From: Liolophura sinensis
Lineage: Eukaryota > Mollusca > Polyplacophora > Chitonida > Chitonidae
DNA: 64,000 nucleotides
Reading direction: 5' to 3'
NCBI RefSeq assembly: GCF_032854445.1
Contig: NC_088298.1
Span: forward strand, 13,319,504-13,383,503
The translations under genes and the position numbers were made by a program. This document shows, one piece after another, positions 1 to 64,000 of the stretch; the first letter of the stretch is position 1, and each line of letters opens with the position of its first letter. The notes beneath the pieces were generated by a model. The model was given only the letters and a program-made list of their open reading frames with translations. It had not been told where the DNA came from and did not search any database.

Positions 1-205
1 TGCATTTCATTAACCAATAGGAAGAAACATCTTGATGCTGTATCATTTATTTTTATATATAGAGCATATCCACCAATACATACTCTCTTCCACCCCAAGG
101 AAGCCATTTTAACATAGCTCATATAAAGTTCGTTCTATTTCCATTTTGTTATAGTCACGTACTTGAGCAAATCTTTGAGACTTGTGTACAAGGTATTTTG
201 CTATT

Positions 206-2045
206 CATTCGGCCTGGAGAGGTCTAACACAACATTAGTTCCCCTGGCCGAGAATGGCCTAACACAGCATTACTTCCCCTGACCGAGAGAGGCCTAACAC
301 AGCATTATTTTCCTTTGTCCTGGAGAGGCCTAACACACCATTATTTTCCCTTGTCCTGGAGAGGCCTAGCACACCATTATTTTCCTTTGTCCTGGAGAGG
401 ACTAAAACACCATTATTTTCCCTTGTCCTGGAGAGGCTTAACACACCATTATTTTCCCTAGCCTTAGAGAGGTCTACACACCATTATTTTCCCTTGTCCT
501 GGAAAGGTCTAACACACCATTACTCCCGCTTATAGCGGATCGTTTTAACTCGTTTTACTGTTGTAATAATGCTGTTAAGAACATTCACTGCTTGAACTTA
601 ATGAATTTTTTTTACTTCACATTTCATGCATGGTTTTCAACAAATTGTATGTCAGAAAATAACAAAGTGGAAGACATGGTGCATTATGTGGTTTTCCCCT
701 AGCACCCGGCGGCCAAGAATTGTCTTTGTAACTGATACTTTCTCAAAGCGAGTTTAAACATTTACACCCACGTATAGCAGTGGGGTTTTAATAGGTTTTT
801 TGTCATTTCAAGACTCGTTGCCTGTGTTCTGGAGACAGTCTGTGGGAAACCTTCGACCACTTTATAACGGGATATCTGTAAGCTTAAGAACATTGCAAAT
901 AGCTTACCACATTTTTCACGCAAAAATCATATATCTGCTTTAAATCGATTTGTTTGTGCCATTACAGGTCCACATAAATTGATTACAAACAAATATATGT
1001 TCGTGACGTGAAACTAAGTCGTAAGAGCTTCAAACAAAATATTCTCTACGAAATTTGTACTCATTATCAAGAGTAGAAACTGGTGTTCCAACAAGTCATC
1101 ACTGTAAATGCATAGGTATTAACAGGGTGAACATAGTGGTTACACGGAAATAAAGCCACATTAACCATCTCTCCGACTTCTTCAACAAGCAAAGAAGTTA
1201 GTCAGTCAGTCAGTAAGCTATTCATTCAGCCATGCTGTCAGCAGTTATCAGCAAGTCGATGAATTTACTGACTGGTTGAACGATTATTCAACCAGTCAGT
1301 AAATTCATTCCTTTTACATATGTTTTCGCTCTATTATTTCCCCTGGGCCTGGAGAGGCCTAACTCATCATTATTCCCCTGGGCCTGGAGAGGTCTAACTC
1401 ATCATTATTTCCCCTGGCCTGGGGAGGTCTAACACAACATTAGTTCCCCTGGCCGAGAGAGGCCTAACACAACATTACTTCCCCTGACCGAGAGAGACCT
1501 AACACAGCATTATTTTCCCTTGACCTTGAGAGGCCTAACACACCATTATTTTCCCTTGTCCTGGAGAGGACTAAAACACCATTATTTTCCCTTGTCCTGG
1601 AGAGGCTTAACACACCATTATTTTCCCTAGCCTTAGAGAGGTCTACACACCATTATTTTCCCGTGTCCTGGAAAGGTCTAACACACCATTACTCCCCCTT
1701 ATAGCGGATCGTTTTAACTCTTTCTACTATTGTAATAATGCTGTTAAGAACATTCACTGCTTGAACTTAATGATTTTTTTTTACTTCACATTTCATGCAT
1801 GGTTTTCAACAAATTGTATGTCAGAAAATAACAAAGGGGAAGACATGGTGCATTATGCGGTTTTCCCCTAGCACCCGGCGGCCAAGAATTGTCTTTGTAA
1901 CTGATACTTTCTCAAAGCGAGTTTAAACATTTACACCCACGTATAGCAGTGGGGTTTTAATAGGTTTTTTGTCAGTTCAAGACTCGTCGCCTGTGTTCTG
2001 GAGACAGTCTGTGGGAAACATTCGACCACTTTATAACGGGATATT
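206..2045. repeat. Tandem duplication of minisatellite plus unique sequence
   Basis: Two copies of a block: a 36-bp minisatellite (about 210-530 and 1335-1700; core CTGGAGAGGCCTAACACACC) followed by a near-identical 336-bp segment (540-875 and 1709-2044, offset 1169 bases). The first array has one extra 36-bp unit between matching landmarks. A 460-bp spacer separates the copies. The 12-residue periodic frame across the array is a by-product, not a gene. Confidence 0.95.
1259..1308. repeat. Perfect 22-bp hairpin
   Basis: Arms 1259-1280 and 1287-1308 are exact reverse complements around the six-base loop CGATTA. It lies in the spacer between the two duplicated blocks. Confidence 0.95.
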
Positions 2046-2473
2046 TTCTCTAATTAAACGCTATTCACTCTGTTGTAAATGGCGGCAAACATGCGCACCA
2101 GTGTTGAGTAATGTATGACAGATGACAAAAGCTGGTTCTATGTTAGATGCTATTAGTGAAAACTAGCAATTTTACAATGTTTGTGTGCCCTAGCCAGAAG
2201 AGGGATGAGAAACTTACTTCAGCTAGAAGTGATGCAAATACATGTATCACATGTAACTGATAGACATGCAGTCAAAAAAAGGTCGGGAATTAACTAGAGA
2301 TTTAATATTAAATTGCAATGTCTGTGTGATTGGAAGACAGATAAGAAATGTGGCAATAGGTTACAAGTCAGTTCATATACTCTTATACACTGCATATCTG
2401 AGACGAATAAAAATTGCGTCGCTAAGTTAGATGTTACAATTCAAGCTATGAAATTGGGTTAGAAGTTACGAAG

Positions 2474-2810
2474 TTACGAATGCATACTTACAACGTATAT
2501 CTGGTATGCAGATAAGAAATATAACATTAAGTTATAAGTTACGAATGCATACTTACAACGTATATCTGGTATGCAGATAAGAAATATGATTTTAAGTTAT
2601 GAGTTACGAATGCATACTTGCAATGCATATTTGGTATGCAGATAAGAAATATGGAAATAAGTTAAAAGTTACGAATGCATACTTGCAACGTATATCTGGT
2701 ATGCAGATAAGAAATATGGAAATAAGTTAGAAGTTACGAATGCATACTTGCAACGTATATCTGGTATGCAGATAAGAAATATGGAAATAAGTTAGAAATT
2801 ACGAAAACAT
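2474..2810. repeat. 65-bp tandem array
   Basis: Five units with exact 65-base spacing: TTACGAATGCATACTT occurs at 2474, 2539, 2604, 2669 and 2734, and a degraded sixth start is at 2799. Looser units may reach back to about 2270. Nothing recognisable lies between 2050 and 2270. Confidence 0.95.
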
Positions 2811-3293
2811 AGTTCGTCCTTGTTTGTGGGTGTTGATTTTACTTTTGTATTTGCGTCTTTTACTTCAGGGTTTTTTTTTTTCACATCATTCCATGTACAT
2901 CACGGTGTCTCCTCGCATGTACCCAGCATCAACCCGGGCACGAGTGATCCTCGTGAACACTACTATAGTGCCTCATCAAGCCACAATGTACTGACCTACT
3001 CAGCAAGTCATATCAAGATGTCACCGTGTCGACTGTTATCACATTGCCGAATCCCTATGCGGATTGCCAAAGTAACAATTTGCTAAGTTTAATATTTTTC
3101 CTTGACTTGACTAGGAATTGAACTCGTGTCTACCTTTTACAATATGGACTTATGACGTGGGGATTTCCTCAGAGGCTTTCTTGAGTTTCATCCACTCATA
3201 AAGTTAACTTGCATTATTTACCATTGTATAAATTCACACTCCCTTACAGTGTGGAAATCAATACCAAATAAATGAGCAAACAAGTAACAAAGA

Positions 3294-3513
3294 GCACACC
3301 ATCGCGGCGCAATAACACAGGAGCCTCTGACCTATTCGGCCGTTGTGAGTTCAGCCCATGCTGGCTTGCTCTCCGGTCGTATGTAGAAAGATCTTCCAGA
3401 AACCTGCGGATGGTCCTGGGTTTCCCCCGATTTCTCCCACCATAATGCTGGCCGTCGTCGTATAAGTGAAATATACTTGAGTCGACGTAACACATCAATC
3501 AAATAAATAAATA
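3294..3513 (+). mobile_element. tRNA-derived SINE, near full length
   Basis: A tRNA-like head with a box-B-like segment (GTTGTGAGTTCAGCCC), a conserved body (CCACCATAATGCTGGCCG, CGTATAAGTGAAATA) and an AAATAAATAAATAAA tail. A perfect 12-bp target duplication, AAGTAACAAAGA, flanks it at 3282-3293 and 3514-3525. The box A part is eroded. This is one of several copies in the window and is typical of families I recall from molluscs. Confidence 0.88.
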
Positions 3514-5400
3514 AAGTAACAAAGAAACAATAAATGATAAATCCAAACTGTAAGCAACGTTTGGGCCAGATACATGCATATTTCACAATTGGTGGCGTGA
3601 ATGAAAATACCTCTTTAGGGGTGTGTTAATTATGACTATTTCGTTTAGATTAGAACTACACGCGATTTTTGCTGTCGAAAATATCGTAAATAAAAGCATC
3701 GAGCTTAAAGATAGTGAACATATCGAGCTTATGGCGAGTTCGTATATACACCATATATATATAGAATATATCTGTCCAAGAAAATATCTGAGCAAATCAG
3801 AACATCACAATTTCAGGTCTTGTCAATCCTACAATAAAGTCTGGATGAGAAATGCATAAAAAACGAACTGAATTGTTAAAATAAATTACATGAGCAAATA
3901 GACATAATTATGCAATTCAGTGTTATACTTTTGCTTATGCAAACTGTTATATTATGCCTAAGTTTAAAGTATTTCCGAGAGACCACTGATTATATATTAC
4001 AGAATAAAAATATTGCGCTATTGGGACTTGAACTCACAACCAAGCAACAGTCCAGTCCATCGAACCTATACACTGTATTGTCCAAAGCATTAGCATCCAT
4101 TAGAAAGAGATCGCTGTGTTATCTCTCCCGGGTAGGTGTCAGAGTATCATATACTGAAGAGTTGTTAAGAGGCCGAGGGATACAATGACTGTGGGGTTTA
4201 CCCTGCGGGGCTGTTCTCTCTCACCTGTGCTCTGAAAGAAAGGGCGCGTCATTGAGCCACAAGTACCTGGTAGAAATATGGCTGTTCAGACGTGTGTAGC
4301 GCGGTGAGCTTGATAGAGTGCATTGGGGAGATAGGCCGAAATCTTCACTGGGGCTCAATGAAATATGCAAGGACTAGTTCAAACACATTTGCTTTCAGGT
4401 GTGATTAGCAGTTCTGTTGGTCGCACTGACTGTCTGTCTGCTCTGTTTGCTGGTCGATCGGTTTGATTTTGGGCAAGATACCTTTTAATATCGACTTTTA
4501 GCGGGATGTCGCAGCTAGTTTGCAGGTGTACATTTATTATACCCTTAACATGTATGTAGTTGCCGTAGGTACACATCACACATACAGATTAATCATCAAT
4601 GGTATACCCAAATTACCTGAAACTCGATTCTCATTGACTACAATAATTCCGGAATGAAGTCTTATGTTATGACATAATTATGAAGAATATGAGAATGGGA
4701 AGAAAAGGTAAAAAAGTAACTTAAAACAAGAACGTTTACAAAAATGCACGTAGCCTTGCACGTAGTCGTTGGACAAGCATTAATGATAGATATTTGACAC
4801 AATTATTTGATTGAGCATGGCAACAAATATTGCAGAATATTTGCATGCAAGTTTGGATCGGGCACATAAATGCGCAAATGACACAAACACTATCTGGTTC
4901 AGCAAAGCGAGACTACACCAAATATCTGCCCTGTATGGTTCGATCTATTTGGCCCATCATATCTATATATCATTTCAAATAAGAGCCATGATCTTTTTGT
5001 CTTAAGAACATGATGACCTGATTTTTTCCTTGCAAGGGGAGCATACATCTTTATCCAGTTTAGAAACTAGATTTTACATTAATACCGATGTTGTTTCTGG
5101 ACACCTGGGTACCTAACTGAACATACCATGGCTCTGCAATTCACATCCCTACATTGATTTCCAACACGAACGAAAACATTTATTTTTTGATCGCTGTTTG
5201 TGTGTCACAAAAAAGGTTTTTAAAAACTTCTTACTGCGGTAAAAGTGGTAAGTGAGCGTATTTCATTGTTGACATGACAGCAATTATGACTCTGCTTGAG
5301 TCACTCTCTCTTTACATTTATCTGTACCTCACAGGTGTGAAAGCGGAAAAAGGGACGGGCACCTTGTCGTTTGGAGAACTATCATCCATCATTCTACAAA

Positions 5401-5478
5401 ATAGGACTGAGAATAACTTAGTTACACATTAGAAACAAAATAGGACTGAGAATAACTTAGTTACACATTAGAAACAAA
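5401..5478. repeat. 39-bp direct tandem duplication
   Basis: Two adjacent, essentially identical 39-base copies starting ATAGGACTGAGAATAACTTA at 5401 and 5440. The high identity suggests a recent event. Confidence 0.95.
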
Positions 5479-6149
5479 ATTGTGACGAAAAAGCTTGAGG
5501 AAACTAAAGAAGACAACTTTTAAAATTCAATAGCTGCTATGAATTGGGCTCAAGGTTTGTCAGCTCCCTCAGTGCCAGAACAGGTAAGTTTCTTTTCGGG
5601 TTCAGGGACCCGGAAAAGGTTCGCACCCAGTATCGCCGGTATCTGCCAAGACACCACGCCCGGTGTCGATGACTGAGCTAAGTTAGGAGAGTTCATCACA
5701 CAGAAGCCAGGTGAAAAGACGAAAGACCATCAGAGGCAGTTTTCCTTTGTGCCCGTTCATAGACCCCTGGGTGTGATGATTTTCCCTCGTCTTTGTACAG
5801 GGTTGTCTAAGTGTGAATGGGTCACGCGATAGTATCAGGCACTCAATAGAGATCGCCCACCAAGAACATGTTAGTTTTGATAGCATCACCTCCTCTTTAC
5901 AGACCACAAAATGAACAGTACTATATCCCCGTACAACAGCCCACCTGGCCTCCTAGGTGCGTAGTATATACCCCAGTGAGAGGCAATGTAACATGTGACT
6001 TTAGTACACAGAGTTGAGGAGTGTGGGCCGATGCTGTAAGTTACATACGTTTGATTCGCCGTGCTGGTCCATGAAAGACTAAAGCTTACTTAAAAATGCA
6101 ACTTAATTCACATTTTTTGTATAATAGGATAATACATTAGGACATGAGT

Positions 6150-6275
6150 ATATGTATGGATTACACACCCTTTTAGTTGGAAAACGCGACGTTTCGCTGA
6201 TGATTCAAAGGCTGTTATTAAGCTGTTGTTAACGTCGCGTTTTTCGATTAAAGGAGTGTGTAAATCACATATGTC
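6150..6275. repeat. Foldback (inverted repeat) element
   Basis: Arms of about 35 bases at 6159-6193 and 6231-6266 are imperfect reverse complements with a 37-base loop. The inner part, AACGCGACGTT, is perfect. It is a candidate small foldback MITE or a structured RNA hairpin, with no coding. Confidence 0.7.
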
Positions 6276-6480
6276 ATCGTTCTTATGTTTCACGGAAAGA
6301 AATTAAAAAGATTTTACTTCTTAAAATATTCGGACGCAAACATTCACCAAATATGGATTACATTTCTACGTTTACTAAAAGTCACTTTTGGCGTAACAAA
6401 TGAAGTCATCGGAACACGTGGTAGCTATCATCGCAGTCTTTGATTAACATGAGAGTGGTTACTGGAGAATAAAGAAGAAG

Positions 6481-6525
6481 AAATTTATTTATGTATTTGA
6501 TTGGTGTTTGACGCCAGACTAGAGA
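6481..6525 (-). mobile_element. SINE tail fragment
   Basis: TTTATTTATGTATTTGATTG and GTGTTTGACGCCAGACT match the 3' end of the SINE family reversed; the rest of the body is not recognisable. A weaker tail-only match lies at about 44083-44115. Confidence 0.45.
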
Positions 6526-8795
6526 AAAAATGTGACAACGGCCAGTTATATTTGTGCAAGAAACAGGGGTGGCCCGATGGAACCACTGGATTCTGGCATG
6601 ACATGTTAAATAGGAAACTGACATGAATTTGAAAACTGACATGAACTACATACTGTGTTAAAAGGAAAGTATCTGTAGAATGTTCTCTAAGGAGGGAAAA
6701 CGGTATGTTAACGTCGTTGGAGTTTCGCAGAGCGACACCAATAACGAAGGTATCTGAGACGAAAATATACGAATTTAAGACGAATGTACAAAGTATTCGG
6801 CAAGTATTATCCTTTAATGGCTACCAAATAAATACATTGATACATAAATGAAATCCATTTCATGAATAATAACCGACTTGGTAAGTGCAAAGGTACCACC
6901 TTCGCGTGTAAATTTGGTTTTTATTTTATATAGTATAGCTGACCTGACACGAACACGCAGGAGGTCAGCTTCTGCTCTAGTTTCTGCGCATGCACAGGCG
7001 CAATTTTTCCGACTAAGTGAGCGATCACTCTGAAAACCAAACCAGGTCATGTCTAACCAAAATACTATGGGATCCGGGGAGGGGAGGGGGGGAGGTTTGC
7101 AAGGTGTAGGTGTGTGTGTGGGTGGGGGGGGGGGATATAGAAGTTTCCCTAGGACAACCAGCTACCCACAGGAATTTGTGGGCGTGGTCACAGTTTCTTA
7201 ATCTTGATCCAAGTCGCTTTTGATGCGCCATCTCGCGACATTGATAGCGCCCTCTGGCTTTGGTCAGGCGAACTACGTAGGAATGTCATGCGGATAGAGC
7301 AAATTGCACACCGCAGAATGTGTTGTCCGTACACTTTTGATCACTTCATAAGAAAGTAATAAATTAACTCTTACCCTTCGTGTAATAAAAAAGCCATGGT
7401 CTCAGCTTTTCTGGGAGACGGGAGAGATTGATCATCGCACAACGTCCCCCCACCATAACCACCCCCCACCCCCCTCCGCACGAGCCAGTACTGATCTTGT
7501 ACGAATGTAACAGTCTCTGCCGCCCAGAGCTTGTCACAGCGTACAAGGCAAGATACTTTCCCAGAAGATCATGCTGGCACTGGGCGGCATGTGCTTTTTG
7601 AAAACTTGACTAAATTTACAAAGATTTCCATTTTTTTTACTCCATATTCAGTTAATGAACAAGAGTAATTGGTGACGAAAGTAGTTACTCATCCTAAGTG
7701 TACTCATTTCACATTTACTCATATAATACACTTTGGATCAAATAGACTGACAGATTGTTGTTGAGTAAATAGTCAACAAATTTCTATAGCATAGCATAGC
7801 ATAGAATAAACACATCACAAGCGTAGCACAATTTGAAGCATATAGGATGTATTGTCTTGTGATAAGGCTTGATTTGAATTAATTGTGATTCAGCATCTTC
7901 ATACTTACTTTTTAATTCTTTTCGATTGATAGATTTTTTGCGGCACGTTTGAGGATTAGAGCAAAAGAAGGAGATTAGTTTATGATCGATAGATCTGTTG
8001 ATCAATATGATGAACCATCGATTGAACAATACATTTAGTGTAGCCCGTTTCCGCTAAACCGTCTCTCGGACTGTCCGTCAAAACGTTTCCCTATAGAAAC
8101 TCATTTAATTAAAAACTTAATTAGCTTACCTGTCCTCGGTTTACTTTCCGTATGTCACTGGAATTAATGAGACGTTAACCCGTTGATTAGCTAAAAGCCA
8201 GTGCTTTTAACATTCATTAAGTGATAGACACACAGGTGTCAATAAGCTATAAATGACCTGGTGTTAAAGGTTTTTAGTATAGTACACACAAAACAAAAAT
8301 TAGTGCAAACAAAATGATTCAATGAATACAAAAAGTTGCTTATTTTTCTTTTAAACCATAGGGTGTATCTAATTTCAGTGCTGGCCTTGTGGCTTGTGAC
8401 ATTTTAAACACTAATACAGTTGTAGTCAACCGCAGCTCTCTCTCTCGATCAGTTGGAGCAGGGTTTGAAAGGCTCCTGCCAATACATCGCTATCCTGGGT
8501 GAAGCTCCGTTTCGCCTATAGGATGTCTTGACCTTCCTTATGCAAGTAATAATTGTTTAATACCACGTGAAATCACCAGCCAAATAAATAAACATCCATT
8601 TTATAACCTGTCATTTTTTATTCCTTAGAAAACGCCTCTATTTCACGACAAAAATCTAATTAAATTTCAAACTCGACGTTTATAATTACACTTAATGGGC
8701 CATTTCCACAAAGCATTGTGTGAATCAAGTCCAGGCCTGAAGTACGATTTTAAAGGTTATTTTAATTTCTCAGTAGGGTAAATGTCGCATTTTAG

Positions 8796-9050
8796 TTATT
8801 TGATTTATTTATTTATTTACTTATTTGATTGGTGTTTTACGCCGTGCTTAAGAATATTTCACTTATACGACGGTGGCCAGCATTATGGTGGGAGGAAACC
8901 CGTCAGAGTTCGGGGAAATCCCACGACCATCCGCACGTTGCTGACAGTTCTTCCCACCTTCCCAGCATAAGCTGGACTTGAATTCACAGCGACCGCATTG
9001 GTGAGAGGCTTCTGGGTCATTACGCTGCGCTAGCGCGCTAACCAACATAG
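8796..9050 (-). mobile_element. tRNA-derived SINE, fullest copy
   Basis: Read on the minus strand it starts GTTGGTTAGCGCGCTAGCGC (tRNA D-arm, box A like), then has a CAATGCGGTCGCTGTGAATTC segment shaped like box B, the shared body with CACCATAATGCTGGCC, and an AAATAAATAAATAAA tail. A short imperfect target duplication (G-C/T-ATTTTAG) is at 8787-8795 and 9051-9059. It is the best reference copy for the family. Confidence 0.9.
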
Positions 9051-11519
9051 GTATTTTAGGCCGTGATGATATTGCTCCAGTTTTCAGTATTCTGTGCGAC
9101 TGGAACGCCGTTGGATTTTAAACAGTATGTACTGGAGAGTTCGTGGTTCATCGGAGATAACTCATGTACGCAATTGTTGCATTCTTACATAATTTCCAGA
9201 GCATTGATTACACTTATCTGGCTTGTGAGAAACATTTCTTTGTTATTATAAAACCCATTCTGGTTTTATTTCTATACAAGCATATAGTTGCAAAAAGATG
9301 ATGTGTTTTCGGTTAAGCCTGCAAGCATGGTAATGTAAAATGAAAGCGAAACTAAATGTCCCCAATGTACTTGTAATTAGTAACTTAACCAATAGTTCGT
9401 CATTTAGTTGACAACTTACATGTTTGCTCTGTTCTTTATAGGGTGTCAGTGGAAAGTTATAGTCCATGTTGAACACCATATTACCAGAGGCAACAACATA
9501 TCTCTCGATTTTTTCTAATTACAGTTTTTGTTTCCAAGTTTGCGAATAATGTTTTGGCGTTCCTAATTCCCTGTAGGCACGTCGGTTACGATGAATGAGT
9601 TCCCATGTCAAATATGTTAACTAATTATGTCTAACCTACGCGTGGCTGTATCCACAGGTGATCAAAGTCTCGTGCTATCCTCAGATGGGAAAAACACCGA
9701 AGACAAAAAAGACTTCGGAAGGTAGAAAAAAACAATGTTAATAACGTAAATATGTGAAAACGGAAACTTGTCAAAAAATATGAACAAAAAATATGTCATA
9801 TCTTGAATGCTGTGCGATTCGAGCTGGCGCCAGACCACTTAGCGCGGCTGATAGCCGAACAATTAGATGACATCAGAAGAAAGCATCACTATCTCAGAAA
9901 CAACAACAACAACATCTACATGGTGGCTGCATAGCTCTTTACCGTGATGAACTAAGACATAGCGGCTAACTGTAGGCGATGACCTTCCAAAGAGATGGTT
10001 TTGAATCTCTTCTCCGGTTCAACATTTGTGGCAGCCTTATTGTGATTAGATTGTAGACAACAAACCGAATGCCTGTAGCAGTGATCTAACCTACAAGACG
10101 TAGGCTTTACATTCCCCTCCTCTCGCTGCTTGTGGGGCCTTGGTGACATTAAGTGGTTGGCCACGCGCCATTTGCGCAATCTAACTTTGGCCAAAGACCA
10201 CGCACTTGTCTTCCACCAATATGGTTAGCATATCTGTACGTTACATATGGGAAAGTTGAACAAGGTATACATGGGCCCTGGCTAACAAAAAACTATGATA
10301 GATTTTCTCGAAAGTTCAGTGGCCCTCACTATTAAGGTCGAAGGTTCAAACCCAGCCCTCGCTAGTTCGGTCGAAGCTGTAAGTCAGAATGTTTGCCTTA
10401 CATGTAACTGGTTAGGGGCGGTGATTTTCCCTTGGTTGTTCCCAACTTTGTAATGCACTGTATTGACATTATTGTGTTGTGTCATTATGTGGAAGTCCCA
10501 TGTGGAACCCTGTGTACCTTTTTTGTATATACACAATTCTTAGTGTAATATCTGGTTAAAACTTATCCATATCTTTACCTTTCAATTGCGTCTCAAAATA
10601 GGCGTCTTTGTGTTAACAAGATCAAACGAGCCGACTCACGTCACACCTCTACAATCACCAGTGATAGCTCCGTCTAAACGCGACCCTGTGGCATTTTCTA
10701 TCCCCACCCTTTCCTCTTTAAATCACATTGTTTCTCAATCAGTCTACTGGTGGGAAAGTAGCTTCAAAAGGTCTCGTTAATAAATAAACAGATAAACGTT
10801 TAGTTGCTTTATGACGATTTAGCACCTAGTGTACACTATAGTCGGCTTTTCGCATTAAGTGACATATGTTAGTTTTGATATTAATCCGATCTCAAGGTGA
10901 CTGAACAATGAAAATTGACCTTTTCAACAGGTGTGAAAAACAAAAATCTACAACTGGCTGATTAATCTGGAATCCATAGAGTCACGATCACTTAATTAAT
11001 ATTTAATTCTCTGGTTATCCAAACAACAGAAACAAGTTGAATTCCGGAAATTGACGGAAATTCCAAAGTTACTCAAGGTAATTTGCACGAAGGACTAGAC
11101 AGACCACCGTAGGCGAACAGGGGTAATGTGTAAGATAGAGATAAATGATGTTGACGACTTCAAAGTCACACGATTTTCACATCACTAATTTAGATATATC
11201 ACCTCATGCAAGAACTCCACCTGCTGCCAAATTGCCACACCCTCTCTCAGCCGCCCACCCAGATCTGAATGGTTGTGTCATGCAGGCGGTGCCCGTCTGT
11301 TATGCACAGGGCTTTACCAAACATTATGTAACACTATAAGTGGAAGGCTTTGGATATGACCTATTTTCTCGTATCGTAAGGTGTTTCGTTGAAGTAAATT
11401 CAAAATGATATACAAGGGCAACTTTTGATATACATCCAGCATTTTATTTACTCAGCCACCCTGCGCAGCCACCCTGCAATTGCTCGATCAACAAATCAAA
11501 CAATCAATGAATTAATCAC

Positions 11520-11600
11520 GTTTATTTGTCTTATTGTATTTTTGCTTAACGCTTTAGGCCCTACGTAAGGATTTTTCACCTTTATAATGGCGGTCTGTTT
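11520..11600 (-). mobile_element. Decayed SINE fragment
   Basis: TTTATTTGTCTTATTG followed by ACGCTTTAGGCCCTACG, TTTTTCACCTTTATAATGGC and GGTCTG parallels the reversed tail and body of the SINE family with many substitutions. Confidence 0.45.
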
Positions 11601-12542
11601 CACGGGTTGAGAAAAGCTGAGTGCACTGAACAAGCCTTCGGCTGTTGGGAATGTTATGTACGAGTTGACGATTGCTGCTGATGTATCTTACAAATATGTG
11701 ATCATCTTAATCTTGATCACCTTTCTACTGTACACAGTTCACTGGTTAGATTTATGGGTTGATGACAGACGATTATTGAATCCGGAGGAAACTATAACAC
11801 TTCGTATATGGCAAACGTCCTGACACAAAGCTGGATCTGAACGCCAGAATTAACTGCTCAGATGTCCGTTCACAGCCACTAGACATTTTAGAGTGCGCTT
11901 ACTGTCCATTCTATCCCATTAAGTCTTGCATGTTGTCATGGAAGTTACACCAAGCAGACATAGCTTCGTTTTCGTATATTAGACATGTAGTTCGGGCATT
12001 CTGCTGCTTACTCGTGGCTAATTTATCCCAGCTATTCTGCGGATGCATCTTCATGCACGGTGCTTTTAATCAACATGTGCAACTAGAGCGCAACTAAACG
12101 TATCCCTTTAGATGCATTTGAATGGGATGTTAATTAAAGTCTACTTGACAGTTTGAAATATGATTTTACACTATTTGTAGGTTGGCACTGCAATGTGGCT
12201 CATGTTACACGGGTAGGCTATTACAGCTTCCTGTGGTCATTTAAGCATGTACACGAACAGTTGAATAAAACCCTAAGTGATGTAAATTGACAAGGCGCTA
12301 TATTTCACCAATTACGTGTGACCTTTTGTCAATTTTCACTTTGTCGTCGTTGCTCTCTATGCTGTATGTCTTTTATTATATATTAACAGGTTTCTTCAAG
12401 TGTTGTTCTATGTGTCCTCTTATCATTGCCAGGTATCACCTTATCATGCCGGTGTATAGTTTGGTTTTCTCTGCCAATTAGTAGGCTTCCGGTAGGCTTA
12501 GCTCGACAAGTTCCCCTCGTCAACTATACAGGTTTTTTCACA

Positions 12543-12885
12543 GGACCTTGTGCACAAGGTCCCGTATTTATTAAGCAACTTAAGACTTAAATCATAATTT
12601 GCAAGTCCATAAAAAGCCAAACTCATAACAGAGAAGAACTCAATTTGCAGTCCCCGGTTTCCTACCACCATAATGCTGGCCGCCATCGTATAAGTGAAAT
12701 ATTCTTGAGTACGGCCTAAAACACCATTCAAATAAATAAATAAATCAATTTGCATTTTTCTGCAGTAAAGAACAAGTGCATAAACAATAAACTTTCTTAA
12801 GTAAAGCATTTTGTTTATAGCTGGGTTTGAATTTTTGACTCAAGTCTTAAGACATTTGATAAATACGGGCCCAGGTTCCTGGAGG
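12543..12885. mobile_element. MITE-like element with terminal inverted repeats and nested SINE
   Basis: Inverted repeats of about 30 bases face each other at 12561-12590 (CCCGTATTTATTAAG, ACTTAAGACTTAA) and 12839-12869 (the same, reversed and imperfect). The left end begins with a perfect 20-bp palindrome at 12543-12562. The SINE at 12650-12744 sits inside. There is no coding capacity. I infer a non-autonomous DNA element; the outer target duplication is not resolved. Confidence 0.6.
12650..12744 (+). mobile_element. 5'-truncated SINE nested in a MITE-like element
   Basis: Only the 3' half of the SINE is present, from CCCCGGTTTCC through the body to the AAATAAATAAAT tail. A perfect 10-bp target duplication TCAATTTGCA is at 12640-12649 and 12745-12754. 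5' truncation with a target duplication indicates LINE-type reverse transcription. Confidence 0.9.
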
Positions 12886-15214
12886 GGTATTGTTTTATCT
12901 GGACAGAATGTAATTACACATCCATATGGTCTTCCTTAAACTGGTCTGCAGTATTTTCCCCGATATCTTAATAAATGAAATACAGCTGATTTGAAAATCA
13001 TCGATGCATTCATCTTCTGTATTTTCCACATGTGTGTAACCTGGGATTAAGATAGACGTCTACTTTAATCGCAGATGTAACAGAGACCATGTATGAAAGA
13101 CTGTAGCAGGCTTATTTTACTTTGAAATCAAGACACATGAAAGGGATAACGATACAGTCTTTTAACTAATTGTACCAAACGGGATCATAACGCAATCTAA
13201 AAAAACGATTAGAGAAATATATTCGATCAAAAACTACCTATGAGTGGTTTGAAAAGTGACCAAGACATTTAAAACATAAGAGCGATATATTAGGTGAGAT
13301 CTCCATAGCGGGCTGTAGGCACTACACAGGAGTTTACCTTGTGCTCGAATAGATCTGTAAGTGATAGTTCATTCAACTGTCAATCATTCATCAAGGTACG
13401 CTAATTACCCTCCCTCGCCGTTTAATCTCTCCACAGGTGTTCACAACGCCACATGGTGAAAGGGGCGTGGCGTGGGCGGTGCTGTAGCTGTCAATCATGT
13501 ACCGGACATATGCCTATGTCGTTCGACAGAAAGAGAAGATCGCTGATCAAAGAAGCTGTGGCTAATAAAGACCTCAGTGTCTCTCAAGTTTTCACTTCAT
13601 ACCCCCCAGCTATTCCCGGCGGAAAAATCACATACGGAAAGCTGGCCACTGTTTAAGGACAAAACTACAGAAATGTAAATCCAAAAAGGCACACAAAATA
13701 TGTTTTAAAAAATAAAAGGCAAAGGAACTGTCTCAGAACTATTTTTCCAACGGAAATCTTCCTGATTTCTTTGCCTTCGTCGAAAGGTCGGTTTTATCAT
13801 TTCTATTTGACACCCGTATTTAAATCAGCCGGTTGCTCGGGAAGCTAATGAGTACTACGGCAAAATAGATAAACTGATAGTAAAGTCCTTGAAGAAGGCA
13901 TATTAAATGGGACGTTAAAAGGAAGGCGGTATCTAGCCATAGCGTGCATAGAGCTGCGCGGCTGAGTTCACTTAACAACAACAAGGCTCGCTTCGTACAC
14001 TTGCTTGTCAGAGCAATAAGGTACGGGAAGACAAGCGCAGGTGACAAAGTGACTACCTGGTCCTACTAGTGAGCCCAGGACACACCTGACGATGAGCTGT
14101 ATTACCAGACCGGCCTCGGTGGATCAAAGGAAGTTACCTGTGTATGCTCCGATCAGTGATTTGATTACGTACACTATTCGCTAAATTCGTCTTTTCCCAC
14201 CCGACGGAGGTGTACATGTCCATTTAGGTCTGACAACGTCGATTCCCATTCAAACGTTCTATTTTACTTTTTATTTTGTTTATCATCGGTTATCTCAAGG
14301 ACGTGCTACGTGGGATCATAACACTCCCCACCCCCTGCTGCTTCTCTCGGTGTGTGGTAGGGGATCCTTATACCCATACAGCAGGGTTGTTCAGCCTGCC
14401 AAGTTTTTACACCCCATCAACATATTACAATCAAAGAGGACGACAACCATCGATATATATTTGTACCCGTGTGTAATAGAGGTGTGGAAAACAGCGCGTA
14501 GGATCGTCCGTAATAGCCATGTCGATCCTTCCACAGGTAGGCGAGAAGTTCCAACTTTTGTCCTGCTGCCTCAAAGCCCTAAAGTGTCGGGAGATGAATT
14601 GGGTAGCTATGCCACGAGCCCACAAAACGGAATTGTTGGCGTCCAATATCCCGCGTCTCACCACCCACGGGGATTTGCTCCAGTGATGTGTGGCATCAGA
14701 CGAGCTAAACGACCGTAGCCCCAAAAAATCAACTATTATTTTTATGGGGGTATTCAGCGAAGAGTCCGAGATTTCGCACAGGAATGAAAAGTTGTGTGTT
14801 TTTATCTTAACCCCCGCCAACACGTCTGGCTGCCCGGGGGAGGATGAATAGCCCAGGGGTTGTCCGTGGGTGATCAGGGTTAGAGATCCGTTGAGGGGCC
14901 AGACACGCCGGACACGGCTTGTGTTTTGACTTCTATTGGATTGCGAGCGATTACCACCGCTGACTCTTCATGGACAATTACTAAACCAATAAAACACGAC
15001 AAATGGGCTTTTTACCGGCACTGAAAGTGTGAACGTAAACAAAGGGAAATTGAAAGGAATTCCAAAGAGAAAAGAAAATTCACCTATTCACAAATCTAAT
15101 TAGCGATCGCCGCCATTATCTTTGGTCGTTCCCCTCCCCCACCTCCTCTTTTCCTCCTTCTAACATATGGCGTTGGTCTGTCCCTTCCCTAGAACCACCG
15201 CTTCGTTTTACTGG

Positions 15215-15223
15215 TATATATAT
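15215..15223 (+). promoter_or_regulatory. Possible TATA element of Wnt1
   Basis: A TATATATAT run lies about 360 bases before the Wnt1 ATG. Start sites near 15245 would give a 5' UTR of about 330 bases. No initiator or transcript evidence is available, and such AT runs are common in this window, so this is only a candidate. A short upstream frame starting at an ATG near 15441 ends at 15495 and would lie in that leader. Confidence 0.22.
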
Positions 15224-15578
15224 TTGTGTCAATATTTTTTCGCCATACCTGTGTTGGATTTGGTTGGGAATTCCAGGCAAGACTTCTTAATCCGCGACAC
15301 AACAGAGTTCCAGATATTTGGGAAGAGGAAAAGTGTCGTCTGCGTGCTTTGAAAATAGTTCGAGACCACGTCATACGGGAAACTAATTCAAAGAAAACCC
15401 AGGAAAACAGCGGTTTCTCGAAAAAAAGTGACAGTTCTTTGATGTGCTTTGTGCCAAAGCTCGCCTTCTTGGAATTAACATCTCTGTGCTGCTGAGTGTT
15501 TGATTGATTTTGATCAAATCACACCCCAAAAAAATTTGCCAGAGGAAAGATTTCTTGGGCGTTTTTCTAGAATTCATC

Positions 15579-15673
15579 ATGAGACTAGTATTAATGGCTT
15601 TAATTATGATAGTATCACTTGGATATTTTGTCTGCGATGGAAAGAAAACAAGACTTCGCGGGGTTCAATGGTG
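15579..15673 (+). CDS. Wnt1: Wnt1 coding exon 1 (signal peptide)
   Basis: 31 codons plus two bases of the next. The ATG has A at -3. Residues 1-19 are strongly hydrophobic, ending around YFVC, with likely cleavage near Cys19-Gly21. A basic stretch (KKTRLR) and VQWW follow, aligning with the WW just after the signal peptide in vertebrate WNT1. The donor is GTAAGT directly after TGGTG, and the split Trp codon is completed by G at 24132. This is inferred from frame and motif agreement. No other ATG nearby gives a signal peptide that splices in phase. Confidence 0.88.
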
Positions 15674-18600
15674 GTAAGTATTTGTCTTTGTTACATAATA
15701 GCTTTATTTATAACATTTTGTTGTAGATGTACAATCATTTATATACATTGACTTTGACATCGCCCATTGTCTTGCACAATCATTGACCTTCTGAATACAT
15801 GTAAGCCTGTCCTTCTGTATGTTTAATTGATCAGATGTATGTATTGTTTTTTATTTATTTTTTTGTTTGGTCCTTAAGATAAAAAGATTCTGCTTCTTTT
15901 AACCCACCCACACCAAAGTAATCTTGTGGTTTCATTAACAAGAATAGTCGCCGGTCGCGCGCTCAGGAGCACTCGAATTGCAAGGCAATTCAAACAGTGG
16001 TGGTTTGGAACACCCCTAGCAATATACTGATTTGTTGTCTTTTTGTAATAGTTTGTGTGCACAGTTGTTTAATAGTCTAGTATCGCCAAAAGCCGTTAAT
16101 CAAATAATTAAGCCGCAATATAAGTACTTAAACGTTCTTTATCTTGTACCGCAAACTGTAGGATCAATCAGATCAAACATGGCTCAATTGTCAGCTTAGT
16201 ATAAAAAAAGAGGTTCGGGTTTTGACAACGACATTTCACCCTTCTTTTCTTGTATTTTGAGGAAAGATTCTGCAAGGTACCTAAATCTTAACTCTGCAAT
16301 CGGCACAAAAATGGGATGTCTTACCCTGCTTTTGAAATATATTTTTTTAGAATTACACGCATATACAAAAAATTCAGCCACAGCAACTTTTTATTTCGTT
16401 TTTTCACATTCTCGGCGTGGCTCTGAAAACATTTTCTTTTAAGTCACACAATATAAATGACATCCATTTTGACAGAGACTTAAATTAAGCGTGTGTCAGT
16501 TAGCTAGAAAGACTCCATCCATCGGCACCGTGAAAGTTGTCATCTTATAACACAATGTCACCCTAAGCCTTTTATGTGGCCGAACATGTCGCATGGAGGA
16601 GAATTACACGTCGTGTCGAACATGCCGGAAACAATCCCATGGTGCTCCCCGCCACTTTGATCATATTCCTTCGCTTACTCATGCCCTGGCATGTTCATTC
16701 ATTGACTTACTCACTCCATCCACTGAACTCATTCTTTCGCCAAACCTTTATCTGTCCTGTAGTGCAACGACTAAAGGAAGCAAGTGATATGCAGGATTTC
16801 CATGACAAACATTGTTTCGGTCTGGAAAGAAATTGAGGGAAATATCAACCTGACTGTGTGAAATATTATTTGTTGTATAGCTAAATATAGGTGGATAAAC
16901 GAGGAATGCAGTAAACTATTCATTTCAGTTGTTAAATAAAGAGACTCTGTTAATCCATGGAAATTCGGAAAGTCTTTCCTATGCCCTTTTGCGTTCTTTT
17001 CTCGTGGCGAAATATGGATTCACGGATAGTGCATTCATTCACCTGAATATTTCATTTCATCTTTTTATTTTCATCTTTTTATCGGTAACTTCTGCAGATC
17101 ATTCTGGTCCGCAGTCAACGATATACAGTAGTTAAACAAACGAACACCTTGACTGTGCGATTGATCTCTTTCACATTGATATTTGACGGTCTTTGTCTGT
17201 CCCAAGAAAAAACCAATTTCGGAGCTTGTAACAGATAAGTCTCTTGATATGGAGGGAATAAAGTTAGTTTCGTGAAACAGTTTAACTCTTAATGTTAATG
17301 CGCGATGTTGTCAAGTAAATAGACATATTGGGGAAACATTTGTAACTAAATCTTAACTTGACCGTTATGTTTGACGTGGCTATGTAATAAAAATGGAAGA
17401 GAAGTTTGAAATTTGATAAGGGTATATCATGAATGTACCTGCTTAATTCATGAGTATCTCTCTTTTACATGTTACTTTATAGCTCTGTTTGCCAGGACAA
17501 ATTTGCGTTAATTTTGGCAGGAAATTGTGTGAAAGTGACTTATCGATTAAAAATAATGATTAGATTGTAAAGATATAGATGTAATTTAATAATTGTTTAT
17601 GAACCAAATTGTCGTTGATAAAGAATAAAGGTTTCGTTATACGCTACATGGAGACCATTTTCAAATGTGTGCCTCTGAGTGTGACAGTTTTCAATGAAAA
17701 GTAGGTAAACTAAAAAAAATAATGGCACGTGTGACTTACATGCGACTGGACTTTAGGGAATTTGTTGTGCGCTGTGTTTCAATATATAAGAATTCTATTG
17801 AATTAAGGGAATTTGTTCATTAACGATCACCACCGAGTCTATACTTGCAAGGAAAACATTGTCTACCATTGAAAACGCTGAAATAGTTCTTGACCGAATA
17901 GCTAACAGAAATTGATTTTTTTGTGAGGCTTGGAAGCTCCCAGGTCCTTGAGTCATTTCTTTGGAATGTCTGAATTATTACGCGTTACGAATTTTAAATA
18001 ATACGTCAAAAAGAACCGAGAAGGTTCTAGAAATGCTAAGGGTATTTCTGGAACATGAAGTTTGCCACGTAAATAGATTTGAAAGAATAGGCGCTAAAAG
18101 TATACACTTTTAGCGGACAATTTTTTCTTCTTCTCACAATACATCAAAGCCCTCTCGAATAACAGCTTCTTTATTTAGTAAAACGACTTTTATACCGCAT
18201 TGGTATTTGGTATCATGTTACGATAACCATCATAAACAAACGCTGATACGCCCCAGACTACGTTGTGGTTTCCGTGATTGCTACGCCCAACCACAACTAC
18301 ACTGTATTTAGGTGTGTGTATGGTATTATTCTGTATTGTATTGTCACTACAAATGTCCATCGGACATATTTGATGGTAACAATCATACAAACGCGTTTAA
18401 GACATTAAAACCCTTGTTACATCTCTGCTTTATCTAATTCATACAAATCATACAAATGCGTTTTAGACATCAAAACCCTTGTTACATTTTGGATTTCAGG
18501 CACATATCACTGTGGTCAATTCATACCACAATTAACTCTTATTTGAGTTCACTTTGTTCTTTTTGGTGTCCCCAATTTTTTGCTGAGAGGCACTAATATT

Positions 18601-21600
18601 TGGTATAGAGGCTGCTATAAGTACTATGACATCTAACAAAATTTAGCCGTGTTTTTCTTCAGATGAATAATTTTTCTTTACGATATGGAATTATTAGTAA
18701 ACTGACAAAGTGAGCCGTTCAAAACTCCCAAAAATATTTTGATTGAGCCGAGATTTGCATGAAAATATTCGGAATAAATTCAACCCAGTGAAGATAAAAG
18801 ATCAGCTTTTTCGAAATATCGCTGCAGCTATATAGCCACACCATGCACAAAGCATAGCTGATGAGAAGACGGTATACATATCACTATAGATAGATATCAG
18901 ACTACAAGCCGCTTGGGCGGTCATCGAATTTGTCGTTGGAGTACCACCGAATTAATTTGACCTGCGTTTCTCAGACACGATTTCAACTGGTGCACTATAT
19001 TTACCGATTGTTCTGAAGACATCTATCAATGTAGCTGTCAATGCTGAATCTATTACCTTCTCTTTCTGCCCTTTGTAGAGCTGGGTGGTTTGACGCGCAA
19101 CTATGGTCACGTGTTGTCCAGTTGTACGAATATGATTTTTTTTACTGGGGAATAAAGTAAGCGTCGTGACTAGAATTTGATTGAAATGTCCCAGAAACAA
19201 ACCGCTTAATAGAGCCCGTTATACCTGGCCGAAGAGGATCATCGTCTATTCTCACCAAACCGTGTACTTACAGCTGTCTTGAAAATGACGTCATGAGTGT
19301 CCAAAGGTTTTGTAGATATACAGATTTTAACATGTTCATGTTGTCTCTGCACGAATTTCATTCAGCTTCTTCGGCCTGCAAAATTCAATAGCCAGTTTGT
19401 TTGTTTTTTTGTAACTGATTGATTTGTTTCTATAATCATGCAGAGAAACCGAGCAGTGGTGCAAGCGGTTTGTTTGTTTTAGAAATTGTGCATGTATCCC
19501 CACGCTTTTGAATAGTAACCTTTTCTTTAGGCTGCAGATGAAGGCGTTCTTGTCCACCATATTGCCGTGAGATATGATCTTATTTTCACTTCCCACGAAA
19601 CTATTTCGCGCATTGCATATGAGGCTTATTTCTAGCTGTATTATAAGTCGGCAAAACAATTGCTGTGGTTTTTATACACAGTGATTATTTTACGTGACAC
19701 GCGATTTAGCACATGTAGCTATACTTATTTCATATTTCACCTCTGTCATTTTTGCACCTGAGTGACATTGTTCAAAAAAGACTACAGCTGGAGAATAATC
19801 GTTGACAAATGGTCACACGTAACCTCAGTTAGGGTCTTATTCTAAATGTTAAGCTAAATGCTAAGATTGTAACAACTTATAAATCTCCCACCTCAGTACC
19901 ACTGATTAAGCAGAATGAGATAAAAAAGAAAGTGGCAGTTGTTTTAAATGTGTATTAGACATCAATGATCTGCTCAATATCAAAACGAATCAACTTTGTA
20001 AGTATTCCACGAAGCTGACTTCTGCTTCTAAATCTTCATAAAACCAGAAAAACTGAGATACAATATTCGTAGGTTATTCTAACATATACACACAATTCTT
20101 AGAGTGCCGGACCCTGTACATGTATGTACTTTCTAAGTAATCATTGCGCGGTGTATAGTGTCAGCTCACTATAATACATGCGTGCTCAGGTAGAGAAGCG
20201 TGTATTCATTTTCTTACGAAAATATTTTTCTACTCAGAAAACTGATTCATTTCCAGATAGACCTTAGAAGGGTAGACAAATCAATTTACTTCTCTTTGGT
20301 GACTGCAGGAGGCGTGAAAAGGCCCCCAGTTGTGGTGGGAGTTGAAATTACCCACCGCCAAAAACACGAAACGTATACATAAATACCACACCTGTTAGAT
20401 TTATTCACTTCTAAATATATATACCGTGTCTTACTTTAGCCATGGTCGCAGCAATAACTGTTTGTCATTAAATCGCCCAATGGCGGATTGATTGATTTTT
20501 TTTTAGATCAAAACCTAGTTAACTGGGCAGTATTGGAGCCAGGCACGCGAAGACACTGTTTTCAGATATTAATTGTTATGGGTAACAATGTATTGCCAGA
20601 TGTTATGGCCTTACGTCATAAAGTCGACATTTTTGACCGCTGACTTCAGCCGGATGTCCCCAGCCACAAAAGCACGATACTGAAAGACAAAATGTAGTAC
20701 ATCACCACTTGCTCTTGCCTAACAAAGTGTCGATCATTAAATTCACCAATGTGAATCAATGTAAATAATCACTTTTTGTGTCTGTATCTGGTGAGCGCGC
20801 AGGGCAGATCTTCTTGTAGCATACAATAATTTGTGGCTTTTGTATACATACCCCCATCATCAGCACATCTAGCATCAGTGTCCTTTTTATTACTACTATA
20901 CTTTTTATTATTGGCACTTGTTTGAATGGTCCCATATCCTCGAAATACACTCAACGTCGAACAACTTCAGCATTATCTCTCTACCTCACAACACACCATC
21001 GAATGTATCGGTCAGTCAGCTCACTGCTATCTAATACATTCAATCTTCCACAATTATAATAACAAAATCTCCTCAGGTCAAGTCTTACCCATACCATGAA
21101 TAATTAATGCTTATTCGATGCGCAGGAATTTTTTATTCGGGAAACTATAGGGGCGGGATGTGTCTATTAAGGGAATAATTTACGTTCGTGTTGCACAACC
21201 CCTCGGGCTATATGTATATTTCTGTTGATGTTGCCGCCCACCCGATGAGCACGCCAATTAGGTAGTCTGGAAAATAAAAAAGTATGCAGTCTTTGTAATT
21301 ATGTCACTGCTGACCCGCCATACACCACATAGGTGTGTTTATGTCACTGGTGGCCCGCCATACACCATATAGCTATAATTATGTCACTGCTAACCTCCCA
21401 TACACCATATGGGTGTGACCGGCTTGTCTCTCTGCCAGACATCAAAACGAATCACAACAGCACAGTTGCCTTGATTTCTCGTCAGTTTGTTTGTTACCTA
21501 CTTCACACAACACCTGTGAAAAAAACATGGTCTTAATTTTGCCAGAGCTTTTCCAATTACAGCGCCTTTCCGATACATTATGTATGCAATTCTACAAAAA

Positions 21601-24600
21601 CATTTTCTTCCTTATTTGTCAATTTCATCTATGCAGTATTTAATCACAGAATGACTTTTGACGTTATTCAGTTAAGCACTTCTCGGACAAATTTACATTG
21701 TCCACTGTTAAGTAAAAGTTAACACTTGGGGTGATGTTTCCCATACTTGCATATCACTCTGTATTTTTGACAAAGCTACCATTTCTATTACAAAAAAGTA
21801 ACCTTTCTTGTAGTTACCATGCCATTTTTCTATTTCTGAACCACCATTCCTTCTAAAAGTGTTTCCTTAGCTTTATTGATGATAAGCATCCTTTAGACCA
21901 AAACCTTTTCTTTTACGAGTGTGACATCAGTCCGTTAACTGTTCCAATGAATGAAAGATATTGCAACAGATTTTTACCATTTCCCCAATGAACTATCGTT
22001 GGTAAGACACAAGAACAACAAACGCCAAGCACCCACGCTTACGATATTTTACCTTCACGCAAAGGAGAACGACATCCTGTAGAAGTTTGCAAGTAATATT
22101 TTACCTCCTCACAAAGGAGAGTTACTTTGAAGGAAAACTCTCGCGTAAACACCATGGTCAGTATGTGGTTTTATACGTCGACCAAGTACCGTGTATATTA
22201 GTCTTTCCGTTTATTCGATTAGTTTCATGGCTGACAGATTGGTAAATACCAGAATGTTCACGCGTACAAACACCCTATCAATTCGCTGACATGCTTGTGT
22301 TGAGTTACATGCCTCAGTATTTTGATGATACGGTGTGAGGAAGGCCAGAGTAAACCCACCTTTAACAGTGGTTTAGGATAGACTAGCTGCAATGAACAAA
22401 CCAACCCATTCTTCGTCTCTTCTTAAACAAAGCAAAAACAAAATTTCCCTTGAACATTAAAGGGCCAAAATCAGTCACGTTTTATGTGAATATACCACGC
22501 AAATGATGTTGCCTGTAATGGCATTCATACGCAAACCTTTTTGACGGCTTGTCCCGGTATACGTCTTTACTATATGATATCCAAGTTACGTGTATATTGG
22601 AAATTTTGAACGGTTTATTTCGCCAAGACGAAAATATCCACCCCTCTCTTCTTGTGGATACAGCAGCATGCCTCGTACCCATTCACCCTTCTGTCACTTG
22701 CCATGTACTGTGATAGGATGAGTCGTCGGAGTTTCGAGTGCACAGCTGTTTGCAATGAACGAGTCAATGGCTACCCCTACAGGCTTGGTGCCACATCGCC
22801 GACATCTCAGCCATAGCTCGCAACTCATCCATTTTCTGCCAACATGGTTACGTTTATGTGCCGAGTTAGAAAGCCAAAACGAGGAGGAAAACTTGTCAGC
22901 CTTCCAAGTTTGCGTTTGGTGTACGTAGTATGTGTTCAAAGGCGATCTGACAATCCGAATGGGGACAAATGGACTCGAGTTTCCTGCTTGCTTCTTATTG
23001 TTTTTGATCACAACTGCTTTTGGCAGCAACCTGAACATGTTAGCGTTGGAGTAACCACCATGTATTGTTTAGACGGCATTAAGACAACTCAGACAAATGG
23101 CATTTACCTTGCATTGTGTCAGCAAATAAAACCCATCAGATCCACTAATCAAGTTGGCATAGTATAAGATGCAAAGTTACTCAGAAAAATCTTTTCTTCA
23201 ATTTTCAGAGGAATCTTAGCCCTATATTAAGACAAGACGTGAGATTAATTTTGAATATATTTAGAATTACCTAAGTTTTAAAATACAAAATGAAACATGT
23301 GTGGCGTGCCACTCAACAAATTTCCTTCAATTTTTATACAACCTTTTGTCTTGAACAAAATAATCTTGAAATATTTAAACCCTTTCTACGAATGACTGGT
23401 CGAAGAAGAGTTTTTGTATATAATGAACTCTGCCTGGCCGAATGCGGTGTAGACTAGTTCTCGCGAGACTCGTTATAATTCGTGTTTTGTCAGAAATTCA
23501 TATGGCACCAGATAACTGTATTTAAAACAACCCACAGAGAATGATTTGAAAGGTGCCGAGTAGACATTGGGTCGCTGTTTTTTGTCCCATACCTTCAATT
23601 TTTTCCCCCTGTACCTAGATCTCCTTATCACACTGTCGTGGAGATATTATTATTCTTTGCCCATAACCATTCTTGTTTTTTTTTGTCAAAAGCATGCCAC
23701 AGAGCCTAGTAGACAAATACCCAAACAATCGCCGCCGACAACTCCCTAAGACATTCCCATGGGTGGGTCTCTCTTTTCGTGCGGGAGTAGGAGACAAATG
23801 GATGGTATTGTTTGGTCTTTTAAAGTCTCTTGCCTCTCTGTTCAGTTGTCCGCTGTCCCCACAGGCCTGTAACGATCGTTGATGTCTCATAAATACATTA
23901 GGGACTTTCTTCCTATGATTTCATCACGTTATTATAGTGCGCACAATCATGGACTGTTTACACACCACCAGCGCCGCGGCGGTTCACGGCGCGAGAAGAA
24001 TAAGTCCCATCTTAGTTAAACACACGCCTACTGTGCTTGGGCACACGCGCCATGTTTTTTCAACATTGACTTCTCCAGTTTCCCTTCTCAAGTTTTTCTT
24101 TCTTATCTTCTTAACTTCTTTTCGAACACAGGGCTCTGGCAAAGATGGGTCAGGCGAGCAATGACGTTCTACGTCCTACAGAACCCGTTTTTGTGAATCC
24201 CAGCTTACAGCAGTTAACGAGAAGGCAGCGCCGCCTGGTGACAAAAAATCCCGGTACCGTATTGGCGGTTGCCAAGGGAGCCAAGATGGCGATTGAGGAA
24301 TGTCAGTACCAGTTTCATGACCGGAAGTGGAATTGCCCAACGTCCGATAACACCCATGGAGGATCCATTTTCGGAAAGATTTTACAAAAAGGTAAGGAAT
24401 TATTTGTAAATAACTTTAGTAAATTGTCAAGACTCGTTGGATTTTAACATGTGTGCCATTGTGTTCAACATGTATCGTAGGACTGACCAACCAGGTGATC
24501 AGTTTGCCCATTTGTCTGTCGATAGAGTTAGGGTCAATCAGTCGGGATGTTTTCGAAGGCCAGCCAGTTGGTATGTCAGTGTGTCAATCAACCCAAAACT

Positions 24601-27600
24601 AGCAACACAGTTAAGAGGGACAAGTCATAAGATAAATCGACTAGTCAAATATAATCTACCTATAAAAGTTATTCGATTCTGCGCTCCCATTAAGACAAAA
24701 CACACACACACACACACACACAAATGAAACTGTTCCGTAGCATACGTGTGAAAATGTTGTTGTTAGTTACTATCAGGCCGTAAAAGACTTGTAACCCACA
24801 TACCTAGCTGTAGCCGTGAAACAAAAGAGGACATGTGAATTAAAAGGAGCGTATGAAATGAAAGGAGCGTAATCCCTATGACTGTTATTCATTCAAATAA
24901 ACATTAGTAAGATACCTAATTAATCGTATAATGCAACAATAAGAGAGTTCGCGAAGTTAGGATAACAAAATAGGAACACTGAAAATTATATTATAATATG
25001 GTATAAGAAGGAAATATAATAATTGAAATATAAGAGTAAAGCAAGGTAGAAATGGACATAAAATCCCAGGAAATGCATAGATCTGTACATTAAATCTAGA
25101 AGAACCGAAATGATAGGATTTTATGGTACATACTAGTGAAGAGCTTTAAACTTTTACTCAAATGGTTTTGTCGAAAGGTACCAATGGCTTTATCGTACGT
25201 AGATGCAGACTTTGTAAACGCGTCCTTGTACACATATCAACCTGTATAATGATAGCGGAAAGGCAAGCTTAAGGTCAGTCCAGTCAAATCTCCCCTGAGG
25301 CTACCAGGCCGCCACGGTGTGGTCGGCGTTTGACAGTTCGAGTAACTCTCCAATGCCCGGAGGTGGGTTTGTCTGTCGGCCGTGTCTGACATGCGCTTTA
25401 CAAAGTGACAATCGCTCCTCCACATCAAAGAGGTCTTGTGGTTACGGTTAGGCTTTGTATAGAGACAGTTGATCGTGTTGACTTCAGACCACCATGCTAT
25501 GGTTTGCTGGTTTCGTTCGAGGACACCGTGGTTATAGGATTGGACTGTGGGAAAAGATACCTCTGCAATTCTGACTAATTGAGAACCCTGTCTTTACATG
25601 AGAATACAGACATAGAAATTATGAGAATGGTGAACAAACAAAAAACAGCTTTGACTACGAAAAATGTTAAGCTGTTTTAGCGAGTGGCGTATTGTTTTAT
25701 CTCATTTGAATAATTATTTAGCCATTAAAAGGCAGTTTTTAATTATCTTTTACTATTTAAGTTACAAATATAAGAATACATTTACTGAATGAAAATGTCA
25801 GTAGGTAGGCTTAAGTTATGATATCCAAATATCTTGTGTTTGATTATCATGATTTGTCATATACACATTTTACATTTCAAGTTTGTTTCTCAGAAAGCAT
25901 GCGTTTTTATTTTTAATCATTTTGAATCTGTCTAAATGGGAATAGATGTAGTTGTTATGACCAATGGATCAAAACGTTTCTTTGCTGCTAAACTGAGTCG
26001 ACGAGTAACCTGTATGTCATGTGCGGGGAATTTGCCGACTAAAGATTCAAACTTCTCGTTTTTCGTGGACTTTTTGTTCTGAGCGATGGTGCGAAGTGTT
26101 CTACATCATGGAGCCATATATAAGGTCATCGCACAACTCACGTAAAAGTACGTAACCCAGCTCTTTCAGTGTAACAGGCTTTAAAAAAAAGACTCGATGC
26201 TCCATAAACTCTAAAAACTTTTAAGGGCCAATGACAAGCCGAGAAAGACTAATGTATTCTAACACATAATCTCACGCCATATTACAGAGGAGGCCATTCA
26301 CGGCCCGTCGGCGCCTCTCAATGGTGCTGGATATTTAGCCATGGAGCGCTAAGCTAAAGTGTGTAATATTATTGAAGAAAATAACCGATATCAGATAGCA
26401 CGTATGAACACAGCGCGTAGATAGATCACTGTTAATGACTGCGTACACCCGCATATCGACGGCGTTCAGGTGTAGCTTGGGAGCCGTTTTACTCGGATGC
26501 CGCGTGACTGACCGACTCGCCTGTCACACCTGGGATAACCTCTCATAAGTATTTTCCGCTTCACGTGCTGTGATTAGAGAGTACAATGCAACCTCCATGG
26601 GTTCAGTGTTATCGAATGTCTAAGACTCCATAAATTAATTCGTCTAGTTTTGTTCCTGAAGGGGATGCGTCAGCGAAGGCTGGAACAGGAGTTGACTTTC
26701 TTTGTCCCAGAATTCCTCGCGCCCGTTCTCTTGTTCCGCTTCCATTCTATCGTCTGCTACATCTCAGTGGGGTTTCCATATGGATAGCTTCTGTTGAACA
26801 ATCATCATTTCGGATAGGTTAAGCAGAATGCGTCTTGAATGACACAGTTTGGGTTATCTTTTAAACGAGACAAGGCGAGGCAAGCATATGAGGTTTGTTC
26901 TGTAGTAATCCGTCTTAATCCCTACAAAAAACTCGAACGTATTTTACTTTATCGGGTTCTTTATTTCCGAGACTTGTACTCCTGCATGAATGCGGACCTA
27001 TAGCAAATCTCAAACATTCTTGGAAATTATACTAATCTCGTTTTCCTTTATATGTGTTGACATAGAATCCAATAATTGTTTTAGCTCAAAGGCACGTTTT
27101 CAAATGTACATAAACCATTCTTCATTCTTAAGAAGTCGAAAAAACAAATGACTAAGAATCACATTTTCTCAAAGATTAAACGTTATGGGTTCAAAAAGGT
27201 TCTACGGGAATTAGAAATCGAACCTCTGATCCAATCCTTTTTTTAATATCTCGGAGGCATGAGCTCCGATTTCCTAGACCGCGATGGGACCTGATATGCT
27301 ATTTCATGTTTCTCGTTACTTGAAAAGCGTTTCGATCAGTCATCAACGTTTAAACTGCGCATGCGCTGATGTGAAAGATACACCGGTGAAACATGTTACT
27401 TGACCGTGCCCAGGTCAAATTTGATCAGTTGCGTCGCTGTTTTGAATGGAGCAATTTGGCTTCCGGTTTTATTTGAAGCGTTGCCCAACCTAGTATATCA
27501 TTTTTCAATACCCACACCCATGGCTTAGCAGTACTCTAGCACTTACTTCTCTCTGTCGGACATACCTTTTACATATGCAAGTTTTAAATTGCTGGGAAAC

Positions 27601-30600
27601 TCGGGAGTGTCTCTTTCAAGTTTTACTTTAGTACTTGAAGTACAAAGTTTCTGATACGTGTGAAGGATCAATATACAAAATGGGGTTCAATTCAGTTTGT
27701 TGGTATTCATTTCAACAAACAACTTTTATGCGTTTGCGGTTTTGATTGTGTGCAAATGTCACACAAAATGCTTTCAGATCAAATATTTTCATGACAGATA
27801 GGATGTTTACAGAGGCAGCTGAACCCATCTTAACACTATTTACATTCCTATCTACATTTGGTATTGATCAAAAGTGTAATGAGTCTTGCGTACGTTTCGT
27901 TTGTTGTTATGGATGGAAATTTTTTTATACTCATTTTGCATTATTTGAAATGTAAACTATAATTTCAAAACACGCACAATCTCAGGATGAAAAAAAAATC
28001 TCGGGCTATATGTAATATTTGTGTGCAATAATTCGTAAAAGCAAATGTTGTAATCTTACTTTCTTTGGAACTATAATTCATCTTATTAATATCAAAATTT
28101 TCTCTGTACTCCCGTTTAAGACATAGTTTCAAAATGTAAGCACAGAAGTTCCCTATCAAGAGCATAAAAACAACACCATTTTACGAATAGGTGTATAAGC
28201 GCGACACACATGTATACGCTTCACTCTGAGCACTACACGATTTGCTTTCTCTCTGGTAGGCACAGCTGTAAAACGTACGATATTACACTGTGTATTTCAG
28301 ATGGCCGTAACCAATGCACTCTTTTGCAACCAAATTTCACCTCAATGAACAATGCTACTTTCATTCTGACTACATCCCTATAATTTTGTACGTTTTAATT
28401 TATTTTCATGTGTAGAAACTAATTCCAGGAACAGACAAAATATAAAGATATTTGCGTAATAATTGTCAGTGTGACTCTACTGTAGCATAAATAGATAGCT
28501 TCTCCATTCGGCTTACACGTGTTTGTCCCCAAACCATTGTACAACAACAACACGGTATAAGCAGCTTGGATTATGGACCAAGGTAAAGAAGGCGATCTCT
28601 AAAGCTGTGGAAAGCTCGGTGTAATCTACTCTCTGCCAAAGGCCAGAGGTCAAGCGACGAGACACTATCATTCTCAGCCCTTCAGAGACCTCTGGACTCA
28701 AACGTCACCATACGAGTCAAGAAGGTAAATTGTGCTTGTGAGTAAATTCTATTCGCTTGGCTCAGTCACCCGAGACGGCAAGCATAAGCCACGTGTTGTT
28801 ACAATTCACTCCGAGAACACACACACAAAACTACCAGCATAGTCCGCTATATGTGTTATACGCACTGTGAGATTTTTATTAACTGTTCACCCTTGGAATG
28901 CACATTGAATGCACATGATGGACGTGTGAAAGAAAAGAGTAGGGTGGAGAAAGTATAAGTGATTCAGTTTTTGTTTAGAGTTTTTGAGAAAAATGATATT
29001 CATCCTGTGAGTTTTTCACGACATGTTATGGGAGCCTAAACGGAACATCAGCATTCCGCTTCCTTTCTTTTATACTGACGACAGTCAATTAGCATGCCAG
29101 TGTGTTGTGACGTGCTGCCGTTGGTCGGTTACGGTCGTAGTTAAATACACCAGGGGTGGGATATGTTATCAACAGTATCAAGATGGCAGGCCAGCCGAAC
29201 ACAATATCAGAACTCAATCGCTCAAAGTAATAAAGAACCAACTGCTTCATTCTAGGTATCATATGCAGAGTGTTACAAAAGCGCCAGCCCTCCATCTCAC
29301 TGTTCCATGAGAGGTTGGTGGCGCTTAGCGGACCACGGAGCTCTTGGGAACGTTTGCACAGTTTAAGGTTCTTTCATTAATTTTGGGTGCAAGTCTGAAC
29401 GTCACAGAAGGTGGTTTATCACCGGTAAACGTGACCACGATCATGTCACAGGAAAATGCTTGAGTGGGGCGTAAATCATCCACCAGTCAATCAGTCAGTC
29501 TGTCAAGACACCAACATTCGTACATCATTGTTTGCTCACCTCTCTGCAATTGTTCTATACCCAAAACATTCTTCGCTGGGTTTTAACGTAAATTATGCGA
29601 GCAATTTTATTTCCGCCTTAAGCAAACTTCAATGTTTTTCAGTTCACAAAGCCCAGAACACTTGTTGTCCTCCTGAGTATTAACTTAGATCTCTTTTATA
29701 ACCCTTTATCATGAATATTCAAAATTAGCCTGTGTTGTGGTTTACATCCGGGCGCCTATCTGTTAATCAACCATTGTTTGCAGGACCATAGTCAGATTTT
29801 TCTGCCAGTGACCATCTCAGTTAAAACAGTGACATGTTTTGCCTTCGCGTGTCTATAAGTGATAATGCTTAACCCCTGGTAGCCTTTACGGATTGTCACA
29901 AGTTTTACATGTACATTCGCCGAGTAGAATGAAACCTACTCCCCTTAGTTGCTGTTGACTTCCTACTGCTCTTATAGATGTGCTTATAGAGACTGTACTT
30001 TACAGTACTCGTGTTTCGTGTCTAGAAAAAATGATCTATGCTTTAGTTATGAAACTTTCTTCAGCTTAAATTATCCACTCATCCATATGCCCATATTTAT
30101 GTGTATATCAGTTTGATTCGGTCTATATAAAAGTGCATTTATTTCCATTATTAATTGCTGGAAATTTAGCACACTTCACCTTAGCCGCACAAATACGTAT
30201 GTACAAAAACATGTATAACGAGAAATGATTAGAAATATTATCCAAATGAGTTATGATAATTATTTCATAGTTTTACGAGGTAAAAGAAGTGCACCTTGAC
30301 ACACTGACTCGATTGGAAGTTGCTGGCCGCGTGTTATCCTGTAACATTTTCTTAAAATCCCTTACACACGATCTCACGTACCAACAGGGTGATTCATCAA
30401 TGTTTTACAGAAATATACAAAAAGCCATTCACCGATTGGTCAGATTTCCGCACCACGCGGTTGTATGTCTTGATGTGTCTGCATTATTAAATTGTTTTTT
30501 TTGTGCGCGTATTGTCCTGTATGTATCAGAGGCGTAAACTACGTATTTCCTGGTCAAGTTAGGTGTGAAGTGAATTTATCTTCCGGCAAAATACTCGACT

Positions 30601-33600
30601 GTACAACGGTCACGCACTGAGAACATTCACCATTACCTTCTTCAATGCGATTGAGGGTTCGAAACCAGATTGCGCATCCTTCATTTTTAGTAAAAATATT
30701 TCTCGGTGAGGTTTATGGTTAAGAATTAGCAATATACATATAGAGAGAGACTCTAACACTAGCTTGGTGATTTAAGTAGCCCACCTAACCTCGCGAGGTA
30801 ATGAATTACTGCCAAAAGCGTAGACACACATGCAGAAAAACTCGCACGATATAAAAACAGCGACACAAACACTGTCATGCATGTGCAATACTGAGATTTT
30901 AGCATACACGTAAGTGCACATGGGAGGCTCTTAGCGCAAGCAATAGGGCATAGTGTGTAATACTGTTTCCTTTACAAGACTGATATTTTCTTTTTATTAA
31001 AATGGTATAATCGTCAACGCCAAGACAAAGTGCTTTCTTTGACTGTAGATAATTCTTCCCATAGCCAAGATAAAGACTTATAGAGTGGGACAAGATCGGG
31101 AAGAAATTCAATATTTACTTCACTAGTTCGTTCATTCTAATCTCTCGTAAAGCGTGTCCAAGACGCCCAATTCTGGACAGAGAATCGTCCAGACAATGAT
31201 GGCTTAACTTTGGGGTTATAAGCACTTGATGTCAAAACGATATTTCTGATTTGGAGGGCTGTGTGGACTGATATCTTTCTTCACTTGTTCATTTCTATGA
31301 AGACGATCGTGTGCTCTGAGTGTATTGTTGAGCCATCATCGCCGATGTTTAGCTGTCATCGCGATATTGTCAATCGGTGATTTGTGTGGAGATATGGACA
31401 CACCGATACCTTTCATCAGTGTAATTTATACCTGCCATTCTTCTTCTTCAAAGAAAAAATAAACCGTCGGCTGGCTAGCTTCGATCTGACGAGACTTCTA
31501 TATACGGAAGGCGAAACGTACCACGTAGGCCACAATCAAGCTGTGGACTTTCAATAAATATGATAACCAAAAGAAAACCGAAGGTGTGCGAAAATCTACT
31601 TCTGCTAGATCATGGCAACTTTCCTATTTAGGGGATGGAGGACATTCTTCAAATCAAAGAACTTTCTGGGTATATGACTATTGAAAGGACCTATATCTAA
31701 AAAGTGAAAAAAATAAATAAACAAAATAAAAAAGCTAGAACATGTTAATTGCGAACATCGAACTGCGTTTCAAAATGACAGCATTCTTGCGATCATGTTT
31801 TCAATCGTTACTAATGTTTAACTGAGCAACCTTGAATACTGGATTATTCCGTTCACTCCTATATACAAAATTATTCTTACTTCGAAAAAGTTTTCTATTT
31901 TCTTTCTCTAAATGTTTTTTTCCGCCACACGTTGGCTTTAAAATACCATTACCCACAGCGATATTTCAGGTCGTGACAGGCTAAGTCAGTGTTTCGTTTC
32001 GATTGAACAGAATGTCTTCAGTAAGTAGGCCCTACGTAATTTTAAACAATCTGCGGTTATTGTAAAACAGCGCAGAATATTCATCTGATCATTGGTTTAA
32101 TCCTATATTGATTCCCAGATACTGTATACGTTATGCACCAGTAATAACATGTATCATTCACCTTTTTCGTCGTATTTCGTAATGTACTAATTTTCACATC
32201 AACGGTATGCGGATTGCGCTTGGCTGGTTCGTTTAAAGTCGCGTCGAATTACACTGTATGTATACGTGGAGGTTTAATTTGCCGCTCTGTACACTCCCCC
32301 CAACACACACTTATTACAGACGTATATTGCGGTTAGGAACGACAGGACGTCACGGGGGTCTAAAGCTAGCTTTAAAGTCTACTTGGATCTGTAAAAGCGT
32401 CTGTCAAGCAGCGGAGTGCTCAAGAAACTAGCGATATATTTCAAAGGGCTCTTCGCCATTCACGCACCTGTCAGCCGGACAGGTGTGGTAGACACTTCCA
32501 GCTTACCTGTGTGGTCTTAGTCAGACAACGGGCCTCGCTTTAACTGCCCACATTTACCTGTCACAGTTTTCCACTTGTGCAATGTTCGCCCAAACACTTA
32601 AACACATCAAATGCTCACAACAACAGCAACTTGTGCCAGTATAGACATTCTCTATAATTTGCATATTAATCCAGATGTTTTGCTCCACACTAAATACTTC
32701 AGTTTCATGGAATATGGTACACATTTGTCTTTGATTCATTTATTTAGGAATTGATTTATTAATCTGACTACTTATTTGTTTATTTCCTCGCATATATAAA
32801 TGCAGTAGTGTTGTTAGTTACAAGAAATATTTTCATCACATCGCAACATTGATGCAGGTAATAAGACAAGATATCGTCAGAATTTGGACGTGATAGAAAC
32901 AAACATACAGTTTTCGTTTAGCATTTGTCTACATTATCTGTGAAATGATGAAGCGGACTAGCTGTTTTGCCTTGACATACCCATAAGGTCACTTCACGCA
33001 CAAAAGCAATGTGATGTGCGAATTTTGCTAAACACATTCGGGCATTTTGTTCCAAGTGTCGGCCAAAACGTGGCCATGGTAGATGCGTAGAGTTTCTACT
33101 GATTTCTTAACAATGAAATAGTGTAAATTCTTGTCGCGAATTGTAGGCATGTTTTCTTGACATAAATTTTTTTTTTAATTTCCAGGTTGTCGTGAGACGG
33201 CGTTTATCTACGCCATAACCAGCGCAGCAGTTGCGCACTCTGTGGCACGTGGATGTGCGGAAGGAAGTATTCTGACGTGTGCATGCGGAGTGACCAGTAA
33301 ACAACCGAGTGGTCGCGACTGGGAGTGGGGAGGATGCAGTGATAATGCCAAATTTGGCAACAAATTTGCGAGAAAATTCGTCGACGTTGTCGAGAAAGGA
33401 CGAGACTTTCGGTACATGATGAATTTACATAACAACGAGGCTGGGAGAATGGTAAGTTCCGTTATAACCGGAACAAGTTAGAGCATCATCGAAATTTTAT
33501 ATCATGATGTAACTTGCTAATTGGTTTCGTGAATGCCTTGCGACTACTTATTTATTCGGGAGAAAGAACAAATGTAGAAAGAAATAACAGATCATCGACT

Positions 33601-36600
33601 TTTGAATCAATTAATCAATCTGTCAGACCGTTCCTCGGAAGGTCTTCCAGCAACCTGAGGATGGTCGTGGGTTCCCCCCGGGCTATGCCCGGTTTCCTCC
33701 CACCATATTGCTGGCCGCCGTCGTGTAAGTCAAATATTCTTGAGTACGGCGTAAAACACCAATCAAATAAATAAATAAATAAATCAATTAGTCAGAAAAG
33801 TAGTAACTGGTATCTACGAATATACTAGAATATTCCTTCTGCACTTAGCCATGGATTACCAGTTGTCAGAGATTCAAGATGAAAGTAGTAAAGTCTGATT
33901 ATGAAGGCTATTATAATATAATTACCAGATAATGTAACATCAGCAATACTCCAATAATCTTCTCAGACTGGCGTGCTAAAGCAGTTTTTATGACTGTATT
34001 GTAAAGGCTTTGCTCCAGAACTTTCTTTAACTCCTGACCACCACGCCCCCCCCCCCCACCACCACCTCCCTTCCCCAAATCCCCACGCACACACACACGT
34101 ATATCTTTATCAGTTACAACAATCTTGATAGTACACACATCAGACACCCTTTTCCGATTTTCCTGTAACACTCGACCTGACACGCTGCACTTTTAGCATT
34201 ACCCGTTTGAAACCGGACAGACTGCGGTCGAAAGCACAACGTCTGTTATTTTTTCCCTCGGGAAGGAAACCCCTCCCTGGAAGTCGGTAAAAGGCAAAGC
34301 AATTACCTGGTGTCAGTTGTTTAAAGAATGTCGTTTATCTGTATCAATATATTGTATCTATAATACGATACTTGGTGAAAAAATAACGTTTTCGCCGCAG
34401 GCTCAGATCCGCGATTTTAACCTTACCCGCCAGGCGGCGTGACAAAAGCCAGAAGGCCACGACTCACGTCGGAAACATTCCAATATCTTTCATTTCAGTA
34501 TCAAAACTAAGAGGTGTGATAGCTTTTAGAATCGAGGTATATACCAACAATACCAGCCGGGAAATGTTTTTCCAGAATTAACGATACTTCGTCTTGCTAT
34601 GGTGCTGTTGGTACATGCCGTTAGCGCCTCCAACACAAAAGAACCACGTTTCCGCCGCTGGCTTTGCCTGCTTATCAAAAATGGCATCTTGCTATTTGCA
34701 GATCGAGTCAATACTTAACATTCTCAGCTGGCAGTTAGATAAGTCTGGATTTGTGTATTTTCATGTGTCCAGCTTTGCTTTAGTTTTTATCTCATCAACC
34801 GCCTATAAATATACCGGTAGCAATAATATTGTTACTTGAAGCAATGATACAATTACCTGTAACATTAAAGAGTACAGTATACAGCGTAAATATAAAGCAG
34901 CGTCGACAGTGTGATAGTTGGCAAATGGTCAACCGGTCAAGTATGGCCTCTTATCAATTTACCTCAGTTTGGTTTTTATTCTAGCTATTCATAAAAGTCT
35001 TTAAAAAGTTGCAACTTACACGCACCATGGCCTATAAGCAGAATATGAAATCTTTTCTTTTTTTTGGCTTAATCTTGCATACCCATTGTCGCCAGAACTC
35101 CTTTAGTCTTTGCCTTGCCAATGCTAGAAGTATACATTCTTCCCTAATAAAAATAGAGTATAACATTCCTTCCTTTGCTTGATCGGAAAACATTTCCCGC
35201 CTAGACTTTGTCCTCTAAGCTTTACGAGCACACCTATACAGAAACAATGATGTATTGCAAAAAAAGAACAAAGGTATACGTCAGTACTTCAGAGAGCAAT
35301 GCTCACCATTTCATAACAATATTTAAAGTTTCGAATTAACACATTCTAGAAAATTTTTCTAATTAATCCCATGTGGAAAATCAGATAAAAATTTATCACA
35401 AATCCTAATTGGGTAGTACCAGACTTGTAAAAATTAAATTAACTAACATTTATGGTTACCTTTATTACATTTGTCACGCAGCCGGAAGTTGTGCATTATC
35501 GTAAGCACATCTTTATTAATTTCTGGTGCAATGCTAGATACCCTGGCTTTATAGTACACCTGTTTAATAAATGTAATGCAATGTTTTAAGACTTTATATA
35601 GACTGATACTATCACACCGGAGGGAAAATCTTGTAATATCTGAGTAAATATGCCTTATCAACCAAGTGATAGTTATTTTAACCACCCGATATCAAAGCAG
35701 TAATTGCATCGATATCAAAGTATTGCAAAGGCGTTGTTATGAGCTGTTTAAAATCTTTACGTATCTGTAACATGCGAGTTCAGCTTGTTTCTTTCGATTT
35801 AAATGTGGATAACATGACAGTGAAGATATTTTATAGTAAAGGTGTTAATCATCTGTCTAAAGCTATTCGAACATTTTGAAAAAAATGGCGTTTTACATCA
35901 GAACTTCGTGTGAATAGCTACAATGGAGAAAAATGTATAGCAGAGAAAATGACCCAAACAAGTGCATGTTGTATATGACAATGGTCCCCGCGATTCATTT
36001 GCACCTACTTACCATTGTCTGTATGTTTGTGTGAAGAATTTATTAAAGCTGTACATTGCATTGCGTAAACAGTAGATATCCATTGAACTGTGTTCAGTGA
36101 AAAGGGTATAAGGAATGTCGGGGGAATATACTTAGTCAAACATGAGGCAGTCTTCATGAAAGATTTCTCTTGTAAAACGTTGGTTATATATTATGTTGGC
36201 CCGTATGTCTTACTTCACCACGATGAAATGGATCGTTGTGTATTAATGTGGTCCCTGGGGAATGTTTCTACAGCGGATATGTTAACGTCTCCTTTCATCT
36301 CTCTTCTGTCACTCTTAAGTAATGCTCCTATCTTCATGCGACACAAGGCGTAATGCTTTGAGCATCGCGTGTGGCTTATCTTGCTGTGTCCATATACGAA
36401 GCTGTTGTATAGACGGACTCATTCAAAGCATGTGTGGGCTGTCCTTAAGCTATCCTTTACAAGAGCAATTGTTCAGTGGAAAATTTCGGCATTAGGCGAA
36501 TGAATAAGACGTTTCTTCAAAAAAATATATAGTAATAAACAGGCATAAGATTATGTAAAAATAAAAACACGGCTTTCATATGAGCCAATAATAACATTTC

Positions 36601-39600
36601 ATAAATTTTATCGTCTAAAGATTCAGGTCTATATACTGCAATGAAAGATGTTTATCTCGAGTAAGTGCTTCGTTACACATATATACTTATATTTAGATAA
36701 AAATGAAACGAATTTTTATAAATGTCAGTAGTGTAGATGTAAAGTTCGTTCCCATGCATCGACATAAAGAAAAGATTCGAACGGGAGACATCGCCAAAGA
36801 CGTAGCATCGCCCAATAGGGCTGTTCAGAAACGTGTGAAAACGTTATTAAAATGAAGAAATAATGAAATATAGGCGGTAGGTTGCAAGCTATTCACTTGG
36901 GTCATTTCACGATGAACTATTTACTGCCGCGGATAATTGTTAGCATTCAGGATGTCATGCGGTTAAAATACCGCGACAGACGCGAAATAAAAATAGGAGA
37001 AAAAGTGATCCCTTGCCAAAGCCTTGCTGGATTTGTTAAACAGCTTTTATGAACTTAGCAGTCAATAAAATGGAGAAATAATACATTGAAAAGCTTAGCG
37101 ACGACTTCTTAGTTTATTTGAAGTCAATAGCATAAAGTAACCACAATTCTAATATGGGATATAGACGGGCCTTTGGCGCTGTTGTGCGGACTATTGTTCA
37201 TACCAGCATGGAAGGAATCGGTAATCGGAGAGCTGTGTTTAGAAAACGCTTCAGTCATAAAGAAACGTCCCTCGGGCATGTTTCAACACGTTCCTACTAT
37301 TCTTTGATCCCTAATATTGACGCTTTTCGCGAAAATCAGCAAATCTGTCCTCGGTACGACTGGCCTCAAATTCACAGGTGCTGAACAACTATATTTAGAT
37401 CACCCCTCCCACTCAAAGCCTCCCGTTGAGAAAAAGTGGCTTACTCCAGAACAAAATCTCCATATAACCGGTTAGCTGACGGTTCGATCCCAGAGCTTGC
37501 CATTATTGATATAGTATGCTATATACAAGCATTTATATCAACGAGCAACAGATCTCATTTCTGTGAATCTATCTTGTCTTAATTCTCATGCATATCAGTG
37601 TTTATTATTCCCACCGATGCAGAAATTGACTTTCAAATCTTTCACACAAATTTTATCCCCCTCCCCGCCAGCACTATTGCATTTTCCACCTTGTCATCGG
37701 GTACAACTAAAAATGTTCATTTTTACTACCATTACAATGACGAGAAACGCTTGATTTACTTTATTGCGTTGACTTTTTCAAAATCAAAAGTTTAAACATT
37801 AAATTTGTCATTAAGATTAGAGAAACAAATTTCTCGTTTCAGCACGTGCGGGCCAATATGGCGCAGGACTGCAAGTGTCACGGGATGTCAGGCAGCTGCA
37901 CGATAAAAACCTGCTGGATGCGCCTGCCAACCTTCCGGAAAATCGGAACGTATTTGAAGGATAGGTTTGACGGAGCCTCAAGGGTGATTCCAGGTATGTA
38001 TGACATTCCGTCTATGTTAATCCACCGCGGATTAGCGCTAATTCACTGAAGATCCCACTAATTGACAGGCGCGGAAAAACTGTCCCCATCCTCTCAGTTG
38101 GCGTCTAATCCTTTGTTTGTATGCGCGCGCAACAATGAGCGTTTCCGTGTAGCGGCGAGTATTTAGCATAGCTGAGGAATCTTCCCCCGTGTAGGATGAG
38201 CAAGTTAACCGGGGCAGGCGCCTTCCTTGATGTAAAGGCCCGGGCGGATGCAAACCTCATCTATATCAAATATTACGGCAAAGTCAAACTAAGCCCCGTT
38301 AGAAGGTCATCGGATCCCGTCAATAACACGGCCAGAAGCAGTTGTGCAACCCGGCCTCAGGAACGTGGGACGCGAGGCCAAAAATGACTACGAATTCCTG
38401 TTAGCTCATAACCAATGTAACCAAAGATTAACTTTTACAGGGTAGATTGGTCGTACCGTAACGGTACCGTAAGCAAGGTATTAGTAAACGATTAGCACGC
38501 TGTTGAATTAAGAGTTACAGCCTAGCTGTTCATTGAAAAATTCAGGGACAGTGGATCAGAGCATCACTGATTACAAGTAACATACGATGTCTTTATGTAC
38601 ACCGTAGACATAGACATATATACGGCGACACGTGGAAGAATTTATTAACCACTCAAGTTCACTAATAACGTTTGAACGAAACCATATCTGCCCGTAAGTT
38701 CTAACGACGTCAGCTTAGATTTGTGAGTTTCGTAACTAAATGCATCCCCCTCAACTCATGCACCTCGTCTGCTTTATTTTTTTGTGCACAGATGTACCTA
38801 ACATAAATATTCTATTGTTCATGCAACCATTATTTCATTTGTTGCGATTTTAGGCTTCATCAGTCTGCGAATGACCACATCATGGTGATCATAAAATGCG
38901 CATAGTTTGGCTTTGCTGTCGCGTCATGCATTCTGTTGTTGTCATTCCCCTACCTCCGCCTTTACCAAGCCCACCATATGTAATTGCGCTCATGCCCATA
39001 TAAGGCTGCTAATGTCACGTGTCTTGTTATGTTTCTTTCCATATTAGGTAACGCCGGAAGAGCCACTACCCAATCAGGTCAGTAGATTTGAAAACCAACC
39101 CCAGCCGTTTTTCTCTTCGACCAATCAGAATTATGTGTTAATATCCCGTCCCATCTTAGAAGAGACTTGCCGTTCATGACACTTCGGTCAAACTTCCACA
39201 AATACCAGTCAGGCTGATTTCCTCAGGGAGTATGGATTCGATGTGGTTGGCTGGGGGGAGGGTGGGGGTGGGGGGTGGGGGTGGGGGGTGGGGGGGGGCT
39301 TATCTTCTGTAATAGTTTCACATAGAGGTAATACAAAAGTCTAAAAGGAAGAAAAGCAGAATTATCACTTAATCACTCATTACACAGGCTTGGCCAGCCT
39401 GACCAAATCAGCATAATGTGGTTCTTTCTCCCGGCTACAAGCCAGATTGAGCATCATTCTCTTCTTAAACATAAGTACTACAATACCAGGTAGTTTGCCC
39501 ATGTCATCCCAAGGGATGAGTGGAAAATAAACTACATAGCTTGGACCAGAATTGCGTGGGAAAGGTTCACCATTTGGATATCCTGTACGAATACATTTAA

Positions 39601-41739
39601 AACTCTCTAAGATTCAGCATAACAACCGTGTCATGCATTTTGAGCTACGCGACAGCCGATGTTAGAAATACGGTTTACTTGAAATTCTTATACTCACAAA
39701 ACTTCATATCCACAGTAAGTTATAAGTACAGATTTGGCATATATTCACGTTTTGTGTTGCTAGTTTCATGTATCGCATTTAGAGGAACGGCTCAGTATGT
39801 ATTTGTGGAATTTAAACCGAGAGTCTCAGGACGTGGGTTTCTATAACAGCCCTCTTTTCTCCCCTTGACTGTCTTCTTATAATTTGACGCTGGCTGCAGA
39901 CTCTTTCATATGCTTGATTCATTTATCAGTTTGTTGCTTACATTAATTATTTTGTCGAAATAATAAAATAACCCTAAAAGCTTCTAAAGTATAACATTTC
40001 AAATAACAAGCATGTTGTGCTTCCAAATAATTCTAGACATTTATTCATCCATAAATATCGGGCTCTCACATAATAGATGTTTCTAACTTAAGTACTAAAG
40101 TTCTTGGCCCATTTTCATTTTATCTGCCCTCACACATATAGACTATAATTAGTGACGATACTAAATTTTAGTATTTCATTGAATGGATTTTCATATTAAA
40201 ACTATGTTGTATTCATTGTAAACATTTTAAAAATTATCTCGGTGAATTTAGTCCAGCCATTTCTGATTCTTCTGGGATTAAGTTTATGGCATACTACACA
40301 AACCAATACTAATTAATTAAACTTAACTATTTCGCTTTGTCTCTCTAGATCCGTTATTTTAGGGTTTTTTTCCTTTTTATTAACAATCTCCTGTTCTTTC
40401 AAAGTGCTGTTAGAACAACACCATGAACGCAATGTTCATGAATGCAAATGCGAGTATGAGGTGAATTAAACTGTAAATCACCTGTTGGTTTTAAAAATCC
40501 ACATGACGGACATTCGTAATTAAAACAATCGTGTTATACATTACGATTCAACCTACCTGTTGTATTTTGGTGTATTATGTTTAACCATGGCACATGCATG
40601 TTGGAATATTGCTTTCTTTGATGAAAGGATTTCATAATTCGCAAACGTCGTGGCTAACAACTCATGGATATTGTATTCAGATGATTTCATTTATGCAAAT
40701 CGTCATTTCTCATTGTTATTGAGAAACTGTATTATGGGCTCCAATTGCATAGCATATTTAAGTTCAGCCTTGCTCTAAAGTGAATTTGAATTGACACATT
40801 ATAGCATCTTGCTTATTTGTGCTAATAGCTAGTAGGCAAGTATATGAAAGAGTCTTTACCTTCTTCAGAAATCTGCAATCTTCCCCAACTTCAGACTTTC
40901 TTTCCAACCTGGCTTTTACGCATGTGCATATCAACAGGGCTTTTCCGGCGTTGCCAAGCGATTTCAACGGATGCTTACCACTCAACGCTCTTGGCTATGA
41001 TCGACGTGGCTTAACCATTTTATGTTGTTGTCCATTGATGTTGTTTTCTTTTACTTTTGCTTAATACTTCTGTTGCTACGATTGCTACGATTATGACAGA
41101 CTTTATGCAGATTGGCTAAAAGTATTCATTGTGTTGTGCTTGGTGTCCTACTGATGTATTTTGCAAATTGAAATAGGTAAAAAAAACAGATTTTTTTGTG
41201 ATTTGAATCATGACGTAAACATCGCAGTGTGGCTGTAAGCTTCTAAGCATCATATTGCATTAACCTTTCTTGTTTCTAAATAAATCATTTTGCTATCAAA
41301 TAGCGATCCATCATTAGTATAAGTAAGATCATATTTTCAACGCATGTCCATGCAAATTCGATCTTGCATGGCTCATGGTGTCACATTTGTGTATTTTTCA
41401 GGCAATGAAGGTAGTAATCGGACACCAAACCAGAAGCGGTTCAAGTTCATCCCCGTTAACCCTTTACACAAACCACCAACGCGGAAAGACTTGGTGTACT
41501 TTGAGAATTCTCCAGACTTTTGCGTCGAAGACAACACCATTGGCTTTAAAGGAACGAAAGGGAGGGAATGCAACGCGACGTCGATCGGCGTGGACGGATG
41601 TGACTTAATGTGCTGTGGGCGGGGCTACAAGACTGAGACGTATATCCACAAGGAAAGATGCAGTTGTACGTTTCATTGGTGCTGCCACGTGAAATGTGAC
41701 ACGTGCACAAGGACTAGAATGAGGCACACTTGTCTCTGA
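15579..41739 (+). CDS. Wnt1: Wnt1 (wingless orthologue), complete, five coding exons
   Basis: Secreted Wnt ligand for Frizzled/LRP receptors. Coding exons 15579-15673, 24132-24391, 33186-33451, 37843-37993 and 41402-41739 join to 1110 bases: 369 residues plus stop, against about 370 in vertebrate WNT1. All four introns are GT-AG and the reading frame is kept at each junction (phases 2, 1, 0, 1). Residues 1-19 form a hydrophobic signal peptide. WW straddles the first junction, as in vertebrate WNT1. [33 protein letters not shown] and HNNEAGR follow. CHGMSGSC contains the palmitoleoylated Ser223. The end has NATS (sequon at Asn315), CTFHWCC and a terminal CL. PSLQxLxRxQRRL, [10 protein letters not shown] and DRFDGASRV fit Wnt1 rather than other subfamilies. 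Its neighbour Wnt6 is convergent. No frameshift or stop is seen, and the assignment is very secure. Confidence 0.96.
18380..18487. repeat. Direct repeat, two 42-bp copies
   Basis: The two copies share AATCATACAAA and AAACCCTTGTTACAT with few differences, 66 bases apart start to start. Confidence 0.9.
21299..21420. repeat. Three-unit 40-bp tandem repeat
   Basis: ATGTCACTG recurs at 21301, 21341 and 21381, each followed by a similar CCATACACCA stretch. The period is exactly 40 bases with moderate divergence. Confidence 0.9.
24132..24391 (+). CDS. Wnt1: Wnt1 coding exon 2
   Basis: Encodes residues 32-118 and the first base of Gly119. A long pyrimidine tract (about 24050-24130) and ACAG precede the exon. 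The conserved segments are [13 protein letters not shown], the NPG motif, [18 protein letters not shown] with the first conserved Wnt cysteines, and FGKIL. The donor is GTAAGG. The phase-1 break inside the Gly of KGCRETAF is a conserved Wnt intron site and is shared with Wnt6 in this window. NTHGG is a short local variation. Confidence 0.95.
24392..33185 (+). other. Wnt1 intron 2
   Basis: 8.79 kb, GTAAGG to CCAG. It contains a (CA)n microsatellite near 24703-24722. No SINE, transposon ORF or RNA gene is recognised in the remaining sequence, making it the longest repeat-poor stretch of the window and a reasonable place to look for enhancers. Confidence 0.75.
33186..33451 (+). CDS. Wnt1: Wnt1 coding exon 3
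   Basis: Encodes residues 119-207: [16 protein letters not shown], a Cys-rich stretch, [24 protein letters not shown] and LHNNEAGRM. The acceptor is TTTCCAG and the donor ATG|GTAAGT. The phase-0 intron after the NNEAGR motif matches both vertebrate Wnt genes and the Wnt6 exon at 61918-62192. FVD..EKGRD is typical of Wnt1; the Wnt6 exon has [12 protein letters not shown] at the same place, which separates the two genes clearly. Confidence 0.96.
33628..33781 (+). mobile_element. 5'-truncated SINE in Wnt1 intron 3
   Basis: Body and tail of the same family, from about GGTCTTCCAGCAACC to AAATAAATAAATAAAT. A 15-bp imperfect target duplication (13 of 15) is at 33613-33627 and 33782-33796. It sits about 180 bases past the exon 3 donor, in the sense orientation. 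Confidence 0.88.
34905..35051 (+). repeat. Dispersed ~140-bp repeat family, copy 2
   Basis: Shares ordered blocks with 60164-60305 (ACAGTGTGA, TTGGCAAA, a CAATTTACC-like block, GGTTTTTAT, GCACCATGGC) and more weakly with 19797-19923 (TTGACAAATGGTCA, CCTCAGTT). A partial reversed match (TGACCATTTGCCAA) is near 61090. No tail or tRNA boxes are seen. It is probably a short non-autonomous element of unknown class. Confidence 0.45.
37843..37993 (+). CDS. Wnt1: Wnt1 coding exon 4 (lipidation site)
   Basis: Encodes residues 208-257 plus the first base of Gly258. It contains [16 protein letters not shown]. Ser223 corresponds to the serine that Porcupine acylates in Wnt proteins, and the acyl chain occupies the Frizzled groove. 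RLPTFRKIG and [12 protein letters not shown] follow. The acceptor is TTTCAG and the donor GTATGT. The following intron (phase 1, after VIPG) is absent from four-exon vertebrate WNT1 as I recall it, and also from the Wnt6 terminal exon here. Confidence 0.95.
37994..41401 (+). other. Wnt1 intron 4
   Basis: 3.41 kb, GTATGT to TCAG, at a position without an intron in vertebrate WNT1 as I recall it. It contains the G-run tract at 39249-39299. No exon-like frame is seen. Confidence 0.75.
39249..39299 (+). repeat. G-run tract (potential G-quadruplex) in Wnt1 intron 4
   Basis: About 50 bases of nearly pure G/T with more than six runs of at least three G, on the sense strand. It would be G4-competent in the Wnt1 pre-mRNA. 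Confidence 0.85.
41402..41739 (+). CDS. Wnt1: Wnt1 coding exon 5 and stop
   Basis: Encodes residues 258-369 and TGA. It has [29 protein letters not shown] (Asn315 sequon, matching a known WNT1 glycosylation site), [30 protein letters not shown] and a terminal CL. This is the cysteine-rich C-terminal domain whose hairpin contacts Frizzled. The acceptor is TTTTTCAG at 41394-41401. The exon is uninterrupted and all expected cysteines are visible. Confidence 0.96.
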
Positions 41740-41805
41740 GTTTCCGTTTCAACTGTGACGTCATATACTGTTTCCCGCTTGACTACCAGATTTACAGACT
41801 CACTA

Positions 41806-41839
41806 TGTTGTTGTTGCTGTTGCTGTGGTTGTTGTTGTC
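41806..41839 (+). repeat. TTG/CTG trinucleotide tract in Wnt1 3' UTR
   Basis: An imperfect run of TTG and CTG triplets begins 66 bases after the Wnt1 stop, in the sense strand. A matching tract lies just after the Wnt6 stop. Confidence 0.8.
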
Positions 41840-41893
41840 GCTTGGTGCAATGTTGGCTGAAGTTCAAGGAAGTGCAATTGACCGCGGAATCTG

Positions 41894-41899
41894 AATAAA
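41894..41899 (+). terminator. Candidate proximal poly(A) signal of Wnt1
   Basis: Canonical AATAAA about 155 bases after the Wnt1 stop, the first on this strand. If used, the 3' UTR would be about 170-180 bases and would include the TTG/CTG tract at 41806-41839. Confidence 0.5.
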
Positions 41900-43692
41900 A
41901 CAGTTACGGCTGTCGCCAACATAAAATTGGCAAACGGACGACCTCACGAGGAAAGTGCAAGGTGCCGTCTGGACAACTTTTCATGAACTATTCACATCCG
42001 TGTTATTACTGAGTAAATCCAGTTCTTGTCCGCTGTTGCCCCCGTCCACATGAGCCGGAATGTGGACTTTGTGGACGTGACGGTCACATTGTTGTGTAGC
42101 AAATCACAAGAACCGAGGCTGATATGGACACATGCTGAAGTGTAGAGGATTTTGTCTGCGATGCCAACATATCAGTTCAGCTAGCTTAAAGCGGTGCAAT
42201 AGCTGAGAGGGAGTCGAAAGGTGACGGTTATCAACTGTGACAAGAAAAAAATGTATTTATAACTTAGTGGTGAAATTATTTTTTAATCCGCTGCTTCGAT
42301 ATGCGAAGATTTGTTTATAACATAAAATGCTGTACATATGTATTTTTACCATGTCGACACGGCTATGCAAATTAGGTGTATAGAATTCGCCAGGAGTATC
42401 ACATTGTATATATTTATATATTCCATAGACAGATCACCATTTTATGGAGGAGTATAACACAGGATGTTATCGGCGAAAATTCTGTCAAACTTTTTGAAAT
42501 CATTTCCGCGATAATTTACAACGATTTCTGTCATACATACTTTCAACATCGTTATTATTGTCGTGGTCTTTAAATTATAATTAACATTAGACCTGTGTAG
42601 TTTAGTATGATATCATCGGCGAAGTATGCAGACCGTCGACAGAGCTTTGAGGTTGTGCTCATAAAACTCTTTTGCAAGTCTGGTAATATCACACCACATC
42701 GTGGTAATTTAATACAACGAAGCGTTTGTTATCGATGTCAACAACATTTTATTTCTGTTGTTTTCACCTGTATTTGAAATTTTGATGGGTGCTAGTGGAC
42801 AGGCCGTTACATACCTCATAAAACACGATATTTTCTGCATACTTCGTGAGGAAAATTTACCCTCTGCCCATACAGTGAATGAAGTGCCTATTTAATAAAC
42901 ATAGCTGTCTGTTCATCACGCGTGAGGTATTTTCTGTTTCTAATATAATACTTATGTACTTATTATCAGATAAGGCTTACATAGGTTTTGATGAAATATT
43001 TACACACTATAGTTTAAAAATATCCTTAATTAGACAAAAACCTTCATAGAGGCTTTATTATAAGATATGTATAGCGCACACGTAATACGCGGCACGCTAT
43101 TCCAATATATTTGATTTGTTACCATAAAAGTAGTGCGCTTCAGTGACTACTTCCGCTGTGTAGTTCGGTTTACTCACACACTAGGGTATTGCTATATTTC
43201 TAAGCAAACCGAGACGTCCCCACCACCTTTATCACAATTTATCAAAACCAATATGAAGTCGATATGCAAAAAATTCAGCCAATTTGAAAAAATATACGAA
43301 ATGTTGAGAAAATAAAGCTCTGTGACCGTATTCTTTTGTTTGTTTGTAGTCCAAATATTCCGCAAGCTTTTGTGTTCATTTATCAAAGTGTTTCACTCTT
43401 CTCCCACTTCATGCGGATTGTCCGAGTTGGCACGTGGGAAAAAAGTAATTGTATTTATTATGCGAATGTAAAACCAAAACACGAGAGATTTCTTTCAAAG
43501 TCACGTGGACTATAACGTACGTTGCTTCCATTCTTTGTTGTTGTTGTTGTTATATGTGTACGAACAAGATCCATATTTTCCTGATGGTTTGTGTTGTTTT
43601 GTTAGTGCGTTGAATTTTGTACATAGCGTTCCCTGTCCTATTTATTAATCTATGTCTGATGTGTTGAAATGTTCATGCCTGATGATTATGTT

Positions 43693-43698
43693 AATAAA
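43693..43698 (+). terminator. Candidate distal poly(A) signal of Wnt1
   Basis: AATAAA about 1.95 kb after the stop, followed within 45 bases by GT-rich sequence. The stretch between the two signals is AT-rich with no ORF of note, which would fit a long alternative 3' UTR. Transcript ends are needed to choose between the sites. Confidence 0.35.
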
Positions 43699-44333
43699 GC
43701 ATACAAACCCTGTATAACAAGCTGTCTTGACGTCAGCTCTGATCTGATTAGTAAACTATTTTGTTTGTCGTCTTTTTTACTTTACTAGAACTGCAGAGGT
43801 ATAAGGATTTCTTGATTGGCTCGTTCAGCACGCCATATTAATTGACGATTGGCCATTGAGGTCGCCAGTTCAATCCAAAACTCGCTGTTTAACTGGGCCT
43901 TTAAGTCAGGAGGTTTGCAAGGTATCTGAAGAAGTGGTTAAATTTTTAATTAAATTAATTTTCCGCTCTAAACTACATGATTTTCCATGCACTTATATAT
44001 TTGTTAGGGACTTTTCCCTGGCAGAGGCGAATGAAAACCATTGCTTTTCGCCAATGACCTTGTAAACCGCATTGTTAAACTTTATGTATTTATTTATTTG
44101 ATTGTCTGTTAACGCGGAGTAAAAATTATATTTTTAGTTATGTGATCGCGGGATATAGAAGCATGTTTTATTGGTGGATAGCAAGTGATAGCCTAAAGAA
44201 AGGTTAACCTGGCTAAAAAACGCACGGACCCGGTCGGCCGCAAAGTGCGACGAAGGCCTCGAATTCCTTGTTCGAAGCTCGGATTGAGCCCTCAGCTCAT
44301 GTGTTCATCTTAATTATACTCTCTAAGAACTAA

Positions 44334-44550
44334 TGTGTACAAGAAGTACACAAGGTGTGTACCACAAACACACAAGAATTGTGATAAATTTGCGCAGGGG
44401 CATTAATGTGTACCTTGCATACGTCATTATTATGTACTTTTAGTGTGTACCAGATAGTGTACATGTGGTACACAACTTGGTTACATCGTGAACTACACAT
44501 ATTTGTGTGTATGAAACGGTACACAATTGGTTTTGAGAGTACACATCCAA
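44334..44550. repeat. Cluster of GTGTAC/GTACAC motifs
   Basis: At least eight copies of GTGTAC or GTACAC occur in about 215 bases, in both orientations, including a close inverted pair (GTGTACATGTGGTACAC). Spacing is irregular. Some longer segments also match (GTGTGTACCAC, AGTGTGTACCAG). Confidence 0.75.
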
Positions 44551-44619
44551 GACCCGCGTCTAGATACAGTTTTATAGGTATATCTATAGCATAACTGCAC
44601 ATTTATAATTACACGTTCC

Positions 44620-46520
44620 TTAATTAAACAAATAATTTATATCAGACAGGAGTATCGGATACTAAACTGGAACATATACAATGACAGTATACGACAGGAA
44701 AAATTCATGGCCCAGCTTATCCTATCCATAATTAATTACATCACTTCAAAGTAAACAACAAAAATTTAGTTGGTGAACATGTACGTGAGAGATGTCTCGA
44801 TGTTACATTTTACTTTACAGTTTTGTTTTTGATATGTTGACTCGTGGGTCAGGTGAGATCTTCTCCCCTAGGGCACTAAAAGGAAACGGCATCTGCTGAC
44901 GGCTTGAAAGAAGACAGACACCTTATTTAACAATAGCAAAAATGTCAAAAATGTAATTTTGTAACAGTCCAGTGACATGTTTTGTATAAAGCTCTCATCA
45001 AGACCTAAGTAAAATATGTCTATCTCCCCCTCCGCAGGGTTTTCTTAGTTTTCTTATGGTCCCCCTCCTTTTTTTTTCTCAAACTCTTTCCATCTGTTCC
45101 TCCCCAATCTATGACTAATCGAGAAGTTTCTTTACTATAACTCCTTCTCCCAGCTACTTAAAACTATGCGACTGCCACGTTCGTGATTGTGACGGTGTGC
45201 TGCTATTGTTACGCACAAAACCTACGAATGAATGATTGTGGCTTAACTCAATGGCAATATTTCAGCCATATCGTGGCGATGCACCAAAACGAAAAGGTAC
45301 CAATATTAATGTATTTAACCAAAACTTTCTGAATATTTGAATTTGGATTACCTTCACGGCGTTTATTACCTTGTTTATTTCATTATTTTACTTTAAAGTC
45401 TATAAACCGTCATCTTCTCTTGCAAAAACGCTATAAAAAAGTATTTGATTATTACAAATACAAATAAAGTCTGTGGATATATTTATCTGATCATCCAATG
45501 AAAGTCTTGGATTAGTTTATCTGTGCATCAGAACAACTAATCTGTTTGGATACTCGTACATTAGAGGAGTTGTCTTGGTTAATTAAAATCGAACGTGCTA
45601 CAAGTCAATTACTGTACAACGGTATGAAAGAGTATTGCAGCCTATCAGTGTTATCGGCATGTTTGTCTAAATTCCTTCCGCTACGCTGCAAATTGAGCTT
45701 GATAGCGATCTGCGCATGCACACGTTATGGGTGACTGCGCGTGCGCCTGCACATGTCCGGAGGCGATTCTGATAACGGCTTGTGTTCACCCTTTACACTT
45801 CACAGCGATATGCTAATTGCGTGGAAAATATTTGGCTTAACCTGTATGCAATAAATAGGACATGTACCTTGTTCGACGAAAGAGCCCTCGGGAAAGAACA
45901 AGACTTGCTTTTTGGAGGATAAACCATTTAATTTTTCCGGCCGTTTTAACAAAATGTCACTCTAAGCAAGACTTGTCAGTTCAGATATAAATATCAAAGA
46001 GTCATCTTCACATTCCTCCGCTTTATCATATTTGAATATTTAACCATGATTAAGTCTAATGTATTTTCTGACTCACAGGAAAGCATCAGTATGTTTCGCC
46101 GAAGATAAAAAGAAAAAGAGTGTAGACCAGATTTTCGTCAGTTTTTGCATATTCATTCAGTCGAAGACAATAAAACCCTTGTATACAGTGACATTAAATA
46201 TTTATCGATTTTAAACTTTTGCAAACGAACAAAAGGCGACTTTTTGCTTTCCGAATATAAACAAAGACGAGCTGAAATTTACAATTCACATCCACCAATT
46301 AGGAAAGCTAATCGTGTAATCTGAAAGCGTTTTAATTGGGTATTATAACAACGCACTTTTCTCTCAACATAAATGCCTAGGCAGTGTAAATTGGAACGCG
46401 AAGCGACAAACACATTACTTATGTATGATGGAATCCAGATAGGTAAATCAACAAATAATCCATGTTTAATCACCTCGGAGTAGCGCAGAAATGTTTGAAT
46501 ATACAAACAGATTAGACGAT
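44620..46520. other. Intergenic, nothing recognised
   Basis: AT-rich sequence with only short unsupported frames. I see no RNA gene, no transposon ORF and no tandem array between the GTGTAC cluster and the SINE at 46536. Confidence 0.5.
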
Positions 46521-46535
46521 TACAAAATGTTGAGA

Positions 46536-46699
46536 TTTATTTATTTATTTATTTATTTAATTGGTGTTTTACGCCGCACTCAAAGAGTATTTCACTTATA
46601 CGACGGCGGCCAGCATTATGGTGGGAGGAAACAGGGTAGAGCCCGAGGGAAACCCACGACCATCCGTAGGTTGCTGACAGGCCTTCCTATGTACGGCCG
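46536..46699 (-). mobile_element. 5'-truncated SINE next to the Tc1 element
   Basis: The tail and body are clear on the minus strand, but the tRNA head is missing. A 13-bp target duplication (12 of 13) lies at 46523-46535 and 46700-46712. The Tc1 element begins about 30 bases to the right. Confidence 0.9.
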
Positions 46700-46743
46700 C
46701 AAAATGTGGAGAGTTGCAAATGACATGTGGCTGCGGTTCAGTT

Positions 46744-48303
46744 ATATAAACTACCAGGCAAAAGAAAGGTTTCACCGTATTTTTTGTCATAAAAAAAGTA
46801 AAAGTGCGATTCCGGGTTTGATTCTAAGCAGGACTTAGTGTATGACTGCATCGTTTCCTCTACCAGAACGCATCGTCACGAACGCAGCAATTGGAATTGT
46901 GAAATTGCGATAACATGCAAAACGTCCTTTTGAGGCATGGCTCGTGATTCACGTGCGGTAATGTTGCATAAATACTCTTGCTCGAAAGAGCAGACATTCA
47001 GTGTCCGAAAAAACACCAACAATATGCCAAGACTTAGGCAAGCACAACGAGACCAGGCCATCGGTATGTCCACCATAGGAGTCTCGCAACGTCACATTGC
47101 AAGAACGTTCAACTGCAGCCAAACCACCATCAGGAGGTTGTTGATACGCTATCAGCAGACAGGCCAGACCCAAGACAGACCAAGATCGGGAAGACCGAGG
47201 GTAACAACTGCGGCTGAAGGTCACTACATCCGGCAGATCCACCTCCGAAACCGATTCGTCACGGCGACGTCAACAGCGGCGACGACACTAGGCCATGTCA
47301 TCAGCCCCAGAACAACACTGCGTCGTCTTCGTTCAGCTGGTTTACGACCTTACCGCCCCTTCTGTGGGATGGCCTTGACCCTTTTACACCGTCAACGCAG
47401 ATTGCGATGGGCACGTATTGTACGTCGGTGGCAGCGACGTGACTGGGCGAGAGTGCTGTTTACAGACGAGAGCAGGTTCTGTCTATTCAGGAACGATGAC
47501 AGAGTTCGAGTTTCCCGACGAAGAGGCGAGCGTCTCGCGCCAAACTGCGCAAGAGAGGTTTATCCGTTTGGAGGCGGAGGCGTCATGGTTTGGGGAGAGA
47601 TTTGTGACCAAATGAAGACCCAGTTGGTTATTGTGCGAGGTAATCTGACTGGCCAGCGATACGTTGATGAGGTACTGAGACCTGTCATCTTTCCTTTCCT
47701 CCAACGACAGCCAAGAGGATCGATCTTGCAACACGGCAACGCAAGGCCTCACACTGCCCGCATTGTTACAGACTACCTCAAGACCGCAAACGTCATCGTG
47801 TTGCCCTGGCCAGCCAACTCACCAGACATGAACCCCATTGAGCATCTCTGGGATCACCTTGACCGCCGTTTGAGACAGCTGGTGCCTCCTCCAACTAACC
47901 AACAGGAACTTGAGCAAGCTCTAACCTATGGAACGTTATCCCTGTTGACGTCATCCGGCGACTGACGACGTCAATGCGGAGGCGTGTGCTTGCTTGCATT
48001 GATGCCCAGGGTGGCCACACTCGCTACTGATGACTGTAGTCCTTCATTTCTGTGAATACTGTGACTTTACATGCTCTTGCCAGTTAACTTTACATTTGTG
48101 TAATTTTTTCTTCTGACCCCTTGTCTCTTTCATTGTGTTTTGTGGCCAATTGAATGCCAATATTTTAAAGCCTTTTTGAGATAATATTTCACAATGATTC
48201 CTGTTTATAAACCAATCTTCTTAATTCTTATATCTGCCTTTGTTTTTGTTTTATGGGCTCAAAAAGTGGGTGAAACCATTCTTTTGCCTGGTAGTTTATA
48301 TAA
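46744..48303 (+). mobile_element. Tc1/mariner-like DNA transposon, inactive copy
   Basis: About 1.56 kb bounded by inverted repeats of about 34 bases. The left begins TATAAACTACCAGGCAAAAG near 46746; the right is its reverse complement ending near 48302. The ends sit in TA-rich sequence, as expected for TA target sites, but the exact TA duplication cannot be fixed because the ends read TATATA. It encloses one transposase gene with a lost catalytic residue and a frameshift. It lies about 30 bases from a SINE in the region between Wnt1 and Wnt6. Confidence 0.9.
47024..48030 (+). pseudogene. Tc1-like transposase, D-to-G active site and 3' frameshift
   Basis: Cut-and-paste DDE transposase of the Tc1 group. 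The ATG at 47024 starts the family-like MPRLRQAQRDQAIGM; the open frame extends upstream to 46937 with unrelated residues. The N-terminal helix-turn-helix region (residues about 10-45) is followed by a GRPR linker. The first catalytic Asp is residue 148 (FTDESRF). The third residue is Glu273 (SPDMNPIEHLW). The second Asp, expected in QHDNARPH, is Gly238 (QHGNARPH), a GAC-to-GGC change. The 34-residue spacing to Glu273 is the DD34E pattern. One base is missing near 47927, so the frame ends at 47965; in the shifted frame NVIPVDVIRRL and a final GGHTRY continue to 48030. The copy should be catalytically dead. Confidence 0.92.
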
Positions 48304-48436
48304 AACCAGTGTATCTGGCTGTATCCAGTAAGCCTTCTTAAAAACTTTCTGTAAACTATAGGGAACAAACTAAACCCAGGTTATTGTTTTATTGTTTCTT
48401 TTGAAACGTATTTGTTTCACCGAAGGAAATGCAAAT

Positions 48437-48505
48437 GATTGATTGATGGATGAATGAATGGAAAGATGGATGGAAAGATGGGTGGATGGGTGCGTGGAAG
48501 GATAG
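48437..48505. repeat. GATG/GATT tetranucleotide microsatellite
   Basis: An imperfect run of GATT, GATG, AATG and GGTG tetramers. Confidence 0.85.
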
Positions 48506-48674
48506 ATTAATTACCTAATTACATATCCACACTTCATAAATACATGATGACACTTAATTGTGTAACCACGCTGTGCACACTTGGTGACTAGTGCAAAATC
48601 GGCAAAAATTTACATACGTTAAAATGTGTTCAAATTTGGTGTGAGTACGACCGATTACATATCCGTTTCTTAAA

Positions 48675-48745
48675 AGCATGTACCTTTCTGCTGTCATATA
48701 AATCAAACATTCTTAAGCATATCGTTAAACACTAATTTAAAGAAA
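48675..48745 (+). mobile_element. Decayed SINE fragment downstream of Tc1
   Basis: CATATAAATCAAACATTCTT, AAGCATATCGTTAAACACTA aligns with the SINE segment CGTATAAGTGAAATATTCTT, GAGTACGGCGTAAAACACCA. It is a diverged copy with no visible tail. Confidence 0.5.
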
Positions 48746-51060
48746 ATGAATTACGTAACCTCATAAAATTATGTTTATTACGTAAACTCGCAGAATTACG
48801 CTTACAAGAATCTGTACCTTCCAACAAGAGAACGGTAGGCCCAACTGACTGTAACTACCATATCAGCACGTGTTGTCAGTAGTAGTTACAATCAATTTTG
48901 CCTACGATTTTTTCGTGGAACAGCGTCCAGATGAAACACGTAAATTGAATTGATCGTAGGTGGTATGTTATTCAAGGGTCATGCCCCCTGTAACATGTCC
49001 CCCCCTCCCCACCCATCCCATCCCTATTACAACAGATCGCAGACAAAGTCCATTGGAATTTCACGTGTGTGTTGACACAAACCAGGTGTTGGTTACCTGT
49101 ACACGACCCAGGGGACACGGGGTTAACGGACAGTAGGAGCCCCAGGGTATGCTGGCAATGTGTGTATACATGTATATTAAAATGGGAACGACTGACACAG
49201 ACAACCTAAAGATATGTAGATGAGGATATCATACAACATCGACATATACTCTACATGTACACTGCATAAATATGAAAGGAAAGATTGTCTGTTGGTTTAC
49301 GAAGAGAAGGGGGTGGGGACTGTGACACAACATGCCTACCAAGTATATCGCGGGGGGGGGGGGAGTGGGGTAGTCGGATGTATATCTAAAGCCTCGTTCA
49401 GAAGATGTGATTTCTACCATCGTCTGGTCGAACTTAACAAGCACTATGAAAATAATACAAGGGCTATTTCGTAAGCCGCGTTTCAAATGCAAATTGTCGA
49501 ATTCTATAATCGAATGAAAAATCGCATGTCATATTTTTATTGGCCTGCTGGAATTCGATGGGTGAAAACGGCTTGGTTGTCGCAATGTAAAATACAGGAA
49601 GTTGTCACCTTGTCTTTAGAGACACATATATTCTCATGTTCGAATTATCAATAAACTGATTCAGTAGGGCGTATAGAGAGTCTCCAGTCAGGGCATCTAA
49701 CCCAGTCACAGAATAAACCTACTAACGCTGTTTTGAGATGTAACATTTTTGGCTGAATCAGAGGAGAAAAAGAGTAATAAGGGAGTCTCACATATGACCG
49801 GACTCAGGATTGAACTCGTGTCTTTTGCTTTCAAGGCGAACGATATACCGCTCTGTCACCGCACAGCACTTATCATGACAGGCGGAAGAACCCTCTTACA
49901 AAGAGGCATAAAATCCTCTCACTGGAGCGTTCCAGAAAACTGTAAGCTAGTCAGTAGAGACAAGCTAGATAAATTAGCCTCAACTGATCTGAAACAGATT
50001 TGAGTCATGATCAAACTGTATACACATTGTTTTTGTTACTTTAACTGCTTGCTGCTTGCTGGCTGTCTTGAGTTCTGTTTGGGTAATAGTAGGTTTAACT
50101 TTAAGGAATGAATTACTAAATGATACGAAGTTTAGTCTCCGATGCAAGATTTGCGCAAGAGTGACTTAATCAGATTGTGTGGTTATAGCAACAAAACAAG
50201 AGGCGATAACTCTATCTGCTAGACAACTGACTCATATCTATAGACCTTTGTACTAACACAGCTAGAGGCGGTAAATCCGTAACCTTCAAAAAGAATAACA
50301 CACGTTGGAGGAAACTAAAGTTGTTTACAGCTGATGGAGGTTTTTCTGTTGTTTGTTTTGCATGAAGCGCGATTTATTGCATTTTGAATATAATTATCAG
50401 TTGTTACTGTTCATTTTACTTTTACATAAATCTAGCGCTTTAATATTATATGTATATATATATATATATGTATGTATGTTTGCTTGGGGGTTACGTCGTA
50501 GAGATCAATTTGTCAATCATATGACGAAGAGACATTAGGTGTGTGTAATATATTGCGTCTTCTTCCGCCAAAGTGCTGCTGTCACTGGAGTATCATGCCG
50601 AGGACACCATACATGACACCCCACTACGTCACATTATACCGACACCTTGCCAACTAGTCCTGTTTCCTTGCTCTAACTTCTCGGTGCTGAATGCACGAGG
50701 CAGCAAGAACTACCATTTTTGAAAGTCTTTGAAACCCGACCAGGATTCTTTACTGTTATAAATTTCTTTTGTAACGCTGTGGCTGTTGATATCATAGAGA
50801 TTCGTCAAGCCCTTCCATTTATTTATTGTTATTATTGGTCATGCTCCCAATGTTAAAATAAGAAAGTAAGAGATATCAAATTTCTTTCGCTATCAAACGC
50901 AACCGAACACAGGCTAAATAAGAATTAACAACGGTAAATAGTCAGCTTAGATTAGCGTACCAGTACCGCATCTCAACTAGCTTCTGAAAGATTTAGTTAA
51001 CCTACGTGGTTTCGATCGCGACTCCTGTCAATTTTGCTTATCGGAGACAACGACAAACGT
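48746..51060. other. Intergenic, nothing recognised
   Basis: Contains a G-run near 49350 and a (TA)n tract near 50452-50468. A box-B-like segment (GGATTGAACTCGTGTC) at 49807 may be a SINE relic. No exon is supported. Confidence 0.5.
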
Positions 51061-51065
51061 TGAAT

Positions 51066-51292
51066 GGGGACAGGTATAATGGGTGGATGGGTAGGAATGA
51101 GCGGGTATATGGGTTTGAACGGGGATTGTGGATATGAATGAATACATGTTTGAATGAGTGGGGATACATGGGTAAGGTTGGGTGGGCTGGTTGGGGATGA
51201 GTTGGAATGAATGGGGATGACAGTGATTGGTGGGAATAAATGGGATAGCTGGGTATAGCTAGGGACAGCTGGGGATAGCTGGAATAAGTGTA
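51066..51292. repeat. Degenerate TGGGGATG-type repeat region
   Basis: Imperfect units rich in GGGGATG and GGGATAGCT over about 225 bases; the end has regular 10-base GGATAGCTGG spacing. Confidence 0.75.
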
Positions 51293-51580
51293 GTGGACGT
51301 CACTAACACCAGATTCATTTCTTTTCGCCAAGATTTAAGTTTAATTCATAGATGAGCCGCACTTATTCTTCCATGAATAGTGGAGTCAACTGGTGAGCGT
51401 TGCCAAATACCATAATTCGAACAGCGTCGCCAGCATGGTGTTTCAAGACTTCCCACTAAATGTTTGCTATTTCTCTATACAAGCTAAAATATGTCATCGA
51501 CTAAACAGGTAATCGTCTGAATCGCCATTCAAACATTCAATAGTCATGTAATCAATTAACCTAACAACCAACCAAGGGGG

Positions 51581-52268
51581 AAATCAACCAGCCAAGTAGC
51601 CGACAAATCAATCAGTCAAGTAGCCGGCAAGTCAATCCGTCACGTGGCCGACACGTCAATCCGTCAAGCAGCCGGCAAGTCAATAAGCAAGTCAATAAGC
51701 TAAGTAGTCGACAAGTCAACCAATCAAGTAGCCGACAAATCAATCAAGTAGCCGACAAGCCAATCAGTCCAGTAACCGTCTAGTCAACCAATCAAGTAGC
51801 CGACAAGTCAACCAATCAAGTAGTCGACAAGTCAACCAATCAAGTAGCAAACAAGTCAATCAATCAAGTAGCCGACAAATCAATCAATCAAGTAACCAAC
51901 AAGCCAATCAGTCCAGTAACCGGCAAGTCAACCAATCAAGTAGCCGACAAGTCAACCAATTAAGTAACCGAAGGTCAACCAATCAAGTAGCCGACAATTC
52001 AATCAATCAAGTAGCCGACAATTCAATCAATCAAGTAGCCGACAAGTCAATCAGTCAAGTAGCCGGCAATTCAATCAATCAAGTAGCCGACAAGTCAATC
52101 AATCAAGTAGCCGACAAGTCAGTCAATCCAGTAACCGACAAGTCAATCAGTCAAATAGCCGGCAAGTCAATCAGTCCAGTAGCCGATAAGTCAATCAATT
52201 AAGCAGCCGACAAGTGAATCAGTCCAGTAGCCGACAATCAATCAATCAAGTAGCCGACAAGTCAAACA
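51581..52268. repeat. 24-bp tandem array (~28 units)
   Basis: The unit is roughly CAAGTAGCCGAC then AAGTCAATCAAT, repeated over about 690 bases with substitutions and a few partial units. It lies midway between Wnt1 and Wnt6. There is no continuous reading frame. Confidence 0.95.
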
Positions 52269-52279
52269 GACACCTGAAG

Positions 52280-55200
52280 AACTCTTAGCTGATATATATG
52301 ATCAGCTAAATTTAAAAAAAATTCACCTGACTGAATATAAAGAACACAACACAGCTTAAATACTGTAAATCGTTAGTTTATATTTTCTAAAATGACAATA
52401 AACAAACAATAATCTCGTTTTGAACGAGAATTAAGCGTCCTGGTAAAAGGTTGGGCAGACTTCCTATAAAACATAACTCTGAAAAAAATCCTTGTTAGAA
52501 AAAGAAAATGCGAGAACTGTCGGGCCCCTTCTTTACACATACAACGGCAACACGTTCACGAACCATGACATCTATTCTGCTTAATGTTGTTGTGTGCATG
52601 AGGTCATGTGTCATAGCTTTTTAAAGATATCTTTGGATTTGTATGCTTAAAACAGCAGTGTAACGTTTTGCAACCTCGGACATTTGTTACAGTTGCGGTA
52701 CATGAGCAACGATGCCGTACTGATAGCGGTTTCAGCGATCCATATCAGCTAACACTGCAAGCCAAAATCTTATTTCTATTTGCAAAAACAATTTATATCA
52801 AAGAAGATTTGGATTGCCATTTTCCCTTTGAGCCAGATTAGTAGTACAGTTCAGTGTAATATTGTGACGTGAACTATTAAAACGCAATGAGTGACAGAAC
52901 ATCAGATGGACATGAAATCACCTTAAAACATCATTTTGATAACGACTTTTCATGTATAAACGACAGAGTTTCAAAAAGAACAGAATAATCAAATGCACAA
53001 CAGTGAAGTAAACTTTTATTTCATTATCTACGCCGTTCACATCTGCGTAGGATATTGCTAAACTTCAGGTATTCTTATCGGTGACACGAGTCTTTGGGCC
53101 ACTGTATTAAAGAAATTGATGTCCACAAATATATGAAATACACACAATGCGCAAAGGGGATTGGAAATAAAATATATTTGGTTTCGAGACAATTTCTACT
53201 TGAAACAAAGCCCAGCAGTCAATGTAAGAGTGCACTGGTATTTGAATCCTCTCTAGAGCTCTGTTAAATAAACCAAGATTTCTTTTCATGAAAATTAATT
53301 AAGTTTACAGATGCTATAAACCTATATGCATTTCTCACTATTGAAAGTTTGGCAATCTTTGTTTCATAATGTACAGAGGCCACTTTCACAAAGCGGCGTA
53401 GGCCTACGACATTTTTTATCGTACACTTGTCGGATGTTAACGTACCATGTCATATATGTGCGATATGTTACAAGTACAACATCTTCGTGAAAGTGGCCCC
53501 AGACCGCCGTTAAAAGCCCACAGTCTGAGTTTTGATTCATTATGACTGACACCTCTGTGACTGCATGATTGCTACAAACAAAGTTTTAAATATCAATAAA
53601 GAAATCTGCATTCAACGCCATTATGCAGATCATTTTATATGTAAAACAGAATCAGCATTATCTGTTCACCTTAGTTTGTTACTTACTGTGTTATTGTATA
53701 AGCATTGCGACGTTTCCTCCCTCTGCTGTATTCTGACATGTTTTCCAGAAAATGGCGAAATAGAAATTCTTACAATTAGCAGAAGATTGTGTGTTTGTTG
53801 TTGTTGTAATTTTCACCTCAAACTACTTACAATTTTAAGATCCTGCTTACTAGGAGGTTTTATGGAATCTTACAACTCATTTCAGAAATTTGTGTATGAA
53901 TTCATAATTTTTAAGACTTAAACAACACAATGTATGTATTATTGATTGTTACCGATGCAGTAACGGGTATTGATGCATTACAAGACAACACTGTTTTTCA
54001 GGTTTGATAAATCGGCGTCTTCTCAGAATTCTACTTTGCAGCCAACGTGTATGTGTGAGTTTGTTCCAAATTTCGGGCGGATTATTTTTACCTAAATTGG
54101 TGTTCTTGTGAGCCAGAAATCCGGGATGTCGGTGTACGTAAATCATGCAATACTTCAGTAATCAAACGCTTTGGTTTTCAGCGATACAAAAATGAGGTTT
54201 CTCAATTACGTTTCACAGTCAGCATAGTAAGAGAGTAATTGATTGATCAAGATTGCTTTTCACACGCATAAACCAATGATAGAGTTCTCAATTACTGCAG
54301 TCTAGTAAGGGGGCAATGCATTTTATCAGATTGTGAGAAGTCGGGGGGTTTTAAGTATTATGGCGTTAAACGAAAAAGAAAAGTTTTTCTCAGTTACTTT
54401 GCACTCAGACCAGAGAGTCAATTCACTTGTATTCCAGCCTGTAGTCAACAATGTATTAGTTAGTCCGTTCTCAAGTAGGCATATTGAAGACACAAAGATG
54501 ATAGCAAGGTATTTTCTGTATAAAAAATCAGGAGCTCTCAATTAGCGGGTCAAGTTCATTTGTACTTCAGCGTCTAGTAAAGGAGTCACGTACTTTCTAA
54601 GCTAACTTTGCTGAAATCATCTCAACTCGGAGTATATCTGTTGTAGATGCCAACACAGCGCCGTAATCATGACTTGGATTCCACGACCTCGTTCAGTGAT
54701 TTGCTGAGTAGTAGAGTGAATGATTGAGGTTTAATGTCACTTGGCTGTGCAAGGCTATAAATACATACCTGTACGGTAGTTCTTTCCAAGAAACTTGTAC
54801 ATCATTTATACATGAATCTTTAGATTGAGACACTTTGTGTCTTACTGGCCGAAGTAAACTCAGTAAATGTCTACTTTTAATGGAAATTGAAATAATTGCA
54901 CAACAAGCAGGAAGGTGGGCAGTTACATTACATCTGCCAGGAAGGGTTCAAGAGGTGATTATTATCAGTTGTGCATCGAAAGAACAGCTGTTAGATCTTC
55001 TGCCTAAGGAATTCTATCTTCTTCATTTCAAAGAAAAATATATTGAATTTAAAAAAAACTGGGTCGATTTCATACCTACATCAGCAGTAAAAATTAATTT
55101 ATTTGCATTGTAAGGATTTTATTGCTTGATAGCACAAGTAGAAAGAAGCGTATTGAAACCAGTATGTTAGTCTTTGGCGTGGTTTTACTCCACATATACA

Positions 55201-55990
55201 ACAATTACATTCCACGAATACACCAAACACATATTGCCTTGGAAGACAGGGTTCGCAATGCTATTCATGTATATTCAATATTCACAACCCTTTTGCCTCA
55301 CGAAATTCCGACTATTCGTGATTTGACATGTACAACACCAGCACAAAAGTCTGTATAGGGCAGTCTTGGCAGTATACAAGCATGAACTCCAAAAGACCAT
55401 CGAGAATGGAGATGACTCGCATTGATTATCGCCAAATGACAGCTTTCTTTAATACTAACAGTAAGTAATTCCTTCCTCAATTCTGAAGTCTTGTTCCTAT
55501 TTCTTTGCATTTTTGCAATTTTTTCTTTTGCCACACTTTTCAAACTCGTTGTGTCTCTTCTATACGCCAGCTTGACAGTACAACACTAATAAGTTAAGCA
55601 TTCAAGTTTTCTTTTTCAAAGCATTATGTAAAAACACGGATTGAACATGAGGTGGGCAGAATGCGTTGACCAATCACACTGAAGCAAACCTCTTACACTT
55701 AAGCGTTTAATTGGCTTCAGGCGGCCACCAGGCGGCGCATCAGAAAAGCGTCTAGCCATCGGCTTCATGACGTGACGCCATGCAACCATCTTTTGATTTC
55801 GCTGAGGATTCCGTCGGCCGATTTCACGCCATTTTTTGCAATTATGTAAGTTTTCTGCGGGTTCCCAGGCTGGTGCTCAAAATCTCATTTCACGACGAGA
55901 CACCTTGAAAAACAAAAGGCGGCCCAGTTGCCATTTCTCAATTTTCTATATTTCTCACAGTGTTCTCGAAAAACCGCTTGATAGCATCTG
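52280..55990. other. Downstream region of Wnt6
   Basis: AT-rich with no supported gene. It contains the 30-bp Wnt6 copy at 53836-53865 and loosely repeated CTCAATTAC motifs with AGTAAGGGGG- or AGTAAAGGAG-like segments at about 54198-54600. Candidate minus-strand poly(A) signals (TTTATT on plus) occur near 55098 and 55118, about 1 kb past the Wnt6 stop. Confidence 0.5.
53836..53865 (-). repeat. 30-bp near-exact copy of Wnt6 coding sequence
   Basis: Thirty bases match 56316-56345 (inside the Wnt6 terminal exon, encoding the IKPPSKQDL region) at 29 positions, in the same orientation. The single difference is 53852 A versus 56332 G. Similarity stops abruptly on both sides. It lies about 2.2 kb past the Wnt6 stop, in downstream or 3' UTR sequence. 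Confidence 0.85.
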
Positions 55991-55994
55991 TGTT

Positions 55995-56027
55995 ACAACA
56001 ACGACAACAGCAGCAGCAGCAGCAGCC
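55995..56027 (-). repeat. CTG/TTG trinucleotide tract just after Wnt6 stop
   Basis: On the plus strand this is CAACAACGACAACAG followed by CAG repeats; in the Wnt6 sense it is CTG repeats then TTG. It starts about 45 bases after the Wnt6 stop, so it should lie in the 3' UTR. Confidence 0.85.
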
Positions 56028-56071
56028 AAACATCACTTATCACGTGATCACGGTATCGCGTTTCGGTCTGA

Positions 56072-56534
56072 TCACAAGCACCGGTAAATGGTTTTTGTGG
56101 ACACACAAGTATTACAGATGACTTCACAGCACCAGAGAAAACGACACTGACAATTCTCCTTGACGGTCACCTGTGTCTTAGCAAAGCCTCTGTTACAGCA
56201 GAGTATATCACAACCCCCGACCCCCATAGACTTGGGGTCACACTCTCTCCGTGGGTCCCCAAGCTTCCGTTCCGACGGCTCGCTCGGCAAAAGTCAGGCG
56301 ACTGTTCGGAATAAATAAGATCCTGCTTACTGGGAGGTTTTATGGTTTCGCCGACTGGAATTAGTTCTTTGCCGTCGTTAGAGCCCCATGACTTTGGACG
56401 CTCCGTCAAATTTATCCTTCAACCGTAATCCTACGTCTCTGAAGACGGGCATTTTTACGCCAGCATGTCTTCAGCGTGCATGAGCCCGACAAGCCGTGAC
56501 ACTTGCACTCAGTGCGCATGTACTCTTTGACAGC
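56072..56534 (-). pseudogene. Wnt6: Wnt6 terminal exon with three one-base frameshifts
   Basis: 463 bases from acceptor TTTTGCAG to TGA. Read in three successive frames it gives [19 protein letters not shown] and TLKTCWRK; then [20 protein letters not shown]; then [17 protein letters not shown] and [12 protein letters not shown]; then [26 protein letters not shown] and a terminal CL. The breaks are an extra A in the run at 56452-56456, an extra G in the run at 56384-56387, and a missing base in the GA run at 56243-56249. Net change is +1; removing it leaves 462 bases (153 codons plus stop). The literal frame stops at 56412. Conserved CRFHWCC reads CRFLWCC. Sequencing error in short runs is the simplest explanation; an allele or locus in decay is the alternative. 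Confidence 0.85.
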
Positions 56535-59500
56535 CTGCAAAATAAGAACAAACATCAATGCAATATGGAAAATGATTTATGTAATGTACTTGTTATTTGT
56601 TAGCCAGTTAAAAGTTAAAACTTCCTTCACTCAAAAGTTTTATTTCAGGACGTCAGATATCAAACTGCTTAATGCTAGTGCATGTTCTTTATTGCATGCG
56701 CGTGACACAGACAGTATTTCAGGTTATTCGCGCAAAAATCGTCAATGTTTACAATAAATATATATACGATTACAAAGCTATAGACCTACACAAATACTGG
56801 GGGGGAAAAAGCATCTTCGTTCGAATAAACCCGAAAGCGCAATAGGATATTTTGGAATTCAGTTTTTTAGTTCTACTTGGTGATTTATATTTTTGGCTCA
56901 AGTTCATTTTGTAGATGCATACAACATAGGAGCCAAAGACTGGAGGGGAACGATTAGCCCTATCATTGAATATCAAAGTCATATTAAGGTTTAGGTAAAC
57001 CACCAGCCTTTTGTCAGGAAGGTGACAGACAGTCATGTCAAACGACATTAGACCAACTGCAAACAGAGACTTAAATGATTTAACCGTTGGCGAAGTATTT
57101 ATAATACGTGTTTTCATGCATAACAATTCTCCAGTTTTATATGAAGTTTATGCCATCTACATTGTTCACAGACTGGTAAACTAATAGGTTTACCCAACAT
57201 AGCCAACAATAGCATTCTTTTTTTGTGGATAAAGAATGAATGCTGTACTAAAAAACAAACACAGATGACTTTCATTTAGTGCCATGCTTGGCAGATTTGT
57301 TTGTGCGCGGTATAGACCTGCAAAATAGGTCTTCTTTCAACTGTTTTGAATTGGTACACAAGATTCATTCTAAGACATTGTATTAGATCACGTTAATGGA
57401 TGTTGAATGAAAACTTGGAATGTAACAGATTAGCGTCAAATGTACCAAGTCAGACACGCTGCTCCTTGTCCCTTTTAACACCGTGCCATGCAAAGTCTGG
57501 TACCAACTTATTTATCGCATATATTATTCAATATGCCTTAGGCGTTGTCAAAGTATTTTTATTTACCGGAAAAAATCTACTCGTCAAAAAGACATTCTTG
57601 CGTCGGTACATTAGAGCCTGGATGCGAAATTCCTGTACACGGGAGGTCTTTACGTTATGACCATTCATTATCCTGTTATTATAAAAGCTAGGAATTCTTT
57701 CTCTTATTTGTTACGCATCGTGCGACACGTACGTAACAGACGTTCCCATTGGTCTTCTATTCACCAGCAGAGCAAAAGAATGACAGCGTTAATAATGGAC
57801 CCTGACAATGTACTGCACGGCCCGCACTGGACTGCAAATGTAAGGGGGCCCTGTGTAGGGGCAGCGCGGATTCTAAGAAAAAAACTTTCATAACATGTAA
57901 CTTAAGAAAAAAACGAAAACAATATTGTAACAATATTGGAAACTAAACGTCAAGGACGTTTTTGCTGTATACATGTAGCCTTCAAAATATTACAATATCA
58001 AAATGAGTCCATACAGGGACTAACTGCCACGACTTCGTTGAAATTAAGAACATAGGACCAATTCCGAAAATGGGCAAAATCGGCCAAAGTTTTGTGGAAA
58101 ATGGACAAAAAGCCTGATCTTGTCATGATGAAACCATGAACCAAGTGTCAATACAACAGGATGATTTGTTATGAAAATAGTCCAGAAAACAGTTTCATGA
58201 CGGGTGGAGAGACGAGGAGTAAGCCTACAAAACCCTCCGGTACTGCTAAGGGGTTAGTAACATCTTGTTTTATAAAAATGCGAGTGAATTTCACTGGCAA
58301 ATGGTTCAGAAAACAAGCATGGAATCAGACATGCAACCACAGGTAGTGGAAACTTCTCTCTCTGCAACTCGCGTTTGTGCATATAATAATCACCAGGACA
58401 ATTGCAGGGAATACTGTTCTCCATTTGTATCAATATTGTGTTACGCACTTTGGTGAAGATGACACTTTATGGAGCGAACACAAGTTAATTTACTAAAACA
58501 GTGCATCCCAGGACAGTTGGTGCTTTTATCTGTATTATATGTCTGAAAGTTTATCGAGGTACAAAGCGCGGACCTCCAAGAAAGCCCAGTCACATTAACA
58601 TCAGGTTTGAATGCAACACTAAATCGCCAAGAATACCACGACTACGATATATACAATACAGGAGTCCTGCGCAATTCATCCACGTTTTACACGGTATTTT
58701 CTATTTCATTTCATATCTTAAAAGGCATACATTTTACACATTTCTTGCACCTATCTATGGGTGGCACAAGATATAAACAACCAGAATACGATAATATTAT
58801 GATTTTTATGTGTGATACTCTGCCTAGACCATACTTGTCTAGTGTCAAATAAAAAGTGTATTAATGAATATCGCTTGCTCCACCGGGTCCTATTCCCCTA
58901 TTCAACTATGAAATTCCTTCATGGTACATTTGGTTTATAAGGACGTATGATAGGGACAATACACAAACTCAAATTATTCCATATACATAAAAATGGTAGG
59001 CTACATTTTTCTGGACTGGGTGATTAATATGAAGTTTGTCTTACCTGTGTTTGTACACGCTAGGACGTGGCCTTATATAAAATTCCAGACTGACATTTAA
59101 TTTGAGGCTGATATAATTGAGAACTATTTATTTTATAACTATACGTTTATTTCAAAACGAGGTTTGTGATCAAAGGGGCTGATTTGAAAATAGGGTTTGT
59201 CATCACAGTGGTTGATTTAAAAATGGGGTTTCTGATTAGCTGCTGAATTAAAAATGAGTTTTGTGCTTGGTGGCAGATTTGAAACTGAGGTTTGTGATTT
59301 GTGGGTGATTTAAAAATGATGATTGTACTTTGTGGGTGATTTAAAAATGAGGATTGTACTTTGTGGCTGATTTAAAAATGAGGCTGAGATTATCAATCTG
59401 GCGTCATCTCTCGCTATGTTTTAGAATTTCAATTTAGCTCAGCACTGGCATCTAATTTTGGAAGCGGAGACGATCGCCTAAATACTAGTATGAGCTTGTG

Positions 59501-62192
59501 GTAGTTTATGTGCACTGATATTCTAAGGTTAAAAGATTCACAAACGCGAAACATGAGCATCCGGCGTAAAATGACCGAGAGAAATTCAACCATTAAACGG
59601 CCATCTGCTAAGTTAGAGATCAGACATAGTTTCGTAATAGCCATGTCGCCATACTTTCGTAATTTTGGACGTTTTCAAGTACTTTATTTGTAGTTACTAA
59701 TGGCTATCCGTCTTGCTCAGTTCATATCTGAATTATAATTTGCCAGCAGCTGTTAGAAATCTTGGCAACGGGGGAACTCCTTATGTCACGGGTTCAACTC
59801 CTGGAGTCGATTTGTCGCCTAATTTATTACGATAAAGCGAATCGGATCTTTTGGTGAGGAACCAATCGATTTGCAACGGTACAACCAGAAGGTGTACATG
59901 TCGAACACATTTTAAGTGCAATAAGTGCAAAGGAGAATAATCGGACCACATCCCAACCGTATACACACGAACTGTATAAATACACAAATGGATTCCAAAA
60001 TTATGTTGCAATACAGTCCTGTCACAGTCTTCGTAGCACACGCCACATTCCATCCATGCCACTACAAACATCAGCAAAACACAGGTTTTTCCATGTGTGA
60101 TTTTCAAAATTTGGAATATAATATAAAAGACTGCTGTATATAGAATAAGCCAGAGCAGTCCCTACAGTGTGACAACTGGCAAAAACTCGGCGCCTTTGTC
60201 AGTTTACCCTGGTTAGGGGGTTTTATTTCCAATGTCCATGCAAATACTAAAATAGAAGCAACATAAGCGCACGCTAGCACCATGGCTTACACTGAAAAAA
60301 GATGTATAATATTTAGACGCGTGATAAACATCTCTTTGCGATCGATAATAGACGTGGTTAATATTTAATTGTAACATACTTAAACATTTTTATCCAATTA
60401 CTGAAAATAAGACCGCTGTATAATGTTTCTCACTCCGTTCAAACAATAAACCGATCCAATTTACTACACACCTAACTGCATACACACTATGTATGAAATA
60501 CTGCATTTATTTATGAAACAAAGGCGTGTATTTAAAAAACTAAAAACACCTTGAGCATAATAAAACTTCGCAGTTTTTACAGTGTAACTATAATATGGTA
60601 AACAAAGATTCAGTGATGTTAACTGCAATTTATTACTGGTCTGTCTAGAGAATGCCATGTTATGAACACATTTTGAAAAAAACGAATTCCAAAATTTCCT
60701 TCCTTATAAGACAGAGGCCAATGCAAAAACGAGTCATAAGCACAACGCTACTGCAAGAGCAGGTCGTTGTGACTCCGGTATATGTCTACCATGTCTGGCG
60801 TCGTCAGACCCAGATGTTCCATTACATCATTATTCTTCGGCTCTTGGCTTCAAACTTGACGGCTCACCCAAGTGGTAAGTTTCTGAGGGAATCTCCCACC
60901 TGTTCTCCGGGGTGGTACCTATGGTAGGCGCTGGTGAGAGGCAGTGGCCTAGCAGAAACTATCAAGTTTTTTTTAGTCTACTCCAGACCAGATCTTCCGA
61001 CGACTTTGGGCTACTGTCTAGGCATTCACATAAACAGTTAGAATAAATTCTTAACGGAGGTAAATTGAAATAGGCTGGATTTCATAGGTCACGTGTGACC
61101 ATTTGCCAAATGCCATACAGTCGTCGCTCCTCTGGTTATACTCTGTATGATGTTGTTTTTTTTTATATTTGGCAAACTGCTTGAAGAAAAGTGTATGTGG
61201 ATAACTTAAAAAAAATGTAACAGAAAGTATTTGGCTTACATTCTCAGACTTCACCAAACATTAAATAAATCTTCCTTGTGTGTGAAATAAAGTACGTGTA
61301 ATCAAACGTACATATCTTTTTTTTATTTGTTTTACTTTCTATTTATCTGTTGTTCTCTTTATCATTTGTTGAACTACTCTTGGATGCTCTTGATGCTGGA
61401 GATTAAGATATCCTTCTCCTAACTATAGTGATTTTCCATTTATATCCACTGACAGTCTGTGGAGTTTATGGACAAGGAAGTCGCCCAACATCACACCGTC
61501 ACTTTATTTTTACTGTAAATTTAGGGAATCGCCCGACAACGGGGAGTCAGAGATGTTTTCCCTATTTGAGTATTGTTTAAAGTCATACACTCAAGCCTTT
61601 CAAGCGTGAAGAGTGCCCGGCCCAAACCAACGGCAAGTTAGTGATGAGCTTTCCCACTGGTCCTTTACTGTGACCAGTAAAGTCCCCACAACAAGAGAGT
61701 GGAGGAATCTATAAATGTCCTACCCATGGTCAAAATCTGCTCCTTCGAGTCAGTGTTTTCTTCGTCGTTAAAGGGCTGGCAAGGAGCCATGGTTTCCTTA
61801 GGGTTCTGTGCCGGTTTCTCCGCACATAATTCAGCCACCTCAGTATAAGTGAAATCTTCTTGAACTAGGCATAAAACATCAAATAAATTCAAACATTAAA
61901 TTTAATCCGGTACTTACTAATCTGCCAGCTTCATTATTATGTAGCCTAATCTGTGTGGTTATATCGCCTTTCCGCCTCTTCGGACGAGCGTCCATAAAGT
62001 CTTTTGATTTTACATATCCATATCTGACGTCATCGCCACAGCCACCCCATTCCCAGTGACCGTCGGTGGACGTATCCCGTAGAGGGTTGTCGCATGTACA
62101 CTGTAATAGATTGCCCATACTGCACGCCTGCGTCACTGTGTACACAACTCCAGCAGCAGTAATGGCGTACACAAAAGCGGTTTCCCTCGTGT
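56072..62192 (-). CDS. Wnt6: Wnt6, 3' part (last two coding exons), with apparent frameshifts
   Basis: Secreted Wnt ligand on the minus strand, convergent with Wnt1. Two exons are visible: 61918-62192 and 56072-56534, separated by a 5.4-kb GT-AG intron. DTRETAF, [13 protein letters not shown], [20 protein letters not shown] and [13 protein letters not shown] are Wnt6 signatures; vertebrate WNT6 has the same MDAR-K-R-GD block. The N-terminal exons (signal peptide, WNC region) are not found between 62193 and 64000 and must lie beyond the right edge. The terminal exon holds three one-base indels, so no single frame reaches the stop. The gene is either mis-assembled there or damaged. Identity is secure; functional state is uncertain. 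Confidence 0.92.
59150..59388. repeat. 31-bp tandem array in Wnt6 intron
   Basis: Units of the type GTGGGTGATTTAAAAATGAG then GATTGTACTTT. The last starts, at 59301, 59332 and 59363, are 31 bases apart; older units to the left are more diverged. Confidence 0.9.
60164..60305 (+). repeat. Dispersed ~140-bp repeat family, copy 3
   Basis: See the copy at 34905-35051. The shared landmarks are ACAGTGTGACAACTGGCAAA, GTCAGTTTACC, GGTTTTAT and AGCACCATGGCTTA in the same order. It lies within the Wnt6 intron. Confidence 0.45.
61785..61890 (+). mobile_element. Decayed SINE fragment antisense in Wnt6 intron
   Basis: A diverged 3' half of the SINE family: GGTTTCTCCGCACATAATTC, AGTATAAGTGAAAT, CTTCTTGAACTAGGCATAAA, AACATCAAATAAAT. 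It ends about 25 bases from the Wnt6 donor at 61912-61917. No clear target duplication is seen. Confidence 0.65.
61918..62192 (-). CDS. Wnt6: Wnt6 internal coding exon (penultimate)
   Basis: 275 bases: two bases completing an Asp codon, then 91 codons with no stop. The acceptor, read on the minus strand, is a long T-rich tract ending CCCACAG. The donor is TTA|GTAAGT. The motifs are [52 protein letters not shown] and LHNNEAGRL. Both exon boundaries (phase 1 before TRETAF, phase 0 after NNEAGR-L) match the paralogous Wnt1 introns here. A decayed SINE ends about 25 bases past the donor. Confidence 0.95.
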
Positions 62193-62319
62193 CTGTGGGA
62201 AAAACAAAAATAACAGATACATCTGAGACGCTTAGACTAAGTACCCCTTCACATTTCTTTTACTTATTTATTATCTTGTAATTATACATTTTTATGTATT
62301 TATCTATTTATATATTTCT

Positions 62320-62400
62320 TTATTTATTTGCTTATTGTTTTTAGTGGTGTCTAAGGTCGAACGCGGGACTATTTCACTGACAATGGCGACCAGGTTTATG
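62320..62400 (-). mobile_element. Decayed SINE fragment in Wnt6 intron
   Basis: A (TTTA)n stretch leads into TTAGTGGTGTCTAAGG, ACTATTTCACTGACAATGGC and GACCAGG, matching the tail-to-body part of the SINE at low identity. It lies about 130 bases 5' of the Wnt6 exon in gene orientation. Confidence 0.5.
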
Positions 62401-62516
62401 AGTGAAAGGGGAAAACTGCACTTCTATAATGTACCGCACAAATCACCTGATGTAAAGCTAAACTAGACAGAGGTAGAACTGAGCTCACAAACTCACTGAT
62501 CGAGCGACAGAGACCA

Positions 62517-63350
62517 ATAGTCCGCACGGCCAGTGCGAACTAGGAGCTTTCCGAAAAAAAAAAACAATAGTCTCCTTGACCAGTGAGGGTCCGGGATTTT
62601 CATACAGAAATCCCCTTGGTCTGTGAGTGCTGGGGAGATTCCCACAGAATCCTTGGCCAGTGCTGCTTTGGGACCTTCTTACAGAAATCTATCATCCTGT
62701 TGGCCAGTGAGTGCTCGGGACCTTCTGACAAAATCCATTAGTTCCTTTGGTTAGTGCGGCCTCGGGACTGCACTAGCCAAAATTGCCAAAATTAACTGCC
62801 CCTTGGCCAGTGAGTGCTCGGGACCTTCGGACAGAAACAGACAGTCCCCTTTTCCAATGCGGCATCGGAAGCTTCATATAGAAATTAACAGTCCCCTTGG
62901 CCAGTGAGCGCTCGGAACCTTCTGACAGAAATCATTAGTCTGCTTGGCTAATGCGGAATCGGGACCTTCCGACAGAAAACAATATTCCCCTTTGCCAGTG
63001 AGGACTCGGGACCTTCCCACAGAAACCAAAAGTCCCCTTGGTTAGTGAGGATTCGGAACCTTTCCACAGAAACCAATAGTCCCCTTGGCCAATGCGGGTT
63101 CTGGACGGTTCACGGAAACCATTAGCCAGTGAGGACTAGGAAACCAACAGTCCCCTTGGTCGGCGAGGGCTTGAAACCTTCATACAGAGATCAATTGTCC
63201 CCTTGCCCAGTGAGCACTCGGGACCTTCCGAAAGAGACCAATAGTCCACACGGCCAGTGCAAATCCTGGACTTTTCGACAGAAATCAATCGTTCCCTTGG
63301 CTAGTGAGGACTAGGGACCTTCCGACAGAAACCAATAGTCCACTTGGCAA
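62517..63350. repeat. ~47-bp tandem array upstream of Wnt6 exon
   Basis: About 17 imperfect units with the landmarks CCCCTTGGCCAGTGAG, CTCGGGACCTTC and GACAGAAACCAATAGT over about 830 bases. It lies in the Wnt6 intron, 5' of the first visible exon in gene orientation. Confidence 0.95.
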
Positions 63351-64000
63351 CCGAAGGGCGACTTTTACTCAGAGTTTTGGATAGCGAGTGTAAAGGAACA
63401 ATGATTTAAGAGCAAAAGAATTTAAAAATGAAATATCGTAAGCAGAATGGCCTCATTACCATTTAAAATAAGAATATCAATGGTAAAAGAGATTTATTTG
63501 GCAAACTGAAAGTACAGGTGACTATTTCCTTTAGATTACAATTTTTGCAAAGACCTGACCTTAACATGCCTCCCCACAGCGCTTCTTATGAGCCTTTATA
63601 CCCAGGAAACCTCACGATAACAATATCCATGATATTCACACTTTAGTTTACCAAACTTTTATTCATTTATTTTATAATCTTAGTTAGTGTTGAGGGCAAA
63701 AATTCATTTCTTCCAGGCATGTAATAATAAACATGTAATGACGAATATCATCACTAGTTGTGAAATAAGTTTTAAATATGATCCACACATGACAATTACA
63801 AGAAATTGTGATTCATATCTATTTACTAAACTAAAATCCCCTTATATTTGGTTGATATGCAACAATAACGTAAAGCGGTTAAAACATCTGTAAGTGAATA
63901 AAATCTGCGCGATATACTTGATCAGATATTCAAAATAACTCGAGAAACTAACCGGTAAAATTAGCAAACCGGAAAGATTTTATTATCTTCTCTGTGTAAG
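63351..64000. other. Right edge, nothing recognised
   Basis: AT-rich sequence with no exon of the WNC-containing or signal-peptide part of Wnt6 on the minus strand. It is presumably more Wnt6 intron. Confidence 0.55.

Follow-up and report, generated by a model that had tools for sequence, protein, structure and literature searches.

The window, as we call the whole stretch of 64,000 nucleotides that was analysed, lies on scaffold C4, the published scaffold_12, of the chiton assembly, which we take for a slightly trimmed version of the Liolophura japonica assembly of PMC11068029. The Wnt genes on C4 follow the order Wnt9, Wnt1, Wnt6 and Wnt10, with Wnt6 on the opposite strand to its three neighbours. 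These and the other subfamily names are putative assignments, based in part on cluster order and on the original prediction. The part of PMC3003278 that deals with this cluster gives the same four-gene order for Daphnia, calls Lottia very similar, and reports that the orientation of Wnt6 and Wnt9 differs among lineages. The chiton cluster resembles the one described there in that the same order is found on one scaffold and the C-terminal sequence of Wnt6 is complete if it is read through, but differs from it in that the last exon of Wnt6 is split over three frames in this assembly. The features of Wnt6 in the window are:

56072 to 56534, minus strand: last coding exon of Wnt6, 463 bases including the stop codon TGA, encoding the Wnt C-terminal region (Pfam wnt positions 152-304)
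56452 to 56456, minus strand: first frame change, at a run of five A on the coding strand (five T as printed)
56384 to 56387, minus strand: second frame change, at a run of four G on the coding strand (four C as printed)
56243 to 56250, minus strand: third frame change, at a GGAGAGAG stretch on the coding strand that is one base short
61918 to 62192, minus strand: preceding Wnt6 exon, 275 bases, open, with an AG acceptor and a GTAAGT donor

Read in the coding direction, the last exon passes from the first reading frame to the second at the run of five A and to the third at the run of four G, and returns to the second at GGAGAGAG. Each of these changes fits a single-base length difference, and the similarity to Wnt proteins is directly continuous over all three breaks, with no space for an intron. 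The original prediction, which had placed three frame changes in the terminal exon of Wnt6, was correct both in coordinates and in description. All three sites fall within short runs or a GA repeat. This context alone cannot tell error from mutation, since real slippage also acts at short runs and runs of at least four make up 9.5% of the bases of the exon.

The preceding exon (62192-61918) closes with a complete codon, which puts the last exon in phase with it, and the splice sites adjoining the last intron are intact. The match to the first exon of Wnt6, outside the window at C4:13386003-13386176, is open as well. That the 275-base exon and the exons of Wnt1 are without a break, as had also been proposed, agrees with our reading: the former is open, and the four profile rows of Wnt1 hold no stop. 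A second copy or haplotig of the last exon was considered and rejected, as its DNA has a single match in the whole genome. Similarly, no second Wnt6 end was found in the Pfam wnt search of the genome, whose 43 rows we assign to about 12 genes, each having a single last exon. In a literature search judged without full texts, no paper on Wnt6 in this species was found.

Several repeats and a mobile-element-like frame were seen near these exons. Between Wnt1 and Wnt6, at 46934-47965 of the window, an open frame of 343 residues resembles, by reading, a transposase of the Tc1/mariner type. A tandem array with a 24-base unit occupies 51593-52265, past the 3' end of Wnt6, and another with a 47-base unit lies at 62653-63348, within a Wnt6 intron.

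When the last exon is read through the three breaks, the protein scores 202.4 bits on Pfam wnt (PF00110) over positions 152-304, where the cut-off is 20.3; the frame pieces scored separately give 91.6, 43.7 and 31.8 bits. The read-through score compares with 201.7-222.9 bits for three intact paralogues. Against solved Wnt structures, the read-through exon matches Wnt-3 over residues 3-152 of 153 (E 2.3e-39), and a search of NCBIfam gave no match. Wnt6 keeps 44 of the 45 columns conserved in at least 10 of 11 paralogues of the same genome, and 32 of the 33 that are invariant in all 11. In a leave-one-out control, each of the 11 paralogues loses 0-4 conserved columns. The sole conserved-column change in Wnt6 is a G to N substitution in the motif CCGRG (CCNRG), at a position that is invariant in 11/11 chiton paralogues. 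Since two base changes in one codon are needed for this substitution, it resembles a difference between lineages more than recent decay. Apart from this one column, no relaxed constraint was found beside the indels, and there is no clear missense decay.

How far a gene could accumulate three indels and still look like this was addressed by simulation of neutral substitutions, in which about 23% of single substitutions placed at random damaged a conserved column or created a stop. At 4-14 substitutions per indel, the probability that three indels arise before the first harmful hit is 0.14 to 0.013; tolerating one such hit raises it to 0.34 to 0.04. At 8 substitutions per indel, the ratio that we assumed, the corresponding values are 0.04 and 0.13, and the probability of zero harmful hits among 24 substitutions is 0.003. 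The simulation speaks against slow decay of Wnt6 but does not settle the matter by itself.

We saw no shift in the remaining 40 Wnt rows of the assembly (11,223 bases), in which the rate derived from the GPCR genes described below predicts about half a shift. In these rows, DNA was read for the last exons and for the majority of the middle ones, and the profile table alone served for most of the first exons and for the C1 gene's middle exon. Last exons are open in 10 paralogues outside the window and in Wnt1 inside it, and so are eight middle exons. Stops are present in 5 of the 40 rows; as the underlying exons are open wherever the sequence was read, we take these rows to run into introns.

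Two other Wnt genes show duplications of their own. In a gene that is presumably Wnt4-like, the first Wnt-profile exon occurs twice, 26.5 kb apart (L062 and L063; C9:22825200-22825700 and 22851750-22852250). The two copies are 97.4% identical over 495 bases and encode the same protein, and the profile table has only one middle and one last exon for this gene. The doubling could come either from a haplotype duplicate that was not purged or from a genuine duplication of the exon. At the start of another Wnt last exon (L009; C12:3082800-3084350), the intron-exon junction looks tandemly duplicated, in that a degenerate copy of about 100 bases, including the splice acceptor and the first codons, is found upstream of it.

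Breaks of the same kind are found in other genes of this assembly that are expected to be intact, namely a Frizzled, a kinase and five GPCR genes. In the search for Frizzled (13/13 candidates scored), one gene on the same scaffold as Wnt6 (L022; C4:5290000-5292500) is split over two overlapping frames. The shift fits one base near position 1685, at about position 235-240 of the 322-position profile, and the receptor continues after it; it is probably also an assembly error. A full-length kinase (L023), presumably ULK3-like and noted for a row with an internal stop, contains two shifts that compensate each other at a distance of about 30 bases; none was found in a second kinase region (L041). 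When the tables for Cpn60 (73/73 candidates scored), HSP70 (58/58) and kinases (131 of 842 candidates scored) were inspected by eye, no rows that overlapped or adjoined in different frames were noticed. The break-free background that such tables would suggest proved wrong in view of the two shifts of L023, and because these were found only on reading the DNA, table rows alone miss shifts. One HSP70 row (C1:28756494-28757417) has a listed open frame of 42,745 residues, a length that presumably arises where the frame enters a run of N.

The GPCR search (PF00001) gave 150 rows with 123,519 bases from 147 of 1,076 candidates scored. We read 37 regions, picked for shortened rows or stops, with about five shortened rows left out, and many of the shortened rows seem, by eye, to stop at introns. 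Five genes with otherwise good sequence (L029, L030, L032, L039 and L049) carry six shifts, two of them in L039, about 150 bases apart. Six shifts in 123,519 bases correspond to about one per 20.6 kb, with the remaining GPCR rows unread; this rate is rough, since the candidates scored were 147 of 1,076 and good matches were favoured. Two further genes were left out of the count: L052, which is shifted but also looks decayed, and L061, which has one stop, belongs to a tandem family and looks like true decay. Since L030 is a paralogue of L052, some of the five shifted genes could be real pseudogenes.

At a uniform rate of one per 20.6 kb, three shifts in 463 bases would have a probability of about 2e-6, so that the clustering in Wnt6 is not due to chance. 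Under the same uniform rate, the chance that one shift has another within 800 bases is about 4%. Since two close shifts were found in 2 of the 7 other affected genes (the kinase L023 and the GPCR gene L039), shifts in this assembly tend to come in patches. An error patch extending into the flanks of the Wnt6 exon was not shown by the repeats within 4 kb, of which the copies listed, with 40 of 466 candidates scored, are old and 68-84% identical. A tandem array of 31-base units at a distance of 2.7 kb from the exon contains no indels.

What could cause such patches is suggested by how the assembly was made. The portion of PMC11068029 on sequencing and assembly describes PacBio HiFi data only, at 14x, assembled with hifiasm 0.16.1 at default parameters, followed by purge_dups and Omni-C scaffolding with YaHS; its assembly section names no polishing step. 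Heterozygosity is given there as 1.24%, and BUSCO completeness as 96.1% for the genome and 90.9% for the proteome. The assembly has 632 contigs. In human hifiasm assemblies, according to the results excerpted from PMC11429912, the indel errors that were removed lay mostly in tandem repeats and homopolymers, and polishing took frameshifts out of genes; 22.8% of the residual error k-mers lay at HiFi coverage below 5x and were attributed to bridging Nanopore sequence. The corresponding passages of PMC7736813 note that a one-base deletion leads to a false frameshift and that errors of HiFi reads are enriched in simple repeats and long homopolymers, the assembly errors counted there being those of a Nanopore assembly. 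We would like to point out that those two studies, in the parts cited, had reads or a truth sequence, whereas the chiton errors are deduced from protein continuity and from other genes, and that the chiton Wnt6 runs are only 4-5 bases long.

A total of 14x together with 1.24% heterozygosity would leave about 7 reads per haplotype. At spots with fewer overlapping reads, the assembler's read correction would lack support, and raw errors from one read, mostly in short runs, could enter the contig. Patches would be expected where single uncorrected reads supply the contig, and the reads over 56243-56456 are predicted to disagree with it.

We argue that Wnt6 is, with high probability, a working gene whose last exon holds a patch of uncorrected read errors. 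The three breaks are most likely assembly errors because the protein is otherwise well kept and like breaks occur in other core genes; as the shifts in the Frizzled, kinase and GPCR genes show that the assembly is not clean, the breaks need not mean a broken Wnt6. Several points go against this reading: Wnt6 stands out in its family, in whose other rows no shift was seen; the flanks did not reveal an error patch; some of the GPCR shifts may belong to real pseudogenes; and the G to N change in CCGRG affects a column that is invariant in the paralogues. The presence of three shifts within 463 bases, when we saw no other in the remaining 40 Wnt rows, the clustering far over the uniform rate, and the heterozygosity of 1.24% (as reported in part of PMC11068029) would instead favour a real null allele, by which the sequenced animal, perhaps in one haplotype, has Wnt6 disabled by the three frame changes. 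We consider such an allele improbable, since no harmful substitution was seen apart from the one two-base codon change (simulated p 0.14 to 0.013), and since the Frizzled and the full-length kinase, which have one-base shifts in the same assembly, suggest a common technical origin. It is likewise unlikely, if marginally less so, that a chiton with the full Wnt9-Wnt1-Wnt6-Wnt10 cluster has a very young Wnt6 null allele in which decay of the protein has not begun.

A fixed loss of Wnt6 in this chiton lineage, the gene being an early pseudogene, would account for a terminal exon that is untranslatable as printed, with no second last exon found in the genome. We regard it as very unlikely, because the last exon has no clear missense decay, two other coding exons are open, the splice sites by the last intron are intact, and the argument from neutral substitutions weighs more, the older the loss. 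That the protein is continuous across each break would also be expected if Wnt6 were translated by programmed frameshifting or if very short introns lay at the three sites. Such a scheme is hardly credible: frameshifting would require recoding at three places within a single exon, and in two directions, very short introns would have no splice space at the breaks, and unrelated genes would need the same. Of what had originally been predicted, the suggestion that breaks at short runs reflect long-read error is thus the best-supported reading, given the preserved protein and the like breaks in seven other genes. The alternatives that it left open, a null allele or a loss of Wnt6 function, are not supported, as there is no clear missense decay, all three changes fit shifts of one base and seven genes have like breaks; the clustering, for which a null allele had been left open, is seen also in 2 of the 7 other affected genes. 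The breaks in Wnt6 are most likely an ordinary artefact and not a real feature.

Judging from its GPCR rows, this assembly carries frameshifting indels at a density of roughly one per 20 kb of coding sequence in the matches, with several in some genes. At such a rate, claims of gene loss or of pseudogenes made from the assembly need reads or transcripts. Gene models made automatically may be truncated or absent for Wnt6 and a Frizzled, and this would mimic gene loss when Wnt signalling is compared among molluscs.
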